This document shows positions 1 to 64,000 of a stretch of DNA of 64,000 bases, in pieces. Each line of letters begins with the position of its first letter. The stretch's first letter is position 1. The stretch spans positions 4,154,001 to 4,218,000 of the forward strand of contig NC_015064.1 in assembly GCF_000178975.2 (NCBI RefSeq). Direction: 5' to 3'. The notes beneath the pieces are model-generated. The model searched no databases. It worked only from the letters and a program-made list of their open reading frames with translations, and was not told where the DNA came from. The position numbers were made by a program, and so were the translations under genes. Source of the stretch: Granulicella tundricola MP5ACTX9 (GTDB taxonomy: Bacteria > Acidobacteriota > Terriglobia > Terriglobales > Acidobacteriaceae).

Positions 1-947
1 CCGCCCGGCAGCTTCGTCGCACCCCCATTGTTCGAGGTCAGCGCATACACCCCCGGCTGAAACACCGCCGTCCCGCCCGATTGCACCGTGATCCCACCGC
101 AGTAAGCCCCATCCGCAAAAAACGTCGCACTCTGCCCAAACCCCACCGTCACCGTGGAGCCCGCACCATGATAAGGACTGCTCGTCGAGATCCCACACCC
201 AGGCATCGTTGGAGCCGCCAGATACGCCAGCGGGTCTGCCGGCTTCGGCACGGAAGCGCTCGTCTTCGGCACCGGCGCAATCGCACACAGAAAGTTGGAA
301 ACGCCCCCCACCACATTGATCGCCGAAGCGGTAATCACCCCCAGCACCGCACAGCTCAACGCACTATTGGAGCTCGACTCCACCATGATCCCGCACGGTG
401 AAGTAATGGAAGCCAGCCCCTGCACCGTCAGCGCCCCGCTGCCCGTCGGATCCAGCGCAAAGATACAGTTTGTCCCACCCGTCGTAGAAGCCTCAGCCCG
501 CGCGCCCACCGTTCCGGTCGAAAGCCCCAGCACCTTCGCAAAGATCGTCGGCTGCGCCTGCATGACCAACACCTCCACGCTCGACGTCTTCCCATAGTTC
601 GGATCGCTCGCCCCCTTCGCGCACGGCCCATGATTGATCATCAACGTCAGCCCCGTGCTCGGCACCGTCCCACATGCCGTGACGATGTTGTCCGGCGTCA
701 GCCCGTTCTCCACCATCGCGCTCTTCGCCGCCGTCTGCATCACCCCGCACGCCAGTGTCCCATCGCAGTAGGACATCTCCAGCACGCTCGCCAACGCCGC
801 CGCATCCGCCGCCTTCTGCAGCCCTCTCTTCTGATACCGAAGCTGCCCCACATCCACCGCCAGCGCCAGAAACCCCAGGATCGCAACCATCCCAAACGCC
901 GCAATCAGCGTCGCCGAGCCGTCCTCGTCCCTGAAGATCCTCAACAA
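1..947 (-). CDS. TadG-like pilus-assembly / Flp-pilus minor protein, 5' part (runs off left edge)
   Basis: Reading the minus strand from 947 gives one open frame to the window edge. Its first residues, LLRIFRDEDGSATLIAAFGM, then a hydrophobic segment (AILGFLALAVDVGQL) and a KRGLQKAADAAALA stretch, are the hallmark of TadE/TadG-like proteins: a single N-terminal transmembrane helix followed by a secreted domain. The family sits in the inner membrane or periplasm and takes part in Flp/Tad pilus biogenesis. The start is taken as TTG at 947 because a GGGAGG Shine-Dalgarno sequence lies 7 nt upstream; TTG at 944 is the alternative. An in-frame ATG at about residue -22 has no comparable ribosome site. 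The secreted part is rich in Ser, Thr, Gly and Cys. The C-terminal part lies outside the window. Confidence 0.75.
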   Translation of the reverse strand, partial: MLRIFRDEDGSATLIAAFGMVAILGFLALAVDVGQLRYQKRGLQKAADAAALASVLEMSYCDGTLACGVMQTAAKSAMVENGLTPDNIVTACGTVPSTGLTLMINHGPCAKGASDPNYGKTSSVEVLVMQAQPTIFAKVLGLSTGTVGARAEASTTGGTNCIFALDPTGSGALTVQGLASITSPCGIMVESSSNSALSCAVLGVITASAINVVGGVSNFLCAIAPVPKTSASVPKPADPLAYLAAPTMPGCGISTSSPYHGAGSTVTVGFGQSATFFADGAYCGGITVQSGGTAVFQPGVYALTSNNGGATKLPG

Positions 948-1228
948 CGTACAGCCTCCCTCGTGAAAGACACTGGTATCTCCCAAGTCGCAGACGCGAA
1001 CATCCCGGAAAGCCTCCGGCATATCCCAGGTCGCGGACGCGAACAGGAGAGCCGAAACAGCGCACAAAGCCCGCAGGCAAGGTCCAGCAAAAGCTCCGCC
1101 CCCCACCTCGCGGCGAAGAATGCAGCAACCCTCTCCAATCACAATCGGCAACAACCCCACAAAACTTGAGCCTCACCCCGACCTCAAATGAGGGCTGCTT
1201 GCCAGCCACCAACTCCTGCCATTGACCT
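948..1228. other. Intergenic stretch with an imperfect direct repeat
   Basis: No convincing gene is seen in these 281 bases. A roughly 23-base imperfect direct repeat of the form TCCCARGTCGCRGACGCGAAC is present at 978-1001 and 1022-1044. Open frames on the minus strand here have low-complexity translations and no ribosome site. Confidence 0.4.
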
Positions 1229-1263
1229 AAAAAAAGCGGCGGAGAGCCGAAGCTCCCCGCCGC
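1229..1263 (-). terminator. Rho-independent terminator of the 1284-4928 receptor gene
   Basis: On the minus strand the stem GCGGCGG (1263-1257) plus GAGC pairs with GCTC plus CCGCCGC (1242-1236), with one mismatch and a four-base loop at 1248-1251. It is followed by seven T residues (1235-1229). It begins 20 bases beyond the receptor stop codon. Confidence 0.85.
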
Positions 1264-1283
1264 CGTGATCAATACTGCCTGAG

Positions 1284-4200
1284 TTAGAACGACAACCGAA
1301 GCTGAAACTCTGTCGTACGAGGAGCCCCCTGGTCATACGTACCCGACTGACGCGTTACGCGCTGAGAATCAACGCTGTAAAAATCATTCGGACCGTTCAC
1401 GCTGCCGACACCCGGAGTACCCAGATCGCCGCCAAAGGGAGCAACGTTCGGGTTTCCGCCGTCGTTTCCGTAGTTGGAGAAGTTACCCACGTTATAGAAC
1501 GCAATCTTGGGCTCAAGAAGAACAGAATCACCAAGCGTGTGAACATAGCGGCCAATGCGGATCGGGTAAGAGAATGTGACGTCTACCTGGCGGAACATCG
1601 GGTTGGCAGGTGCAACCGCCTGGGGAAGCGTAGGCAGCGACTGAATAACGCCATTCAACGCGGTCAACTGATTGGAGTTGAAGATACCGGCTGCCACAAG
1701 CGCTTTACCTGCGGGAGTAAGCTGTCCTGCATATACCTGGTTGAAGTTGTTGATGTAAGCGCCAAGCTGACCCGGCTTCACGCGGTGCATATAGTCACCG
1801 GGCAATGTGCCCGGTGCCAGATCGCCCGTCGTACCGTCACCCGTCAAGTCTGACTGGAAGATGTTTCCAACAGAGCTTGCCGTGTTGTCCAGCGTCAGAG
1901 ACGTGGGAAGCGCAGAGTAGAAGTGACCAATGACGCCGACCTCAGGACCATGCTTCACAAGGAACGATCCGCCAAATGAAACCTGGTGCTTGCGATCAAG
2001 ACCAGCACGCCCGATGTAGGCGTTCGGGTTGTCGTTATCCCACGAGGAGTTGCTGAAGAACTGGTCAGATCCACCGAAGGAGGAAGAGACGACACGGGAG
2101 AGGTTATAAGAGATCTGAACGTTGGACCGTTCAATACCCCGAACGGGATGTGACTTCTGCTCACGGAAGACAACCTGCAGGGCATCATAACCGGAACGTC
2201 CGACCGGAAGCAGGAAAGCACCGCTACCGAGCTTAGCATTGGCACCCGGAAATGCTGCGCCGTTTGCAATGGAGTCGCCGTTATTGGCCGCGCTCGCCCC
2301 GCCTAGGTACGCTTGGCCTGAGTCAAGTCCGTGTTGCGCGAAAGTATCGATCGTCGCGCCATTCGCGATAGCGCAGTTGATGGAAGCCGCACTGGAACCT
2401 TGCGGGCAAGTCGGGTATCCTGCGTATTTCGCCGCCGCATTCGGCGCAAGCGTTGCGGCAATTGCGTTCGTCGCAGCCGTCGTATTCAAATAACGAGCCG
2501 CACCGACGTGATTGACATCCTGCTCCTGCGCAACCTTCAGTGTGCTGTTATGCACGTAGTCGACGGAGAGAACAGCACCCTTGAACAGTTCACGCTGCAG
2601 TCCAAAGTTCCACTGCTCGGAATAAGGAGTGCGGTAAGGCGCACCATAAACACCGGTCGCATTGAGCGTCTCTCCAATGAACGATGTGTTTGGAGAAACC
2701 GGGTTCTTGGCAGATGCAGTCTGATACCCCTGCGAGAGCGCAAGGATAAACGGAGCAGCTTGCTTCACAGGTGCCGCGCACGCTTGTGCGATGGTCATCG
2801 TCTGACCGCCCACAGTCGCCGAGTTCGTGATCGACCCGTCCGGATTTGTGAACTGGCCAGGACCGCAGACGTTGCCATTGGCAGCCTCCGCGAAGAACGG
2901 ACCAGCCTTCAGAAGAGCACCGCGAGCGTTCGTCGTATTGTTGAAGACGTCGCCCTCAAAGAAAATTCCGATGCCCGCACGAAGCACGGTTACGTGATCC
3001 GGCAGCGCATAGGCGAGTCCCAGCTGTGGCGCAAAGTTGCCGTAAGGCTGGTGAACCTGGCCGGCGAATTGAGAACCATAAAGGCCCAGCAGAGATGTAG
3101 TAGCAGCAGCACCCGCACAAGGATTATCTGCCACATTTCCGACCGAAGTGTTGTACTGTGTTGCGTCCAGTGCCGAGCAGGGTAGGCCCGGAAGATCCTG
3201 GTTCGCGCGGTCGGTATCCACAGACCAGCGCACGCCGGCCGAGACAGTCAGATTCGGCGTAGCCTTCCACGAATCCGCAACATAGGCACCTTCGCGCCAG
3301 TCATGCACGCCACCGAAATTGGCTCCAAAACCAGGATTTTCCGTGAAATAGCCCAGTCCGTTTCCTATGATCAATGAACTGGTGTGATATCCGTTCAAAG
3401 GATCGCCGGGGCAAGCTGCAGCACCCGCAACGTTACCGCAATTCGCCAGCAGTGTCGCCGAGTTCGTACGCAGACGCGGTCCGAGACCAAAGAAGTTTGC
3501 AAAACCGCCGCCCAGAATGTAATTGATGCTATAGCCGTAACGAATGGTATGCGTACCCTTCGTCCATGACCCGTCATACCGAGCCTGCTTATCGCTCTGG
3601 AACGTTCCCTGCGGAGCATCGACGTTAGGCCCGGTCGAAAGCAACGGGCTGGTGCCAACGACGTTCTGATACGCAATACCCGGCAGCAGATTCACCGCAG
3701 CCGTAGATGACGTGTCGCTGATCAAGTTGTGGAACTTCTCAAAGCTGCCGCGGAACGAGTGCGTGAAGCGCCCGAACTGATAGTCCACGCCGCCCGCAAT
3801 ACCCGGCGTGTTATCCCGGTTCGCATACGTCTCGAACTGCTCACCGAAGTTACCGGCAACCGCATTCACGTTGTAGTTCGCACGAACGAAGTAGTGCCCG
3901 CCCTTCGGTCCGTTATAGTCCAGACGCACCGTCGAGTAGGTCTCACGATACGGAGAGGGAACGTTCAACCCTACATATTGAGAGAACGTCGACGAAACAC
4001 CTGCAGGCTGCGCGGCATCCTGCTTGATGCGCTCCAGATTCCCGAAGAAGAACAGCTTGTCCTTAATAATGGGACCGCCCAGCGATCCGCCGAACTGGTT
4101 CCGCTGGAATGGAGGCTGCGACCCAAACTCCGTCGCAAACAGCGCACGCGAGTCCTGGAAGTTATAAAACAATTCGCCGTGGAACCCGTTCGTACCTGTC

Positions 4201-4928
4201 TTCGTCGTCACCAGCACCTGGCCGGTCGAGGTCACATCACCCGAAACGTCCTGTGTCGAGCGATTCAACTGGAACTCACCGATCGCACCCTGCGAAACGT
4301 TGAAGATCGTCGTTCCCACCGTTTCGTCCGTGATGTCCTGGCCGTCGAGCAGAATACGGGTCGTACGTCCAGATACACCGCCAACCGACAGCGCCGAATA
4401 CCCAGCCTTCGTCGGGTCGAACGATCCGCCCGCCTGAAGAATGACGCCCGGTTCAATCTGAGCAACGTCCAGGAAGTTACGCCCATTGATCGGCAAAGAC
4501 TCGATCTGCTGGCTGGTCAGCACGTCGCTGACGCCCGGCTGGTCGGCGTTCACCTGAATCGAACCCGCATTCACCTCAACCGTCTCGCTGGACTGACCCA
4601 GGCTCAGTTTGAAAGTTCCCGGAGTCGTCGTTCCAACGCGAATCACCGTGGTGACTGCGAGCGACTGGAAGCCCGCCGAAGAAACCGTAACCTTATACGC
4701 TCCAGGGGTCAGCGGCCCAATCGAGTAGTAGCCCGCGCCATCCGTCTTCAACGTGCGCGAGAAACCCGTATCTGTACCGAACACTTTGACTTCCGCGCCC
4801 GGGACAGCCGCGCCGCTCGGATCCGTGATCGTGCCCTGAATCGATCCGCCGTTCGTCGAAACGTTCTGTCCATAGCTGGCGACGCTCATGACTACAGCCA
4901 TCGCGCCTACTCCAAAAAACTTCCTCAT
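1284..4928 (-). CDS. Oar-like TonB-dependent outer-membrane receptor with carboxypeptidase-regulatory-like domain
   Basis: A 1214-residue outer-membrane protein. It has a signal peptide (about residues 1-20, ending SYGQ), then an Ig-like carboxypeptidase-regulatory domain (about 27-110; GSIQGTITDPSGAAVPGAEV, then YSIGPLTPGAYKVTVSSAGF). A TonB plug follows (SLPINGRNFLDVAQIEPGV; GRTTRILLDGQDI), then a long beta-barrel ending in the aromatic LRLSF. This is the Oar/TonB-dependent-transporter architecture expanded in Acidobacteria and generally linked to uptake of large or complex substrates. The substrate cannot be told from sequence. AGGAG lies about 9 nt upstream of the ATG. The gene diverges from a second receptor of the same architecture at 5359 and has its own terminator at 1229-1263. 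Confidence 0.9.
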   Translation of the reverse strand: MRKFFGVGAMAVVMSVASYGQNVSTNGGSIQGTITDPSGAAVPGAEVKVFGTDTGFSRTLKTDGAGYYSIGPLTPGAYKVTVSSAGFQSLAVTTVIRVGTTTPGTFKLSLGQSSETVEVNAGSIQVNADQPGVSDVLTSQQIESLPINGRNFLDVAQIEPGVILQAGGSFDPTKAGYSALSVGGVSGRTTRILLDGQDITDETVGTTIFNVSQGAIGEFQLNRSTQDVSGDVTSTGQVLVTTKTGTNGFHGELFYNFQDSRALFATEFGSQPPFQRNQFGGSLGGPIIKDKLFFFGNLERIKQDAAQPAGVSSTFSQYVGLNVPSPYRETYSTVRLDYNGPKGGHYFVRANYNVNAVAGNFGEQFETYANRDNTPGIAGGVDYQFGRFTHSFRGSFEKFHNLISDTSSTAAVNLLPGIAYQNVVGTSPLLSTGPNVDAPQGTFQSDKQARYDGSWTKGTHTIRYGYSINYILGGGFANFFGLGPRLRTNSATLLANCGNVAGAAACPGDPLNGYHTSSLIIGNGLGYFTENPGFGANFGGVHDWREGAYVADSWKATPNLTVSAGVRWSVDTDRANQDLPGLPCSALDATQYNTSVGNVADNPCAGAAATTSLLGLYGSQFAGQVHQPYGNFAPQLGLAYALPDHVTVLRAGIGIFFEGDVFNNTTNARGALLKAGPFFAEAANGNVCGPGQFTNPDGSITNSATVGGQTMTIAQACAAPVKQAAPFILALSQGYQTASAKNPVSPNTSFIGETLNATGVYGAPYRTPYSEQWNFGLQRELFKGAVLSVDYVHNSTLKVAQEQDVNHVGAARYLNTTAATNAIAATLAPNAAAKYAGYPTCPQGSSAASINCAIANGATIDTFAQHGLDSGQAYLGGASAANNGDSIANGAAFPGANAKLGSGAFLLPVGRSGYDALQVVFREQKSHPVRGIERSNVQISYNLSRVVSSSFGGSDQFFSNSSWDNDNPNAYIGRAGLDRKHQVSFGGSFLVKHGPEVGVIGHFYSALPTSLTLDNTASSVGNIFQSDLTGDGTTGDLAPGTLPGDYMHRVKPGQLGAYINNFNQVYAGQLTPAGKALVAAGIFNSNQLTALNGVIQSLPTLPQAVAPANPMFRQVDVTFSYPIRIGRYVHTLGDSVLLEPKIAFYNVGNFSNYGNDGGNPNVAPFGGDLGTPGVGSVNGPNDFYSVDSQRVTRQSGTYDQGAPRTTEFQLRLSF

Positions 4929-5358
4929 CCGGTGTTCTCCTGAAGGTTACCGAGATCGTCGTTGTAAGCCGCCTCTCAATAAGGCTGGCCTCTGATTTCG
5001 TACGTTCACGGAACACATTGCACGTTACATTCCAATCTGCCTGATATATCTGTAGCGGACTGAGGTCGAGGTCCACCTAGGATCGCCCTGCTCTAAGTCT
5101 CCCGAATGCAACGAAAGTTGCAAGTCCGACTGAAGGCGCTCCCAGCCGACAGGGAACTCTTGCGCAGTCAGAACTTTAGCCTCCAATTACATGAAAAAGG
5201 AATGTTCTCCGTAAATTCATATATTGGGCAAAGCCCCCGCAATTTACAGCTCTGTTTTCATCAGAGAAGTCTCTTGCAAGAATGGCTGTCAAATTGCAGC
5301 AAGTGCAGCAGAACGCTTACAACCGTTTATCCTTATCACCCACACGAGGACTTCAAGA
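4929..5358. promoter_or_regulatory. Divergent promoter region between the two receptor genes
   Basis: These 430 bases separate two divergently transcribed receptor genes and must hold both promoters. The stretch 5180-5330 is clearly lower in GC than its neighbours. I see no near-consensus -35/-10 pair, riboswitch or convincing operator. Ribosome sites are present at both edges: AGGAG before the minus gene and GAGGA at 5346-5350 before the plus gene. Confidence 0.45.
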
Positions 5359-8300
5359 ATGAAACTTTCCCCCGCCTTGCGCAGAGCGACCATGCTGGGC
5401 ATCTTCGCCGCTTCGTTGACCGCAGCCCACGCAGCCGACGTCAATGCCCGTATCAAGGGCACCGTGACCGACCCCGCCGGAGCGGTTATTCCGAACGTCA
5501 AGGTCATCGCGATCAACCAGGCGACCGGCGTCAAGTTCACCACCACATCGCAGGCTAACGGCGACTATCTCTTCCCCCAGCTCCCAATTGGTACCTACAC
5601 CATCTCTGCCAGCGCCACCGGCTTCAAGGGCTTTGCGGCAAAGGGTATTGTTCTCAATATCGACCAGGAATACGTCGAGCCGGTCAAGCTGGACCTCGGA
5701 AGCGCCTCAGAGACCATCTCCGTTCAGGCAGATGCCGTCCAGGTCAACACCACCGACATGCAGCTCAACAACATCGTCAACGCAGACCAGTTCGTCGAGC
5801 TCCCGCTCATCGGTCGTGCCTTCACCAACCTTGAGCAGATTCTTCCCGGAGTTCAGGCTTCCAACGACCGCTTCGGCAGTTTCTCCGTCAACGGCTCCCA
5901 GACACAGCAGTCCAGCTACCTTATTAATGGAGCGGACTCCAACGACATCGCCCTGAACACCATCGGCATCCAGCCCAACCTCGACGCTCTGGCCCAGTTC
6001 AACCTCGTGACCGGCCCGCTCAACGCGGAATATGACCGTAACTCGGGCGCAGTCGTCAGCACCGTCATCAAGCAGGGAACGAATCAGTTTCACGGCGATG
6101 CATTCGACTTCTATCGCGATACCTTCCTCAACACCAAGAACTACTTCCAGACCAAGGCTTCCAAGTATCACCAGAACATCTATGGTGGAACCCTCGGCGG
6201 CCCCATCATCAAGGACAAGCTCTTCGCCTTTTTCGCATTTCAGGGTCAGAAGGCCGTAACCCCTCAGACCGGTGGAAACGTAACCGTCCTCTCCCCCGCT
6301 AACCTGACCGGAGACTTCTCCGCCGACCTCAACCCCACAAGCGCGAATGCATTTCAAGCCAATCCCGTCCCTGGCACCTTGAAGGCAGCCACCGGTTGCA
6401 CCTTGCCCGGTGAGACTTGGACCCAGTGCTTCCCGACCGGCAAAATTCCCACCACTGCTTTCAATCCCGTCTCACTCAATCTCATTAAGGCCTTCCTTCC
6501 CGCAGCCAATACCGGGACCAACGGCTTCCAGTTCAATCCCGTCACCACCCAGACGCAGCGCCAGTACATCGGACGCATGGACTTCAACCCCACGGCGGCC
6601 AATCAGTTCTACTTCGTCGCCATCCAGCAGCACTTCCCCAGCTCGGACGTACTCCCATTCACGGGCGGCACGGTTCCCGGCTTCGGCGACCAGAACACCA
6701 GCGAAATCTACCAGTACTCCGCCGGCTTTATCCGCCAGTTGAGCTCCAGCTCCGTCAACAATCTTGAAATCCACTACACCCGCTTCAACTTCGGATCGGT
6801 CAGCCCGCAGAACGTCGTGCAGCCTTCGACCCTGGGCTTCTCCATCACACCCCAGAATGCAGCTGCCGCCAGCGTACCTTTCATCGGTGTAACTGGCTTC
6901 TTCAACCTCGGTTTCAGCACCAACGGACCTCAGCCCCGCAAGGATCAGAACTATCAGGCGGACGATAACTTCTCGAAGGTCGTCGGTCATCACAACTTGA
7001 AGTTCGGCTACGACGGACGACGCTACAACGTCTCGAACCCCTTCTTCAGCAACAACAACGGTGCTTTCAGCTTCAATTCCGCAACAAACATCTTTACCAC
7101 CGGTGATGCGTCTCTCGACTTCCTGCTCGGCAACCCGTCCACCTACGCTCAGGGCTCAGGCGCTCAGATCAATGCTTACGCCTTCCTTAACTATATGTAT
7201 GCGCAGGACACCTGGAAGGCCACCAACAGCCTGACCATCTCGTATGGCATCGGCTATCAGATCGATACGCCGCTTCACAACACGCAATACAACAACGAAG
7301 GCGTCACCTGCTTTATCCCCGGCCAGCAGTCCAAGGTCTTCACCACGGCGCCTATCGGCCTCAACTATCCGTCGGATCCCGGCTGCAACAACGCCAGCGG
7401 CGCCACCACCCGTTATACGAACTTCGGACCTCGCTTCGGATTCGCGTATGCGCCCGACTTCGGCTTCCTCTCTGGCGGAAGTGCAAAGAAACTCTCGGTC
7501 CGCGGCGGATTTGGTGTCTATTACAACCGTTCGGAAGAAGAGACCTCGCTCAACAACCTCGGCGATGCTCCCTACGGCCTCAACTCCTCTGGTGCTGCGG
7601 ACTACGGTGCAACCAACCCCACCTTCGCCAATCCCTACCAGGATCTGGACACAGGCACGGTCTACAAGAACAAGTTCCCCGCAACCTTTGCGACGGCCGG
7701 TCAGACTCCTGACTTCTCCCCGTTCGAACCCCTTAGCCTCAGCCAGTACAGTCCGAACTTCCGCTCGCCCTACTCGGAAAACTTCCAGTTGACCGTAGAG
7801 CGCGAACTGCCCTCGCAGACCATCGCACGGCTCAGCTATGTCGGCACCCTTGGCCGGCATAACCAGTTCTCCGTGGAAGGCAATCCCGTCACCGCTGCCG
7901 GACATGCTGCTTGCCTCGCAAGCGCAGCCTGCATCACCAACCGCAACATTCAGAGCTACGTCTATCCCACCCACACTCAGTTCGGCGTTGCCAACGCAAG
8001 CACCGGCTTCAATAACTTCACCAGCATCGGGACGGTCACCACGGAGGGTGCATCAAGCTACCACGCTCTCCAGGCCAGCGTTGAAAAGGGTCTGACCCAC
8101 GGACTTCTGGTCCAGGCCAGCTATACCTACAGCCACTCGCTCGATAACGGATCCAGCTACGAAGGAACCGGCTACGGCGGCACCAACCGTGGTTACAACC
8201 AGTACCAGCCCAGCCTCAACTACGGTGACTCGAACTTCGACGCACGTCACCGCTTCGTCTTCAGCCCTCTCTATCGTGTGCCCTTCAAGTCCGGCGGCAA

Positions 8301-8817
8301 TGCATTCAGCCTGCGTAACCTCGCCGCCTCTGGCTGGGAAGTCAGCGGTGTCTCAACCTTTGCTACGGGATTCCCCTTCGATATCTCATACGGTGGAGGA
8401 ACCTCTCGTTCGCTCTGGTGCTCGGCTAGCTTCTCCTACTATGCCTGCCCGGACGTACCCAACCAGATCGCTCCTCTCGTTCGTGCCAACGATCGTACGC
8501 GGAGCGCAACCACCGGCTACACCACCTGGTTCTCGCCCGCCAGCTTTGCCGCGGAGCCCATCGGGGCCTTCGGAAACGTGCATCGTAACCCCTACCACGG
8601 TCCTGGTCTCCTCAACACCAACATCATCGTCGCCAAGAATATCTCGGTGTCGAGTGATTCCACCCGCTACTTCCAGCTTCGGCTTGAAAGCGACAACGTC
8701 TTCAACCACACACAGTTCAGCAATCCGGATGGCAACATCGGAGATTCGACCTTCGGTCAGATCACCTCAGCCGCTGCTGGCCGTCAGACTCAGCTCGCCG
8801 GAAAGTTCTACTTCTAA
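5359..8817 (+). CDS. Oar-like TonB-dependent outer-membrane receptor with carboxypeptidase-regulatory-like domain
   Basis: A second 1152-residue receptor of the same family. The ATG at 5359 is chosen because GAGGA sits 8 nt upstream and the protein then starts with a clean signal peptide (residues 1-25, [16 protein letters not shown] to TAAHA). The frame is open back to 5224, but that extension is not signal-like. A carboxypeptidase-regulatory domain (about 30-115; [18 protein letters not shown]) leads to a plug with [19 protein letters not shown] and [13 protein letters not shown], and then the barrel ending QLAGKFYF. It probably imports a large ligand across the outer membrane using TonB energy. 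It differs considerably from its divergent neighbour, so the pair is not a recent tandem duplication. Confidence 0.9.
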
Positions 8818-8836
8818 CCTGCAAGCATGATCTGTC

Positions 8837-8869
8837 AGCGAAGGCGCCCTCCCGGGCGTCTTCGCTGTT
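8837..8869 (+). terminator. Terminator downstream of the 5359-8817 receptor gene
   Basis: AGCGAAGGCGCCC (8837-8849) pairs with GGGCGTCTTCGCT (8854-8866), with one G-T wobble and a four-base loop, followed by GTTT. It lies 20 bases after the stop codon. Confidence 0.75.
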
Positions 8870-8984
8870 TAAGCCTCCAGAGCTCTCAACCAGACCCATT
8901 TCCGCTCTATATCTGGTATTCGACACGCTTCTCCCCTGTCTTTCCTTTACCCCCTTAAATCAACCATTTATCATGGAGGAGACC

Positions 8985-11906
8985 ATGGCAGACGATCTCT
9001 TCCCCGAAGACCCCAGCACGCCTGAAGTACCCGATTCGCAGGACGCCTCCTCGAACAACCCGCCCCCCGCAGGCACCCCGCCGGACGACCCCAAGTACGG
9101 TCAGGTCCAGGGCCGCGGCGCGCTCATCATGACCTCCATCAACATTGAGGAGGAGATGCGCCGCTCGTATCTCGACTACTCCATGTCGGTCATCATCGGC
9201 CGAGCCCTCCCCGACGTCCGCGACGGCCTCAAGCCCGTTCACCGCCGCATCCTCTACGGCATGCAGGAGATGGGCCTCCAGTTCAACAAAAAATACACCA
9301 AATCAGCCAAAGTCGTAGGCCACGTCATGGGGAACTACCATCCCCACGGCGACTCCGCCATCTACGACACCATGGTCCGCCTCGCTCAGCCCTTCTCCCT
9401 CCGTTACCTCATGGTCGACGGACAGGGAAACTTCGGCTCCGTCGACGGTGACTCCCCCGCGGCCATGCGGTACACCGAATCCCGCCTCACCCGCCTCGCC
9501 GGCGAGATGCTCGCGGACATCGACATGGACACCGTAGATTTCGTCCCCAACTACGACGAGTCCACCCTCGAGCCCAGTGTCCTCCCCGCCCGCGTCCCCA
9601 ATCTCATCATCAATGGCAGCTCCGGCATCGCCGTAGGCATGGCCACCAACATCCCCCCGCACAACCTCACTGAGGTCGTCAGCGCCTGCATCTCGCTCCT
9701 GCAGAAGTCCCCCCAGGACACCACCCCGGACCTCGAACTCGTCCTCCAGCACGTCCTCGGCCCAGACTTCCCCACCGGCGGAACCCTCTTCGGCCGCACC
9801 AACATCCCCCAGGCCTACCGCACCGGCCGCGGCCGCTTCATGATGCGCGCCAAGTGCCACATCGAAAACATCTCCGGCGGTCGCCAGGCCATCGTCGTCG
9901 ACGAGATCCCCTACCAGGTCAACAAGTCCAAGCTCATTGAGCGCATCGCCGAGCTCGTCAACGAAGGCATCATCACCGACATCGCCCGCGACGAGTTCCG
10001 CGACGAGTCCGACCGCGACGGCATGCGCATCGTCATCGGCATCAAGCGCGGTGCCGAGCACCAGATCGTCCTCAACCAGCTCCACAAGCACACCCAGATG
10101 CAGGAGTCCTTCTCCATGATCTTCCTGGCCGTCCACAACGGCCAGCCCAAGGAGCTCCCGCTCGACAAGGCCATCCGCGCCTTCCTCGATCACCGCATCG
10201 AAGTCGTCCGCCGCCGCACCGCCTTCCTCCTCGCCAAGGCGCGCGACCGCGAAGCCATCCTCCTCGGCCTCCAGATCGCTCTCGACCATCTCGATCAGGT
10301 CATCCGCATCATCCGCCAGTCCAGCTCCCGCGCCGACGCACGCGAGAACCTCTTCGCCTACTTCAGCAACCGGACGATAACTCTCCGCGGAACGGAGTTA
10401 CGCGGCATAACATTAGACCCCGCCAAGTACGGCATCGACCCCCGCCTCATTCCGCCCCCGCCCGCCAACGCCGGCACCGGCGCGACGTTGATCCTCGCCT
10501 ACCGCCAGATCGACGCGATCCTCGAACTCCAGCTCTATCGCCTCACCCAGCTCTCCATCGACGAGCTCCTCAAAGAACTCGCCCTCATCCGCGACAACAT
10601 CGCCGAGTTCGAATCAATCCTCAACTCCCCGGCAAAGCTCCGCCAGGTCATCGCAGATGAATTGGCGCAGATCCGCGACAAGTACGGCGACCCCCGCCGC
10701 ACCATCATCCTCGACGAGACCGCCGAGCTAGGCCTCGAAGACCTCATCGCCGACGAACAAGTCGCCGTCACCGTCTCCAACACCGGCTACCTCAAGCGCA
10801 CCCCCATCTCGACCTACCGCCAGCAGCGCCGCGGCGGCACCGGACGCATCGGCATGAAGACCCGTGACGAAGACTTCGTCGCCCAGCTCATCATCGAGTC
10901 CACCCACGCCTATCTCCTCTGCTTCACCAACTCCGGCCGCGTCTACTGGCTCAAGATCTACGAGATCCCCGACACCGGCATCACCGGCAAAGGCAAGGCC
11001 ATGGCCTCCCTCGTCGACCTCCAGCCCGGAGAAAAAGTCGTCACCATCCTCCCCGTCAAGAACCTCACCGAGGAGGGCAAGAACATCCTCTTCGCCACCC
11101 GCAACGGCACCGTCAAGAAGACCCCCCTCAAGGACTTCTCCAACGTCATGAGCCGCGGCATCATCGCCATCGGCATCGACAAGGAAGACGAGCTCATCAC
11201 CGCCCGCATCACCACCGGCTCCGACGTCGTCTTCCTCGCCACCCACGACGGCATGGCCATCCGCTTCAACGAGCAGGATCTCCGCCCCATGGGCCGCCCT
11301 GCGACGGGCAACAGAGGAATCAACCTTCGCAAGGGCGACTTCGTCATCGGTGCCGCCGTCACTCCCTCCCCGGAGGCCCGTGAAAAGCAGCGCCGCGAGC
11401 GCGCCGAAGCCCTCGGCCTCCTCGCCCAGCTCGAAGACGCCATCACCGAAGCCACCGACGCCTCCCTTGTCCTCGAAGGCGACCCCTCCGACGTCGCCGC
11501 CGCCCCACCCGTCAGCAGCGCCAAACTGGACAAACTGGACGAGAAGCTGGGCCTAACCCCCTGCCTCATCCTCACGGTCTCGGAAAACGGCTTCGGCAAG
11601 CGCACCGACGTCGATCGTTACCGCCTCCAGTCCCGCGGCGGCACCGGCGTCATCAACATGAAGACCGGCACCAAAACCGGCAAGGTCACCAGCATCTCCC
11701 TCGTAGACGACACCACGGAGATGATGCTCATCAGCCAGTTCGGCAAGATCATCCGCATCGACACCAAGCAGGTCCGAGCCGCAGGCCGCAGCACCAGCGG
11801 CGTAAAGCTCCTGGACCTAGACCAGGACGACAAGGTAGCCGCCGCCATGACCATCCCCCCCGAAGACCCCAAAGAGAAACTAGAAAACGGCACCCTCCTG
11901 CAATAA
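8985..11906 (+). CDS. gyrA: DNA gyrase subunit A
   Basis: The breakage-reunion subunit of type IIA topoisomerase, which introduces negative supercoils with GyrB. The ATG at 8985 (973 aa) is preferred over ATG 8973 because GGAGG (8975-8979) then serves as ribosome site. After a disordered acidic N-terminus of about 45 residues come the winged-helix region, the quinolone pocket [11 protein letters not shown] and the catalytic tyrosine in AAMRYTESR (Tyr163). The two usual resistance positions carry the sensitive residues Ser124 and Asp128. The C-terminal wrapping domain has the GyrA box QQRRGGTG, which separates gyrase from ParC. The protein is longer than the usual 800-900 residues, partly because of a charged Ala/Glu/Asp/Pro-rich insert between C-terminal blades (about residues 790-850). 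A strong terminator follows. Confidence 0.96.
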
Positions 11907-11930
11907 CTGCAATCCACTTTCGTAGACCAC

Positions 11931-11965
11931 TTGGCCCTTCCCTCAACCGGAAGGGCCAAATTTTT
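11931..11965 (+). terminator. gyrA rho-independent terminator
   Basis: An 11-bp perfect stem, TTGGCCCTTCC (11931-11941) with GGAAGGGCCAA (11949-11959), has a 7-base loop and is followed by ATTTTTG. Confidence 0.9.
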
Positions 11966-12140
11966 GTCATTCCCGAGTGTGATCCGCGTCTGTCTTCGTA
12001 CTCTGTTTGTCATTCCCGAAGGGAATCTGCGTTTGCTTTGGCCCTTGCCGTTGCCCTTCTAGTTGTCATTCCCGAAGGGAACCTGCGTTTGTCTTTGCCG
12101 TTGTCCTTTTGTTTGTCATTCCCGAAGGGAATCTGCTTCT
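11966..12140. repeat. Array of four short hairpin repeats (GTCATTCCCGAAGGGAA type)
   Basis: Copies of GTCATTCCCGAAGGGAAYC followed by TGCGTTTG begin at 12009, 12065 and 12115, and a degraded copy begins at 11966. They are spaced 43-56 bases apart. The core TTCCC-TTCG-GGGAA, read on the minus strand, is a short stem with a very stable C(UUCG)G-type loop. Related copies occur elsewhere in the window (50118-50147, 50181-50202, 53415-53444 and a degraded one at 47211-47237), so this is a dispersed REP-like family. No gene is visible in this stretch. Confidence 0.7.
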
Positions 12141-12170
12141 GTCTTTGCAGTTGCCATTGCAGCTAGGTAC

Positions 12171-12190
12171 CCCGAGGCTTCAGCCTCGGG
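12171..12190. other. Short perfect hairpin at the left edge of the defence island
   Basis: CCCGAGGC (12171-12178) and GCCTCGGG (12183-12190) form an 8-bp perfect stem with a TTCA loop. There is no T-run, so it may be another repeat unit rather than a terminator. The sequence to its right becomes clearly lower in GC. Confidence 0.5.
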
Positions 12191-12399
12191 TCTCACAAAC
12201 CCACCAAAGACTTGGCCTTTGTCCTTTGGGTATGCTCTCTATTAGCTCTATAGACTGCGATTAGCGAGTGCTTGAGGCTCCCAACCAAATGTCACTCTAG
12301 CACTCACTTCAGTTAAAAATCTTCGGCCACTTATCGCTTTGGCTTTGAATTTCACAAGGTCATTTAGAAATCGCGCAAGCGGGATAGTCTTTGGCCTAG

Positions 12400-13569
12400 G
12401 GAGCCTCTGCGCAGGCGGCCGATTTGACGATGTCGGTGTGTGACTTGAGTCGGCGGCCAAGTTTTTCTGCGGTTGGGCCGTGCTTTGCTTGTTCTGGCTG
12501 GGGTTTGTGCGGAGTCGAAGACTCATAGCCCGTCTCCCGGCGCTAGGCGGCGGTTCCCGCCAGGTGCTTGCGGTGGAGGTAGAGGTTGATGAGGGCGAAG
12601 TTGGCGCATAGCCGGTGATGGTTCTTGGCGATGCCTCTGTAGCGTACCTTGTCGAAGCCGAAGACGCGCTTCAGGATACGGAAGACGTGTTCTACTTTCG
12701 CTCTTACTTTTGATTTCGTCGTATTCTTCTTCTTTGCCGCTTCATCGACATAGTTCTTGAACCTGGTTCGCTTGCAGGTCATGTCCTGGGCCTTGGGCGC
12801 GGCCTGCCGGATTGCCTTGGTCTGGCCTTGATAGCCGCCGTCGCCCCACACCTTTCGCTCCTCCCCATGTAGCAGATCCGGCAGCATGTGTACGTCGGAG
12901 ACGTTGGCCGCCGACGTTGCCACTGAGTGCACGTGACCTTCTTTTGCATCAACGCCGATGTGCGCCTTCAGTCCGAAGTACCACTGCTTGCCCTTACGAG
13001 TCTGACGCATCGCCGGATCACGCTCTTTCTTCTCGTTCTTGGTCGAAGAAGGCGCATGAATAATGGTCGCATCCACGATCGTGCCGGTCTCGATGCGGAT
13101 GCCCCTGGCCGCCAGATGCAGGTTCACCGCGTCGAGCATGGCACCGCCAAGGTCATGCTTTTCGAGCAGGTGGCGGAAGCGCAGCACTGTCGTTTCATCC
13201 GGTGCCGGAGCCACGCCCAGGTCAACACCAGCGAACCGCCGCAGCGTGAAGGACTCATAAAACGCCTCTTCGACGCCGGGGTCGGACAAGTTGAACCACT
13301 GTTGCATAAAGTACGTCCGAAGCATGATCGCAAGCCCGACAGGACGACGGCCGTTGCCGGCCTTCGGGTAGTGCGGTTCGACCAGAGCCTGTAACTCGGG
13401 CCACGGAACAACCACTTCCATCTCATCCAAAAACAGCTCCCGCCGAGACTTCCGCCCATACTTCTCAAAGATCGACTGGGACGCAAACGTCTGCTGCTTC
13501 ATCGCCATCCACCCCTAACCATCAGATTAATCCATCAGGCCGCGGACGCAGAACTTGTGCAGAGTTTCC
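12400..13569 (-). mobile_element. IS5-family insertion sequence, copy 1 (intact transposase)
   Basis: A 1170-bp element. The end at 12400 begins GGAGCCTCTGCGCAGG and the other end, read inward from 13569, begins GGAAACTCTGCACAAG: imperfect terminal inverted repeats with the GGA(A/G) ends of the IS5 group. The element is flanked by CTAG direct repeats (12396-12399 and 13570-13573), matching the 4-bp YTAR target duplication of IS5. It carries one transposase gene and splits the small ORF downstream of the SIR2-STAND gene. Confidence 0.92.
12543..13508 (-). CDS. IS5-family transposase (DDE), intact copy
   Basis: A 321-residue transposase close to the IS5 type (InsH-like). The N-terminal domain contains EPHYPKAGNGRRPVGL and MQQWFNLSDPGVEEAFYES, as in the family. 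The catalytic triad is visible: Asp146 in IVDATIIHAPSSTKN, Asp223 in WGDGGYQG and Glu273 in RAKVEHVFRILKR. The length is normal for IS5. It catalyses cut-and-paste or replicative movement of its own element. It differs by only a few residues from copy 2 at 14311, which is frameshifted. Confidence 0.95.
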   Translation of the reverse strand: MAMKQQTFASQSIFEKYGRKSRRELFLDEMEVVVPWPELQALVEPHYPKAGNGRRPVGLAIMLRTYFMQQWFNLSDPGVEEAFYESFTLRRFAGVDLGVAPAPDETTVLRFRHLLEKHDLGGAMLDAVNLHLAARGIRIETGTIVDATIIHAPSSTKNEKKERDPAMRQTRKGKQWYFGLKAHIGVDAKEGHVHSVATSAANVSDVHMLPDLLHGEERKVWGDGGYQGQTKAIRQAAPKAQDMTCKRTRFKNYVDEAAKKKNTTKSKVRAKVEHVFRILKRVFGFDKVRYRGIAKNHHRLCANFALINLYLHRKHLAGTAA

Positions 13570-13617
13570 CTAGAGCCGGTAAATAAGCAGGGTGCTACCT
13601 GGCCGCTAAATGTATAC

Positions 13618-14262
13618 TCATGACCAATTAATTTGCTCATCTAGTCGTTGGCAGGTTGCTTGAATTCCTGGATCGCCGCGGAACCTCGTGGGAGCTTGAA
13701 GCAGATACCCTTGCAAGGCGGCACGCTGCTTTGCGCTTAGGGTTCCATTAAGTTCTAAGAAGCGGCTTGTGCCAGCGAAAACAGTTAGAAATGGGTGGAC
13801 GGTTATTCTTGCACGCTCTTCTTCATCATCAATGGCGCGAGATAGCTTTTGAAATGCTTCGTTGAAGGCTGCATCGCGCTCCATCGGCGCACTCTCCATT
13901 CTTCGTAACAAAAGCTTGCCGAGCGTAGTCAGTGCGAAAGGATGGTTTTCGATAGCGACAGCGTGTCTCGCATACTGAAGCCCAGTTGACAAGTCATCAT
14001 CTGCGGTAAATAAGGCCCGCTGCTCCCAATATCTTGAGTTCCACTCCCAAGTGTCCTGCGTTGACAAATAGAACTGGCCCGCAAAATTCGGAAGGAACAC
14101 TTTCACGACTTTGTCCGCATCGAAAAGTCTCCTTGTTAGGCGGGCTTCCGGCGATCGGGCGATGATGGCTTTCCGATTGACATGTGGAGCTAGAGCTTTT
14201 GCGAGATTTGTGAACGCCTTTAAAGCTAAAGACTCATTGGAGCCACTAAGGAAACTCTTCAC
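13618..14262 (-). CDS. C-terminal fragment of the split SIR2-STAND gene
   Basis: As it stands this is a 214-residue open frame whose ATG and first few codons (14262-14250) come from the end of IS copy 2. The native sequence starts at SGSNESLALK. The fragment is helical and resembles the C-terminal repeats of STAND sensors (STQDTWEWNSRYWEQRALF, LQYARHAVAIENHPFALTTL). In the intact protein this part would recognise the trigger. Whether the fragment is translated on its own is unknown; no clear ribosome site is seen. Confidence 0.6.
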   Translation of the reverse strand: MKSFLSGSNESLALKAFTNLAKALAPHVNRKAIIARSPEARLTRRLFDADKVVKVFLPNFAGQFYLSTQDTWEWNSRYWEQRALFTADDDLSTGLQYARHAVAIENHPFALTTLGKLLLRRMESAPMERDAAFNEAFQKLSRAIDDEEERARITVHPFLTVFAGTSRFLELNGTLSAKQRAALQGYLLQAPTRFRGDPGIQATCQRLDEQINWS

Positions 14263-15421
14263 AAGTTCTGCGTCCGCGGCCTGATGGATTAATCTGATGG
14301 TTAGGGGTGGATGGCGATGAAGCAGCAGACGTTTGCGTCCCAGTCGAGCTTTGAGAAGTATGGGCGGAAGTCTCGGCGGGAGCTGTTTTTGGATGAAATG
14401 GAAGTGGTTGTTCCGTGGCCCGAGTTACAGGCTCTGGTCGAACCGCACTACCCGAAGGCCGGCAACGGCCGTCGTCCTGTCGGGCTTGCGATCATGCTTC
14501 GGACGTACTTTATGCAACAGTGGTTCAACTTGTCCCGACCCCGGCGTCGAAGAGGCGTTTTATGAGTCCTTCACGCTGCGGCGGTTCGCTGGTGTTGACC
14601 TGGGCGTGGCTCCGGCACCGGATGAAACGACAGTGCTGCGCTTCCGCCACCTGCTCGAAAAGCATGACCTTGGCGGTGCCATGCTCGACGCGGTGAACCT
14701 GCATCTGGCGGCCAGGGGCATCCGCATCGAGACCGGCACGATCGTGGATGCGACCATTATTCATGCGCCTTCTTCGACCAAGAACGAGAAGAAAGAGCGT
14801 GATCCGGCGATGCGTCAGACTCGTAAGGGCAAGCAGTGGTACTTCGGACTGAAGGCGCACATCGGCGTTGATGCAAAAGAAGGTCACGTGCATTCGGTGG
14901 CGACGTCTGCGGCCAACGTTTCAGACGTTCACATGCTGCCGGATTTGCTGCATGGCGACGAGCGAAAGGTGTGGGGCGACGGCGGCTATCAAGGCCAGAC
15001 CAAGGCCATCCGGCAGGCCGCGCCCAAGGCCCAGGACATGACCTGCAAGCGAACCAGGTTCAAGAACTATGTCGATGAAGCGGCAAAGAAGAAGAATACG
15101 ACGAAATCAAAAGTAAGAGCGAAAGTAGAACATGTCTTCCGTGTCCTGAAGCGCGTCTTCGGCTTCGACAAGGTACGCTACCGAGGCATCGCCAAGAACC
15201 ATCACCGGCTATGCGCCAACTTCGCCCTCATCAACCTCTACCTCCACCGCAAGCACCTGGCGGGAACCGCCGCCTAGCGCCGGGAGACGGGCTATGAGTC
15301 TTCGACTCCGCACAAACCCCAGCCAGAACAAGCAAAGCACGGCCCCCCCCGCTGAAAAACTTGGCCGCCGACTCAAGTCACACACCGACATCGTCAAATC
15401 GGCCGCCTGCGCAGAGGCTCC
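14250..15421 (+). mobile_element. IS5-family insertion sequence, copy 2 (frameshifted transposase)
   Basis: A 1172-bp near-identical copy of the element at 12400-13569 in opposite orientation. Ends read GGAAACTCTTCACAAG inward from 14250 and GGAGCCTCTGCGCAGG inward from 15421. It is flanked by CTAA direct repeats at 14246-14249 and 15422-15425. The two extra bases relative to copy 1 are one extra C in the transposase gene and one extra base in a run of eight C residues near 15342-15349. It lies inside the SIR2-STAND gene. Confidence 0.92.
14311..15277 (+). pseudogene. IS5-family transposase, frameshifted copy
   Basis: The frame starting with ATG 14311 (MAMKQQTFASQSSFEKYG) is the same protein as copy 1 up to MQQWFNLS. 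One extra C in the run at 14533-14535 (GTCCCGACC instead of GTCCGACC) then shifts the frame and stops it at 14565. The rest, from PDPGVEEAFYES to HLAGTAA, continues in the +1 frame to 15277. All three catalytic residues are present but in the second frame. IS5 elements of this type normally use a single frame, so I read this as inactivating, although programmed slippage at the C run cannot be excluded. Confidence 0.88.
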
Positions 15422-17214
15422 CTAACACTCTTGAGCACACGCTCTCCAAGCACACTTTGAAGCGTAGTTACAAAATCACTTTCTGTAACGTTATAGGCCA
15501 ACTTCAAAGGTACGGACCTCCCGAATAAGTGGTGTATAGACTTTTTGATTCCTAGTGCCGTCTGAAGAATGCTATATCTCACTCCTTCCGAGTAACAGTG
15601 TTGTGCTAATGAAACACTAAGATACGCGGAAGCATCATCTTCAGTAGACTCTTTCCACAAAGATTCTGCCAATCGATCTAACGGCCTGAAGTCATTGAGT
15701 ATTTGACATACTGAGATGGCGATTGGTTCTCCAGAAATGCGGCGAGCGTATGCAGTAGGATTATTTAAAGCGCCGGGGTCGGCAATTAGACCAAATTGTT
15801 GGTATCTACCCAGGACTTCTTCGCATTCGGCCATTGACAAAGGTGTAAAACTGGTACGCGTATGAGGAAGTCGACCGATCGCAAGGCGAACATATTCATT
15901 TCTGTACGATCGCTCTGCACCCAATACGGTGAGCCGCGATGGATCCCCTAATCTCTCTAATATCTCTTGGACTTGTTCTGCATGGTCCGCAAAATTATCC
16001 ACTAAGAGCAATAGAGGGAGCACGGCCTTATCAAAACACTTGACTGCATGTTCAACATCGATTTTCGACAATGTTCTTACTACCAGCACTGGTTGACCGC
16101 TCATCGCAAGGTCGTGACCAACTCGTCTGATTGTGGTGCTTTTACCAGTTCCAGCATCAGCCGACGTAATCAGAAGTTTAGGAACATTGCCATCTCGCAA
16201 ACTTCTTTCAACCGTTGTCCGTATGGCAACATTCGCTTTCCGTTCGATATCATAGTGATGATTAAGGTCATCCCAATCAGGCTCTCGGCCCCAGAGAAAT
16301 GCACTTGGCGTTGAAGGAAGCGGCAGACTTGCTGCGGTGACTAGCTGGAAGTCCAAGAAAAGGTGGAGAAGGTCCTTTTGGCTTATATCAGGCTGAAAGA
16401 GTGTAGCTGCATTTGGGACCACTAGGTCTGCGATCGTTGGTGGAGCAGGAATTTCGTTGTGAAGCCAATTCAAAAACTCTTCAAACGTAGCTTTTACTAG
16501 TATCAACCCGTAGCGTGCACAATCTGATTCGGTGACAGGATCAGGGTCCGGCTCGATAAGCAGTGATGGACCAGAACCCCGCCTAGGAGTAGATGAGGTT
16601 CGGTGGCTTAGATAGTACTCAAGATCAATCTCATTAAGGGAGGTTCCCGCAATAATAAAAGACTCTGTTGCAAGGATCTCTGCCAACGTGTGCATCCACG
16701 GATTAAGCGCTCCCATGTTTCTTGCATATTCATTGTTAGAAAATACAAAGCCCGATTCTGGTCGCTTGACCCATCCATGAAGATGAACGATCTGAAGTTG
16801 ATCTCGACTAGGTGTGGGTTCAAAAGGCGAGTCATAGTTCAGTGTTACCAAATTTTGCATGCTGCTAGATGAGTATTTATGTTCTACGACGTCATCTATA
16901 TTAAAAGTAAAGAATCTCCTCCACAAAAATTTGTCTAGATATTTTAGAGATTGGCCAGGATGACACCCACTGTAGGCTTCAACTAGCTCTTTTGCGATCT
17001 GCTCCTTTTTGAGTAGAGGATATACACGACTCAGGGATGTGCCGCTCTTCGCCCCTGTGAGGTCGCAAAGATGTATCCGCAGATCCTCGGCTCCTAATAA
17101 TTTTTGTTTTTTTTGATTCGTGCTGTCCCTGGAGATTCCGGAACCCGTCAGCAAGTTATATGAACCACTTAGGAGGGATTGCTTGAATGCCGCTAAGGAG
17201 TCTTCAGGAATCAT
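15394..17214 (-). CDS. N-terminal fragment of the split SIR2-STAND gene (SIR2 plus P-loop NTPase)
   Basis: A 606-residue open frame holding the entire SIR2-like domain and the NTPase core, ending with nine codons read from the IS end (REPLRRRPI). Residues for NAD binding and hydrolysis (GSGIS, FNID, HLHG) and ATP binding (DAGTGKST) are intact, so the effector could still fold, but the sensing C-terminus is lost. In STAND proteins the missing part normally holds the protein inactive or recognises the trigger, so this product might be inert or deregulated. AGAGGT precedes ATG 17214. It follows the PEGA gene on the same strand with a 121-bp gap. Confidence 0.8.
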   Translation of the reverse strand: MIPEDSLAAFKQSLLSGSYNLLTGSGISRDSTNQKKQKLLGAEDLRIHLCDLTGAKSGTSLSRVYPLLKKEQIAKELVEAYSGCHPGQSLKYLDKFLWRRFFTFNIDDVVEHKYSSSSMQNLVTLNYDSPFEPTPSRDQLQIVHLHGWVKRPESGFVFSNNEYARNMGALNPWMHTLAEILATESFIIAGTSLNEIDLEYYLSHRTSSTPRRGSGPSLLIEPDPDPVTESDCARYGLILVKATFEEFLNWLHNEIPAPPTIADLVVPNAATLFQPDISQKDLLHLFLDFQLVTAASLPLPSTPSAFLWGREPDWDDLNHHYDIERKANVAIRTTVERSLRDGNVPKLLITSADAGTGKSTTIRRVGHDLAMSGQPVLVVRTLSKIDVEHAVKCFDKAVLPLLLLVDNFADHAEQVQEILERLGDPSRLTVLGAERSYRNEYVRLAIGRLPHTRTSFTPLSMAECEEVLGRYQQFGLIADPGALNNPTAYARRISGEPIAISVCQILNDFRPLDRLAESLWKESTEDDASAYLSVSLAQHCYSEGVRYSILQTALGIKKSIHHLFGRSVPLKLAYNVTESDFVTTLQSVLGERVLKSVREPLRRRPI

Positions 17215-17335
17215 TTCCTTACCTCTTAATTGAGTCACAGATTGTTTTAAGATGAGTTTAGATCACGACGCCCTTGATCAGATGCTAGCCATTTCAAAAT
17301 ACTAGACTGGTGTTCCCTGAGAGCAATAAGCAACC

Positions 17336-18223
17336 CTACTTCGCCACCATCTCCGCACTCACCCTCACCGCCCCCCCACTCACCGTCATATTCCGCGTCC
17401 AGTCCTGGTACCCACTCTTCTTCACCGTAATCTCATGCTTCCCCGCAGCCACCGACACCGTAGAAGGCGTATTCCCCACAAACGCCCCATCCACCTCGAT
17501 GTCCGCCCCCGCCACACTCGCGTCCACCGCAAGACTCGCCATCTGCGCCACGGCCGTTCCCGCCACAACTCCCGGCGCATCCTGCGGCACAAACTTCGCC
17601 ATCTCCAGGTGCATATCGCCCGCCACGAACGCCGTCACCTCCGTCCCCTTCGGGATCGAGATGTCCTTGCCGTGAATAAACAGCAGCAGCGGAGCCGCCG
17701 GGAAGAACACGATCGCCGTCCCCACAATCCCCGCCGTCATCGCCCCCGTATGCCCCCCGCCCTTGCCGCCCTCGGTCGCCCGCAGCGCGGCCTTCTCCCC
17801 ATCCGCCAGCCGCATGGAATCGATATTGACGTCCAGCTTCCCGCCCCGCCCCATGCTCCGCTTGCTCTGCGCCTCGGTCACAGTCGCCAGCGCCTGCGCG
17901 CCCTTCGGCACCACCATCACCCCCATCACATCGACCTCGTCCACCACCTCAAACGAAACCGACTGCCCCACCTTCGCGTTCGCGGACGTGATCGTCTCCG
18001 CCAGCCGCAGCTTGACCGCAGTCCCATCCATCAACGTGTTCGGCGTAGCAACCACCGCAGCCGAAGCACCAGCAGGCGCAGCGGGACTAGCGGCAGCAGC
18101 CTTCGCAGGCACACTCCCGGAAGGAGAGCCAGGTTGTGAAGGGTTAGCAGGAGTGGTCTGTTGAGAGAGGGCAGAGGAACCTGCTGAAAGCAGGCAAAGC
18201 AAAGCAGAGGAAAACAGATTCAA
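17336..18223 (-). CDS. Exported PEGA-domain protein
   Basis: A 295-residue protein with an N-terminal signal peptide (LFSSALLCLLSAGSSALS), a Pro/Ala/Ser linker (about 20-60), a middle domain and a C-terminal PEGA domain (about 235-293; ADIEVDGAFVGNTPSTV, then GKHEITVKKSGYQDW). PEGA domains are small beta-folds of bacterial surface or periplasmic proteins with no known catalytic role. The middle part (VKLRLAETITSANAKVGQSV, then VVPKGAQALATVTEAQ) resembles the beta-rich segment common in acidobacterial proteins of this type. The start is TTG at 18223, with AGGA about 9 nt upstream and the signal peptide immediately after. Function unknown. Confidence 0.75.
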   Translation of the reverse strand: MNLFSSALLCLLSAGSSALSQQTTPANPSQPGSPSGSVPAKAAAASPAAPAGASAAVVATPNTLMDGTAVKLRLAETITSANAKVGQSVSFEVVDEVDVMGVMVVPKGAQALATVTEAQSKRSMGRGGKLDVNIDSMRLADGEKAALRATEGGKGGGHTGAMTAGIVGTAIVFFPAAPLLLFIHGKDISIPKGTEVTAFVAGDMHLEMAKFVPQDAPGVVAGTAVAQMASLAVDASVAGADIEVDGAFVGNTPSTVSVAAGKHEITVKKSGYQDWTRNMTVSGGAVRVSAEMVAK

Positions 18224-18324
18224 GGCAAGGTCCTATAAAACTCAGATTTGGCAGATGCCAAAGCCTACAGCCCAACCCTCACCCACGCAAGCAAAACCTG
18301 CACCAACACAAAACTCCCCACCAA

Positions 18325-18888
18325 CTAATGCTTCACAGCCCCATCCGCCCCAACACGATAGACCGAGTGCAACGGCCCCTTATCGTTACTCAGCAGATCG
18401 ACCGTCACCGTCCCCGCCGCCGCATCCCACTTCGGCGCGTGCGCCGGCACCATGTTCAGCCAGCAGCTCTCCACCAGCACGGAAAGCGTCTCCTTCGGCT
18501 GCCCCAGAGCCAGCACATGCAGATACCGCTCCCCGGTCTCACTTGCCCCGCACTCCCCCTGCACATTGCCCGGATTGGAAGCGAAACTATCCGTAAAGAT
18601 CAGCACATGCCCCGGCTTGGCGAACACCTGCGCCGCCCCAAACGGCGCATTCAGCCCCTGCGGACGAACCCCGGGATGCGTCAGCGCCAGCTTCAAGCCC
18701 GAGCCCTCCAAATAAGTCACCCGGCCATATTGCCGCAGCACCAGCGGCGGCTTCGTCCCCTTCACCCTCACCGGCCCATGCCCTGCAGCCTGCGCCCCAC
18801 ACACAGCGAACAGCGTCCCAGCCAGCCCCACCCCAAACCACAGACCTGCTGCTTTACGTGGTACACGCCCGTACTGAAAACCTTTCAT
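18325..18888 (-). CDS. Exported hypothetical protein
   Basis: A 187-residue product from ATG 18888. The signal sequence AAGLWFGVGLAGTLFAVCGAQA (split here as AAGLWFGVGLAGTL and FAVCGAQA) suggests export. The mature part contains several short beta-like segments and three cysteines. An in-frame extension to 19074 exists but is Trp/Cys-rich, unlike a real N-terminus, and overlaps the neighbouring cytochrome gene, so I reject it. I do not recognise a family. It is on the same strand as the cytochrome gene upstream, with a terminator between them, so it probably has its own promoter. Confidence 0.55.
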   Translation of the reverse strand: MKGFQYGRVPRKAAGLWFGVGLAGTLFAVCGAQAAGHGPVRVKGTKPPLVLRQYGRVTYLEGSGLKLALTHPGVRPQGLNAPFGAAQVFAKPGHVLIFTDSFASNPGNVQGECGASETGERYLHVLALGQPKETLSVLVESCWLNMVPAHAPKWDAAAGTVTVDLLSNDKGPLHSVYRVGADGAVKH

Positions 18889-18952
18889 GCTTGCGACGGC
18901 TCTCTCAGCGATCGACACCCAGCACCCCCAAATTGTCGAGACATTCCACACG

Positions 18953-19001
18953 CAAAAACGTGGTGGTTCCCGCCTGGTGAAAAGGCGGTACTCCACCACG
19001 T
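18953..19001 (-). terminator. Terminator downstream of the cytochrome c gene
   Basis: ACGTGGTGG and CCACCACGT (18958-18966 and 18993-19001) form the base of a long hairpin that also pairs CCGCCT with AGGCGG. On the minus strand it is followed by TTTTTG. Confidence 0.75.
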
Positions 19002-19057
19002 TTTGTGGTGCGTTTCGGCTACCACAAAAGATACATTTCCACAGTAACGTTAACCAG

Positions 19058-19468
19058 TTAGGGATTGACAGCATCGAGCGGCATAACCGCCCCAGCCTTC
19101 ACCCACTGAGCCACAACCGCGATATCCGCATCCGAAAGCTTGGGCTTGTTTGGAGGCATCGGCATCGGATCATCCTTGGGCCCTTCATGCCGTATCAGCC
19201 TGACCAGCAACGACTTATCCGCATCGCCCGGAACCAGAACCGTCCCGTCATGCCCCCCCTTGAGCATCCCCGCGCGCGTGTCGATGTTCAGCCCCCCACG
19301 GTGATTGATCCCCATATGACACTTGGCGCAGTTCGTCTCCAGGATCGGCTTCACCTTCGTTGTGTAAAACTCCGGCTTGCTCGCGTCATCCTGTGCCTTG
19401 ACGCCACCCAAGCCCCATGCCATGAACAACATAGCCGCGACACCTAACCCAGTTCCAAAGCGGAGCAT
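19058..19468 (-). CDS. Exported c-type cytochrome (planctomycete-type cytochrome c domain)
   Basis: A 136-residue protein starting at ATG 19468, chosen because GGAGGG lies just upstream. It has a signal peptide (LGVAAMLFMAWGLGGVKA) and a heme-binding CAKCH motif (Cys47, Cys50, His51). The PILETNCAKCHMG, RGGLNIDTRAGMLKGG and GDADKSLLVRLIRH segments match the cytochrome c domain found in planctomycete and acidobacterial proteins. A Met in DDPMPMPPN is a likely axial ligand. It would carry electrons in the periplasm; its partner is not evident from the neighbours. Confidence 0.85.
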   Translation of the reverse strand: MLRFGTGLGVAAMLFMAWGLGGVKAQDDASKPEFYTTKVKPILETNCAKCHMGINHRGGLNIDTRAGMLKGGHDGTVLVPGDADKSLLVRLIRHEGPKDDPMPMPPNKPKLSDADIAVVAQWVKAGAVMPLDAVNP

Positions 19469-19578
19469 CCGCCCTCCTATTAGCAGACTCGACAACAGAA
19501 TCAACATCAATACTTATACGGGGTACACCCAGAATATAACGTAACAATTGCTCTGCGACTCCGCGCCCGCCCCACCAA

Positions 19579-20535
19579 ATGCGCGTATTTGCCCACAAAT
19601 TAGCACTCTTCGCGGTCTTCGCCACCGCCGGCGCCCCAGCGTACGCCCACCCGCACCACCCCGCCGCCGCAAAGTCTCACGGCCAGCGCCAAACCACCCA
19701 CGCCGCAAAAAAAACTGAGACACAGCTCCACCACCGCCATAAACCCCCTATGCCTCAACAAGATAGGGTCAATCCCGTTTCGGGACGCCATCACAAGCCA
19801 GCCCCATCGGCACGCACCATCGCCCGCTCAACCCCAATAGAATCAACGCCAGAGCCCATCTACACCCACCACAACCGCAAGCTTCACCACACCCCCACCC
19901 CAGAAGTAGCCACTGTTAAGTCCCCTGTTTTCATGGTGGTACCCCCCATGAAGGGTTCACATGAAATTTTGATTCACCAAAATCTCATGGCTGATTCAGA
20001 TGGACTGACGCGGGTGCAGGATGATTCCGACCTGGACCGCATGCGTGCGGATCGCTCCTTGGTGATAATTCCAGAAGCTTTAGGCTTGCAGGCGGATGAT
20101 CGTTTGCCAGCAAATCGGCGCTACTGCCGCCCATGGACCGCGCAGTTTCTAGCGGCGATGGCACGCGCACACTACGAGCGCTTCCACTCTCCTCTCCAAG
20201 TCAATTCCGCAGTTCGAACAGTGGAGTTTCAGCAAAAGTTGCTTAGAATCAACGGCAACGCTGCCCCGGCTGAAGGCGACACGGCCTCCCCGCACCTGAC
20301 CGGGCAGGCCGTAGATATCGCAAAACATGGATTATCCGCCACAGAAATCGCATGGATGCGCGGATATCTATTGCCCCTGGTGCAGCAAGGCAAGATCGAT
20401 GTGGAGGAGGAGTTTCAGCAGGCCTGCTTTCACATCAGCGTTTATCGGCGTTACGTGCCTGCCCCTGTAGCCCCACGCGACATCGCGCAGACTCATCGCG
20501 GCGCGGCAACCGTGCTGGCGGCAGCCATGCGGTAG
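19579..20535 (+). CDS. Exported M15-like peptidase / DUF5715-type protein
   Basis: A 318-residue secreted protein. It has a signal peptide (residues 1-23, ending PAYA) and a His/Pro-rich low-complexity linker of about 90 residues. The C-terminal domain contains NSAVRTVEFQQKLL, SPHLTGQAVDIAKHG and ACFHISVYRR. The spacing of SxHxxGxAxD and the later His resembles the zinc site of M15 D-Ala-D-Ala carboxypeptidases (VanY/DacB type), so a role in peptidoglycan processing in the periplasm is plausible. The His-rich linker could bind metal. Activity is inferred from motif resemblance only. Confidence 0.7.
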   Translation: MRVFAHKLALFAVFATAGAPAYAHPHHPAAAKSHGQRQTTHAAKKTETQLHHRHKPPMPQQDRVNPVSGRHHKPAPSARTIARSTPIESTPEPIYTHHNRKLHHTPTPEVATVKSPVFMVVPPMKGSHEILIHQNLMADSDGLTRVQDDSDLDRMRADRSLVIIPEALGLQADDRLPANRRYCRPWTAQFLAAMARAHYERFHSPLQVNSAVRTVEFQQKLLRINGNAAPAEGDTASPHLTGQAVDIAKHGLSATEIAWMRGYLLPLVQQGKIDVEEEFQQACFHISVYRRYVPAPVAPRDIAQTHRGAATVLAAAMR

Positions 20536-20548
20536 AACGTGGTGAAAA

Positions 20549-20632
20549 TGTGGCTGCGGCTGGTCTTCTACTGGTGAAATGTGGGCAACGAACAGCATCA
20601 CATTCGTCACTACCCAACCGCAGCCTGCTTCG
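20549..20632. other. Long imperfect hairpin downstream of the M15-like gene
   Basis: GGCTGCGG (20552-20559) pairs with CCGCAGCC (20618-20625), and the arms GGTGAAATGTG and CACATTCGTCACTACC pair further inside. The structure starts 14 bases after the stop codon. Without a U-run it may be a mRNA 3' end stabiliser rather than a terminator. Confidence 0.5.
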
Positions 20633-20738
20633 TCCAAGCCCTATCGTTTTGATTATCCGGTGAGCTTCTCCCGCCCATTTTGCGCTTCTCTTGGAGCCTG
20701 AATCCGGACGGGAACTCGCAACGAGGCTTCGGCTCACC

Positions 20739-20744
20739 TATAAT
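20739..20744 (+). promoter_or_regulatory. Candidate -10 box of the bamA promoter
   Basis: A perfect TATAAT stands 65 bases before the bamA start. The -35 region (about 20716-20721) is not close to consensus. Confidence 0.45.
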
Positions 20745-20809
20745 CGAGCTTTCCCCCTGAGCAATGTTCGGGACGTGTTTTGACTAGATTTCCATAGGGC
20801 AGTGAGGGT

Positions 20810-23800
20810 GTGCGTATCTTTACCGTGAAGCGAGCGAGCGACAGCTCCATCAAGCAGCAGAACGAGCCAGCAAGCGGGGTTTCTGGTCCCCAGGCCCACC
20901 CGACCATGCAACCGATTCATGGAAGCATTCAAGCCTCCGCATCCCGTCACCGCAGCTTTGCCTATTCCCTGGCGGCGTTGATCGTCCTGGCAGCCGGCCT
21001 GCCCTGTATGGATGTAGCGCAGGCACAGACAGCCCCCGCGGCGGCTGAAACCCAGGCGGCAGACCTCCAGAACGGCAATGCGCAGGCGCTTTGCCAGCCC
21101 CAGGTCATCGGCAACCGCCGTATTCCCAAGGAGTCCGTACTGGCCCGGCTGTTCTCCCGCCAGGGCAATCTGTACGATCCTGCGATTGTCGAGCGTGATT
21201 TCAACTCGCTCTGGAACACCGGCTACTTTGAGAACGTACGCATCGAGCGCGTCGACACTCCAGCCTGCGTTCAGCTTGTCATCTACGTGCAGGAAAAGCC
21301 GACCATCCGCGAGATCAACTACAAGGGTCTGAACGCGGTTTCGCTCTCCGATGCGCAGGAGGCCTTCAAGAAGGCCAAGGTTGGTCTGACGGTTGAAAGC
21401 CAGTACGATCCCACCCGCATCAAGCGCGCCGAGACCGTGCTGAAGGAGCTTCTCTCCCAACACGGCCACCAGTTTGCGACGATCAAGAGCGAGGTCAAGA
21501 CGATTCCGCCCGCTGCGGTCTCGCTGACGTTCAACGTCAAGGAAGGTCCGACCGTAAAGGTCGGCAAGATCGTCTTCGACGGCAACAACAGCATTCCGGA
21601 CCGCACACTGCGCGCGTCGATGAAGAACCTGAAGCCGATCGGCGTACCCCACTCGATCGTGCTCGAGAATCTGCTGGCCCGCACCTTCGACGCCTCCAAG
21701 CTCGACGAAGACGCCGAGCGTGTCCGCGTGGCGTATCGCGATAAGGGTTACTTCAAGGCAATCACCGCCGAGCCCGTCACCAAGATCCGCGACACCTCCA
21801 GTTTCAACCCTTTCCTGCTCAAGCCCACCGTGGGCAAGCGCATCGATATCCTGATGCCGGTGGAAGAGGGCGATCGCTACAAGCTTGGCGGCATCACCTT
21901 CAAGGGCAACGCACACGTACCCAACACGCGCGTTCTGCGCGCACAGTTCGCGCTGAAGGATGGCGAGTACTTCAATGCCTCGCTCTTCGGCAAAGGTCTG
22001 ACTCAGCTTCAAAAAGCCTATGGCGAACTCGGATACATCAACTTCGTCGGCACACCGGCCCCGCGCTTCGATGAAGCCAAGAAACTGATCTACCTCGACA
22101 TCGATATTGACGAAGGCAAGCCGTTCTATATCTCGCGCATCGAGTTCACCGGCAACACCATCACGCGCGACAAGGTCATCCGCCGCGAACTCCTCGTGGA
22201 AGAAGGCCAGGTCTACAACTCCCGGCTGGTCGATCTCTCGTTGCTGCGCCTGAATCAGTTGAACTACTTTGAAGCCCTGAAGAGCGATCAGGACGTTGAA
22301 TCCAGGCAGAACGCCGACGACGGCACCGTGGACCTTCTGGTCAAGCTGAAAGAGAAGGGCAAAAACTCGATCGGCCTGAACGGCGGTATCTCCGGGCTCT
22401 CGGGAACCTTCATCGGCCTGAACTACGAGACCAATAACTTCCTCGGACTGGGCGAAACGCTCTCCGTACAGGCGAACGTCGGCGATCTCTCGCGCAACCT
22501 GAGCTTCGGCTTCAACGAGCCTTACCTGCGCAACAAGCCGATCTCCGTCGGTGTCAGCGTCTTCACCACCAAGTACGACTTCAATCCATCCAAGAGCTAC
22601 GGCGCAACCGGAACCTCGAATCTTTCCGCCGCGCAGAACTCTCAGCTTGCGAACTACAACCAGGCCACCACCGGCTTCACGACTTCACTGTCAGAGCCGC
22701 TGCGTCACTTGCTGGCGCGGACCGGTGTAGCTCGCGCCGGTGTCTCGTACTCGCTGTCGCGCTCGTCGATCACGACCTTCAACGACAACACGCGTAACGT
22801 CTTCCAGAACCTCTCGTTCCGCTCCGGCGTGGCCGGCCTGAACCAGTTGAGCGGCATCGTGACCTCGGTCTTTACGCCGACCTTCACGTTCTCCAGCCTT
22901 GACCGCGCGCAGGGCCCGCACAGCGGCCGCGACTTCAACGCGCAGATCCAGATTGCAGGCGCGGGCGGAAACGTGAAGTACTACTCGCCTGCCATTGCGT
23001 TCCGCCAGTTCTACCCGATGAAGGGTCTGAAGATTAACCGCGAAGGCCATAATGTCCTTGGCATGCGCGTCCAGCTTGCCCACGTGGGCGGGTTCGGCGG
23101 CGAAGTGGCACCGCCGCAGCAGCGTATCTATGGTGGCGGCGAATCTGAAGTCCGCGGCTTCGACGTCCGCGCTTCCTCCCCATACGTGGTCATCCCCAAC
23201 CGCGTTCAGTTCAATCTGACCAACCCGGACGGCTCGACCATCCCGCGCGACCCGTCCAATCCGAGCCTGGGCAACATCCAGATTCCGATCCCGGTCTATC
23301 GTCTCCAGCCCATCGGCGGCGATACGCAGCTGACCTCTAACCTGGAGTACCGCATCCCGATCGTCAACCAGGTCACGTTTGCGTTCTTCACGGACTTCGG
23401 CCTCACCTTCAACACGCAGGACTCGCAGCTTCGCCAGAGCGTCGCCGGTTTGTCCACGTTGAACAGCCCATCCTATGGCTGCCCAACGTTCGTCAACGGT
23501 GCCTGCTTCGGCGGCCAGTCCGTCACCTTCAGCCAGTATCTGCACACGGCGTCCGGCACCAACTTTGTGCCGCGTATGTCGAACGGAGCTGAGTTGCAGG
23601 TCATCCTGCCGATCGTCAACGCACCGTTCCGCATCTTCTACGCGTATAACCCGCTTCGCCTCTACAAGGATCTGCCCATGCAGCTCCCGGTCAGCCTGGG
23701 CACGTTCCGCAGCTACTTCCCGAACACGGGCGCGGGCCAGTACAGCTACCAGCAGGCAGTACAGCTGTACGGCGCGGATTATGTCCTGCGTGAGCCGAGA

Positions 23801-23836
23801 AAGACCTTCCGCCTGACGGTCAGCACTACGTTCTAA
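20810..23836 (+). CDS. bamA: BamA, outer-membrane beta-barrel assembly factor
   Basis: A 1008-residue Omp85-family protein that folds and inserts beta-barrel proteins into the outer membrane. A hydrophobic export signal lies at about residues 45-70 (YSLAALIVLAAGLPC). Repeated POTRA domains follow (first about 90-170; VIGNRRIPKESVLARLFSRQG, split here as VIGNRRIPKESV and LARLFSRQG; later ones with IVFDGNNSIPDRTLR and ITFKGNAHVPNTRVL). The 16-strand barrel includes the VRGF-type motif EVRGFDVRA. The chain ends in FRLTVSTTF with the terminal Phe typical of BamA. The start is GTG 20810; the N-region is long, so a later start is possible. The gene stands alone with its own -10 box and a terminator. 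Confidence 0.92.
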   Translation: MRIFTVKRASDSSIKQQNEPASGVSGPQAHPTMQPIHGSIQASASRHRSFAYSLAALIVLAAGLPCMDVAQAQTAPAAAETQAADLQNGNAQALCQPQVIGNRRIPKESVLARLFSRQGNLYDPAIVERDFNSLWNTGYFENVRIERVDTPACVQLVIYVQEKPTIREINYKGLNAVSLSDAQEAFKKAKVGLTVESQYDPTRIKRAETVLKELLSQHGHQFATIKSEVKTIPPAAVSLTFNVKEGPTVKVGKIVFDGNNSIPDRTLRASMKNLKPIGVPHSIVLENLLARTFDASKLDEDAERVRVAYRDKGYFKAITAEPVTKIRDTSSFNPFLLKPTVGKRIDILMPVEEGDRYKLGGITFKGNAHVPNTRVLRAQFALKDGEYFNASLFGKGLTQLQKAYGELGYINFVGTPAPRFDEAKKLIYLDIDIDEGKPFYISRIEFTGNTITRDKVIRRELLVEEGQVYNSRLVDLSLLRLNQLNYFEALKSDQDVESRQNADDGTVDLLVKLKEKGKNSIGLNGGISGLSGTFIGLNYETNNFLGLGETLSVQANVGDLSRNLSFGFNEPYLRNKPISVGVSVFTTKYDFNPSKSYGATGTSNLSAAQNSQLANYNQATTGFTTSLSEPLRHLLARTGVARAGVSYSLSRSSITTFNDNTRNVFQNLSFRSGVAGLNQLSGIVTSVFTPTFTFSSLDRAQGPHSGRDFNAQIQIAGAGGNVKYYSPAIAFRQFYPMKGLKINREGHNVLGMRVQLAHVGGFGGEVAPPQQRIYGGGESEVRGFDVRASSPYVVIPNRVQFNLTNPDGSTIPRDPSNPSLGNIQIPIPVYRLQPIGGDTQLTSNLEYRIPIVNQVTFAFFTDFGLTFNTQDSQLRQSVAGLSTLNSPSYGCPTFVNGACFGGQSVTFSQYLHTASGTNFVPRMSNGAELQVILPIVNAPFRIFYAYNPLRLYKDLPMQLPVSLGTFRSYFPNTGAGQYSYQQAVQLYGADYVLREPRKTFRLTVSTTF

Positions 23837-23868
23837 TGGTAGGGACGAAGTCCTACAAACTAGAGCAA

Positions 23869-23899
23869 CAGAAGGGCCTGCTGTATGCAGGCCCTTCTG
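23869..23899. terminator. Bidirectional hairpin between bamA and the antiporter gene
   Basis: A 13-bp perfect stem, CAGAAGGGCCTGC with GCAGGCCCTTCTG, has a five-base loop between convergent genes. No long T-run is present on either side. Confidence 0.7.
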
Positions 23900-23918
23900 C
23901 TGTCTGCGCCCCTGTTTG

Positions 23919-25187
23919 CTAGGCCCTAGGCTCTCGTCCCTGTTTTCTTGCCACTCTGCCTAGAATGACATCCATCGATCCACCCTGAAAAACGATGGAG
24001 AACAAAATCAACGAGTACGTGGCGACAAGTATCCAGGCTCGTCCTTGATGAGCAGGAACAGCCAAGGCCAGCGCCAACGCGAGTCCCCCGCGCAAGCCAC
24101 CCCATGTCAGCGTTCGGATGGAGCTTTGATGGCTAGGCTGAAGCAGCCGGAGCAGCATCAGGATCGCCGCGACGACAGCAAAGCGCACCACGGAGACGGA
24201 GACGATGGCAACCAGCCCGGACTCCAGCGAAAGGCGCGTAAACGGAATGGCCAAAATCTCCAGCCCGAGCAGCACAAAGAGGATCGCATTCTGGACCTCA
24301 TCGATCACCTCCCAGAAACGATCGAGGCGCGTGTGTGAGATGTCGTCATGGTGATGACGCAGGTTGAAGTGACGCAGCGCGATGCCTGCGGCCACAGCTG
24401 TCAACGGCGCGGAGACGTGCAGCCGCTCCGCCAGCGCATAGGTGCCGACTGCCAGCGAGATGGTGAACAGAATCTCCACTTGGTACGCGTCCACCTGGCT
24501 CATCATCCAGGACGAGAACCAGGACGCCAGCACACCCAACGCGAGACCCGCAGCCGCCTTGAAGACCTGCAGCAGGATGAAGTGAATCGGAGAAGCAATC
24601 GTCCCGCGTGAGACCTCCAGCAGCGCGATGAAGAGCACCGCTCCCACGCCATCGTTGAACAAGGACTCGCCCGCAAGCTGAGCCTTGAGATTGCGCGATA
24701 CCCCGGCGCGGCCCAGCATCTCCAATACCGCGATGGGGTCGGTAGGCGAGATCAGCGCGCCGAAGAACAGGCAGGGAAGCCACGGAGCTTGCATGCCGAG
24801 CAGAGGCAGAAGCCAGTGCATCAGCGCCGCGGTTGCCAGGAAAGATAAGAGCGTGCCGGGCAGGGAGAGCAGCGCCACGGCGAGCTTCTCTTTGGCGAGC
24901 GCCTCCAGATCCAGCAGGAAGGCACCGGCAAAGAGCAGCAAGCCCAGCATGCCGTGCAGGATCAGATTCTCGAAGTCGATCTCACCCAGCAAGTGCAGCG
25001 CCCAGGGGTGCAGGCCGGGAATCAGGTGGGCCGGAATGATCTGGTCAAGTCCCAGCAGGCCCAGCGCGGCAGCCACCGTGAGGACCATGGTGCCGATGGT
25101 GAGGGGCAGCTTAAGCCAGCGGCGGCTCGCCCAGCCGAAGAGCGCGGCGGTCGTGACGAGGATGCTGAAGAGCTCAAGCCGGGACAT
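23919..25187 (-). CDS. CPA1-type Na+/H+ antiporter (NhaP-like)
   Basis: A 422-residue inner-membrane protein with about 12 hydrophobic segments. The family hallmarks are present: FFGALISPTDPIAVLEML in the middle, AGESLFNDGVGAVLF (the ND pair of cation binding in CPA1 exchangers), and TWGGLRGGLALALALAV near the end. It exchanges cytoplasmic Na+ (or another cation) for protons, serving pH and salt homeostasis. It lacks the long cytoplasmic tail of the larger CPA1 members. It is convergent with bamA and 35 bp downstream of the RDD-protein gene on the same strand. Confidence 0.92.
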   Translation of the reverse strand: MSRLELFSILVTTAALFGWASRRWLKLPLTIGTMVLTVAAALGLLGLDQIIPAHLIPGLHPWALHLLGEIDFENLILHGMLGLLLFAGAFLLDLEALAKEKLAVALLSLPGTLLSFLATAALMHWLLPLLGMQAPWLPCLFFGALISPTDPIAVLEMLGRAGVSRNLKAQLAGESLFNDGVGAVLFIALLEVSRGTIASPIHFILLQVFKAAAGLALGVLASWFSSWMMSQVDAYQVEILFTISLAVGTYALAERLHVSAPLTAVAAGIALRHFNLRHHHDDISHTRLDRFWEVIDEVQNAILFVLLGLEILAIPFTRLSLESGLVAIVSVSVVRFAVVAAILMLLRLLQPSHQSSIRTLTWGGLRGGLALALALAVPAHQGRAWILVATYSLILFSIVFQGGSMDVILGRVARKQGREPRA

Positions 25188-25222
25188 ACCTTGAGTCTAT
25201 TGGTTTTGCGGCGCGCGAGAGC

Positions 25223-26581
25223 TTAGTAGCTGCGCTGATACATGCGGGAGATGCGGTCATGCCATCCCAGGCGGTCGTCATCCAGCCACACCCAAAGCAG
25301 TCCGATGGCGAACGGGCAAGCCGCAACAACCGTCGCCAGGATGCGCTTGCGCATGGCGGAGCGGGACGGGTTCTCATCCGTGAAGGTGCAAAGGCCGATC
25401 CGAGCATACCGCATCCCCGGCGTCTGGTCTGAGAACGTGAAGAAAAGTAGCTGATACGAGAGATACAGGATGGCAAAGACGACCGCGGAGGTCGTCGCCG
25501 CAGCGGCTCCGGTAGGCACTGAGCCGGCGACGTAAGCAGCGGTAGCGGCGAACGCGAGGAAGGTAGCGGAGACGAGTGTGAAGTCCACGGCGGCGGCCAT
25601 GAGGCGCTGGCTGACGGCTGCGGTGTGGGGCGGCAGCAGCGTCGGCATGATGGCCGTGTCATCGTCCGGTGCCTGAAAGGGTTCGATGACCGAGTGCGCG
25701 TCCAGATGGATGGAGCTCCACTCCGGCGCGGAGGACGGTGGCGGCTCAGGCGAGATCTGCTCGGCTTCAACCTCAAAGATCCGAAGCTGCGGCGCGCGGG
25801 AGGCGGGCTCATCGCGCAGCGGACCCTCCGCCAAGCGTGGGCGAGCCTTCTTGGTCGCGATCAACTGGCGCGGAAAGGAAAGGAGATTCGCCGCAATGGG
25901 CTCGACCGGCGCGGAGAAGTCGCGGAAGTCGTCGAAGACCGGCTCCTTGCGAAAGGCGATCTCTTCATCGAGCGCGAGATACTCCTCGTCGTCCAGCGGC
26001 GGGGCAGGCAGGCTCTTGAAAGGAGCGACCGAAAGCTTGGCGGGCGCGGATAGGATGGCTGCGCGGCCCACGTCCTCGTAGAGCTTGACCGTGATACCCG
26101 CGGAGGAGATCTGACGGACGGGCTCCGGGGTCGGGACGGGCGTGGGCTCGGCTTTAGCAGGTTCGACCATGACAGCGGTCTCCGCTGTGAACTCCTGCGG
26201 GGCAGTCCAGAGTTCCAGCTCAGCCAGCAGCTCTTTCTGCGCGGTGGCGACGGCCTCTGCACTGCGCACGGCGACCTCTGCGGCTGCGGCGGCCTGGCGG
26301 ATAGCCTTTTGGGCCTCGTCAGCCAGGAAGGCGCGGTAGCTGGGCGACTGCGCGTAGCGCTCGGCGACCGTGGCGGCGATCTTGTTGCGGCCCTCGGGCT
26401 TGGAGTCCTCAAAGAGCTGCACGGCGGAGTGGCCGTGATAGCTGCGGCGCTGGCGATGCTGTGCAATGCGCTCCGCCATCTGCTGACGCAACGCACCGGG
26501 CCGTGGGCTCTCGGAATGCTGCCCCGCAAGGGCTGCGGCGGTCTCGTCCGCCGGAGAAATTTCGAGCTGTGCAGAGCTCAT
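25223..26581 (-). CDS. RDD-domain membrane protein with long disordered N-terminus
   Basis: About 452 residues. The first about 300 are Ala/Glu/Pro-rich and low in hydrophobicity (likely cytoplasmic, unstructured or coiled coil). The last about 145 form an RDD domain with three hydrophobic segments and the signatures RLMAAAVDFTLV, SDQTPGMRYARIGL and DDDRLGWHDRISRMY. RDD proteins are inner-membrane proteins of unclear function; some act as ion exchangers. The start is taken as ATG 26581; TTG 26596 is possible and neither has a good ribosome site. The gene diverges from lptD by about 40 bp. Confidence 0.82.
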   Translation of the reverse strand: MSSAQLEISPADETAAALAGQHSESPRPGALRQQMAERIAQHRQRRSYHGHSAVQLFEDSKPEGRNKIAATVAERYAQSPSYRAFLADEAQKAIRQAAAAAEVAVRSAEAVATAQKELLAELELWTAPQEFTAETAVMVEPAKAEPTPVPTPEPVRQISSAGITVKLYEDVGRAAILSAPAKLSVAPFKSLPAPPLDDEEYLALDEEIAFRKEPVFDDFRDFSAPVEPIAANLLSFPRQLIATKKARPRLAEGPLRDEPASRAPQLRIFEVEAEQISPEPPPSSAPEWSSIHLDAHSVIEPFQAPDDDTAIMPTLLPPHTAAVSQRLMAAAVDFTLVSATFLAFAATAAYVAGSVPTGAAAATTSAVVFAILYLSYQLLFFTFSDQTPGMRYARIGLCTFTDENPSRSAMRKRILATVVAACPFAIGLLWVWLDDDRLGWHDRISRMYQRSY

Positions 26582-26622
26582 CGTGTTCAAACCCAAACCC
26601 GCTTCCGTGAAATCGTTTAGCC

Positions 26623-29292
26623 TTGAGATCGGTGGTGTGCGTCGCTCCAGTTCGAACCGGCCCGGGAAGAGAGAAAAGCTTCTGCGGTGAGTCTCGTCTG
26701 GAGTTCAGCAGCCGTTACCTCTTCATAACTATCATGGCCTTCGCCCTCAGTGGGATGCATCTGCACGCACAGCAGATGACAACTCAGGCACCCCCCCCTC
26801 CAGACCAGATAACCGCCCAGACAACCGGGCTCCCAAATACGCCGTCCGAGGTCCGCTATCCCCTCGCCTACATCGTCCCTGCCGCTGATGGCGGAAGTGA
26901 CGTGACCTGGGATGCAGGCACCCAATCCGAGCACAACGGCGTTTATTCGCTCGATAACGATGTCGTCATCACCATGAAGGACCGCATCATCCGCGCGGAC
27001 CACATCGACTTCGACAAGAAGACCGGAGACGTCATCGCCAGCGGCCACCTCGTCATTACTGGCGGCGAGAATCAGGAGCGCATCTCCGCCGCCCACGGCG
27101 TCTACAATCTCAAGAATCAGACCGGACGTTTCTACGACGTCAGTGGCTCGGTCGCCATGAAGCCACCGGCCGTTCGCGCGCCCACGCTGATCCCGTCCGA
27201 CCCCACTTACTCCACCGCCAGCCGCGTGATCTATACCTCCGGCAACCCGTTTCTCTTCAGCGGCCGCATGGTCGTCAAGACCGGACCCGCGAACTATGAC
27301 ATCTACGACGGCACCGTGACCTCCTGCCAGTTGCCCAAGCCCGACTGGCTGCTCTCCTCCACCCACTTCTCTATGGACGGGGACAAGGCCAAGGCAACCG
27401 GTAGCACCTTCCACCTGCTCGGCCTGCCGGTGCTGTATCTGCCCTACGTGACGCATCCGGTGGACTCCAACCAGCGCCAGTCCGGCTTTCTGATCCCTAC
27501 GATCGGCCAGTCCTCGACCAAGGGCTTCATCATCGGCGAGCAGATCTACGTGGTCATCAACCGCTCGTCCGATCTCACCGTCGGCGCGGACTACTACTCC
27601 TCCCGCGGCTATGCGCAGATGGCCACCTTCCGCTACCGCGGCCAGGGCCAGGACTTCGTCAACGTCCATTACACCGGTCTGCTGGATAAGCTCGTAGGCG
27701 CAGCCAACCAAGGCGGAGAGGACTTCGTTCTCGCCGGCCGGCATGACTTCACCAAATACACGCGCACCGCCGGCAACATCGAATACCTCTCCAGCTACAT
27801 CTACCGCGAGGCATTCACAGACAACTTCAACCAAGCCGTGACCTCAGACGTGGTCTCCACCGCGTATCTGACCCATGACCATGACGGCTTTGAGCTGGCC
27901 GCGCTCGCAGACCGCTACCAGGGCATCAAGCTCATCGCCCAAGGCACTACACCGCAGCAGCAGGTGCGCCTCTTCCACGTGCCGACGTTCAGCTTCTCCG
28001 CCACAGATCATCATCTCGGCACCTCCAGCCTGGAGTACACCTTCGACGCCTCCGCCTCCGGGCTCAAGCGCACGCAGCCCAACTTCGCCACCGGCGGCGT
28101 TGTGGAGCGGTTCGACTTCCACCCGCAGGTCGCCGTTCCGTTCTCCATCGGTCAGTGGCGCATCCGCCCGGCGGTCGGAACACGGGAGACGCTGTACTCC
28201 CGCTCGCGCGTAACCCCGTACACCCCCGGCGGCACGCCCGTCGAAGATCTCGGCGGTCTTACCCGCGTGACCTTGGAAGGCGAACTCGACATCCGGCCGC
28301 CCGTCATCGAGCGCACCTTCACCCCCACCGCCTTCAAGAAGTTCCTGGGCAGCCAGATCCGTCATACCATCGAGCCGGAGTTTGCCTACCGCTACACCGG
28401 CGGCGTCGATAACTTCCTCAAGGTGCTGCGCTTCGACGAGACCGACGTCGTCTCGGACCGGAACGAGGCCGAGTACGGCGTCACCCAGCGCCTCTTCCGC
28501 AAAGCCGCACCACACAAGGACGGCACCCCCTGCCATACGAATGAGCTCCCCCAGGGCCCAGGACTCGAGCCCGAAGCCGCCAGCGAACCCGTCCCAGAGG
28601 ACCAGGCCAACAAGGGCTGCGGCAATGAAGAGCTCATCAGTTGGCGCCTCACCCAGAAGTACTTCTTCGACCCCACCTTCGGCCATGCTGTCCTCAACGG
28701 TCGCCGCAACATCTTCGATTCCACCCTCGATCTCTCCGGTGTCGCCTTCCTGACCGAGCCGCGCAGCATCTCTCCGCTCATCAGCCGCCTGCGCGTCCGC
28801 ACCACCGCCAAGACGGACGTGGAGTGGGACTTCGACTACGACACCGGTGCCAAAAAGTTCACCTCCAACAACGTCTTCCTGGACGTCCATCAAGGCAACG
28901 CGTTCGGTGCCCTCAGCTACGCCCGCCTGGACGCCCCCGGCCGTTTCTACACCTCAAACGTCAGCTCCACCGTCTCCAGCTTCAACCAGATGCGCGTCCT
29001 GCTCGGCTACGGTCAACCCACCAGGCCCGGTCTCGCCATCGCCGGGAACGCCGGCTTCGATCTCTGCCCCGCCGTCACCTCACCCACCACGGCGACCCCT
29101 TCCGCAAGCTGCGCCACCCTCCAGTACGCCGCCATCCAGACCTCCTACAACTGGAACTGCTGCGGCCTGGCAGTCGAGTACCGCAAATATGAGCTAGGCG
29201 CAGTCCGCAACGAAGGCGTGTACCGCTTCAACTTCACGCTTGCGAATATTGGTGCCGCTGGAAATCTCCGCCGCGCCGAGCGCCTCTTCTAA
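26623..29292 (+). CDS. lptD: LptD, LPS-assembly outer-membrane protein
   Basis: A beta-barrel translocon that inserts lipopolysaccharide into the outer leaflet together with LptE. The N-terminal OstA-like domain is visible (about residues 100-200: NDVVITMKDRIIRADHIDF, GDVIASGHLVITGG, AAHGVYNLKNQTGRFYDV), followed by a long barrel with PVLYLPYVTHPVDSNQRQSG, typical of LptD. It is 889 residues from TTG 26623. The true start is uncertain: the signal peptide is probably YLFITIMAFALSGMHLHAQ, so an in-frame start nearer ATG 26734 (852 aa) is also possible. It points to a diderm with LPS or LOS. No lptE is seen next to it. Confidence 0.88.
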   Translation: MRSVVCVAPVRTGPGREKSFCGESRLEFSSRYLFITIMAFALSGMHLHAQQMTTQAPPPPDQITAQTTGLPNTPSEVRYPLAYIVPAADGGSDVTWDAGTQSEHNGVYSLDNDVVITMKDRIIRADHIDFDKKTGDVIASGHLVITGGENQERISAAHGVYNLKNQTGRFYDVSGSVAMKPPAVRAPTLIPSDPTYSTASRVIYTSGNPFLFSGRMVVKTGPANYDIYDGTVTSCQLPKPDWLLSSTHFSMDGDKAKATGSTFHLLGLPVLYLPYVTHPVDSNQRQSGFLIPTIGQSSTKGFIIGEQIYVVINRSSDLTVGADYYSSRGYAQMATFRYRGQGQDFVNVHYTGLLDKLVGAANQGGEDFVLAGRHDFTKYTRTAGNIEYLSSYIYREAFTDNFNQAVTSDVVSTAYLTHDHDGFELAALADRYQGIKLIAQGTTPQQQVRLFHVPTFSFSATDHHLGTSSLEYTFDASASGLKRTQPNFATGGVVERFDFHPQVAVPFSIGQWRIRPAVGTRETLYSRSRVTPYTPGGTPVEDLGGLTRVTLEGELDIRPPVIERTFTPTAFKKFLGSQIRHTIEPEFAYRYTGGVDNFLKVLRFDETDVVSDRNEAEYGVTQRLFRKAAPHKDGTPCHTNELPQGPGLEPEAASEPVPEDQANKGCGNEELISWRLTQKYFFDPTFGHAVLNGRRNIFDSTLDLSGVAFLTEPRSISPLISRLRVRTTAKTDVEWDFDYDTGAKKFTSNNVFLDVHQGNAFGALSYARLDAPGRFYTSNVSSTVSSFNQMRVLLGYGQPTRPGLAIAGNAGFDLCPAVTSPTTATPSASCATLQYAAIQTSYNWNCCGLAVEYRKYELGAVRNEGVYRFNFTLANIGAAGNLRRAERLF

Positions 29293-29419
29293 AATCAGGG
29301 CGTCTTTTCCAGGAAAAGCAGCGTCTGCTCAAAGACCTTTCGTAAAACCCGCATCACACCCCTGCAAGTCCTGTTCCGCCAAGAGAACCGCCAAATCCTG
29401 CTCCAAGACCCGGAGATCG

Positions 29420-30199
29420 ATGCACGTACGTCCCCTGCACCTGGCCTCCCTCGCACTCCTCGCGTCAAACCTCTTCGCCGAGCCTATCCCCGTGCGCCAC
29501 ATCCAGGGCACCGCACACGGCTTCCTCTCCATTCGCTCCCTTGACGGCAAGCTCCTCGCCGCCGGCGACCTCATCCAGGTCGCCCACGCCGACCGCGTTA
29601 CCTCCCGCCTGACCTTCCACTTCCGGGACGGCTCGCTCGACGACGAAACCACCACCTTCACCCAGAGTGGCTCCTTCCACCTCATCAGCGATCACCACAT
29701 CCAACGCGGCCCATCCTTCCCCAAGCCCCTGGACCTGACCATCGAGGCCAACGGCCAGCTCACCTTCCGCATCCTCGGCGGTGACGGCAAGCCCCAGACC
29801 ACGCAGGAACACATGGACCTGCCGCCGGACGTCGCCAATGGCATGCAGCTTACCCTGCTCATGAACCTCTCCGCCGACTCCCCCGAGATCAAGGTCCCGT
29901 TCGTCGTCACCGTCGGCAAGCCCCGCCTGATCCACTTTGCCGTCAAGCCGGAGGGCGAAGAGACCTTCACCATCGGCGGCGTCCACCGCAAAGCTACCGA
30001 CTTCACCGTCAAGCCTGAGCTGGGCGGCCTCGTCGGGCTGGTAGCCCCGCTCGTCGGCAAGCAGCCCCCGGACTGCCACGTCTGGATCATGGAAGGCCTC
30101 GCACCCGCCTTCATCCGCGAGGAAGGCCAGCTCTACTACGGCGGCCCCATCTGGCGCATCGAGCAGATCAGCGCCGCCTTCCCTGCGGCTACGCGCTAA
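29420..30199 (+). CDS. Exported hypothetical protein downstream of lptD
   Basis: ATG 29420 is chosen because GGAG (29412-29415) precedes it and a signal peptide follows at once (LHLASLALLASNLFAEPIP). The mature part of about 240 residues has repeated beta-type segments (HIQGTAHGFLSIRSLDGKLL, LTFHFRDGSLDDETTTFTQ) and resembles lipid- or polysaccharide-handling periplasmic proteins in texture, but I do not recognise a family. It is on the same strand as lptD, 127 bp downstream, and may be cotranscribed. The frame is open further upstream but that part looks non-coding. Confidence 0.7.
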   Translation: MHVRPLHLASLALLASNLFAEPIPVRHIQGTAHGFLSIRSLDGKLLAAGDLIQVAHADRVTSRLTFHFRDGSLDDETTTFTQSGSFHLISDHHIQRGPSFPKPLDLTIEANGQLTFRILGGDGKPQTTQEHMDLPPDVANGMQLTLLMNLSADSPEIKVPFVVTVGKPRLIHFAVKPEGEETFTIGGVHRKATDFTVKPELGGLVGLVAPLVGKQPPDCHVWIMEGLAPAFIREEGQLYYGGPIWRIEQISAAFPAATR

Positions 30200-31549
30200 C
30201 TAAGGCAGCCGAGCCGGAGCAAGCCCCGTCACAAACGCCGTACGCTGCATCGCCAAACCAGCCTCGCGGCGATCCTCCGGCAGCCCATCTCCCGCATACC
30301 GCCGATAAGCATGTGTCGCACCAACCTCCACAAACTCCACCGCCTGCGGTGAATCCGCGATCCGCGCACCGAACCAATGCGGATCATCCCGCTGCACCCA
30401 TGTCACCAGCGCCAGTACCGCGCCCGCCGGATAGCTAACCGCCCCGGCCGCAATCGCCCCGCGAGCTCCGGTCGCCTTCACCGCAGCGTCGTTCCCATAC
30501 AGCGTCGCCATCGTATGCGTCTTCGGATCGACGTACATCGTGATCGCATTCCAGCCCAGCGGCTGATACGGCAGGCTGGCCGGCAGCGCCGCAGCATGGT
30601 TGTTCACGACCTCCACCTTCGCCACCTTCGCCGGCGTGATCGGCATCGTGTAGACATAGTCATCACCCTTCACCGGCTGATGGCAGCTCGTGCATTCGTT
30701 CACGAACTTCGCATCCTTGCCATAAGGCTTCAGGTCCATACCACGCCACCGTCCCCAACCCCAGCCCTCCTGGTTCTTGTAGCGCTGCGCATCCTTCCGC
30801 ATCAGTTCCACCTGCACGAACTTGCCGGGATGCACCAGGCCATCCGCCCCTGGCTCCTGCTGCCAGGCCACCTTTGCAAACTGTGCCCCATCCGGCCATG
30901 GCGAGATATTGCCTGACTGCGCCGCCTTCACCGCAATCTCATTGCCCAGGATGAACCGGAACGTATTGTTGTCTCCACGATCTGTCGTACTCAGCGGCTT
31001 CCAACCCTCAAAGCTACCGTCAAACGTGAAGCCGTCGAACTCCGGCAGCACAGAGGTCAAAGAAACCAGTGCCGCGGCAGGCGCAGTCACGGCAGCATCA
31101 GTCTTCGGAGCAGCCGGAGCCACAGGCGACCACGGCGCAAGATACGCCTTAAGAATCGACAGCTCCTCCGGCGTCACCTTCGCATCCGGGTGCAGCGCCG
31201 TGAACTGCGGCAGCGGCATCGCGCCGAGTTGGATCATGTTCACAGCCTCAAACAGCGTCGCCTTCTGCATCGCCGCCGGCTTCGCGCCGATCGTCGAGAA
31301 GTTCACATGCTCTCGCGCCGTCAGGATGTCATGCCGCACCAGCCAGTATCCGGGAACGATCTCGTCGAACCATGCAAGCCGCCGCTCGTTCGAGTGGCAG
31401 CTATAGCAATCCTTGCGCAGCACCTGCATCACCTGCGGCGGAGCCTGCAGCTCAGCCGTAGCAGCCGGTGCAGGAATGCTGGGACGCACAGCCTGCAAAA
31501 GAACGAACACCACCACACCCACCAGCAGCAACTGACCTAGAATTTTCAT
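30200..31549 (-). CDS. Periplasmic heme protein: heme-binding domain plus cytochrome P460-type domain
   Basis: A 449-residue protein with an N-terminal hydrophobic anchor (ILGQLLLVGVVVFVLLQAV). The first domain carries CYSCHSNERR (Cys48, Cys51, His52) with YWLVRHDILTAREHVNFS, the pattern of the heme-binding domain family. The second contains CTSCHQPVKGDDYVYTMPI (Cys286, Cys289, His290), typical of cytochrome P460-like proteins, which are c-type heme proteins of the periplasm. The two-heme arrangement suggests redox chemistry on small nitrogen or oxygen compounds, but the substrate is not known. The start is ATG 31549; GGAGA lies about 12 nt upstream. Confidence 0.85.
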   Translation of the reverse strand: MKILGQLLLVGVVVFVLLQAVRPSIPAPAATAELQAPPQVMQVLRKDCYSCHSNERRLAWFDEIVPGYWLVRHDILTAREHVNFSTIGAKPAAMQKATLFEAVNMIQLGAMPLPQFTALHPDAKVTPEELSILKAYLAPWSPVAPAAPKTDAAVTAPAAALVSLTSVLPEFDGFTFDGSFEGWKPLSTTDRGDNNTFRFILGNEIAVKAAQSGNISPWPDGAQFAKVAWQQEPGADGLVHPGKFVQVELMRKDAQRYKNQEGWGWGRWRGMDLKPYGKDAKFVNECTSCHQPVKGDDYVYTMPITPAKVAKVEVVNNHAAALPASLPYQPLGWNAITMYVDPKTHTMATLYGNDAAVKATGARGAIAAGAVSYPAGAVLALVTWVQRDDPHWFGARIADSPQAVEFVEVGATHAYRRYAGDGLPEDRREAGLAMQRTAFVTGLAPARLP

Positions 31550-31693
31550 CGTGCTTATCGTTCTCCGTTCGTATAACAAGGGAAGCGTTCAACCCTGATA
31601 AAACAACGCTACCGCGCGAGATTCATTCTGAGGCTCTCACATGTGCCGCGGAGCGCATATCAAATTCTCTCCGCTTGGTAAAAGCCTTACCTT

Positions 31694-31894
31694 TTCGCCG
31701 GCGTCGGCCTAAGCACCAGCTTCGAGGACCTGCTGAAACAAGGTGCCAAACCACTCCTCGTCGGAGCGATCGGCGAGATCGCTATCGCCGCCATCACGCT
31801 GGTCCTGATGCTGAGCGCGGATCACTACGATCACCTGCAAATCAGGCCAGGCGATCAAGCCACTCGATCAGCAAGGCATGTTCCGCCTTCGTGA
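31694..31894 (+). pseudogene. C-terminal remnant of a YeiH-type putative sulfate exporter
   Basis: The plus frame from 31694 reads FAGVGLSTSFEDLLKQGAKP and then LLVGAIGEIAIAAITLVLML before drifting into unrelated sequence and a TGA at 31892. The pattern GLSTxxxxLxxxGxKPLLVG matches the last helices of the YeiH (UPF0324) transporter family. An in-frame TAA at 31679-31681 cuts it off upstream and no start is present. It overlaps the end of the TetR gene and so looks like a decayed gene. Confidence 0.55.
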
Positions 31895-32576
31895 AGACCT
31901 TTGTTCTCTGCGGCTCGTCAACACTGACCACGAGAGCTCGTAGCGTCGTAGCGACCGATGCGATCGCCGGAGCCTGCAGCATCGGCGCGTCCACAACGAT
32001 CGCCGCCAGAGCCGCATCGCACGCTGCGTCTGACAAAGTCATGTCGCGCAGATCGCTCTTCATCTCCAGCAGCGTCATCACCATGCCGCACGCGGCCGCG
32101 TGAAAGAGACGCGCCGCTCGTTCTTCGCTGACACGCAGCCGTCCCACTACCGCGACCCGATGCATATGTTCGAGCAGGATGCGGTGCGATCGTTCAGCAG
32201 CCAGGCTCTCCGCGCCAGGATGAGGATCGGCGTACATCAGCAGATAGAGCTCAGGATGAGTCAGCCCAAACTGCACATGCAGCCTCCAGCCTGCGCGAAG
32301 CGCCTCCACCGGATCTTCTGTATCCACCGGAGACCGCTTTTTCGCCATGTACACGCCAAAACCATGCTCCCCGACAGCGTTCAGCAGACCCGCTTTGTCC
32401 TTGAAGAGCCTGTAGAGAATAGGCGGCTGCACCCGCGCAGCCTCAGCCACCGCGCGGGTCGTCAGGGCGTCGCGGCCGCCCTTTGCGAGCAGAACCATCG
32501 CAGCCTTGAGGATGCGCTCGCGATGGTTAGCCCCAGGAACAACCGTGGAGAGCTCTTGCTTGACGTTCTTCGGCAC
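31842..32576 (-). CDS. TetR-family transcriptional regulator
   Basis: A 244-residue protein with an N-terminal TetR helix-turn-helix (about residues 17-65): HRERILKAAMVLLAKGG and LTTRAVAEAARVQPPILYRLF. The C-terminal ligand domain is helical, as in the family. Such regulators usually repress a neighbouring gene until a small molecule binds. It diverges from an SDR gene with a 94-bp gap that contains inverted repeats overlapping a promoter, so autoregulation and repression of the SDR gene are likely. Confidence 0.88.
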   Translation of the reverse strand: MPKNVKQELSTVVPGANHRERILKAAMVLLAKGGRDALTTRAVAEAARVQPPILYRLFKDKAGLLNAVGEHGFGVYMAKKRSPVDTEDPVEALRAGWRLHVQFGLTHPELYLLMYADPHPGAESLAAERSHRILLEHMHRVAVVGRLRVSEERAARLFHAAACGMVMTLLEMKSDLRDMTLSDAACDAALAAIVVDAPMLQAPAIASVATTLRALVVSVDEPQRTKVFTKAEHALLIEWLDRLA

Positions 32577-32594
32577 ACCCCTAATTCTATCTGA

Positions 32595-32635
32595 TTGTTT
32601 CCAACGAAACTAAAATTATGATACCAATGGAAACA
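32595..32635 (+). promoter_or_regulatory. Promoter of the SDR gene covered by inverted repeats (probable TetR operator)
   Basis: TTGTTT (32595-32600), 16 bases, then TATGAT (32617-32622) form a near-consensus promoter toward the SDR gene. The inverted repeat TGTTTCCA (32596-32603) / TGGAAACA (32628-32635) brackets it, and GTTTC-CAAC-GAAAC (32597-32610) lies inside the spacer. The position fits a TetR-type operator. Confidence 0.6.
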
Positions 32636-32670
32636 CAAAGTAATGCTGACAAAGCAAGCAAGGGGAATCA

Positions 32671-33549
32671 ATGATCGTCGTAACAGGTGCAACCGGACAG
32701 TTGGGCCGGCAAATCGTGGAAGGACTTCTGAACAAGCTGCCGGGAACTCAGATCGGAATCAGCGTCCGTGATCCGGAAAAGGCTGAAGACTTCAAGCAGC
32801 GCGGTGTCCGCATCTGCAAGGCGGACTTCGCTGACCCGGCCGGCCTGGCGGGGGCGTTCGACGGAGCTGAGCAGATTCTGATGGTCTCGGTGAACAAGTT
32901 CGGCGAGGAGGCCGTCCGCCTCGCCGGTAATGCCATCCAGGCGGCAAAGAAAGCCGGCGCAAAACGCATCCTCTACACCAGCCATCAAGGAGCGAGTGCG
33001 TCGTCCGCCTTCGTCCCCGCGCAGGGCCACGCGGCAACTGAAGCCTTGCTTGCAGCGTCCGGAGTTCCGTACGTCTCGCTCCGCAATGGCTTCTATGCGG
33101 AGTCGGCGTTGTTCCAGTTAGGAAGCCTCAAGCAGGCAGGGAAGATCTCCCTTCCGGAAGATGGCCCCGTCTCCTGGACCTCACGATCCGACCTCGCAGA
33201 GGCTGCGGTCGCTGCCCTCACCCAGCCTGGTCTGTTCGACGGCGTCTCACCGCCTTTGACCGCCTCACAGACGCTGGACTTCGCTGCCATCGCAAAGCTC
33301 GCCTCGGAGATCCTCGGTCGCGAGATTGTGCGAGAGACCGTCACCGATGAGGACTATCGCGCAGGCCTGATCGCGCATGGCCTTCCAGAGATGCTGGCCG
33401 ATGGAATCGGAAGCCTCTACAAGGCGAGCCGGGCCGATGAGTTTGCCGTCGTCGATCCAACTCTGCAGCGTCTGCTTGGCCGCAGACCCACCGCCATGAC
33501 GGATGCTCTGAGCGAGTTCCTATCGAAGCCCGAGACCAAATCCTGGTAA
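32671..33549 (+). CDS. NAD(P)-binding SDR / NmrA-like oxidoreductase (QorB type)
   Basis: A 292-residue atypical short-chain dehydrogenase. The Rossmann motif at the very N-terminus is VTGATGQLGRQIVEGLL (GxxGxxG), followed by SVRDPEKAEDFKQRG and YTSHQGASASSAFVP. The length and layout resemble NAD(P)H:quinone oxidoreductases of the QorB/NmrA type. It acts in the cytoplasm, possibly in redox or electrophile stress. Its divergent TetR gene suggests induction by a small molecule. The start is ATG 32671, close to GGGGAA. Confidence 0.85.
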   Translation: MIVVTGATGQLGRQIVEGLLNKLPGTQIGISVRDPEKAEDFKQRGVRICKADFADPAGLAGAFDGAEQILMVSVNKFGEEAVRLAGNAIQAAKKAGAKRILYTSHQGASASSAFVPAQGHAATEALLAASGVPYVSLRNGFYAESALFQLGSLKQAGKISLPEDGPVSWTSRSDLAEAAVAALTQPGLFDGVSPPLTASQTLDFAAIAKLASEILGREIVRETVTDEDYRAGLIAHGLPEMLADGIGSLYKASRADEFAVVDPTLQRLLGRRPTAMTDALSEFLSKPETKSW

Positions 33550-33605
33550 AGCCACGGAGTGAGGCCGGAGCCGGAGGGGGAACTGGCCCCGCCCCCCCAA
33601 AGTGA

Positions 33606-33611
33606 GATAAT
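33606..33611 (+). promoter_or_regulatory. Candidate -10 box immediately upstream of the thiol-protein start (possible leaderless mRNA)
   Basis: GATAAT ends 6 bases before the GTG start at 33618, so transcription from it would begin at or next to the start codon. No good Shine-Dalgarno sequence is present. The -35 region is not recognisable. Confidence 0.3.
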
Positions 33612-33617
33612 AAAGGC

Positions 33618-34595
33618 GTGAACGCCGTCGCCAAGCCACTCCTCGCTCTCGCCCTCGTAGCCTCTTCCTTCGGCTGCCACGCCCAGAAGCCCGCCGCCGG
33701 AACCCTCTCGCCGGAGCTTTACCGCCGCGTCGAGATCCTCATCCGCACCCGCGCCAAGATTCCGCCGAACTACCTCATCCACATCGGCCCGCGCACCCCC
33801 TCGGACGTCCCCGGCTACGACAGCATGGAGGTCAGCTTCACCGCTGACGGACAGCAGAGCAAGCCCGTTACCTTCCTGCTCTCCAACGATGGCAAGACCG
33901 TCGCACAGTTCTCCAAGTACGACATCAGCGCCAACCCCCTCACCGTTGTCTCTGGCACCGATCGCCCCGCACGCGGTGGACCGCAGGGAGCCCCCGTCGA
34001 AATCGTTGGATTCGACGACCTCGAGTGCCCCTACTGCGCAAAGATGCACAGCCAGATCTTTCCCGCGCTCACCCAGCGCTACGGCGATAAGGTCCGCTTC
34101 GTCTACAAGGACTTCCCCATCTCTCAGCACCCCTGGGCCATGCGCGCCGCCGTGGATGTGAACTGCGTCGCCACCCAGAGCTCGCAGGGCTACTGGAACC
34201 TGGTCGACACCATCCACGCCCATGCCGGCGAACTCGGAGGCACAGACCACAACCTCCAGAAGGCGCTCGATTCGCTCGACAAGATGACGCTGGACGAGGC
34301 CGCCAAGGAGAAACTCAAGCAGCCTGAGGTCGAAGCCTGCATCAAGAAACAGGACGACACCAAGATCAAGGCATCCCTCAAGGTCGGCGAGGACCTGAAC
34401 GTCGAGGCCACGCCCGTCCTCTTCATCAACGGCGAGAAGTTCGAAGGAGCCTATCCGCTCGAGGATCTGTACCGCTTCGTCGATTCGGCCCTGATCGCCG
34501 CCGGCCAGACCCCGCCGCCGCCGTATGTCCCGCCCGCGGCACCCGCCACGCCTTCCGATAACGCTCCCGCGCCCGTCACGAAGCCGGGCAGCTAG
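33618..34595 (+). CDS. DsbA-family thiol:disulfide protein, exported
   Basis: A 325-residue protein with an N-terminal hydrophobic signal ending in SSFGC (Cys20), which may be a lipobox. An about 100-residue domain precedes a thioredoxin-fold DsbA-like domain with the active site ECPYCAKMH (Cys137 and Cys140). Further DsbA-type features are the cis-Pro loop VEATPVLFINGEKFEG and YKDFPISQHPWAMRAA. The tail is Pro/Ala-rich. It would form or isomerise disulfides in the periplasm. The start is GTG 33618. It is followed after 17 bp by the SurA-like gene, which fits a periplasmic folding operon. Confidence 0.9.
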   Translation: MNAVAKPLLALALVASSFGCHAQKPAAGTLSPELYRRVEILIRTRAKIPPNYLIHIGPRTPSDVPGYDSMEVSFTADGQQSKPVTFLLSNDGKTVAQFSKYDISANPLTVVSGTDRPARGGPQGAPVEIVGFDDLECPYCAKMHSQIFPALTQRYGDKVRFVYKDFPISQHPWAMRAAVDVNCVATQSSQGYWNLVDTIHAHAGELGGTDHNLQKALDSLDKMTLDEAAKEKLKQPEVEACIKKQDDTKIKASLKVGEDLNVEATPVLFINGEKFEGAYPLEDLYRFVDSALIAAGQTPPPPYVPPAAPATPSDNAPAPVTKPGS

Positions 34596-34612
34596 TATCC
34601 GCGTCTAACCCA

Positions 34613-35749
34613 GTGATGAAAATATTGGACAATAAAGCCAGCGAGGCTTACGAAGTGCCCCAGAATCGGATTCAGATGCAGGTTCAAGCCCAGATTCACT
34701 CGCAGACGCGGCAACGCGGCACCTTATTTCTGCTGATTCCGCTCCTCGCTCTTGCGGGCTGCCACCCCCAGCACTCTGCGGACGTCATGGCCACGGTCAA
34801 CGGCCATGCCATCATGCGCGCGGACCTGGACAAGGTCTACAACCTGCAGCTCGGGGAAGCCCAGCAGTCCCAACCGTCAGCCGAGCAGGCAGACTCCCAG
34901 CGCCTCGGTCTCCTGAAACAACTCATCGACGAAGAGATCGTCCAGCAGCGCGCCACCAAGATGAATCTCACGGCCACGAACGAAGAGGTCGATGCCAAGC
35001 TGGCAGAGATGAAGGCCCCCTACACCGAAGAGCAGTTCGACGGGCTTCTGCGCGAGCGTCACACCTCGGTCGATGACATCAAGCGCGATCTGCGCCGCTC
35101 TCTCACCATGAATAAGCTGCTGAACAAGGAGATCAACTCCAAGGTCACCGTCTCCGATGCCGATATCACCAGCTACTTCAATCAGCACAAGAGCGAGTTC
35201 AACAACATCGAGACCCAGTACCACATCGCCCGCATCCTGGTGACCAGCAGCCCCGCCCCCCAGGCCGGCAACCTCCAGGGCAGCAAGGCCCAGACCGACG
35301 CCGACGCCAAAAAGAAGATCCTGGCGCTCAAGAATCGCGTCGACTCCGGCGAGGACTTCGGTTCGCTCGCGATGAACTTCTCGGAAGACCCCCAAACCTC
35401 GGCCTCAGGCGGAGACATGGGCTCGGTCGCCGAGACCCAGATGAAGTCCAACCCCATCATCTTCAACTCGCTGGCCAACCTGAAGCCCGGCCAGGTCACC
35501 GACATCATGCCGTTCCCGGACCCGTCCGACCCCAAGAAGGTCGGCGGCTATGCCATCTTCCAGCTTCTCTCCCGCGACCCCGCCGGCCAGCATGACGTCT
35601 CCGAACCTCAGGTCCAGCAGCGTATCCGCCAAGGCCTGCACGACGCCCGCTCCCAGCTTCTAAAGGGCGCCTACTACGAGATGCTCCGCGACCATGCCAA
35701 GGTAGAAAACTTCTACGCAGAGCAGATCTTCAAGTCGGACGCCCACTAA
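34613..35749 (+). CDS. SurA/PrsA-like peptidylprolyl isomerase lipoprotein
   Basis: A 378-residue lipoprotein. The lipobox LLALAGC gives acylated Cys50 after an unusually long N-region. A SurA-N-like domain (ATVNGHAIMRADLDKVY; QLIDEEIVQQRA) and a parvulin-type PPIC domain (about residues 195-310; YHIARILVTS, SGEDFGSLAMNFSEDP, ASGGDMGSV) follow. It would assist folding of outer-membrane proteins in the periplasm. The start could be GTG 34613 or ATG 34676; the later start gives a shorter N-region. It is in probable operon with the DsbA-like gene. Confidence 0.9.
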   Translation: MMKILDNKASEAYEVPQNRIQMQVQAQIHSQTRQRGTLFLLIPLLALAGCHPQHSADVMATVNGHAIMRADLDKVYNLQLGEAQQSQPSAEQADSQRLGLLKQLIDEEIVQQRATKMNLTATNEEVDAKLAEMKAPYTEEQFDGLLRERHTSVDDIKRDLRRSLTMNKLLNKEINSKVTVSDADITSYFNQHKSEFNNIETQYHIARILVTSSPAPQAGNLQGSKAQTDADAKKKILALKNRVDSGEDFGSLAMNFSEDPQTSASGGDMGSVAETQMKSNPIIFNSLANLKPGQVTDIMPFPDPSDPKKVGGYAIFQLLSRDPAGQHDVSEPQVQQRIRQGLHDARSQLLKGAYYEMLRDHAKVENFYAEQIFKSDAH

Positions 35750-35819
35750 ATCCGCCGGTGGGTCATGATCGGCGCGGAGCAGGAAGTCCAGACTTAACCT
35801 ACCTGTTTTGAAGACTTTG

Positions 35820-35851
35820 GACCCCTTTACCCGGGTAGGGGTGAAGGGGTC
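35820..35851. terminator. Hairpin between convergent PPIase and fdx genes
   Basis: GACCCCTTTACCC and GGGTGAAGGGGTC pair almost perfectly, with the loop at 35833-35838. There is only a short T-stretch after it. Confidence 0.6.
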
Positions 35852-35866
35852 GATTTACTCCCAGGT

Positions 35867-36325
35867 CTATTCGCCGACTGTCCCGTAGTCACGTCCGGGA
35901 GCACCCGAAACCGGCTTGCCCTCCTGCACGTAATTCCGGTTCCACTTCGGGATCTCGACCACATAGGTCCCCGGCCGCTCAATCACCGCCTGGCACCCCA
36001 ACCGGCTGCTCAGCTGAATATCCGCCGCCGTCTCCATCCGGTCAAGCTCCAGGTCCTCCGCCTCGGAGACACCCTTCGCCCCTTCCTTCACCCAAAGGTG
36101 ACAGGTCGTGCAGGCGCAGACGCCGCCGCACGCGTGGTCAAGGAAGATCCCGTAGTTCTCCGCCACATCCAGGAAGCTCATGGGCCGCCCATGCCCCTCA
36201 TAGGGCAGCGTATCGAACGGGAACTCGACGGTCTTATCCTCCGGCAGGAACGTCACGCGGACGATCCCTTCAGCTGGGGGAGTGGAGCGGTCTACAAACG
36301 GAAGCTTTACTTCGTGATCTGACAT
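35867..36325 (-). CDS. fdx: ISC-type [2Fe-2S] ferredoxin
   Basis: A 152-residue ferredoxin. The cluster ligands follow the ISC pattern C-x5-C-x2-C...C: Cys66, Cys72, Cys75 (DHACGGVCACTTCHLWV) and Cys111 (SRLGCQAV). Cys70 is an extra cysteine in the loop. It donates electrons for cluster assembly on IscU or reduction of persulfide sulfur. It directly follows hscA on the same strand with a 36-bp gap, as in the E. coli isc operon. N- and C-terminal tails are longer than in E. coli Fdx. Confidence 0.93.
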   Translation of the reverse strand: MSDHEVKLPFVDRSTPPAEGIVRVTFLPEDKTVEFPFDTLPYEGHGRPMSFLDVAENYGIFLDHACGGVCACTTCHLWVKEGAKGVSEAEDLELDRMETAADIQLSSRLGCQAVIERPGTYVVEIPKWNRNYVQEGKPVSGAPGRDYGTVGE

Positions 36326-36361
36326 TATTCCTCGATTTTACCGTGCTGCGAGCATCTAGGC

Positions 36362-38365
36362 TCAGTCTTCGGTCGATTCACCCGGAGTCTCCGGATTCAA
36401 CTCAATCTGCGTCAACCCATCGCTCTCTTTACCCGGGTTGATCTCAGCAGGAGCAAAGGCATGCGGAGCGGACGGAGAAGCCCCAAGATTCTGCCCCATG
36501 GACTCCCCGGCAGCCGCCATCGTCTGCCCCTTCATCGCCCCGGAGACGGCCGAATCCATCATGATCTCCGCGAAACGCCGGGTAGCCTGGTCCAGCGCCT
36601 CGATCGCCTTGCGAATGATCTTGTGGTCGCCGCCCTTGAGCGATGCCTTGAGTTCGGTGGTGGCAGCCTCGATCTTCGCGATCTCGTCAAAGCTAAGCTG
36701 CTGCCACGCGGGGGTGGACTTGCCCTTCTCCACCGCTGTCATGATCGTCTCAGCCTCGTTTTTGGCTTCGATCACCTGGCGCTCAGTAATGTCCTGCTCG
36801 GCGTTATCGAAGGAGTCGAGAATCATGGTCTCAACCTGCTCGTCGGTAAGGCCGTAGGTTGGCTTGACCTCAATCTCGGCCTCTTTACGGCTGCGCTGCT
36901 CCCGCGCCGAAACGTGCAGGATGCCGTTCGCGTCGATGAGAAACTTGACCTCAATCCGCGGCAATCCGGCGACCATCGGCGGAATCCCCTTCAGGTCGAA
37001 GCGCGCCAAAGACCGGCAATCCTTAGCCAATTCCCGCTCCCCCTGCACCACATGGATGGCGACGTTCGTCTGCCCATCCACCCCGGTCGTGAAGTGCTCC
37101 GTCGCCGAAGCAGGAATGGTCGAGTTGCGTTGAATGATCTTGGCGACAACGCCGCCCAGAGCCTCGATCCCCAATGAAAGCGGCGTGACATCGAGGAGTA
37201 GCAGATCTTCCGTAGCTGCAGACCCACCGGCTAGAATCCGTGCCTGCACCGCAGCGCCTAAAGCGACAACCTCATCAGGATTCAGTTCCGTATGGAGCTT
37301 CTTGCCTCGGGCCTCCAGATCAAACAGTTGCGTCACCAAGGTGCGGACAGCAGGGATGCGCGTGCTGCCCCCCACCATCACAACCTCATCTATCTGAGCT
37401 GGGGTAAGCTGTGCATCGGCAAGCGCCTGACGTACAGGGCCAGCCGTCCGAGTAATAACCGGGGCGACAAGCTGATCAAACTGCTCACGCGTAATCTCGC
37501 GGCGGTAGTGCTTCTGCCCCGGAAGCGTGACGTTCAGGTGCGCCGATTTATTGAGGGAGAGCGCGATCTTCGCGTCGATCACAGCCTTACGAATCGCCTG
37601 AATCGCCTCGGGATTGCCACCAACATCCACCCCTAAATCCCCGGAGATATCGTCGAGCGCAATAGCAATCAGCAGGTTGTCGATATCGTCGCCGCCCAGG
37701 TGGGTATCCCCTCCGGTGGAGATGACCTCAAAGATCCCCTCATGCAGCTTGAGGATCGAGATATCAAACGTGCCGCCGCCCAGGTCATACACGGCAATGA
37801 CACCATCCTTTTGCTTGTCGAGACCATAGGCGAGTGCAGCCGCAGTCGGCTCATTGACCAACCGCAGAACATCCAGCCCTGCGATGCGCCCCGCATCCTT
37901 GGTGGCTTGGCGCTGCGCGTCATTGAAGTAGGCCGGAACCGTAATGACTGCCTTGGTGACAGCCCCGCCCAGAAAGCGCTCTGCGTTGCGTTTGAGCTGC
38001 TGAAGGACGTACGCGGAGATCTCTGGAGGCGTTAGCGTCAGCCCGCCGACATTCAATCGCAGCACCTCGCCTGCCTTGGCGTCGTCAGCAAGGCGGAAGG
38101 GAAACAGCTTCAGCTCATCCTGAATATCGGTAATGTCGCGGCCCATCAAACGCTTGGCGGAGTAGACTGCAGACGCAGAATCCTGCATGAGAGTCGCGCG
38201 TGCCGCATTTCCGACCGCAACGCCGTTATCCGTCCACGCGACGACGGACGGAACCAGCCGCTCTCCGTCTTCGCCGGGAATAACCACCGGGGTATCGCCC
38301 TGCATGAAGGCTACAAGCGAGTTTGTGGTGCCGAGATCGATGCCTACAACGCGTTCTTCTGCCAT
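36362..38365 (-). CDS. hscA: HscA, Hsp70-type chaperone of iron-sulfur cluster assembly
   Basis: A 667-residue Hsp70 with the N-terminal ATPase signature GIDLGTTNSLVA, phosphate loops YDLGGGTFDISILKL and VMVGGSTRIPAVR, and the substrate-binding domain (LLLDVTPLSLGIEALGG). The location next to fdx and the presence of hscB and iscU nearby make HscA more likely than DnaK. HscA with HscB promotes cluster release from IscU by binding its LPPVK motif. The C-terminus is Pro/Glu-rich and lacks DnaK's EEVD-like end. It diverges from a VOC-family gene at 38494. Confidence 0.88.
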   Translation of the reverse strand: MAEERVVGIDLGTTNSLVAFMQGDTPVVIPGEDGERLVPSVVAWTDNGVAVGNAARATLMQDSASAVYSAKRLMGRDITDIQDELKLFPFRLADDAKAGEVLRLNVGGLTLTPPEISAYVLQQLKRNAERFLGGAVTKAVITVPAYFNDAQRQATKDAGRIAGLDVLRLVNEPTAAALAYGLDKQKDGVIAVYDLGGGTFDISILKLHEGIFEVISTGGDTHLGGDDIDNLLIAIALDDISGDLGVDVGGNPEAIQAIRKAVIDAKIALSLNKSAHLNVTLPGQKHYRREITREQFDQLVAPVITRTAGPVRQALADAQLTPAQIDEVVMVGGSTRIPAVRTLVTQLFDLEARGKKLHTELNPDEVVALGAAVQARILAGGSAATEDLLLLDVTPLSLGIEALGGVVAKIIQRNSTIPASATEHFTTGVDGQTNVAIHVVQGERELAKDCRSLARFDLKGIPPMVAGLPRIEVKFLIDANGILHVSAREQRSRKEAEIEVKPTYGLTDEQVETMILDSFDNAEQDITERQVIEAKNEAETIMTAVEKGKSTPAWQQLSFDEIAKIEAATTELKASLKGGDHKIIRKAIEALDQATRRFAEIMMDSAVSGAMKGQTMAAAGESMGQNLGASPSAPHAFAPAEINPGKESDGLTQIELNPETPGESTED

Positions 38366-38493
38366 GAGTTTCCGGTAATCCTTTGCTTATTGTTCGATGC
38401 GTGCGGCTTACGGGCGGTGCCGAATTTCATTTGCCGTTCCTCATCCATTGTCCTACACTGGCCCGGCATAATCTCAACCCATTGGAGGACAGC

Positions 38494-38928
38494 ATGAGTT
38501 CTACGCTTGCAAAGGACTGTAAATCGTCGATCATCCCAGCCATGCGGTACCGCGATGCCCACAAAGCCATCGAGTGGCTCGTCACCGCCTTCGGCATGGA
38601 GAAAAAGGCCGTTTACGACGCACCGGAGGGCCACGTCATGCACGCCGAGCTCACCTTTGGTAACGGCATGGTCATGATCGGCTCGGTCGTCAACGGGGGC
38701 GAATACTCCAAACTCATCTCCCAGCCCGACGAGATCGGCGGACGCAGCACGCAGTCCATCTGCCTCATCGTGACCGACGCTACGGCGATTTACGAGTCTG
38801 CGAAGGCTGCTGGAGCCGAGATCACCGGGGAGCTCGCTGAAATGGAATACGGTGGCAAGGCCTTCGGGTACAAGGACCCGGAGGGACACCTCTGGTCGAT
38901 CGGGGAGTACGATCCCTGGGCTTACTAG
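38494..38928 (+). CDS. VOC/glyoxalase-superfamily protein
   Basis: A 144-residue protein. ATG 38494 is chosen because GGAGG lies 5 nt upstream; the frame is open back to 38383 but not signal-like. Fold features include the beta-alpha-beta-beta-beta units (RYRDAHKAIEWLVTAFGM; MHAELTFGNGMVMIGS; AFGYKDPEGHLWSIGEYDP). The end motif DPEGHLWSIGEY is typical of VOC proteins close to PhnB-like members. A metal-dependent enzyme or binding protein is possible; the substrate is unknown. It forms a pair with the DinB gene, 36 bp downstream. Confidence 0.85.
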   Translation: MSSTLAKDCKSSIIPAMRYRDAHKAIEWLVTAFGMEKKAVYDAPEGHVMHAELTFGNGMVMIGSVVNGGEYSKLISQPDEIGGRSTQSICLIVTDATAIYESAKAAGAEITGELAEMEYGGKAFGYKDPEGHLWSIGEYDPWAY

Positions 38929-38964
38929 ACTGCGCCGCCAGAGCCGCCATGATAGCTTTCTGAC

Positions 38965-39441
38965 ATGGTACTCAACCCCTATGCAGCCTTTCTGGGTGAG
39001 CAGGACGCGCGTGCGGTGCTTGCCGCAACGCCCGGACTGATTCATCAAAGTGTTTGTGCGCTGACTCCGGAACAGATTGAGGCGCCTCTGTCTGCGGGGA
39101 AATGGAGCCCGCGCGAGATCGTCTCGCACTTAGCGGACTGTGAGCTGGCGTTCAGTTTCAGGCTGCGGCAGACCCTTGCGGAACCGCACCCAGTGATCCA
39201 ACCCTTCGACCAGGATGACTGGGCCAAGCGCTACTCCGTCTACACGCTGCCCGAAGCTCTGGAGCTTTTTCGTGCGGCGCGCCAGTGGAACCTGAAGCTG
39301 ATCGGTGGAGCAAGCGCAGCGGACTTCGAGCGAATGGTGACGCATCCCGAGCGCGGCGCCATGACCTTCGGAACGATCGTAGAAACCATGGCAGGCCACG
39401 ATCTCAATCATCTGGGACAGCTTCAGTCGCTGCCACGATAG
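38965..39441 (+). CDS. DinB-family putative metal-dependent hydrolase/transferase
   Basis: A 158-residue four-helix DinB-like protein. The three metal-binding histidines expected for the family are visible: His55 (EIVSHLADCE), His145 and His149 (HDLNHLGQL). Members include thiol transferases using bacillithiol or mycothiol, but the role here is not known. Its last 19 bases overlap the 3' end of the convergent P450 gene. Confidence 0.88.
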   Translation: MVLNPYAAFLGEQDARAVLAATPGLIHQSVCALTPEQIEAPLSAGKWSPREIVSHLADCELAFSFRLRQTLAEPHPVIQPFDQDDWAKRYSVYTLPEALELFRAARQWNLKLIGGASAADFERMVTHPERGAMTFGTIVETMAGHDLNHLGQLQSLPR

Positions 39442-40829
39442 CTCGGAATCCGCCGCTCGATCAGCAGGGGCGTGCCATGGCTGGGCCGCAGACTAATTGC
39501 CGGCTTGATGGCCGGACGTGGCGCACTACCGGTCGGCGGGGTGAGCCGCCAGTCGCGCGCAATCACTGCCAACACCAGCGTTCCTTCCATCCAGGCAAGC
39601 CCCTCCGCAATACATTGCCGTGAACCGCCTGCGAACGGGAAATACGCGTAACGCGGCAGACCGGCCTTCTTTTCAGGCTTGAATCGGCTTGGGTCAAAGC
39701 GCTCCGGGTCGGCAAAGAACCGCGGATCGCGATGCACGGCGTACTGAGGTGCAAGCAGCGTCGCCCCCACTGGGATCTGATAGCCCGCGATCGTATATGG
39801 CACCGCGCAGGTGCGGCCCGTCACCCAGACCGGTGGATAGAGGCGCATCGTCTCGGCGAAGACCTGGGTGGCAAAGGGAAGCCACGGGTAGTCGGCAGCG
39901 ACGGGGTTTCGGTTGCCAAGAACCCGGGTCGACTCCTCATGCAGCCTTTCCTGTACCGCAGGATCATGGGCGATGAGGTGCAGGGCAAACGAAAGCGCGT
40001 TGGCCGTGGTCTCGTGGCCGGCCAGAATGACGGTGACGCATTCGTCGTGCAACTGCTGGTCCGTCATTCCGCTGGCCTCACTCCCATCTCCTTCAGGCTC
40101 GGTTGCATTCAGCAACATGGAGAGCAGGTCACCCCGATCGGTCGGGTCGGCGCGGCGCTCCGCGATCATGCGGTAGATGAGTTGATCCAGGTGAGCCTTA
40201 CCGCGTTCCAGGCGACGCATTGCAGGAATGGGCGAGCGTTGAATCTGCCTGGCGAAGGGCAGGAACGAGAGCGGCATGAAGCTCATGAAGGAGTCGACCG
40301 CTGAGGCGATGGCCGTCACGTCATCGAAGGCGTCCAGATCGAAGAGGCATTTGCCTACGATGCGTAGCGCAAGCTCCAGCATTTCCGGGTGCAGATCAGT
40401 GATGGTTCCTGGCTTCCAGCGTGCCGTAAGCTCAAGCGTCTTATTCCCGATGACCTCCGCATAGGCCGCGATCCGCTCACGCAGAAAGGCTGGTTGTGCC
40501 AGTCTGCGTTGCCGCATATGCAACGGCTCTTCACTGGTCAGCAGGCCGTGTCCCAGCACCTCACGCGCGCTCTGCATCACCATGTTGCGATGGTGTTTGG
40601 GCGCATCCTTCAGGAAGTAATCGGCGATCAGGTCCGGATGGTTGAGCTGGTAGATATTGCGGCCGAAGATGCGGTAATGGTTTAGATCACCGTATTCACG
40701 GGCATTCTGCAGCATGAACTCGGCGGCGTTACGCCGGAGCGATCCGCCTGAGAAGAATTGCCGAAGCATCGGAGGGCCAGCGGGCACTTCGGAACTACGT
40801 CCGCGATGGATGTCCGGTGCCGGCGTCAT
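39423..40829 (-). CDS. Cytochrome P450
   Basis: A 468-residue soluble P450. The I-helix oxygen-binding motif AGHETT (270-275), the K-helix ETMR (ExxR, 326-329) and the heme loop FPFAGGSRQCIAEGLA (Cys406) are visible. The loop is slightly atypical: FAGG-SRQC-IA instead of FGxGxRxC-IG, with Ala at the position of the usual Gly. It is a monooxygenase needing a redox partner; the ISC-type ferredoxin at 35867 is not an obvious partner. No membrane anchor is seen. It is inserted between two parts of the ISC cluster. Confidence 0.92.
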   Translation of the reverse strand: MTPAPDIHRGRSSEVPAGPPMLRQFFSGGSLRRNAAEFMLQNAREYGDLNHYRIFGRNIYQLNHPDLIADYFLKDAPKHHRNMVMQSAREVLGHGLLTSEEPLHMRQRRLAQPAFLRERIAAYAEVIGNKTLELTARWKPGTITDLHPEMLELALRIVGKCLFDLDAFDDVTAIASAVDSFMSFMPLSFLPFARQIQRSPIPAMRRLERGKAHLDQLIYRMIAERRADPTDRGDLLSMLLNATEPEGDGSEASGMTDQQLHDECVTVILAGHETTANALSFALHLIAHDPAVQERLHEESTRVLGNRNPVAADYPWLPFATQVFAETMRLYPPVWVTGRTCAVPYTIAGYQIPVGATLLAPQYAVHRDPRFFADPERFDPSRFKPEKKAGLPRYAYFPFAGGSRQCIAEGLAWMEGTLVLAVIARDWRLTPPTGSAPRPAIKPAISLRPSHGTPLLIERRIPSYRGSD

Positions 40830-40928
40830 GCTTTCAGCCTATGCTTTATGCGCGCTGATGAGCGTCCGGTTAAGTAAGGAAGCTTCGGGATGCGTTACAA
40901 AGTTCGACGTCATTTCTATTTCACGCAA

Positions 40929-40961
40929 GACGGCCCTCCGTGAAGAACTTGGAGGGCCGTC
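40929..40961 (-). terminator. Terminator of the DUF2076 gene
   Basis: An 11-bp perfect stem, GACGGCCCTCC with GGAGGGCCGTC, has an 11-base loop and lies 18 bases after the stop. The T-run is short. Confidence 0.7.
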
Positions 40962-40978
40962 TGCGTGAGGCGTTCGTC

Positions 40979-41869
40979 CTAAGAAAAGCTGCTATCGTCG
41001 CTGCCGCTGTCGTCTGAACTACTATCGTCGAACGAACTCGAGTCGTCATTGGAGTCATCCGTGTCCGCGAAGTCCTTGCTGTTGTCGTTGCCCGAGTTAT
41101 CGCCCGTGTCGCCAAAACGGGTGTCGTCACGCCGGTCTTCGATGTCGCTGCTCAGGCCGTGACCATCATGTCCGCGGCCGGCATCATCACCGTAGTAGTT
41201 GTTGATGACTTCTTCTCTTTGGCCACCACCACCGCCAAATCCGCCGAAGCCCTCAGAACCGCCTGAATGACCGAAGCCGTGCATCAGGGATTCGATCCCC
41301 TCAAAGGCTACCGCTCCCGCTGCGACACCGGCAGCCGTCTGCATTGCGCCTCTTAGAAACCCTCCACCCTGGGGCGGAGCGGGCTGTCCATACTGCGGGC
41401 CGCCGTACGATGGCGGCGGGTAGGCAGCCGGCTGACCGTAGTTGGCAACCGGCGCATACTGCGGCTGCTGTTGCGGATAGCCCTGCTGTGGGTAACCCTG
41501 CTGCGGATACGCTGGCGGAGGGGCGGGACGATCGTCGCCAGCGCCGAAGATGTTGCCCAGGAAGCTGGTGTGCTTCTGCTGGGGAGGCGGCGGAGCCTGC
41601 TGTTGATACTGGTTCTGCTGTTGCTGCAACTCGTTCAGTTGTGCCGTCGCATCCGCGAGCTGTGCCTTCAGATCAGGGAGCTGCTTCTGCGCCTGTTCCA
41701 GCGCATACCCCTGCACCAGGAGGCTCTGGGCCATGATGTACAGAGCGTCGGGGTTACGTCCCAGGCCTTGCTGCAGGAGCTGTTCCGCCTCAGCATCCTT
41801 CTCTGGGAGCTGCGTCTTCTGCACTCGATCGATCAACCCTTGGATCATCTGCTGTTCTTGCGGCGTCAT
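40979..41869 (-). CDS. DUF2076-family protein
   Basis: A 296-residue protein from ATG 41869, preceded by AAGGAAGAG. The N-terminal part (TPQEQQMIQGLIDRVQKTQL, then DALYIMAQSLLVQGYALEQA) matches DUF2076. A Gln/Pro/Tyr-rich linker with YPQQG repeats (about 125-190) follows, then a Gly-rich hydrophobic segment (GAMQTAAGVAAGAVAFEGIE) and an Asp/Ser-rich acidic tail. The low-complexity middle and end suggest a disordered surface- or envelope-associated protein. Function unknown. Confidence 0.75.
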   Translation of the reverse strand: MTPQEQQMIQGLIDRVQKTQLPEKDAEAEQLLQQGLGRNPDALYIMAQSLLVQGYALEQAQKQLPDLKAQLADATAQLNELQQQQNQYQQQAPPPPQQKHTSFLGNIFGAGDDRPAPPPAYPQQGYPQQGYPQQQPQYAPVANYGQPAAYPPPSYGGPQYGQPAPPQGGGFLRGAMQTAAGVAAGAVAFEGIESLMHGFGHSGGSEGFGGFGGGGGQREEVINNYYGDDAGRGHDGHGLSSDIEDRRDDTRFGDTGDNSGNDNSKDFADTDDSNDDSSSFDDSSSDDSGSDDSSFS

Positions 41870-42026
41870 ATCTCTTCCTTTTCCGGTGCGAGGCCGAGCC
41901 AATCCCGGTCCATGTGTTCGACGGATGCAGTTTGGGAAAGTTCCAAATGCATCTCGCAATCAACATACGCTTGGATGCGCCCACAGGTTCCAGCGGGGCT
42001 ACAACTGAGAAGCGCAAAGCGGAGAA

Positions 42027-42650
42027 CTACGGCTCAAGTGCCTGGTTTACATCGCGGACAAGGTTACGCAGATAGCTGCGTTTGTTGAGCAGAGTCACCA
42101 TAGCGTCCTTCGCAGCGTTGCGGTCGACCTCATCTCCCGCGCCTTCTGCGGTATCCCAGCGGGCCCAGAGTGTCTCAAGCTCGATCTGGGTCTCCGCCAT
42201 CTTTTCATCGAATGTTTTCTTGGCAGCGCTCAGGTCGGCCCGGAGCTGGGGGTCATCCTCACCCATCTGTCGAGCAGCTTTCATCTCAGCCAGCTGCATG
42301 TTCAGCTCAAAGACCTCTTCCAAAAGCTCTGGCGGAATGAGCTGCTTCTTCTCCTGGCCGGAGGTACGGGCGTACTCGGTTGCTGCCTTGGATTGCTCCT
42401 CCAGCTCCACGCCTTCGAGCGTCAGCAGATACTGTGTCCGCAGGATCGGGTCCTTCAGGGTGCGGTACGCATCGTTCAGTCGCGAGGACTCCGCCAAGGC
42501 GGCCTCCTGCTCCGCCGCCGGCCGGGACGCGAAGCGATCCGGATGCAGCTTCCTGGATTGTGCATAAAATGCCTTCTCCAAGGCAGCCGTATCTAAGTGC
42601 AAGTGACGAGGCAGAGAGAAGACGGTAAAGAAATCAGCAGCAATCATCAT
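42027..42650 (-). CDS. hscB: HscB, J-protein co-chaperone of iron-sulfur assembly
   Basis: A 207-residue protein. The N-terminal J-domain has the HPD motif in RKLHPDRFAS (His36-Asp38), followed by LNDAYRTLKDPILRTQYLL, as in HscB. The C-terminal three-helix domain binds IscU. HscB stimulates HscA ATPase and delivers IscU to it. It is the last gene of the iscR-iscS-iscU-iscA-hscB block; hscA follows only after four unrelated genes. Confidence 0.92.
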   Translation of the reverse strand: MMIAADFFTVFSLPRHLHLDTAALEKAFYAQSRKLHPDRFASRPAAEQEAALAESSRLNDAYRTLKDPILRTQYLLTLEGVELEEQSKAATEYARTSGQEKKQLIPPELLEEVFELNMQLAEMKAARQMGEDDPQLRADLSAAKKTFDEKMAETQIELETLWARWDTAEGAGDEVDRNAAKDAMVTLLNKRSYLRNLVRDVNQALEP

Positions 42651-42666
42651 TCAAGATTACTCCGCA

Positions 42667-42708
42667 ACGCGACGAAGCCGAGGCTCTTGAACCTCGGCTT
42701 CGTCGCGT
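42667..42708. other. Very stable hairpin between iscA and hscB
   Basis: A 17-bp perfect stem pairs ACGCGACGAAGCCGAGG (42667-42683) with its complement at 42692-42708, around an eight-base loop. No T-run follows on the minus strand. It may be an mRNA stabiliser or attenuator that lowers hscB expression relative to the upstream genes. Confidence 0.6.
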
Positions 42709-42718
42709 GCTTATGGCG

Positions 42719-43213
42719 TTAGGCTGAAAAGCTCGATCCGCAGCCACAGCTCTTGGTTGAGTTGGGATTGATGAAGTTGAAGCCCTGGCGCATCAGCGTC
42801 TCTTCAAAATCCAGAACCATCCCGGCGAGATAGAGGAAGCTCTTGGGATCGACAAAGATCTTGACCGCTTGGCCGCCGGACGGATCGTTCGGAGTTTCAA
42901 GCCCTTCACCAAAGACGAAGGTGCGATCGCGGTCGCGGGGCTGGGTATCGAATCGAATGTTGTAAGACAGTCCGGAGCATCCTCCGCCCGTGATGCCCAC
43001 TCGCAAGCCGCCTTGCGCAGGGGAGATTCCTTCCTTTGCCATCGCAACCCGAACGCGCTTCAAAGCATTCTTTGTGATCTCGATTGCCATCTTGGCGCGG
43101 GGCTGCTGTCCCTCAGCCGTGAGCAGAATCATCCCGGCAAGGGGGTCCTTCGGCGCGTTGTTTGGAGCCGTCGGTGATTGTGACGTCGTTGTTTGGAGCG
43201 TAACCATGGACAT
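42719..43213 (-). CDS. iscA: IscA, A-type iron-sulfur carrier
   Basis: A 164-residue HesB/IscA-family protein. Conserved cysteines are Cys79 (GGGCSGLSY) and Cys156, Cys158 (SCGCGSSF), which carry iron or an iron-sulfur cluster for transfer to apo-targets. The family core starts near Met42 (MAIEITKNALKRV); the about 40 residues before it are an extension. AGAGG lies 9 nt upstream of ATG 43213, so the extended start is plausible. It lies 95 bp after iscU. Confidence 0.9.
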   Translation of the reverse strand: MSMVTLQTTTSQSPTAPNNAPKDPLAGMILLTAEGQQPRAKMAIEITKNALKRVRVAMAKEGISPAQGGLRVGITGGGCSGLSYNIRFDTQPRDRDRTFVFGEGLETPNDPSGGQAVKIFVDPKSFLYLAGMVLDFEETLMRQGFNFINPNSTKSCGCGSSFSA

Positions 43214-43250
43214 AGAAGCGTGCCTCTGTTCTCAGCCTTCATGACAAGGA

Positions 43251-43287
43251 ACCCCGCCCTTCGCCGTGGTACGCGAAGAGGCGGGGT
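43251..43287 (-). terminator. Hairpin between iscU and iscA
   Basis: ACCCCGCC (43251-43258) pairs with GGCGGGGT (43280-43287), and CTTCGC with GCGAAG inside. Without a T-run it may be a partial terminator or processing site. Confidence 0.5.
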
Positions 43288-43308
43288 GCCAGATGACGAC
43301 AGATTTGT

Positions 43309-43731
43309 TTAGTGAGCGACGGCGACAGCAGCGCCTTCGGTCTCGGCGACGTTGTTCTTCTTCTTCCAGTCGCCGATGGCTGCGCGGATGGCGTCTTCAG
43401 CCAGAACCGAGCAGTGAATCTTGACCGGGGGCAGAGCGAGCTCCTTGACGATGTCCGTGTTGGAGATCTGAAGCGCCTCTGCGACGGTCTTGCCCTTGAC
43501 CCACTCGGTTGCGAGGGAGCTAGAGGCGATGGCCGAACCGCAGCCGAAGGTCTTGAACTTGGCGTCCTCGATGACCTGAGTCTCCGGATTCACGCGGATC
43601 TGGAGACGCATAACGTCTCCGCACTCCGGTGCGCCAACAAGGCCGGTACCGACCTCATCCAGGCTCTTATCCATCTGTCCGACGTTACGGGGATTGCTGT
43701 AGTGATCGACAACCTTATCGCTGTATGCCAT
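43309..43731 (-). CDS. iscU: IscU, iron-sulfur cluster scaffold
   Basis: A 140-residue scaffold protein. The three ligand cysteines are Cys37 (APECGDVM, with Asp39), Cys64 (FGCGSAIASS) and Cys107 (KIHCSVLAEDAI). The HscA recognition motif LPPVK is perfectly conserved at 100-104, consistent with the hscA/hscB genes in the cluster. It receives sulfur from IscS and builds [2Fe-2S] clusters. The gene lies between iscS and iscA on the minus strand. Confidence 0.95.
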   Translation of the reverse strand: MAYSDKVVDHYSNPRNVGQMDKSLDEVGTGLVGAPECGDVMRLQIRVNPETQVIEDAKFKTFGCGSAIASSSLATEWVKGKTVAEALQISNTDIVKELALPPVKIHCSVLAEDAIRAAIGDWKKKNNVAETEGAAVAVAH

Positions 43732-43808
43732 GTGAGTCTCTCCTGATGCACTTGGTTAGATGATACGGCGGCACGTGTGTGTCGCGAAAATTTCTGGGAA
43801 GGTAAGGA

Positions 43809-45119
43809 CTAGTGGGCGGCCCACTCGATCTTGCTCAGGTCGATGCCTTCTTTGACCATCTCGTACAAAGGGCTCATCTCCCGCAGATGGTTGACGACGT
43901 TGATGATCTTGTCCGAAACATAGTCCACTTCTGCCTTGTTGTTGAAGCGGCCGAGACCGAAGCGGATGGAGCTGTGCGCCACATCGTCGCCAAGACCCAG
44001 AGCCTTCAACACATAGCTGGGCTCCAGCGTGGCCGAGGTGCAGGCCGAACCGGAGGAGACGGCGATGTCATTGATGCCCATCAGCAGGCTCTCACCTTCA
44101 ACGTGAACGAAGCTCATGTTGAGGTTGCCGGGAAGGTGGTGGTCCATGTTGCCGTTGACGGTCACGTAGTCCAGGGCAGCTTCAAACTTGTTCTTCAGGT
44201 AGTCGCGAAGTTCAGCCTCACGCTTGCCTTCCGCTTCCATCTCGTTCATCGCGATCTCGCAGGCTGCGCCGAGACCGACGATTCCCGGGACGTTCAGCGT
44301 GCCAGAACGCATGCCACGCTCGTGGCCTCCGCCGTTGATCTGCTCCGTGATCTGGACGCGCGGGTTGCGGCGGCGAACATACAGAGCGCCTACGCCCTTG
44401 GGTCCGTAGATCTTGTGTGCCGTCAGCGAGAGGACGTCGATGTTCATCGACTGGACGTTGACGGGAACCTTGCCGACAGCCTGGACGGCATCGGTGTGGA
44501 AGATGATGCCCTTCTCATGGCAGAGCTTGCCGATCTCCTCAACCGGCTGGATGACGCCGATCTCGTTGTTGGCGAACATGATCGTGACCAGGATCGTCTT
44601 CTCGGTGATAGCGGCCTTCAGATCGTCCATCGAGATCAGACCGTCTGCCTGAACCTGAAGGTAGGTCACGTCATAACCCTGACGCTCCAGCTTCTTGCAG
44701 GTGTCCAGGACAGCCTTGTGCTCCGTGGTCTGGGTGATGATGTGGTTGCCGCGCTCCTTGTACATCTCGGCGATACCCTTGATGGCGAGGTTGTTGGACT
44801 CGGTGGCGCCGGAGGTGAAGATGATCTCCTTGGGGGTGCAGCCGATGAGCTTCGAGATCTGCTCGCGGGACTTGTCGACAGCCTGCTCCGCCTCCCAGCC
44901 AAACTGGTGGTTACGGCTGGCGGCGTTGCCGAAGATCTTGCCAAAATAGGGGAGCATGGCGTCCAGGACGCGCGGGTCCATGGGGGTGGTGGCGTGGTTG
45001 TCCATGTAGATGGGCAGGGTAACGCCCTCGGGCAAAGGCTCGTTCGACTCGGTGATGACCATTCCATTCGGGGTCATGCTGGCGGTCTGTTCGTTCAATA
45101 CTGCGGTCTCTTCGGTCAT
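43809..45119 (-). CDS. iscS: IscS, cysteine desulfurase
   Basis: A 436-residue PLP enzyme that takes sulfur from cysteine as an enzyme-bound persulfide and passes it to IscU. PLP Lys236 is in SLTAHKIYGPKG, the substrate-binding region is DNHATTPMDPRVLDAM, and the active-site loop Cys360 is in VSSGSACTSAT. It has about 35 extra residues at the N-terminus relative to E. coli IscS. AGGAG lies 7 nt upstream of ATG 45119. It is 36 bp downstream of iscR. Confidence 0.96.
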   Translation of the reverse strand: MTEETAVLNEQTASMTPNGMVITESNEPLPEGVTLPIYMDNHATTPMDPRVLDAMLPYFGKIFGNAASRNHQFGWEAEQAVDKSREQISKLIGCTPKEIIFTSGATESNNLAIKGIAEMYKERGNHIITQTTEHKAVLDTCKKLERQGYDVTYLQVQADGLISMDDLKAAITEKTILVTIMFANNEIGVIQPVEEIGKLCHEKGIIFHTDAVQAVGKVPVNVQSMNIDVLSLTAHKIYGPKGVGALYVRRRNPRVQITEQINGGGHERGMRSGTLNVPGIVGLGAACEIAMNEMEAEGKREAELRDYLKNKFEAALDYVTVNGNMDHHLPGNLNMSFVHVEGESLLMGINDIAVSSGSACTSATLEPSYVLKALGLGDDVAHSSIRFGLGRFNNKAEVDYVSDKIINVVNHLREMSPLYEMVKEGIDLSKIEWAAH

Positions 45120-45155
45120 AATGTAGCTCCTGAATTTGTTACGAAACTTGTGCGC

Positions 45156-45647
45156 TTAGAGCGCGATGGAGACCAGGCCGCCACCCAGGGCAGCGGCTGC
45201 TCTCGGCTGGCTGGCGTCCGCGGGGTCGATCAGGTCCGCGATGCGGATGGCGCTGAGCAGGTCCTTGATACTGTCGTTCACCTTGCGCAGTGGTTCTTTG
45301 ATGGTGCAATGGCTGTCAAGGTCGCAGGTTCCGTGGATCGTGATGCAACTGGTGATGAAAAGCGGACCATCGATCGCTCGAATCACTTCAAATGCACTGA
45401 TCTCGGCGGCGGAGCGAGCCAGGGCATACCCCCCGTTGGTTCCGGCGTGGGAGACGAGCAGGCCTCCCTTGGCCAGGGTCTGGAGGATCTTGGCCAGGAG
45501 CTGGGGCGGGATGTGGTAAGCCTCTGCGATGTCCTTGGCCGACTGGGCGTAGTTGTGCGCAGCGTTGCCGGAGGTGGCAGCAGCCTGCTCGGCCAGGTAC
45601 TTCAGGGCCATCAGTCCGTAGTCGGCTTTTTTAGTCAGACGGAGCAT
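45156..45647 (-). CDS. iscR: IscR, Rrf2-family iron-sulfur-dependent regulator
   Basis: A 163-residue protein with a winged helix (MLRLTKKADYGLMALKYLAE; HIPPQLLAKILQTLAKGGLL) and the cluster cysteines Cys101, Cys108 and Cys114 (TSCITIHGTCDLDSHC). It binds a [2Fe-2S] cluster and represses the isc operon when clusters are sufficient. It is the first gene of the operon. The long loop between the first and second cysteines is normal for the broader Rrf2 group, so the precise class (IscR versus other Rrf2) rests on the operon context. Confidence 0.9.
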   Translation of the reverse strand: MLRLTKKADYGLMALKYLAEQAAATSGNAAHNYAQSAKDIAEAYHIPPQLLAKILQTLAKGGLLVSHAGTNGGYALARSAAEISAFEVIRAIDGPLFITSCITIHGTCDLDSHCTIKEPLRKVNDSIKDLLSAIRIADLIDPADASQPRAAAALGGGLVSIAL

Positions 45648-45729
45648 TTGATAACTATTCCAATCTTTCTAGAGTGTACGGCGGCCCGGGGGGCCACGCA
45701 AGGGGATGCGATAGCATGAAGCGGTAGCC

Positions 45730-46314
45730 GTGCCCTTTCTCCGCCAATTCCGAGCAGCACCCAATCTGCTGACGCTGCTGCGCCTCTTCATCATCCCGTT
45801 CCTGGTGATCAATATCCTGGATGGACGGTGGACCCTGGCATTTGGGCTGATAATGCTGGCCGGGATCTCGGACGGCCTGGACGGGGTGATTGCGCGGTGG
45901 CTGAAGCAGATCACGACGCTGGGGCTGTATCTGGACCCGATCGCCGACAAGTTGCTGCTTTCTACGCTTTTTCTGGTGCTGACGCATGTGGGGGCCATCC
46001 CCCGGTACGTCACGGTGCTGGTGTTCAGCCGGGATCTGGGCATTCTGCTGATTGCGACGCTGCTGTTCGCGACCAATACGCTGCGGAACTTCCGGCCTTC
46101 GATCTTCGGCAAGCTGAACACGTTCGTTCAGATTATTGCGGTGGTGGGGATCATGGGGGGGCATGTGTTTGCCATCCCGTACCTGTCCACCGTCACCGGG
46201 CTTCTGCTACGTGCGATCGCGGTGCTGGCACCGCTTTCCGCCGCGCAGTATGCGTGGATTGTGATCCAGCGGGTGAGTACCCCGGTTGCGGATGCTCCGA
46301 CTCCGCCGGCTTAG
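45730..46314 (+). CDS. pgsA: CDP-alcohol phosphatidyltransferase (PgsA-like, CDP-diacylglycerol-glycerol-3-phosphate type)
   Basis: A 194-residue inner-membrane enzyme with about 4-6 helices. The CDP-alcohol phosphotransferase signature is seen as DGLDGVIARWLKQ, then GLYLDPIADK (D-x2-DG-x2-AR-x8-G-x3-D-x3-D). It transfers a phosphatidyl group to glycerol-3-phosphate or a similar alcohol to make the first intermediate of phosphatidylglycerol. The start is GTG 45730. It diverges from iscR by about 80 bp. The precise alcohol cannot be decided from the motif alone. Confidence 0.85.
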   Translation: MPFLRQFRAAPNLLTLLRLFIIPFLVINILDGRWTLAFGLIMLAGISDGLDGVIARWLKQITTLGLYLDPIADKLLLSTLFLVLTHVGAIPRYVTVLVFSRDLGILLIATLLFATNTLRNFRPSIFGKLNTFVQIIAVVGIMGGHVFAIPYLSTVTGLLLRAIAVLAPLSAAQYAWIVIQRVSTPVADAPTPPA

Positions 46315-46360
46315 GGCTTGCGGTTCGGGGCTGTATGAATTACTCTGATGAGACGCACGG

Positions 46361-46437
46361 AGGCGCGTAGCTCAGTTGGTTAGAGCGCTACCTTGACACG
46401 GTAGAGGTCAGCGGTTCGAATCCGCTCGTGCCTACCA
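46361..46437 (+). tRNA. tRNA-Val (anticodon GAC)
   Basis: A 77-nt cloverleaf with encoded CCA. The acceptor AGGCGCG pairs with CGTGCCT (one G-T), the D arm is GCTC/GAGC, the anticodon arm CTACC-TTGACAC-GGTAG has anticodon GAC, and the T arm is AGCGG-TTCGAAT-CCGCT. It lies between the pgsA-like gene and rpmB. Confidence 0.97.
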
Positions 46438-46532
46438 CTTCCTCCCCGGTTCGTACCCCTTAGACTTATGGGCATCGGCTGATGGAAGTTCCTCTGCGTC
46501 ACAAGATTTGAGAAATCAGGAGCACCAGGACC

Positions 46533-46724
46533 ATGGCAGCTAAATGTGATCTCTGCGGCAAAGGCCCGCAGTTCGGCAACAACGTCTCGCACGCGAACAA
46601 CAAGACCCGCCGCCGCTGGAATGTAAACCTCCAGCCTGTGAAGGCGAAGGTCGATGGCGGCTCCAAGCGCATGAGCGTTTGCACGAGCTGCATCAAGACC
46701 GGCAAGATCGTCAAAGTCGCGTAA
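46533..46724 (+). CDS. rpmB: Ribosomal protein L28
   Basis: A 63-residue large-subunit protein. [20 protein letters not shown] at the start and [16 protein letters not shown] at the end give two CxxC pairs (Cys5/Cys8 and Cys50/Cys53), so this is the zinc-binding form of L28. Loss of zinc-binding L28 forms is often a marker of zinc regulation, but no zincless paralogue is visible in this window. CAGGAG lies upstream of the ATG. A clear terminator follows at 46751-46781. Confidence 0.95.
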
Positions 46725-46750
46725 GCTTCCCTGACTGAACTTCGTTCGAT

Positions 46751-46781
46751 ATGCACCGCCTGAAGAATCAGGGCGGTGCAT
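46751..46781 (+). terminator. rpmB terminator hairpin
   Basis: A 10-bp perfect stem, ATGCACCGCC with GGCGGTGCAT, has an 11-base loop. The T-run after it is weak. Confidence 0.7.
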
Positions 46782-46955
46782 TCGTGCGTTTGCAGGTACC
46801 ACCTACCCCCGCCTGTATGACCTAAAGTATTCATCCTATTGAACTTAGGTCCAGGTTGACTTCTAAAGTCTTGATTTCAAAGGGGTTACTTGCAAAGCAT
46901 TCATTCTATTTGGTTTATGAGCGCTCAGTTCACCCGCTGAGCTTTCTCTTTTTCC
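46782..46955 (+). ncRNA. Candidate small RNA between rpmB and the repeat region
   Basis: An internal hairpin pairs GACCTAAAG with CTTAGGTC (46817-46850). A second one at 46923-46942 (GCTCAG / CTGAGC) is followed by TTTCTCTTTTT, a good terminator on the plus strand. No ORF with a ribosome site is visible. This could be a short stand-alone transcript or a second terminator for read-through from rpmB. The promoter is not clear. Confidence 0.3.
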
Positions 46956-47425
46956 CTGCTTCTATTTTACTAAAGTGGATGGGGTGAATACGCCATTTAT
47001 TTTTTGAGCGTAAGTTATTTCTGATGTGTAGGTTACGAGATTATTTGGGAGCCTGGGGGCTTGACAACGGATTTTGTTGGCGTTTTTTAGAAAAATAGTT
47101 GTAAGTGCTTCATAAAGATGGCTTTGCATGACGGTGATTGGTGATGATCGCGAGTCCTTATCGGGAGAATCAGGCAGTTCTGACGTTTGTGCGGCAATAA
47201 CGACAACTACGGAGATTCGCGCTCCGCGCAGAATGACGGTTGTGGTGGGGGTGACGGTCGTGATGGTAAGGTAACGGTCGTGATGGTAAGGTAACGGTCG
47301 TGATAGTGGGGGGGTGACGGCTGTCGTGGGGGCGACGGTTGTGGTAGGGTGACGGCTGCAGTGTGGTGAGTGTGCCTGCGGCGAATTAGAAATTGGGGCT
47401 CCGCTCTGCGCGGAGCCCGGGTGGT
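46956..47425. repeat. Non-coding stretch with G-rich tandem repeats
   Basis: No credible gene is seen. The left part (46956-47110) is AT-rich and contains TTGACA at 47061. From 47245 to 47370 the sequence becomes a G-rich, GACGGT-containing low-complexity tract with a 20-bp direct repeat (ACGGTCGTGATGGTAAGGTA at 47253 and 47273). A degraded copy of the dispersed hairpin repeat lies at 47211-47237. Confidence 0.6.
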
Positions 47426-47836
47426 TTACTGCTTTTCGAAGCTGAGGGAGGCGCTGTTCATGCAGTAGCGTTCGCCAGTGGGTTGGGGGCCGTCCGGGAA
47501 GACGTGGCCGAGGTGGCTGCCGCAGTTGGCGCAGGTTACCTCAACGCGGCGCATACCGTGAGTGCGGTCCTCAATGGTGGCGACCGCGCCGGGGGTGATG
47601 GGGGTGAAGAAGCTGGGCCAGCCGGAGCCGGACTCGAACTTGGTATCCGAGGCAAACAAAGGGGCGTCGCAGGCCGCGCAACGGTAGATGCCGTCGTCAT
47701 GGTTGTTGACGAGGGCTCCGGTGAAGGCGCGCTCGGTGCCCTTCTCGCGGAGGACGTGGTATTGCTCGGGCGTGAGGGTTTCGCGCCACTCGGCTTCTGT
47801 CTTCTGAACTTTGGGTGCGGTCTGGGTGTCGGACAT
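47426..47836 (-). CDS. msrB: Peptide-methionine (R)-S-oxide reductase MsrB
   Basis: A 136-residue enzyme that reduces the R-form of methionine sulfoxide in proteins. The four zinc-binding cysteines are Cys53, Cys56 ([10 protein letters not shown]) and Cys102, Cys105 ([14 protein letters not shown]). The catalytic Cys125 is in [11 protein letters not shown]. The core [12 protein letters not shown] is typical. No signal peptide is seen, so it is cytoplasmic. GGAG lies 7 nt before ATG 47836. It is on the same strand as ridA, separated by the inverted repeat at 47873-48022. Confidence 0.96.
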
Positions 47837-47872
47837 GATTGTGCTCCTACGGATTGGATGCTGGGGCGTTAC

Positions 47873-48022
47873 AAAAGGCGTAACGCGGATAAGAGGGATA
47901 GGAACGGAATAAGACGGATAGAACGCTCATGAGACATCCGCAACGAAAATTCAGGATGAGTATTTCTTTTTTCGCTTCGGCTCTTATCCGTCTTTATCTC
48001 TTTTTTCCGCGTTACGCCTTTT
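47873..48022. repeat. Long inverted repeat between msrB and ridA
   Basis: AAAAGGCGTAACGCGGA (47873-47889) and its exact complement TCCGCGTTACGCCTTTT (48006-48022) form 17-bp outer arms. Inside them, GATAAGA- and GACGGATA-type segments on the left (47888-47920) match TATCCGTCTTTATC on the right. The right arm contains the last codons and stop of ridA. It could act as a terminator or be a pair of inverted copies of a short repeat (MITE-like). Confidence 0.7.
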
Positions 48023-48413
48023 TTGCGATGACTTCGATTTCTACCAAGGCGTCCTTTGGAAGGGCGGCTACCTGGACGGTGGAGCGGGCGGGAGGAATGA
48101 CGCCGTGGGGCGCGAGGTACTGGCCGTAGATCTCGTTCATGGCGGCGAAGTCTCCGAGGTCCTTGAGGAAGACGGTGGTCTTGATGACCTGGGCGAGGTT
48201 GAAGCCGGCCTGGTCCAGGACTGCGCGGAGGTTCTCAAAGACCTGGGTGGTCTGCTCGGTGATGCCGCCGGGGACGAAGGCACCGGTTTTGGGGTCGATG
48301 GGGATCTGTCCTGAGGTGTAGAGCGTGTCGCCGGTGAGGATGGCCTGGGAGTATGGGCCGATGGCGGCGGGGGCGTTGGTGGTGGAGATGACGGTTTTGG
48401 TCTGATCGCTCAT
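48012..48413 (-). CDS. ridA: RidA-family enamine/imine deaminase
   Basis: A 133-residue protein from ATG 48413. Family segments visible are [47 protein letters not shown] and [14 protein letters not shown] with the conserved Arg that binds the substrate carboxylate. RidA hydrolyses reactive 2-aminoacrylate produced by PLP enzymes, thus protecting cells. A frame extending to 48449 exists but adds only a Pro/Ala-rich start. No strong ribosome site is seen. Confidence 0.92.
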
Positions 48414-48548
48414 AGTGTCGATTGTCGCCGGGGCTGGGCGCGGGGGCAAGCGGGGGAGTGTTGCGGGGCGTTGAATATGTGGCTGCCGGGAGTTTTCCTA
48501 CGGTTGTGCGGCATCCAAAGAGGGGAAGTACCAGGAGGAGATTTACCG

Positions 48549-48941
48549 ATGGCAGATTTTCAGGCATTGCAGGAGAAGTACAAGCCAGTAGTCGACGTGA
48601 TCAAGCAGTTTGAAGGACATGGCGCGAAGTTCGACGGCTCTGAACTGGTGGGCGAACAGTATCACCTGGTGGCGCATGTGCCTTCTCAGGTGGTTTTGGA
48701 CCGGGTCTGGGACGCGATCAAGCAGGTCGACCCGCAGTATGCGGACCTGAAGCATGAGATCACCAATACCGGTGGTCAGGAGCAGGAGTATACGATCGCT
48801 CCGGGGGACAACTTGAGCAAGGTGAGCAAGCTGTTCTATGGCAATGCGAACCACTATGAGGGGATTGCGAAGGCGAGCCACATTGCTAACCCGGATAAGA
48901 TCCAGGTGGGGCAGAAGGTCACCGTGCCTGTGTTACAGTGA
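48549..48941 (+). CDS. LysM-domain protein (Kbp/YgaU-like)
   Basis: A 130-residue protein; ATG 48549 follows AGGAGG with a spacing of about 9. The N-terminal part (ADFQALQEKYKPVVDVIKQF; DRVWDAIKQVDPQYADLKHE) resembles a BON-like domain and the C-terminal part (EYTIAPGDNLSKVSKLFYGN; NPDKIQVGQKVTVP) is a LysM module. This two-domain form is like the potassium-binding protein Kbp of E. coli. There is no signal peptide, so it may be cytoplasmic. It may bind peptidoglycan or potassium; which one cannot be settled here. Confidence 0.85.
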   Translation: MADFQALQEKYKPVVDVIKQFEGHGAKFDGSELVGEQYHLVAHVPSQVVLDRVWDAIKQVDPQYADLKHEITNTGGQEQEYTIAPGDNLSKVSKLFYGNANHYEGIAKASHIANPDKIQVGQKVTVPVLQ

Positions 48942-48973
48942 CGCGGCAGTGAAGAGATAGTGTTGGAGTAGTG

Positions 48974-49025
48974 ATGAGGCAGTTTGAGGCGGCGATTCTG
49001 GCTACCTCAAACTGCCTCATTTTTT
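48974..49025 (+). terminator. Terminator of the LysM gene
   Basis: A 16-bp perfect stem pairs ATGAGGCAGTTTGAGG (48974-48989) with CCTCAAACTGCCTCAT (49005-49020), followed by TTTTTT. The last bases overlap the stop of the convergent VWA gene. Confidence 0.9.
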
Positions 49026-50069
49026 CTCCTTCTCAGGCTTGTCGGGGACTTCGGGGGGTGGGGCTTCGCCGGCGTAGTAGGTGAGGCGGGAGCGGATCTG
49101 GGCGTCGGGGTAGTCGGGGACCTTGACGGTGAGGCGGTGGAGGCCGGGAGTGAGTGGGGCTCCGGCAGGGCCGACGGGCTGGAAGCTGAGCAGATAGTAG
49201 TTGTGGATGTGATTGGCGAGCTTGTGGATGCCGGCGTCAAAGCCCTTTTGCGTGGAGAAGTTGGTGTACTCGCCGCCGGTGAGGGAGGCGAGGGTGTGGG
49301 GGACGTTGCGGCGAACCGCCTCAACAGCCATGACGAGGAGGCCGAAGGGTCCGGGGCCGAACTGGCCGTGGATGAGCGAATCGATGATGGTGGTTTTGCC
49401 GGGGTTGAAGGAGACAGAGTCGACGACGGTGTTGGAGCGTCCGAGGTCTGCGATGACGGTCTCAGGCTTGACCTTGGAGCCGTGGTCGCGGGTTTCTCCG
49501 ATGAGGAGGATGGCTCGGCGGGTCTGGGTGAGGGCAGAGGTTTTGGGGTCCTGGTCGAAGAGCTTGTTGGCGAAGGCGACGGCGTCAAGGGTGACGTTGC
49601 CGCCGTCTTCACAGGGCTCAAGCTGGGCTAAATTGTGGTTGAGTTTATCGGGGTCCGGGGTGAAGTCGCCGATAAGTTCAGGCTCTGAGCCGTAGCTGAC
49701 GACGGCGACCTGACGAGGCGCGCCGCCGGTAAGGTCGTCGACCATGGCGTCAAGGCCCTTCATGCGGTTGAACTGCGCGAAGGCTTCGCGGGAGCACTGG
49801 ACGACTACGACGAGGGAGAGGCCGCGGGCGTCGGTGTCTTCATCTACGCGGAACTTCTGGGGGACTCCGTTGTCTTCCAGCGTGAATTGCTGGGGAGTTA
49901 GGCCATAGATCATCTCTCCCTTTTTGGTCTGGACCTGAGCTGGGACGAAGACGAGGTTGGAGCCGAGACGGAGGGTGGGAGTGTCTTGCGGGGGGGCTTC
50001 CTGCGCCGGAGCGGAGGTGAGGAGGAGGGCCGGGAGGATCGTTGCGAGGATTAAGGGGCGGAGGTGCAT
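49017..50069 (-). CDS. Exported VWFA-domain protein
   Basis: A 350-residue protein with a signal peptide (LRPLILATILPALLLTSAPA). The VWA-like domain begins at LSLVVVVQCSREAF; other family segments are QVAVVSYGS, RRAILLIGETRDHGS and HYNYYLLSFQPV-type (HNYYLLSFQPVG). The MIDAS metal motif DxSxS is replaced by Q-C-S-R-E, so metal binding is probably lost. A front segment (LVFVPAQVQTKKGEMIYGLT, then QFTLEDNGVPQKF) is typical of acidobacterial VWA proteins. Function unknown, likely extracytoplasmic binding. Confidence 0.85.
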   Translation of the reverse strand: MHLRPLILATILPALLLTSAPAQEAPPQDTPTLRLGSNLVFVPAQVQTKKGEMIYGLTPQQFTLEDNGVPQKFRVDEDTDARGLSLVVVVQCSREAFAQFNRMKGLDAMVDDLTGGAPRQVAVVSYGSEPELIGDFTPDPDKLNHNLAQLEPCEDGGNVTLDAVAFANKLFDQDPKTSALTQTRRAILLIGETRDHGSKVKPETVIADLGRSNTVVDSVSFNPGKTTIIDSLIHGQFGPGPFGLLVMAVEAVRRNVPHTLASLTGGEYTNFSTQKGFDAGIHKLANHIHNYYLLSFQPVGPAGAPLTPGLHRLTVKVPDYPDAQIRSRLTYYAGEAPPPEVPDKPEKEKK

Positions 50070-50117
50070 GGGGAGAGTTTACTTGGGTGGGTGAATGGGC
50101 GTGATGCGAGTGCAACT

Positions 50118-50202
50118 GCAGGTTCCTTCGCTGCGCTGCGGAATGACAAACAAAGGGGCAAGACAACGGCAAATGCGAACGCAGGTTCCCTTCGGGGATG
50201 AC
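50118..50202. repeat. Two dispersed hairpin repeats
   Basis: GCAGGTTCCTTCGCTGCGCT with GCGGAATGAC (50118-50147) and GCAGGTTCCCTTCGGGGATG with AC (50181-50202) belong to the same family as 11966-12140, in reverse orientation. They lie in the gap between the VWA and PanE-like genes. Confidence 0.65.
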
Positions 50203-50233
50203 AACAAAGGGAAGGAGCAACGGCAAGTACAGG

Positions 50234-51169
50234 TCAGGGATTGGTAGCTTCGCGTTGCTGGCGGATCTCGTGGCAGCGGAGGTGGGCGTTGACTACTTCT
50301 AAGAGTGGGGTTGGGAGGTTGGCGGTACGGCCGTGGGTGAGGAGGTCTCCTATGATCTGGCGGGCTTCTATGGGGGCTCCGGATTCCAGGTCGCGGAGCA
50401 TGGAGGCGGTGAAGAGGGAGCCGGGTTGGGTGAACTTGGCGAGGGTGACGGCGAGGAAGTCCTGGGTGGGCTGGTAGCCGGTGGAGGCGACGATGCTGGC
50501 GGCCTCCAGCATGAGTTGGTTGACGAGGGGCGCGGCTCCGGCGGCTACGATGTCTCCGATGGTGGCTCGCATGAGGCAGGTCATGCCGGCGCCGGTGCTG
50601 ATGGCGACCCACTTCTCGCCCATGTCCTGCAGGATGACGGGGCGGAGTGAAGCTCCAAAGCCGGGGACGGTGAGGGCCGCGGCGATGGCGGTGATGCGGG
50701 GGCCGGAGGGGTCGTCGCGGTCACCGAAGAGGAGGTGGTCCAGGGTGTTGAGGTGGCGGATGAGGCCGTCGGGGTCGCGTACGGCGGAGATGTCCGTGGC
50801 ACCGCCGAGGACGTGCTGGCGGCCGAAGCGGGCATCGAGCGCGTCCATGTGGGCCATGCCGTTGAGGAGCGGGAGGATGGCTGTCGTGGTGCCTACTGCT
50901 GCGGCGAAGGAGTCCATGGAAGAGGTGAGGTCGTGGGCTTTGCAGCTGAGGAGGATGAGGTCGTAGGTGCTGGCCAGGGTGTCTGCGGTGATGGTGGGCG
51001 GGGTGGGGATGTGGAGGTCGCCGTGGGGGCTGGTGAGGTTTAGGCCTGAGGTGGCAAGTTGGGGGATGCGGGCGGGGCGGACGAGAAAGGTGACGTCGCG
51101 GCCGGCGGCGAGCAAGCGTGCGCCGAAGTAGCCACCGAGTGCGCCGGTGCCGATGATGAGGATTCGCAT
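50234..51169 (-). CDS. panE: 2-dehydropantoate 2-reductase (PanE/ApbA family)
   Basis: A 311-residue protein. The N-terminal Rossmann motif is RILIIGTGALGGYFGARLL, and ILLSCKAHDL holds the catalytic-type Lys of the family. LPLLNGMAHMDAL and DMGEKWVAIS are typical of PanE. It would reduce ketopantoate with NADPH in coenzyme A synthesis. Many members of this family act on other substrates, so the exact role is uncertain. No other pan genes are nearby. Confidence 0.8.
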   Translation of the reverse strand: MRILIIGTGALGGYFGARLLAAGRDVTFLVRPARIPQLATSGLNLTSPHGDLHIPTPPTITADTLASTYDLILLSCKAHDLTSSMDSFAAAVGTTTAILPLLNGMAHMDALDARFGRQHVLGGATDISAVRDPDGLIRHLNTLDHLLFGDRDDPSGPRITAIAAALTVPGFGASLRPVILQDMGEKWVAISTGAGMTCLMRATIGDIVAAGAAPLVNQLMLEAASIVASTGYQPTQDFLAVTLAKFTQPGSLFTASMLRDLESGAPIEARQIIGDLLTHGRTANLPTPLLEVVNAHLRCHEIRQQREATNP

Positions 51170-51251
51170 GATGTGATTTTAGCGGGAGGGGTGGAATGTA
51201 AGATTTCAGGTGATGGCAGGTTTCGGCCTGTGAGTATTTGAGGATTATGCA

Positions 51252-53381
51252 ATGACTTGGAAGTCAACAGTGGCAGCGGGGGTTCTGGTGATGAGTGGAG
51301 TGGCAGGGGCGCAGACATTGAAGTATCCGGCAGCACGGGTTTCAGAGCAGAAGGATGTTTACTTTGGGACGACCGTGACCGATCCGTATCGGTGGATGGA
51401 GGATGTGGACTCGGCCGAGGTGAAGACCTGGGTGGATGCGGAGAATGCGGTGACGCAGGGGTTCCTGGCGGGTGTACCGGCGCGGGATAAGATTCACGCT
51501 CGGCTGATGGAGCTGAGTAATTATGAGCGGGTGGGGATGCCGGAGCGGGAGGGTGGACGGTACTTCTACTCGCGTAATACGGGGCTGCAGAACCAGAGCG
51601 TGCTGTATTGGCAGGAGGGCGAAAAGGGTGAGGCGAAGGTGCTGCTGGACCCGAATACGCTGGCGAAGGATGCGACGATCGCGCTGGACAGCTACAGCGT
51701 GAGCGAGGATGGGAAGCTGATGGCGTATGCGCTGGCCGAGGCCGGGAGCGACGTGCAGAAGGTTCGGGTAAAGGTGGTGGCGACGGGCGAGGATCTGCCG
51801 GACCTCATCGAGTGGGTGAAGTTCTCTGGTGTGAGCTGGGCTAAGGATGGGAAGGGGTTTTATTACTCGAGCTTTGGCGTGCCGAAGACGGAGGCGGAAC
51901 GAGCGGCCGCGTTGAAGCAGGTGAATACGAATCACAAGCTCTACTTCCATGCTCTGGGGACTGCGCAGAACGAGGATAAGGTGGTGTTCGAGCGGCCGGA
52001 TGACAAGGAGATGCTGGTCAGCGGCGGGGTGAGCGAGGATGGGCGGTGGCTGATCCTGAGTTCGGGTAAGGGGCATACGAATGCTCTAGTGGTGAGGGAT
52101 CTGTCGAAGCCAAGTGCGGGGTTGATTCAGCTTGCGCAGGTGGATGATGCGATCTATGGATGGGTGGGGAATGTGGGGAGCAAGGCTTGGCTGCAGATCA
52201 ACAAGGATGCGCCTAACAGCAAGATCGTTGAGGTTGATCTGGAGCATCCGGAGCGGGCGGCGTGGAAGACGGTGGTGGCGGAGGGGAAGGAGCCGATCGA
52301 CGGCGTATCGATGGTGCATGACGAGCTGGTGCTGAGCTACCTGGAGGATGCGAAGACCCGGGTGGAGATGCGGGGGCTCGATGGGCATGTGATCAGGCAG
52401 GTAGCGCTGCCTGGGATTGGCGTGGCGCATGTGGGCGGAGGCAGGGCGAAGGACACGGATGTGTTCTTTGTGTTCACGAACTATGTGACGCCGGGAACGG
52501 TGTACAAGCTGGACCTGAAGAGTGGGGCGACCGCGGTTTGGAAGCAGCCGAAGCTGGTCTTCGATCCGGCACAGTATGAGACGAAGCAGGTCTTTGCTCC
52601 GAGCAAGGATGGGACCAAGGTGCCGGTGTTCATCACGTACAAGAAAGGCACGAAGCTGGATGGGGCGGCTCCGGCGATCCTGTATGGGTACGGTGGGTTC
52701 AACATATCGCTGGGGCCGGCTTACAGCTCGTCACGGCTGGCGTGGATGGAGATGGGCGGCATCTATGCAGAGGCCATTCTGCGTGGGGGCGGGGAGTATG
52801 GCGAGAAGTGGCATGAAGCCGGGACCAAGCTACAGAAGCAGAACGTCTTCGACGACTTCATTGGTTGCGCGGAGTATCTGATCGCGAACAAGTACACGTC
52901 TGCGAAGAAGCTGGCGATCAATGGGGGGTCGAACGGCGGGTTGCTGGTTGGGGCTGTGGAGTTACAGCGGCCGGAGCTGTTTGGGGCGGTGTTGGCGCAG
53001 GTGGGCGTGATGGATATGCTGCGGTTCGATAAGTTCACGATCGGGTATGCGTGGAAGTCGGACTACGGCTCCCCGAGCGACAACGAGGCGGAGTTCAAGG
53101 CGATCTACAAATACAGCCCGGTGCATAACGTTCATGCGGGCACGCACTATCCTCCGACGCTGATCACGACAGCGGACCATGACGATCGGGTATTTCCGGC
53201 GCACAGCTTCAAGTTTGCGGCGGTGATGCAGGCTGCCGCTGAGAAGACGCCGGGCGCTGCGCCAATGCTGATCCGGGTGGAGACTCGGGCGGGGCATGGC
53301 GGTGGGATGCCGCTTTCCAAGCAGCTTGATGTGACGGCGGATATGTATGCGTTCCTGGTGAAGGAGCTGGGGATGCAGTAG
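51252..53381 (+). CDS. Prolyl oligopeptidase (S9A), exported
   Basis: A 709-residue serine peptidase with a signal peptide (TWKSTVAAGVLVMSGVAGAQ). The N-terminal beta-propeller begins DPYRWMEDVDSAEVKTWVDA, the usual POP motif. The C-terminal hydrolase domain has the nucleophile Ser560 in NGGSNGGLLVG, the Asp in ADHDDRVFPAHS (about 644) and the His in RAGHGGGMPLS. It cleaves short peptides after proline in the periplasm. A clear RBS is not seen; the ATG 51252 is the first with a signal peptide. Confidence 0.92.
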   Translation: MTWKSTVAAGVLVMSGVAGAQTLKYPAARVSEQKDVYFGTTVTDPYRWMEDVDSAEVKTWVDAENAVTQGFLAGVPARDKIHARLMELSNYERVGMPEREGGRYFYSRNTGLQNQSVLYWQEGEKGEAKVLLDPNTLAKDATIALDSYSVSEDGKLMAYALAEAGSDVQKVRVKVVATGEDLPDLIEWVKFSGVSWAKDGKGFYYSSFGVPKTEAERAAALKQVNTNHKLYFHALGTAQNEDKVVFERPDDKEMLVSGGVSEDGRWLILSSGKGHTNALVVRDLSKPSAGLIQLAQVDDAIYGWVGNVGSKAWLQINKDAPNSKIVEVDLEHPERAAWKTVVAEGKEPIDGVSMVHDELVLSYLEDAKTRVEMRGLDGHVIRQVALPGIGVAHVGGGRAKDTDVFFVFTNYVTPGTVYKLDLKSGATAVWKQPKLVFDPAQYETKQVFAPSKDGTKVPVFITYKKGTKLDGAAPAILYGYGGFNISLGPAYSSSRLAWMEMGGIYAEAILRGGGEYGEKWHEAGTKLQKQNVFDDFIGCAEYLIANKYTSAKKLAINGGSNGGLLVGAVELQRPELFGAVLAQVGVMDMLRFDKFTIGYAWKSDYGSPSDNEAEFKAIYKYSPVHNVHAGTHYPPTLITTADHDDRVFPAHSFKFAAVMQAAAEKTPGAAPMLIRVETRAGHGGGMPLSKQLDVTADMYAFLVKELGMQ

Positions 53382-53414
53382 GCGCGGCAGACGGCAGCGA
53401 AGCGGAGGACAGAA

Positions 53415-53444
53415 GCAGGTTCCTCCGCTTCGCTGCGGAATGAC
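53415..53444. repeat. Dispersed hairpin repeat copy
   Basis: GCAGGTTCCTCCGCTTCGCT followed by GCGGAATGAC (53415-53444) is the same repeat type as at 50118. It contains a short TCCGC/GCGGA stem. It lies between the convergent peptidase and Rel genes. Confidence 0.65.
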
Positions 53445-53472
53445 AAGCCAAGTTTGGCAGACGAAAGGGGCT

Positions 53473-55953
53473 CTAGATCTTCTGGACGCGCTGGACGTCT
53501 CGAACGCCGGGGACCTTACGTAGGTTCTGGGTGAGCTTCGTGAGGTGGCGGACGTCTACGGTTTCAATGACGAAGTCCACCATGAAGGAGCCGTCGGTGG
53601 CGGGCTTGGAGTCGACCGAGCGGATGTTGGTGCCGTCCTCCGCGATGATGGCGGTGAACTCCTTCAACATGCCGGAGCGGTCGTCGCAGACGATGGTGAG
53701 CTTGACCGGGTAGGTGGTGGGCTTGGGTGCGCCTGCGCCGCCGTGCGATTCGCCAAGGCCCCACTCCACCTGGATGCGGCGGTCGGACTCGTAGAGAAGG
53801 TTCTGCACGTTGGGACAGACGCGTGCGTGGACCGCGACACCCTTGCCACGGGTGACGTAGCCGATGATCTCTTCGCCGCGGATCGGATTGCAACATCGGG
53901 CGCGATAGACGAGAAGATCGTCCTGGCCTTCCACCTGTAGCGAGTCCGACCCCTTGCCGAAGAAGACGCGTTTGACCGCCTCTGACATCTGGCCGACCAC
54001 GTTGCCGACGCCGGCTTCGGGCTCTGAGATCTCAGCCGCCATCGTCGAGCCGGGCTGGAGCTTGTTGAGGACGACGCGGGCTGAGTACTTGCCGAAGCCT
54101 ACGCCGGCGAGCAGCTCCGCCTCTGTGCCCAGGCCGTAGTCGTTGGCGACGCGAACGTAATCGGCATCGTCGAACTTGGAGAGGGCGAGCTTCCACTTGC
54201 GGGCTTCGCGGTCCAGAAGCTTCTTGCCGATCTCAATGGCGCGCTCTCGCTGATGCTCGTTGAGCCAGTGCTTGATCTTGTTGCGGGCGCGGCTGGATTT
54301 GGTGAAGGAGAGCCAGTCGCGGGATGGAGCGTGGCCGGTCTGGGTACTGATCTCTACGATGTCGCCGTTGCGGAGCTTGGTGCGGAGAGGGACGATGCGC
54401 CCATTGACCTTGGCTCCGATGGTGGTGTTGCCCACCTCTGTGTGGATGGCGTAGCTGAAGTCGATGGGGCTGGCGTCCTTGGGAAGCACGACGACCTTGC
54501 CCTTGGGGGTGAAGGTGTAGACCTCCTCTGGGTACAGATCGATCTTGAGGGTCGACATGAACTCGTTGGGGTCTGTCATCTCACGCTGCCATTCCATCAA
54601 CTGGCGGACCCAGGCGAGGCGCTGCTCATCCTTGGCGCTGACGGCGTCGTTGGCCTTGTACTTCCAGTGCGCTGCGATGCCCTCTTCCGCGATGCGGTGC
54701 ATCTCCTCCGTGCGGATCTGGACCTCAAACTGGTGACCGCCGGGAGCCATGAGCGTGGTGTGGAGGGATTGGTAGAGGTTGGGGCGGGGGGTGGCGATGA
54801 AGTCCTTGAAGCGACCGGGGACGGGACGCCAGAGATTCTGGAGGATGCCGAAGACGGCGTAACACTCGCCCACGGTGTGGCAGATGACGCGGACGGCGAG
54901 GAGGTCATAGACCTGATCCACGGGGATCTTCTGGGCGGTGAGCTTCTGCTGGATGGAGTAGAGACGCTTGATGCGGGATTCGACGCGGCCATCGATGCCG
55001 GCTTCGGCGAGCTTGCCCCGTACGGTCTCGACGATGTTGGTGAGGGTCTCTTCGTTGGCATCGCGGAGATGCTCCACCTCCTGCGCAACCTGCAGGTAGG
55101 CGTAGGGATCTGTGTAACGGAAGGCCAGGTCTTCAAGCTCTCCGCGGAGCTTACCCATGCCGAGACGGTGGGCGAGGGGGGCGTAGATGTCTAGGGTCTC
55201 GCGTGCGATCTTCTGCTGTTTTTCCGGCTTCAGATGCTCCAGCGTCCGCATGTTGTGGAGGCGATCCGCGAGCTTGATGATGACGACGCGCACATCCGTG
55301 ACCATGGCCAGGAGCATCTTGCGGATATTCTCCGCCTGGTGATCTTCACGGTTGGCGAACTTGATCTTGTCGAGCTTGGTGACGCCTTCCACGATGTGGG
55401 CGACCTGCTCGTTGAAGCGCTTGGCGATCTCCGGGCTGGTGACGTCAGTGTCTTCAACGGCGTCATGCAGGAGGCCGGCGGCGATGGCGGTGGAGTCCAT
55501 CTTGAGGTCTGCAAGGATCTGGCAGACCTCAAGCGGATGGATGATGTAGGGCTCGCCCGAGGCGCGAAGCTGGCCCGCATGCTGCTGGATGCAGAAGGCC
55601 CAGGCGCGGCGGATGATCTCAAGATCGTCGCTGGGGCGGTTGCGGTGGACGGTTTTAAGGAGATGGTCGAAGCGAGCTTCCAGCGAGCCGGGCAAGGCAT
55701 CGGGATGCTCGGAGATGGGCGCGGGCTGGAGTGGTGGGAAGGAGCCGGAGGGTTCGGCGAGATCGTGGGGCAGGATCTGGATGGGGGAGGAGAGAAGCTG
55801 AGGCCGGACGCCGCCGGATGCGGCTGAGATGGAAGCGGCGGTGGGCAGGGCTGCTTCCATGTCGATGCCCGCGACGCTTCCTGAGCCGGAAGTGGTGGGG
55901 GACGACGAGTTCAGAGGGCCAGCCTGTGAATCAGCCGGCGGAGCGCTTGCCAT
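53473..55953 (-). CDS. relA: Bifunctional (p)ppGpp synthetase/hydrolase (RelA/SpoT)
   Basis: An 826-residue long RSH protein. The order is an N-terminal extension of about 80 residues, HD hydrolase (HDAVEDT, His163-Asp164; KLADRLHNMRTL), synthetase (YDLLAVRVICHTVGECY; RFKDFIATPRPNLYQSLHTT), TGS (VYTFTPKGKVVVLPKDASPI) and ACT domain (PVKLTIVCDDRSGMLKEFTA). RFKD at 381-384 is the RxKD type of bifunctional Rel/SpoT enzymes rather than monofunctional RelA. The gene controls the stringent response. A terminator at 56016-56056 lies upstream and separates it from the 69-aa gene. Confidence 0.93.
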   Translation of the reverse strand: MASAPPADSQAGPLNSSSPTTSGSGSVAGIDMEAALPTAASISAASGGVRPQLLSSPIQILPHDLAEPSGSFPPLQPAPISEHPDALPGSLEARFDHLLKTVHRNRPSDDLEIIRRAWAFCIQQHAGQLRASGEPYIIHPLEVCQILADLKMDSTAIAAGLLHDAVEDTDVTSPEIAKRFNEQVAHIVEGVTKLDKIKFANREDHQAENIRKMLLAMVTDVRVVIIKLADRLHNMRTLEHLKPEKQQKIARETLDIYAPLAHRLGMGKLRGELEDLAFRYTDPYAYLQVAQEVEHLRDANEETLTNIVETVRGKLAEAGIDGRVESRIKRLYSIQQKLTAQKIPVDQVYDLLAVRVICHTVGECYAVFGILQNLWRPVPGRFKDFIATPRPNLYQSLHTTLMAPGGHQFEVQIRTEEMHRIAEEGIAAHWKYKANDAVSAKDEQRLAWVRQLMEWQREMTDPNEFMSTLKIDLYPEEVYTFTPKGKVVVLPKDASPIDFSYAIHTEVGNTTIGAKVNGRIVPLRTKLRNGDIVEISTQTGHAPSRDWLSFTKSSRARNKIKHWLNEHQRERAIEIGKKLLDREARKWKLALSKFDDADYVRVANDYGLGTEAELLAGVGFGKYSARVVLNKLQPGSTMAAEISEPEAGVGNVVGQMSEAVKRVFFGKGSDSLQVEGQDDLLVYRARCCNPIRGEEIIGYVTRGKGVAVHARVCPNVQNLLYESDRRIQVEWGLGESHGGAGAPKPTTYPVKLTIVCDDRSGMLKEFTAIIAEDGTNIRSVDSKPATDGSFMVDFVIETVDVRHLTKLTQNLRKVPGVRDVQRVQKI

Positions 55954-56015
55954 AGGACATTATAGGCCGATTGGGAGGGAGGGATGGCTGGCGGGGTGGA
56001 TACTGGCGGGCAAAG

Positions 56016-56056
56016 AAAACGGCCGCTCCCCTAGATTTCCAGGGAGCGGCCGTTTT
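56016..56056 (-). terminator. Terminator of the purine/nucleotide operon
   Basis: A 15-bp perfect stem pairs AAAACGGCCGCTCCC (56016-56030) with GGGAGCGGCCGTTTT (56042-56056), followed on the minus strand by TTTTCTTT. It begins 15 bases after the stop of the 69-aa gene. Confidence 0.9.
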
Positions 56057-56070
56057 GTGGTGCCGAGGAG

Positions 56071-56280
56071 TTAGGCCTGGGCAGCGGGCTGGAAGCCATC
56101 GCAGCCGCTGAGGGGAGTGACCTTCAGGTGAAGCGCGGCATTCTTGGGCAGGCCGCAGCTATCAAGCAGGGTGGCATCCGCGGACTTGCTGCTTAGGATG
56201 CTGACGAGAACGGTGGTCTTCTCATGTGCTTCGCCGAAGTGGGTACAGAGACCGCACTGTCCGTCATGAACTGTCTGCAT
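56071..56280 (-). CDS. Small cysteine-containing conserved-type protein (69 aa)
   Basis: ATG 56280 is preceded by GGAGG 6 nt upstream, and the product is 69 residues. The N-terminal CGLC (Cys9, Cys12) and later SCGLP and GCDGF cysteines could bind a metal. The segment ALHLKVTPLSGCDGF is well structured. I do not recognise a family. It sits between the nucleotide operon and the terminator at 56016, but a 184-bp gap separates it from the DUF2218 gene, so it may have its own promoter. Confidence 0.7.
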   Translation of the reverse strand: MQTVHDGQCGLCTHFGEAHEKTTVLVSILSSKSADATLLDSCGLPKNAALHLKVTPLSGCDGFQPAAQA

Positions 56281-56464
56281 GGTGATCCTCCAGAACTTGT
56301 TATGTGAGAAGGCGGCTGGACGATTCGCGTTGCCTGCTTCTCGACGTTCCGGGATGACAATAGACCGCGCGTAAACCCTTGTAAATTGGGACGATTCGAG
56401 TCTTAGATCGATTGATGAGTGGGACGGAATGAGTCTTATTTCTGGTTCATGCGCCGCTGGAGAG

Positions 56465-56749
56465 CTAGCTTTGGAACCAGTGGAAGTCCAGAGTTTCCTG
56501 TGAGCCGATATGCCGGAGCCGGTCTGCAATGAGCTTCTCCGCGTCGTCCTGATCGGCCGCATCTTCGACCTCCAGGTAGACGGAGAGGGCCGCAGGGGCG
56601 GACATCAGAGTGCAGATGGCTCGGTCCAGCTTGATCTTGCCGTGGGTGTCGTCGTACTCGACCGGAAAGCGGTGGGCCCAGTGGCGGCAGAGCTCACGCA
56701 AGTACTCAACGGCGTGAGTGGTGCGGAGCTCTGCGCGCGAGAGCATCAT
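56465..56749 (-). CDS. DUF2218-family protein
   Basis: A 94-residue protein with the DUF2218 pattern (AELRTTHAVEYLRELCRHWA, then FPVEYDDTHGKIKLDRAIC, and the end VEDAADQDDAEKLIADRLRH). Members are small cytoplasmic proteins of unknown function. It is 13 bp downstream of purF and probably the last gene of the dut-purL-purF operon. Confidence 0.8.
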   Translation of the reverse strand: MMLSRAELRTTHAVEYLRELCRHWAHRFPVEYDDTHGKIKLDRAICTLMSAPAALSVYLEVEDAADQDDAEKLIADRLRHIGSQETLDFHWFQS

Positions 56750-56762
56750 GCGAACGCCGGCA

Positions 56763-58262
56763 TCATGCGAGCGGCATGGCTGGAGCGGGTAGGATCTCCG
56801 AAACGTCGATCATCTGGGTGGGGTACTCGCCGGTATAGCAGGCGGTGCAGAAACTGGCCGGGGAGAGGCCGCCGAGCGGCTCGCCGGTGGTGCAGGAGTG
56901 GGTGAGGCCGACGAGGGAGAGGTAGGCGAGGGAATCGGCTTCGATGTAGGCGCAGATCTCGGCGAGGCTCTTGTTGGCGGCGATGAGGTGTTCGCGGCTG
57001 GGGGTATCGACACCGTAGAAGCAGGGCGAGATGGTGGGGGGGCAGGAGATGCGGAGGTGGACCTCCGTGGCTCCGGCGGCTCTGACCATCCGCACGATTT
57101 TTCGGCTTGTCGTTCCGCGGATGATGGAGTCGTCGATGAGGATGACGCGCTTGCCTTCGAGCAGGGCGCGGGAGGGGTTGAGCTTCATGCGGACGCCGAA
57201 GTCGCGGACGCGCTGGGTGGGTTCGATAAAGGTGCGACCTACGTAGTGGTTACGGATGAGCCCGAAGTTGAACGGGATGCCGGACTCTGCGGCGTAGCCG
57301 ATGGCGGCTGTTACGCCGGAGTCGGGGACTGGGACGACGAGGTCTGCGGGGACTGCCGACTCGCGTGCGAGCTGGCGACCCATCTCTTCACGGGACTTCT
57401 GGACCCAGCGGCCGAAGACCTTGGAGTCCGGGCGGGCGAAGTAGACGTGCTCGAAGACGCAGGAGGCGGGCGGGACGGAGCCCTTGGCGAAGTGGCGACT
57501 GGTGACGCCGTCTTCCGAGACCATGACGAGCTCGCCGGGCTCTACGTCACGCTCATACTTGGCGTGGAGGAGGTCCAGGGCGCAGGTCTCGGAGGCGAAG
57601 ACGAAGGTGTCCGGCGCGCCGTCTTCTCCGGTGACTCGGCCCATGCAGAGCGGGCGGAAGCCGTGCGGATCGCGCGCGGCGAAGATGCGGTTGCGCGTCA
57701 TCATGACGATGGAAAACGCGCCTTCGACCTGGGCGAGGGCTTCCGCCATGCAATCGACGAGGGTGGTGCATTTGGAGTGGGCGACGAGCTGGATGATGAT
57801 CTCGGAGTCCGAGGTGGTCTGGAAGATGGCTCCATCGCGCTCCAGGCGCTCCTTGGCGGTGCCGAGGTTGATCAGGTTCCCATTGTGCGCAATGGCAATC
57901 AGCCCCTTGGTGGATTCAACGCTGATGGGCTGGGCGTTGAGGAGGGCGGAGTCGCCGGTGGTGCTATAGCGGGTGTGGCCTATGGCGAGGTGGCCGGGGA
58001 GCTTCTGGAGGACGTCGTCGGTGAAGATTTCCGAGACGAGGCCCATGCCCTTGATGTCGTTGACGTGCTCGCCGTCCGCGGATGCGATTCCGCCGGACTC
58101 CTGGCCTCTATGCTGGAGGGAGTAAAGACCCCAATAGGTGAGGCGGGCTGCGTCAGGGTGGTTGTAGACGGCCATGACGCCGCACTCTTCGCGGAGCTTG
58201 TCGAGGTGGTCGTCGGCTTCGTGATCTTGCATGTCTTGGGCCAGGGAGAGGGTGGTGTTCAT
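56763..58262 (-). CDS. purF: Amidophosphoribosyltransferase
   Basis: A 499-residue enzyme of the first committed purine step, making phosphoribosylamine from PRPP and glutamine. An N-terminal propeptide of about 26 residues precedes Cys27 (REECGVMAVY), the glutaminase nucleophile, and GLYSLQHRGQESGGI follows. The PRPP loop is RVILIDDSIIRGTTSRKIVRM. The C-terminal cysteines and propeptide suggest the [4Fe-4S]-containing type, which matches ISC genes nearby. The start overlaps the purL stop (TAATG), indicating translational coupling. Confidence 0.95.
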   Translation of the reverse strand: MNTTLSLAQDMQDHEADDHLDKLREECGVMAVYNHPDAARLTYWGLYSLQHRGQESGGIASADGEHVNDIKGMGLVSEIFTDDVLQKLPGHLAIGHTRYSTTGDSALLNAQPISVESTKGLIAIAHNGNLINLGTAKERLERDGAIFQTTSDSEIIIQLVAHSKCTTLVDCMAEALAQVEGAFSIVMMTRNRIFAARDPHGFRPLCMGRVTGEDGAPDTFVFASETCALDLLHAKYERDVEPGELVMVSEDGVTSRHFAKGSVPPASCVFEHVYFARPDSKVFGRWVQKSREEMGRQLARESAVPADLVVPVPDSGVTAAIGYAAESGIPFNFGLIRNHYVGRTFIEPTQRVRDFGVRMKLNPSRALLEGKRVILIDDSIIRGTTSRKIVRMVRAAGATEVHLRISCPPTISPCFYGVDTPSREHLIAANKSLAEICAYIEADSLAYLSLVGLTHSCTTGEPLGGLSPASFCTACYTGEYPTQMIDVSEILPAPAMPLA

Positions 58263-60619
58263 TATGCGAGCACCTCTTCGGCTAGTTGGGATTCGAGGGC
58301 GGTGGAGTAGGCGGTGCGGAGTTCACTTACCGTTGTCAAAATTGCCGGTTTCTTTCCTGTGGCGAGCCAAAAATCATCGCGGTCGGTTGTGTCACCTAAG
58401 GCCCATACGTGCAGATCATATCCTTCAACAATGGACCGAACCTTGGACTCGTCCTCTGACGAACAGGAAATGACGACACTACAAGCTTGTTCTCCAAACA
58501 GCGAGATTGCGGTTCGACTGGAGTCAGCGTTCACGCCTACGCCGTTGGTTAGGCAAGCCTTTGCCAAAGCGACCGCAAGACCTCCATCGGACAGATCGCA
58601 CGCCGACCTCAACAACCCTTCACTTGCAAGACTAATCAAGCACTTATTTAGCTGGGCCGCTTCTCTGAGATCAAACCACTCAGGCCTCCCCCAGATTGTC
58701 TGAAGGATGGTCTTCGCATAGTCCGAGGACCCAAATGCTTCGACGGGGTAAGAATCAACATCCCACTTGGCGGCAATTTGGATGACCTTGTGGCCCGCGC
58801 TAACAAAACCTGATGGCACGGCTTTAGTTACATCGTCCAGAATGCCCACTATGCCGATGACGGGGGTGGGGTAGATTCCTTCGCCTTTGGTTTCGTTGTA
58901 GAGGCTGACGTTGCCGCCGGTGACGGGGGTGCCGAGGGCGTTGCAGGCTTCGGTGATGCCGTCGATGGCCTGGGAGAGCTGGGCCATGATCTCGGGTTTT
59001 TCAGGGTTGCCGAAGTTGAGGCAGTTGGTGGCGGCGACCGGGGTTGCGCCGGTGCAAGCGACCTTGCGGGCGGCTTCGGCTACGGCGTGCATCGCGCCTA
59101 GTTTGGGGTCGAGATAGCACCAGCGGCCGTTGCCGGCGAGGGCCATAGCGAGGCCTCGCTCCGGTGCGTCCTGCTTGCCGGTGCCCTTGATGCGGATGAC
59201 GCCGGCCTCTCCGCCGGGGCCCTGGACGGTGTTGGTCTGGACCATGGAGTCGTACTGCTCGTAGATCCAGCGCTTGTCGCAGATGTTGGCAGAGGCGAGG
59301 AGCTTCTTGAGGTCGGCGGTGTAGTCGCGGGGCTTCTTGAGCTCTTCGAGAACCCAGGCGGGTGGGTCCTTGGGGACGGGTGCGGTCCAGGTGCCGACCG
59401 GGCGGTGGTAGACCGGGGCGTCGTCAGTCAGAGACTTGTTTGGGATCTCGGCTTCGAGGATGCCGCCGTGGTAGACGCGCATCACGTCGTCGGCGGTGAC
59501 GAGGCCGACCTCCGCGCAGTCCAGGCCCCACTTGCGGAAGACGGCGAGGACCTCTTCTTCGCGGCCCTTGGCGGCGACGAGCAGCATGCGCTCCTGCGAC
59601 TCCGACAGCATGATCTCGTAGGTGGACATGCCGGTCTCGCGCTGGGGGACCTTGTCGAGTTCAATGGTGACGCCGAGCGAGCCGCGTGCGCCCATCTCGC
59701 AGGTGCTGCAGGTCAGGCCGGCTGCGCCCATGTCCTGAATGCCGAGGACTGCGCCGGTCTGCATGACCTCCAGGCAGGCCTCGAGGAGGAGTTTTTCGAG
59801 GAAGGGGTCGCCCATCTGGACGTTGGGGCGCTTCTGCTCGGAGCCTTCGGTGAACTCTTCCGATGCCATGGTGGCACCGTGAATACCGTCTCTTCCAGTC
59901 TTAGCCCCGACGTAGAAGACGGGATTGCCGACGCCTTCCGCCTTGGCGTAGAAGATCTCGTCGGTTCTCACCAGGCCCAATGCAAATGCGTTCAGCAAGG
60001 GGTTGCCGGAGTAGCACTGCTCAAAGCGGGTTTCGCCGCCGAGGTTGGGCACGCCGAAGCAATTGCCGTAGCCGCCTACGCCGTGGACGACGCCGGCCAT
60101 GGTCTGGCGGTTGCGGGCGTAGTCAGTGGTGTCGTCTTTTTTGTCACTCTCAGGGGTAAGCGGGCCGAAGCGGAGCGAATCCATGACGGCCATGGGGCGT
60201 GCGCCCATGGTGAAGATGTCGCGGAGGATGCCGCCGACGCCGGTGGCCGCGCCCTGATAGGGCTCTATATAGCTGGGGTGGTTGTGGGACTCGATCTTGA
60301 AGGCGCAGGCCCAGCCTTCGCCTACGTCGATGATGCCGGCGTTCTCGCCGGGCCCTTGCACGACCGCGCCTGGGCCGCTGAGACGGGTGCCCTTGGTGGG
60401 CAGGCGCTTGAGGTGGACGCGGCTGGACTTATAGGAGCAGTGCTCCGACCACATAACCGAGAAGATGCCCAGCTCAGTCAGCGAAGGCACGCGACCGAGC
60501 GCGGCTTCAATGCGCGTGTACTCGTCCGGCGTAATGGAATGCGTTTTGAGGAGCGCCGGGCTGATGGTGGTGGGCGTGGGGGGCGGCGTAGACGTGGGGA
60601 AAACGTACTCGTTTGGCAT
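58262..60619 (-). CDS. purL: Phosphoribosylformylglycinamidine synthase subunit PurL
   Basis: A 785-residue small-type PurL that converts FGAR to FGAM with PurQ and PurS. Segments seen are [35 protein letters not shown] and [15 protein letters not shown]. Neither purQ nor purS is in this window. Its last about 180 codons (58290-58860) are distinctly lower in GC than the remainder, changing abruptly near 58860, yet the frame and family motifs ([20 protein letters not shown]) are intact. Confidence 0.94.
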
Positions 60620-60691
60620 AGGCTCGCAGCTTCGATTGTCGCATGATGGCAGGGACGATGTGCCCGTGTTACGGTGCGTTCGGCTTGCGAT

Positions 60692-61144
60692 TCAAGCTCC
60701 GGTTGACCCGAATCCGCCCTGATTGCGCGGTGTCTGGTCCAGCGTGGAGACCTCAGTGAAGGCCGCTTCGATGCGGCGTACGATGCGGAGCTGGGCGATG
60801 CGGTCTCCGGCGGCGATGGTGTGAGGGATGGCGGAGAGGTTCGTCATGACGACCTTGACCTCACCCCGGTAGCCAGGGTCAATGACTCCTGCGAGGGTGG
60901 TGATGCCGCGTGAGGCGAGCCCGGAACGGTCCTCCACCAATGCGCCAAAACCGTCAGGCAGGCCAAGCGCGATGCCCGTGGGAACTGCGCGGGTCTCCGC
61001 CGGGGCCAGTGTAAGTGGCTCTACGGCATGGAGATCGGCAGCAAGATCGCCATAAGGCCCGGTGTGGGCGTAGCGGGGAAGCTGGGCGTAGGGATGAAGT
61101 TTGAGAACACTGATTTCCAGGTCGGGCGATGATTCTGCGTTCAT
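60692..61144 (-). CDS. dut: dUTP diphosphatase
   Basis: A 150-residue trimeric-type dUTPase. The five motifs are visible: GDLAADLHAVE, EDRSGLASRGI, TLAGVIDPGYRGEVKV, GDRIAQLRIV and RNQGGFGSTG. It removes dUTP and supplies dUMP. It is the first gene of the minus-strand set, 72 bp before purL. Confidence 0.95.
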   Translation of the reverse strand: MNAESSPDLEISVLKLHPYAQLPRYAHTGPYGDLAADLHAVEPLTLAPAETRAVPTGIALGLPDGFGALVEDRSGLASRGITTLAGVIDPGYRGEVKVVMTNLSAIPHTIAAGDRIAQLRIVRRIEAAFTEVSTLDQTPRNQGGFGSTGA

Positions 61145-61270
61145 GGGTCGAGTTTATCGTTGAACGCATCCGGGAATTAAGTTGATGAAAGTGCAAGGCC
61201 GGGCATTCGGACTGAAACGGTTGGGAGAGTTCTGCATCCGACATGCAACGGGACACGTCTGGAGAGGTAC

Positions 61271-62617
61271 ATGCTGAAAGCGAAGATAAAAGGGACCGGC
61301 ACGCCCGGCGATGTGGCACTGGTGCTCATGCACTTTCTGGGCGGCAGCACGCGGGAGTGGGATGAGGTTGTGGGTCTATTGGGAGACGGCTTCCGGACGG
61401 TGGCGGTGGACCTGCCGGGGTTTGGCGAGGCTGCGGGTGAGCCCGGCTACTCGGTTGCGGAGATGGCGGATGCTGTGGAGGAACTGATCGCGCGGCTGGA
61501 GCTGGGGCGGTACGTGCTGGTGGGGCACAGCATGAGCGGAAAGGTCTCTGCTGTACTGGCGCGACGGGCTGCGGAGACAGCGCACGGCAGGCTCGCGGGC
61601 CTGATTCTGGTGGCTCCGTCTCCGCCCAGCCCGGAGCCGATGACAGACGACAAACGTGCCGGGATGCTGGAGTCGCTGGGCGCTGCAAAGGACGGTGATG
61701 AGGCGCGAGCTAAGGTCTACATCGGCCGCAACGAGGAGCGGGACATCCCTCCCGCGGTGCTGGCGCGCACGGTGGACGAGGTGTTGAAGATGAACCGCGC
61801 CGCCTGGGTGGCGTGGCTGGAGAGCGGCAGCCGGGAGGACTGGGGAGAGCGCGTCGGCGTGCTGGACCTGCCCGCGCTGGTCGTTGCTGGGGAGAAGGAT
61901 GCGTCGCTGGGCGAGGACTCTCAGCGCAAGTTCACGTTGCGGCATTTCTCCAGGGCGGAGCTGAAGGTGGTCGAAGGCTGTTCCCACCTGGTGCCGCTTG
62001 AACGGCCCACGGAGCTGGCGGAGATGATGCGGGCGTTTGTGGCAGAGCTGGGACGGGTGCCGGTTCCTGCGGAGTACCTGGAGTTCATCGCCTCGGAGCG
62101 GGTTTCGCCTAGAACGCGGGCGGTGCTGGAGGCTCGCATGGCTGGACCGGAGCCGACGGATATGCTGACGCCCGAGCAGATGGTGACGCTGCGTGCGATG
62201 CTCGCACGGATCGTCCCGCAGAAGGGTGAGGGAATCGACCTGGCTGGATATGTGGCGGCCTCGCTGGCCAAGGGCAAGGGCGATGGCTGGCGTTATGCCG
62301 TACTGCCGGAGGATGCGAAGGCGTATCGGGATGGGTTGGACTCCTTGAGAGCGCGTGGCTTCGACGAGATGAGTGATGAGGATCAGGATGCTGCTTTGAG
62401 GGCGCTTGAGGAGAAGAAAGGAAGCGCAGAGGCGTGCTGGTTTGAGGAGGTTCGCGGCGATGCTACGACCGCTTACATCTCGCACCCAGCGACGCTCGCG
62501 CGTATCGGCCACAGCGGCATCGGTGTAGGTGGCGCGAACACGCAGAACAAGGGATTTGTGGCGATTGGGATTGGCGATGTCGAGGCGTGGGAGCCGAAGG
62601 AGTTAGTGAAAGCGTGA
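61271..62617 (+). CDS. Alpha/beta-hydrolase fused to a gluconate-2-dehydrogenase subunit-3 domain
   Basis: A 448-residue fusion. Residues 1-255 are an alpha/beta hydrolase with nucleophile Ser87 (VGHSMSGK), Asp210 (VAGEKDASLG) and His239 (GCSHLVPLERP). Residues about 265-445 match the small subunit of FAD-dependent gluconate-type dehydrogenases (LTPEQMVTLRAMLARIVPQ, ISHPATLARIGHSGIGVGG). The small subunit normally assists maturation or export of the flavoprotein partner, which here is the GMC gene that overlaps its stop. The hydrolase may open or make a lactone of the sugar product; this is inferred. GAGAGG precedes ATG 61271. No signal peptide is seen. Confidence 0.85.
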   Translation: MLKAKIKGTGTPGDVALVLMHFLGGSTREWDEVVGLLGDGFRTVAVDLPGFGEAAGEPGYSVAEMADAVEELIARLELGRYVLVGHSMSGKVSAVLARRAAETAHGRLAGLILVAPSPPSPEPMTDDKRAGMLESLGAAKDGDEARAKVYIGRNEERDIPPAVLARTVDEVLKMNRAAWVAWLESGSREDWGERVGVLDLPALVVAGEKDASLGEDSQRKFTLRHFSRAELKVVEGCSHLVPLERPTELAEMMRAFVAELGRVPVPAEYLEFIASERVSPRTRAVLEARMAGPEPTDMLTPEQMVTLRAMLARIVPQKGEGIDLAGYVAASLAKGKGDGWRYAVLPEDAKAYRDGLDSLRARGFDEMSDEDQDAALRALEEKKGSAEACWFEEVRGDATTAYISHPATLARIGHSGIGVGGANTQNKGFVAIGIGDVEAWEPKELVKA

Positions 62618-64000
62618 AGAGCTTCAGCACGAACGATGTGGTGGATGTAGTGGTGATCGGTACTGGCGCGGGCGGCGCACCCGTGATGGCGACGCTGGCT
62701 GAGGCGGGGCTTTCGGTGGTTGCGCTGGAGGCCGGGCGCTGGTGGGACCCGGCAAAGGATTTCGCAGCCGACGAGGTGCAGATGTCCGAGCTCTACTGGC
62801 TGGACGAACGCATCAGCGCAGGTGAGACGCCGACAGCCTTCGGGGGCAACAACAGCGGGACGGGCGTGGGCGGCTCCATGCTGCACTGGGGTGCGTATGC
62901 TCCGCGTGCGGATGAGCGGGACCTGAAGCTGAAGACGGACTCCGGGCTGGGCGTGGATTTTCCGCTGGACTATGCGGAGCTGAAGCCGATCTATGAGGAG
63001 CTCGATCGCTTCATGGGGGTCTCCGGGCCGACGCCTTATCCGTGGAATGAGAGCAGGCAGTTTCCGTTGGGGCCCATCGCGTTGAATGCGCCGGCGCTGG
63101 CGATGCAGAAGGGGTTCGCCGCGCTTGGGATCAGGACGGCTGAGGCGCCCATCGCTGCTGTCTCAGCGAAGTACACGCAGCCGGGGTATGCGGAGCGGCA
63201 GCCTTGTGTGGGGTGTGGATTTTGTCACCAAGGGTGCGTATTCAATGGGGCCAAGGGCAGCATGGACGTGACCTGGTTGCCGCGCGCTCTCGCTGCGGGA
63301 GTGGAGATCAGGCCGGACAGCTTTGTGCATCAGATTGAGCTCGATGCCAAAGGAGAGGTCTCGGCGGTGGTCTATCGCACGAAGAGTGAAGACCATAGGC
63401 AACGATGCAAGGCTGTGTTCCTCTGCGCGGGTGCGGTGGAGACGCCTCGGTTGCTGCTGCACACGGGACTTGCGAACTCCTCCGGGCAGGTGGGACGGAA
63501 CTTCATGGCGCACGTCGCGACGCAGGCCTGGGGTACGTTTGCGCCGGAGATGCGGATGAACAAGGGCTTCCCTGCGTCGCTAATCTCAGAGGAGATGATG
63601 CGGCCTGCGGACGCGGACTTTGTGGGCGGCTACCTGGTGCAGCCTCTGGGCGTGGTGCCGGTGACCTTTGCGAAGCAGGTTGCGCGAGGGCGTGGGCTTT
63701 GGGGTCAGGCGCTGGTGGACTACCTGGACCAGTACAACCACATTGCAGGGATTGGGATTAACGGCGACTGCCTGCCGTATAACGGCAACTACCTTGAGCT
63801 TTCAGACGAGGCGGATCAGCGCGACGGCATCGGCATGCCCAAGCCGCTCATCCACTTCAGCTACGGCGAAAACGAAAAACGCATGAGTGAGCATGGAGCG
63901 AAGCTGATGACCTCGGCGTGGGAGGCTGCAGGCGCGACCGATATTTGGACCTTCGAGCGCTCGGCCCACACCATCGGCACCTGCCGTATGGGCGACGACC
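62614..64000 (+). CDS. GMC-family FAD dehydrogenase (gluconate/sorbitol dehydrogenase-type large subunit), 5' part
   Basis: From GTG 62614, which overlaps the TGA of the previous gene (GTGA), the frame is open to the right edge, at least 462 residues. The FAD-binding VVIGTGAGGAPVMATLAE is at the N-terminus. The motif CVGCGFCHQGCVFNGAKGS gives four cysteines (C-x2-C-x2-C-x3-C) like those that hold the iron-sulfur cluster of FAD-dependent glucose/gluconate dehydrogenases. AAGGAG lies 11 nt upstream. Coupled translation with the subunit-3 fusion suggests one complex. The C-terminus is outside the window. Confidence 0.88.
   Translation, partial: MKSFSTNDVVDVVVIGTGAGGAPVMATLAEAGLSVVALEAGRWWDPAKDFAADEVQMSELYWLDERISAGETPTAFGGNNSGTGVGGSMLHWGAYAPRADERDLKLKTDSGLGVDFPLDYAELKPIYEELDRFMGVSGPTPYPWNESRQFPLGPIALNAPALAMQKGFAALGIRTAEAPIAAVSAKYTQPGYAERQPCVGCGFCHQGCVFNGAKGSMDVTWLPRALAAGVEIRPDSFVHQIELDAKGEVSAVVYRTKSEDHRQRCKAVFLCAGAVETPRLLLHTGLANSSGQVGRNFMAHVATQAWGTFAPEMRMNKGFPASLISEEMMRPADADFVGGYLVQPLGVVPVTFAKQVARGRGLWGQALVDYLDQYNHIAGIGINGDCLPYNGNYLELSDEADQRDGIGMPKPLIHFSYGENEKRMSEHGAKLMTSAWEAAGATDIWTFERSAHTIGTCRMGDD

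What the first reader, a model, noticed from the sequence alone, without database searches (positions are those of the whole stretch)
61271..64000. Alpha/beta-hydrolase fused to a dehydrogenase small subunit, coupled to a GMC dehydrogenase
The hydrolase triad (Ser87, Asp210, His239) and a gluconate-2-dehydrogenase subunit-3 domain sit in one uninterrupted frame, whose TGA overlaps the GTG of the four-cysteine GMC flavoprotein. Such a fusion could place a lactonase or esterase directly on a sugar dehydrogenase, so oxidation and lactone opening would be coupled.
Basis: partly seen in the sequence, partly recalled or inferred. Interest (0 to 1): 0.5.

Follow-up and report, generated by a model that had tools for sequence, protein, structure and literature searches.

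The report
Hydrolase fused to dehydrogenase partner subunit
A bacterial protein joins a hydrolase to the small partner subunit of a flavin sugar-type dehydrogenase, and related bacteria keep the same three parts together as fused, neighbouring or scattered genes, which suggests the two enzymes work as one unit inside the cell on a substrate still unknown.

Summary
ORF 61271-62617 (448 aa) joins an alpha/beta-hydrolase (Ser87/Asp210/His239) to a Gluconate_2-dh3 (PF13618) domain. Its TGA overlaps the GTG of a GMC flavoprotein that ends at window-equivalent 64167. It is no sequencing accident: the fusion recurs in 10 other related genomes and on plasmids of Methylobacterium, Comamonadaceae and two Sphingomonas. 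Among 398 genomes of the family, 26 carry this GMC clade. All 26 carry the hydrolase (one copy broken), although the genes are fused (11), tandem (4), divergent (7), convergent (1) or unlinked (3). Of the other 372, one has a hydrolase of this clade. Three Deinococcus plasmids keep it in the same operon. So the hydrolase looks like a dedicated partner of the dehydrogenase. The GMC keeps the Cx5Cx3C spacing of 3Fe-4S fructose/glucose dehydrogenases, but no Tat signal and no cytochrome c gene were found, so the complex is probably cytoplasmic. The coupling idea is supported. The lactone-opening chemistry is untested: the hydrolase model fits esterases and lactonases about equally. I call it a new variant of a known kind (FAD/3Fe-4S dehydrogenase with small subunit), in which the subunit that usually carries an export signal carries an enzyme instead.

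The parts
61271..62617 (+). Fused ORF, 448 aa: alpha/beta-hydrolase plus Gluconate_2-dh3-type small subunit
   Evidence: Open frame; both Pfam domains over their cut-offs
61271..62050 (+). Alpha/beta-hydrolase domain (residues 1-260)
   Evidence: Pfam; model residues 1-261 match solved esterases at Z about 30
61529..61531 (+). Codon of nucleophile Ser87 (GHSMSGK)
   Evidence: Ser in 27 of 27 aligned hydrolases
61898..61900 (+). Codon of triad acid Asp210
   Evidence: Asp in 22, Glu in 5 of 27
61985..61987 (+). Codon of triad His239
   Evidence: His in 27 of 27
62063..62614 (+). Small-subunit domain (residues 265-448), related to stand-alone PF13618 proteins
   Evidence: PF13618 E 6.2e-9; 26 of 27 aligned rows match PF13618
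62597..62602 (+). AAGGAG, Shine-Dalgarno-like, 11 nt before the GTG of the GMC gene
   Evidence: Read from sequence
62614..62617 (+). GTGA overlap of the fusion's stop and the GMC start
   Evidence: Read from sequence
62614..64000 (+). GMC flavoprotein, clade A (517 aa in all; continues to 64167 outside the window)
   Evidence: L003:6614-8167; Pfam GMC_oxred_N/C; best PDB relatives fructose dehydrogenase 8k6k (2.6e-43) and FAD glucose dehydrogenase 6a2u (8e-40)
63205..63237 (+). CVGCGFCHQGC, Cx5Cx3C cysteine motif of the presumed 3Fe-4S cluster
   Evidence: C198, C204, C208 in 29 of 29 GMC proteins; aligns with the FDH cysteine loop

Best explanation
This is a two-gene cytoplasmic enzyme module. 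The fusion's C-terminal domain is the small (gamma-type) subunit of a GMC dehydrogenase and docks on the flavoprotein made by the overlapping downstream gene. Its N-terminal hydrolase is thereby tethered to that dehydrogenase. The dehydrogenase oxidises a hydroxyl group, most likely of a sugar or glycoside, and passes electrons from FAD to a 3Fe-4S cluster and then to an unknown acceptor. The hydrolase performs a neighbouring step on the same metabolite, either opening an ester or lactone product or releasing the substrate from an ester. Shown here: the fusion, the conserved active-site residues and cysteines, the co-occurrence of the two enzymes, and the changing linkage. Inferred: physical docking, cytoplasmic location, carbohydrate substrate. 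Guessed: which bond the hydrolase cuts and in which order.
For: (1) Co-occurrence in 398 genomes: GMC clade A (801 bits or more) in 26; hydrolase at 289 bits or more in 25 of these, and the 26th (G270) has a frame-broken copy next to the small subunit; none of the other 372 reaches 289 bits. (2) Linkage changes while the set is kept: fused with GMC next to it 10, fused with GMC on another contig 1, tandem 4, divergent 7, convergent 1, unlinked 3. (3) The three unlinked hydrolases fall inside the partner clade of the hydrolase tree. (4) In PLSDB the seven records whose GMC is at least 52% identical to this one (the next is 43.5%) all carry the hydrolase, four fused and three in Deinococcus operons. 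(5) Deinococcus hydrolases join the partner clade with support 95/82. (6) Cx5Cx3C in 29 of 29 GMC, as in BcGDH Cys212/218/222 (PMC6719666 passages). (7) Stand-alone small subunits begin close to the domain with no twin arginine after the likely start. (8) Glycoside genes beside it on plasmids: GH1 and Gfo/Idh/MocA inside the operon in two Deinococcus, GH15 and SDR in Comamonadaceae, GH43 and beta-glucosidase or GH95 in Sphingomonas.
Against: No binding or activity data. G141 holds a hydrolase of the partner clade (252.6 bits) but no clade-A GMC. The hydrolase and GMC profiles were trained largely on linked copies, which inflates the score gap; G354 and G393 hydrolases were not in training and still scored 347 and 290 bits. 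Genomes are related, so counts are not independent. The small-subunit profile finds no solved structure by sequence, so docking like BcGDH gamma is inferred from Pfam membership. No electron-acceptor gene is visible. The carbohydrate inference rests on a few plasmids; no glycoside gene family recurs beside the module in the window's own family.
Confidence: 0.6

Rival explanations
1. Oxidation then lactone opening: the GMC oxidises a cyclic hemiacetal carbon to a lactone and the tethered hydrolase opens it, pulling the reaction forward. (A special case of the best explanation.)
For: Closest named hydrolase models are enol-lactonases (PcaDC 110.6 bits, PcaD 88 bits; 27 of 27 members match); closest GMC structures include FAD glucose dehydrogenase, a C1 oxidiser (PMC6719666 passages); AHL lactonase Est816 and the enol-lactonase are among the structure matches.
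Against: All NCBIfam lactonase scores are far below their cut-offs. Esterases, haloperoxidases and a feruloyl esterase match as well or better. The best GMC match is fructose dehydrogenase, whose product is not a lactone (recalled). Sugar lactones also open without an enzyme (recalled).
Confidence: 0.3
2. Hydrolysis then oxidation: the hydrolase removes an acyl or aryl ester from a sugar or alcohol, and the freed hydroxyl is the GMC substrate. (A special case of the best explanation.)
For: Structure and sequence matches are mostly ester hydrolases: 4uhc, a type-A feruloyl esterase (7dq9) and aryl esterase (1va4). Several hosts are plant isolates (Arabidopsis leaf, Chinese cabbage).
Against: No ester substrate is indicated by the operons. 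A shared fold shows no function.
Confidence: 0.3
3. The hydrolase cuts a carbon-carbon bond of a 1,3-dicarbonyl made by the GMC, as in polyvinyl alcohol breakdown (that pathway is recalled).
For: C-C bond hydrolases (HsaD, BphD, MCP hydrolase) are among the weak matches.
Against: These matches are weaker than those to esterases and lactonases; no aromatic or polymer breakdown genes recur next to the module.
Confidence: 0.1
4. The fusion is an incidental read-through of neighbours with no functional meaning; the hydrolase is unrelated to the dehydrogenase.
For: The fused state is not one clade on the GMC tree (AU p 0.0145), so fusion or fission happened more than once, as neighbours in tandem could do easily (G284 has only a stop codon and about 30 nt between them).
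Against: The hydrolase is kept with the GMC even when unlinked or divergent, and in Deinococcus in a different order.
Confidence: 0.08

Closest known systems
Burkholderia FAD glucose dehydrogenase (BcGDH, PDB 6a2u) and Gluconobacter fructose dehydrogenase (7w2j/8k6k)
   Same: GMC catalytic subunit with Cx5Cx3C cysteines and a small partner subunit (that the BcGDH small subunit is of the Gluconate_2-dh3 kind is recalled, not run here).
   Different: No Tat signal on the small subunit, no tri-heme cytochrome gene found, and a hydrolase added to the small subunit's N-terminus, where BcGDH has its export signal (PMC6719666 and PMC9727119 passages).
Clade-B GMC modules (thiamine-pyrophosphate enzyme, enolase-like protein, hypothetical, small subunit, GMC) of plasmids and of this genome's contig C2
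   Same: Same two subunit families, mostly overlapping genes, same Cx5Cx3C motif.
   Different: GMC only about 40-43% identical; no alpha/beta-hydrolase annotated within 5-6 kb in 11 of 11 plasmid loci viewed, though this genome's own C2 copy has two unrelated alpha/beta-hydrolases next to it.
PcaD 3-oxoadipate enol-lactonase and PcaDC/PcaCD fusions
   Same: Same fold; a hydrolase fused to a functionally linked partner.
   Different: Scores far under the curated cut-offs; partner domain unrelated.

Membership tests
Direct-electron-transfer FAD dehydrogenase complex (BcGDH/FDH/gluconate 2-dehydrogenase kind) | GMC-type FAD catalytic subunit | tested here: met
   PF05199 E 2.7e-22 and PF00732 E 1.6e-15; 8k6k E 2.6e-43
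Direct-electron-transfer FAD dehydrogenase complex (BcGDH/FDH/gluconate 2-dehydrogenase kind) | Three cysteines for a 3Fe-4S cluster, spacing as Cys212/218/222 | tested here: met
   C198/C204/C208 in 29 of 29. The cluster itself is not testable here; that these three of the four BcGDH cysteines are the ligands is inferred from Cys213 being in a disulfide
Direct-electron-transfer FAD dehydrogenase complex (BcGDH/FDH/gluconate 2-dehydrogenase kind) | Small subunit of the Gluconate_2-dh3 family | tested here: met
   PF13618 in 26 of 27 aligned rows, window included
Direct-electron-transfer FAD dehydrogenase complex (BcGDH/FDH/gluconate 2-dehydrogenase kind) | Tat signal on the small subunit for export | tested here: not met
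   The fusion starts with the hydrolase; in 15 stand-alone small subunits no RR follows the likely start (L045 would have one only from a GTG 72 residues upstream, and L028 has no ATG or GTG in its short upstream frame)
Direct-electron-transfer FAD dehydrogenase complex (BcGDH/FDH/gluconate 2-dehydrogenase kind) | Tri-heme cytochrome c subunit in the operon | tested here: not met
   No CxxCH in 10.8 kb right of the GMC; no third neighbour family shared across the 26 loci. A cytochrome elsewhere in the genome was not searched
3-oxoadipate enol-lactonase (PcaD equivalog) | Score over NCBIfam TIGR02427 cut-off 255.85 | tested here: not met
   88 bits
Alpha/beta-hydrolase superfamily | Ser-acid-His triad in the canonical fold | tested here: met
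   catalysis not tested
Gluconate 2-dehydrogenase (EC 1.1.99.3) | Oxidises gluconate at C2 | not testable with these tools
   Needs an assay; the Pfam name gives only the domain family

The most novel reading that the evidence does not exclude
A small subunit known as an export carrier for GMC dehydrogenases has, in a cytoplasmic lineage found in this genome's family, in Pseudomonadota and (unfused) in Deinococcota, been turned into a scaffold that fixes a dedicated hydrolase beside the flavin enzyme, giving a two-step oxidise-and-hydrolyse machine on an unrecognised glycoside route.
Probability: 0.3. Interest if true: 0.65.

Novelty: new variant of a known kind. Interest (0 to 1): 0.43.

Why it matters
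Annotation labels the fusion just 'alpha/beta hydrolase', hiding that it is a dehydrogenase subunit. The natural series of fused, tandem, divergent and scattered versions makes the functional link testable, and points to a cytoplasmic 3Fe-4S GMC dehydrogenase whose substrate and electron acceptor are unknown. If the two steps are channelled, the fusion is a ready-made two-step biocatalyst.

Tried and rejected
Considered and set aside: sequencing error or missed stop (fusion recurs in 14 further loci); chance neighbours (co-occurrence persists without linkage); single origin of the fusion (all 15 fused rows as one clade lowers the log-likelihood by 28.45, AU p 0.0145, a grouping named after the tree was seen; the fewest changes are 3 on the GMC tree, 3 on the small-subunit tree and 2 on the hydrolase tree, the last two being quick, weakly supported trees).

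Papers: searches returned none; others gave listings. I read passages of PMC9727119, PMC6719666 and PMC10924467; the others were seen as listings only. No title or abstract start in these listings described the fusion; the library holds open-licence papers only.

Limits: at most 6 and 3 first-look candidates per genome were scored, so weaker copies may be missed. Phylum sample: 12 of 396 genomes had the small subunit at E 1e-12, all in the window's own family. Rows dropped before counts: L058 and clade-B rows served as outgroup in the GMC tree; the broken G270 hydrolase was left out of the last two hydrolase trees, and three long rows out of the last one.

Full report
What is there. ORF 61271-62617 on the + strand is uninterrupted for 448 codons. 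Pfam finds Abhydrolase_6 at residues 17-251 and Gluconate_2-dh3 (PF13618) at 301-408, both over their cut-offs. The TGA overlaps the GTG of the next gene, which has AAGGAG 11 nt upstream. That gene leaves the window and ends at 64167 in window coordinates; it encodes a 517-aa GMC flavoprotein. Its closest solved relatives are fructose dehydrogenase and Burkholderia FAD glucose dehydrogenase. To the left lie dut and purL on the other strand (names from my reading); to the right a membrane protein, an epimerase and housekeeping genes (names by reading). No CxxCH motif occurs in the 10.8 kb to the right.

Is it real and more than chance? A search of 150 genomes of the family with the window protein found one other fused protein (G140, 43% over residues 6-430) and two genomes where the halves are separate genes. 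A small-subunit profile on 398 genomes of the family hit 67. Scanning the best of these loci with hydrolase, small-subunit and GMC profiles showed the fusion in 11 genomes, window included. In PLSDB, tblastn with the small-subunit part hit 21 records; the fusion is present in Methylobacterium bullatum, a Comamonadaceae bacterium, Sphingomonas insulae and S. parapaucimobilis. Where annotated, the product name is just an alpha/beta hydrolase. In 14 of these 15 fused loci the GMC gene follows directly; in G242 it lies on another contig.

Partnership. In the 398-genome sample GMC scores fall into two groups: 801-917 bits (clade A, 26 genomes) and 430-552 bits (clade B). Hydrolase scores of 289 bits or more occur in 25 genomes, all of them among the 26; the 26th, G270, has a hydrolase broken over two frames in a draft assembly. 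The next hydrolase is G141 at 252.6 bits, then 210 and below. The tree puts G141 inside the partner clade and the other low scorers that were put in the tree outside it, so G141 is one real exception among the 372 genomes without clade-A GMC. Fisher's test on 25/1 against 0/372 gives 9e-39, but the genomes are related and the profiles were built mostly from linked copies, so this is not a probability of independence. Two hydrolases not used to build the profile, in G354 and G393, still score 347 and 290 bits.

Arrangement of the 26: fused with GMC next to it in G000, G140, G188, G285, G290, G321, G351, G357, G381, G389 (10); fused with GMC elsewhere in G242 (1); tandem separate genes in G150, G221, G278, G284 (4); divergent in G219, G231, G240, G248, G263, G270, G295 (7; in G240 the GMC is on another, small contig); convergent in G393 (1); unlinked in G043, G101 and G354 (3; G101 at about 45 kb). 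In G278 the hydrolase stop overlaps the small-subunit start (ATGA), and in G284 one stop codon and about 30 nt part them in the same frame. G354 has the small subunit and GMC at a site that shares flanking gene families with the window and three other loci, while its hydrolase lies about 740 kb away. The set is kept although its order is not, which argues for a shared task.

Wider. Of 25 plasmid records with a related GMC at E 1e-100, seven are at least 52% identical and 18 are 43.5% or less. All seven close ones carry the hydrolase: four fused, and three Deinococcus plasmids with small subunit, GMC and hydrolase in one run of same-strand genes (D. psychrotolerans directly, D. gobiensis and D. 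actinosclerus with Gfo/Idh/MocA and GH1 genes between). The Deinococcus hydrolases join the partner clade with support 95/82. As a contrast I viewed 11 plasmid loci of the more distant kind, not all of them in the list: none has an alpha/beta-hydrolase annotated within 5-6 kb. Against this contrast, the window genome's own clade-B copy on contig C2 has two alpha/beta-hydrolases next to it (my reading), but one scores only 68-69 bits and is an outgroup, and the other does not register. On the GMC tree the Pseudomonadota fusions form one clade (100/100) nested among those of the window's family (98/94), which suggests transfer of the fused form. The fused rows as one clade are disfavoured (AU p 0.0145), so fusion or fission happened more than once.

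Mechanism. In BcGDH the small subunit carries a 47-residue signal peptide, sits next to the 3Fe-4S loop and is needed for folding and export of the GMC subunit (PMC6719666 passages; PMC9727119 passages). Here the cysteine spacing is kept in 29 of 29 proteins and the catalytic His452 in 28 of 28 with that column, but the small subunit has no export signal: it either carries the hydrolase or starts close to the domain. I infer a cytoplasmic complex in which the small-subunit domain docks on the GMC and holds the hydrolase there. Electrons would leave by the cluster to an acceptor not encoded nearby. Neighbouring glycoside-hydrolase and Gfo/Idh/MocA genes on the plasmids make a sugar or glycoside the best guess. 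The hydrolase model (mean pLDDT of the whole fusion 89.4) matches esterases (5h3h Z 30.7, rmsd 2.1 over 249), an enol-lactonase (2xua Z 28.7, rmsd 2.4 over 247) and an AHL lactonase (5egn Z 28.4, rmsd 2.3 over 241) too closely to choose. Residues Glu122, Arg129, Trp182 and Asp190 are invariant in 27 of 27, in keeping with one polar substrate class; that they line the pocket was not checked.

Verdict. The lactone chemistry and the cytochrome partner are not supported by what is here. It is a new variant of a known kind of dehydrogenase complex, moderately interesting because comparison gives strong evidence for a hydrolase-dehydrogenase partnership that annotation hides.

Noticed in passing
L004:4368-6869 (window genome contig C2): A second small-subunit plus GMC pair of clade B; its GMC matches in two frames (4542-5786 and 5749-6021), so it looks frame-broken.
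   Followed up: partly
L004, L058, L113, L114, L115, L118, L119, L120, L122: A recurrent cluster of thiamine-pyrophosphate enzyme, enolase-like protein, hypothetical protein, small subunit and GMC on plasmids of several bacterial groups (labels for L004 are my reading).
   Followed up: partly
L057:6467-8023 (Deinococcus actinosclerus plasmid): The GMC gene is annotated 'ribonuclease BN', which its sequence does not support.
   Followed up: yes
L028:1471-1473 (G284): A single in-frame stop and about 30 nt separate hydrolase and small subunit, the shortest step between the split and fused forms.
   Followed up: partly
L074:7321-8724 (G242): A fusion without its GMC next to it; a clade-A GMC is on another contig, C11.
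   Followed up: yes
L043/L088 (G270): The divergent hydrolase is split over two frames, either decay or a draft-assembly error.
   Followed up: no
L010 (G141): A partner-clade hydrolase in a genome whose only related GMC found is of clade B; its neighbours were not studied.
   Followed up: no
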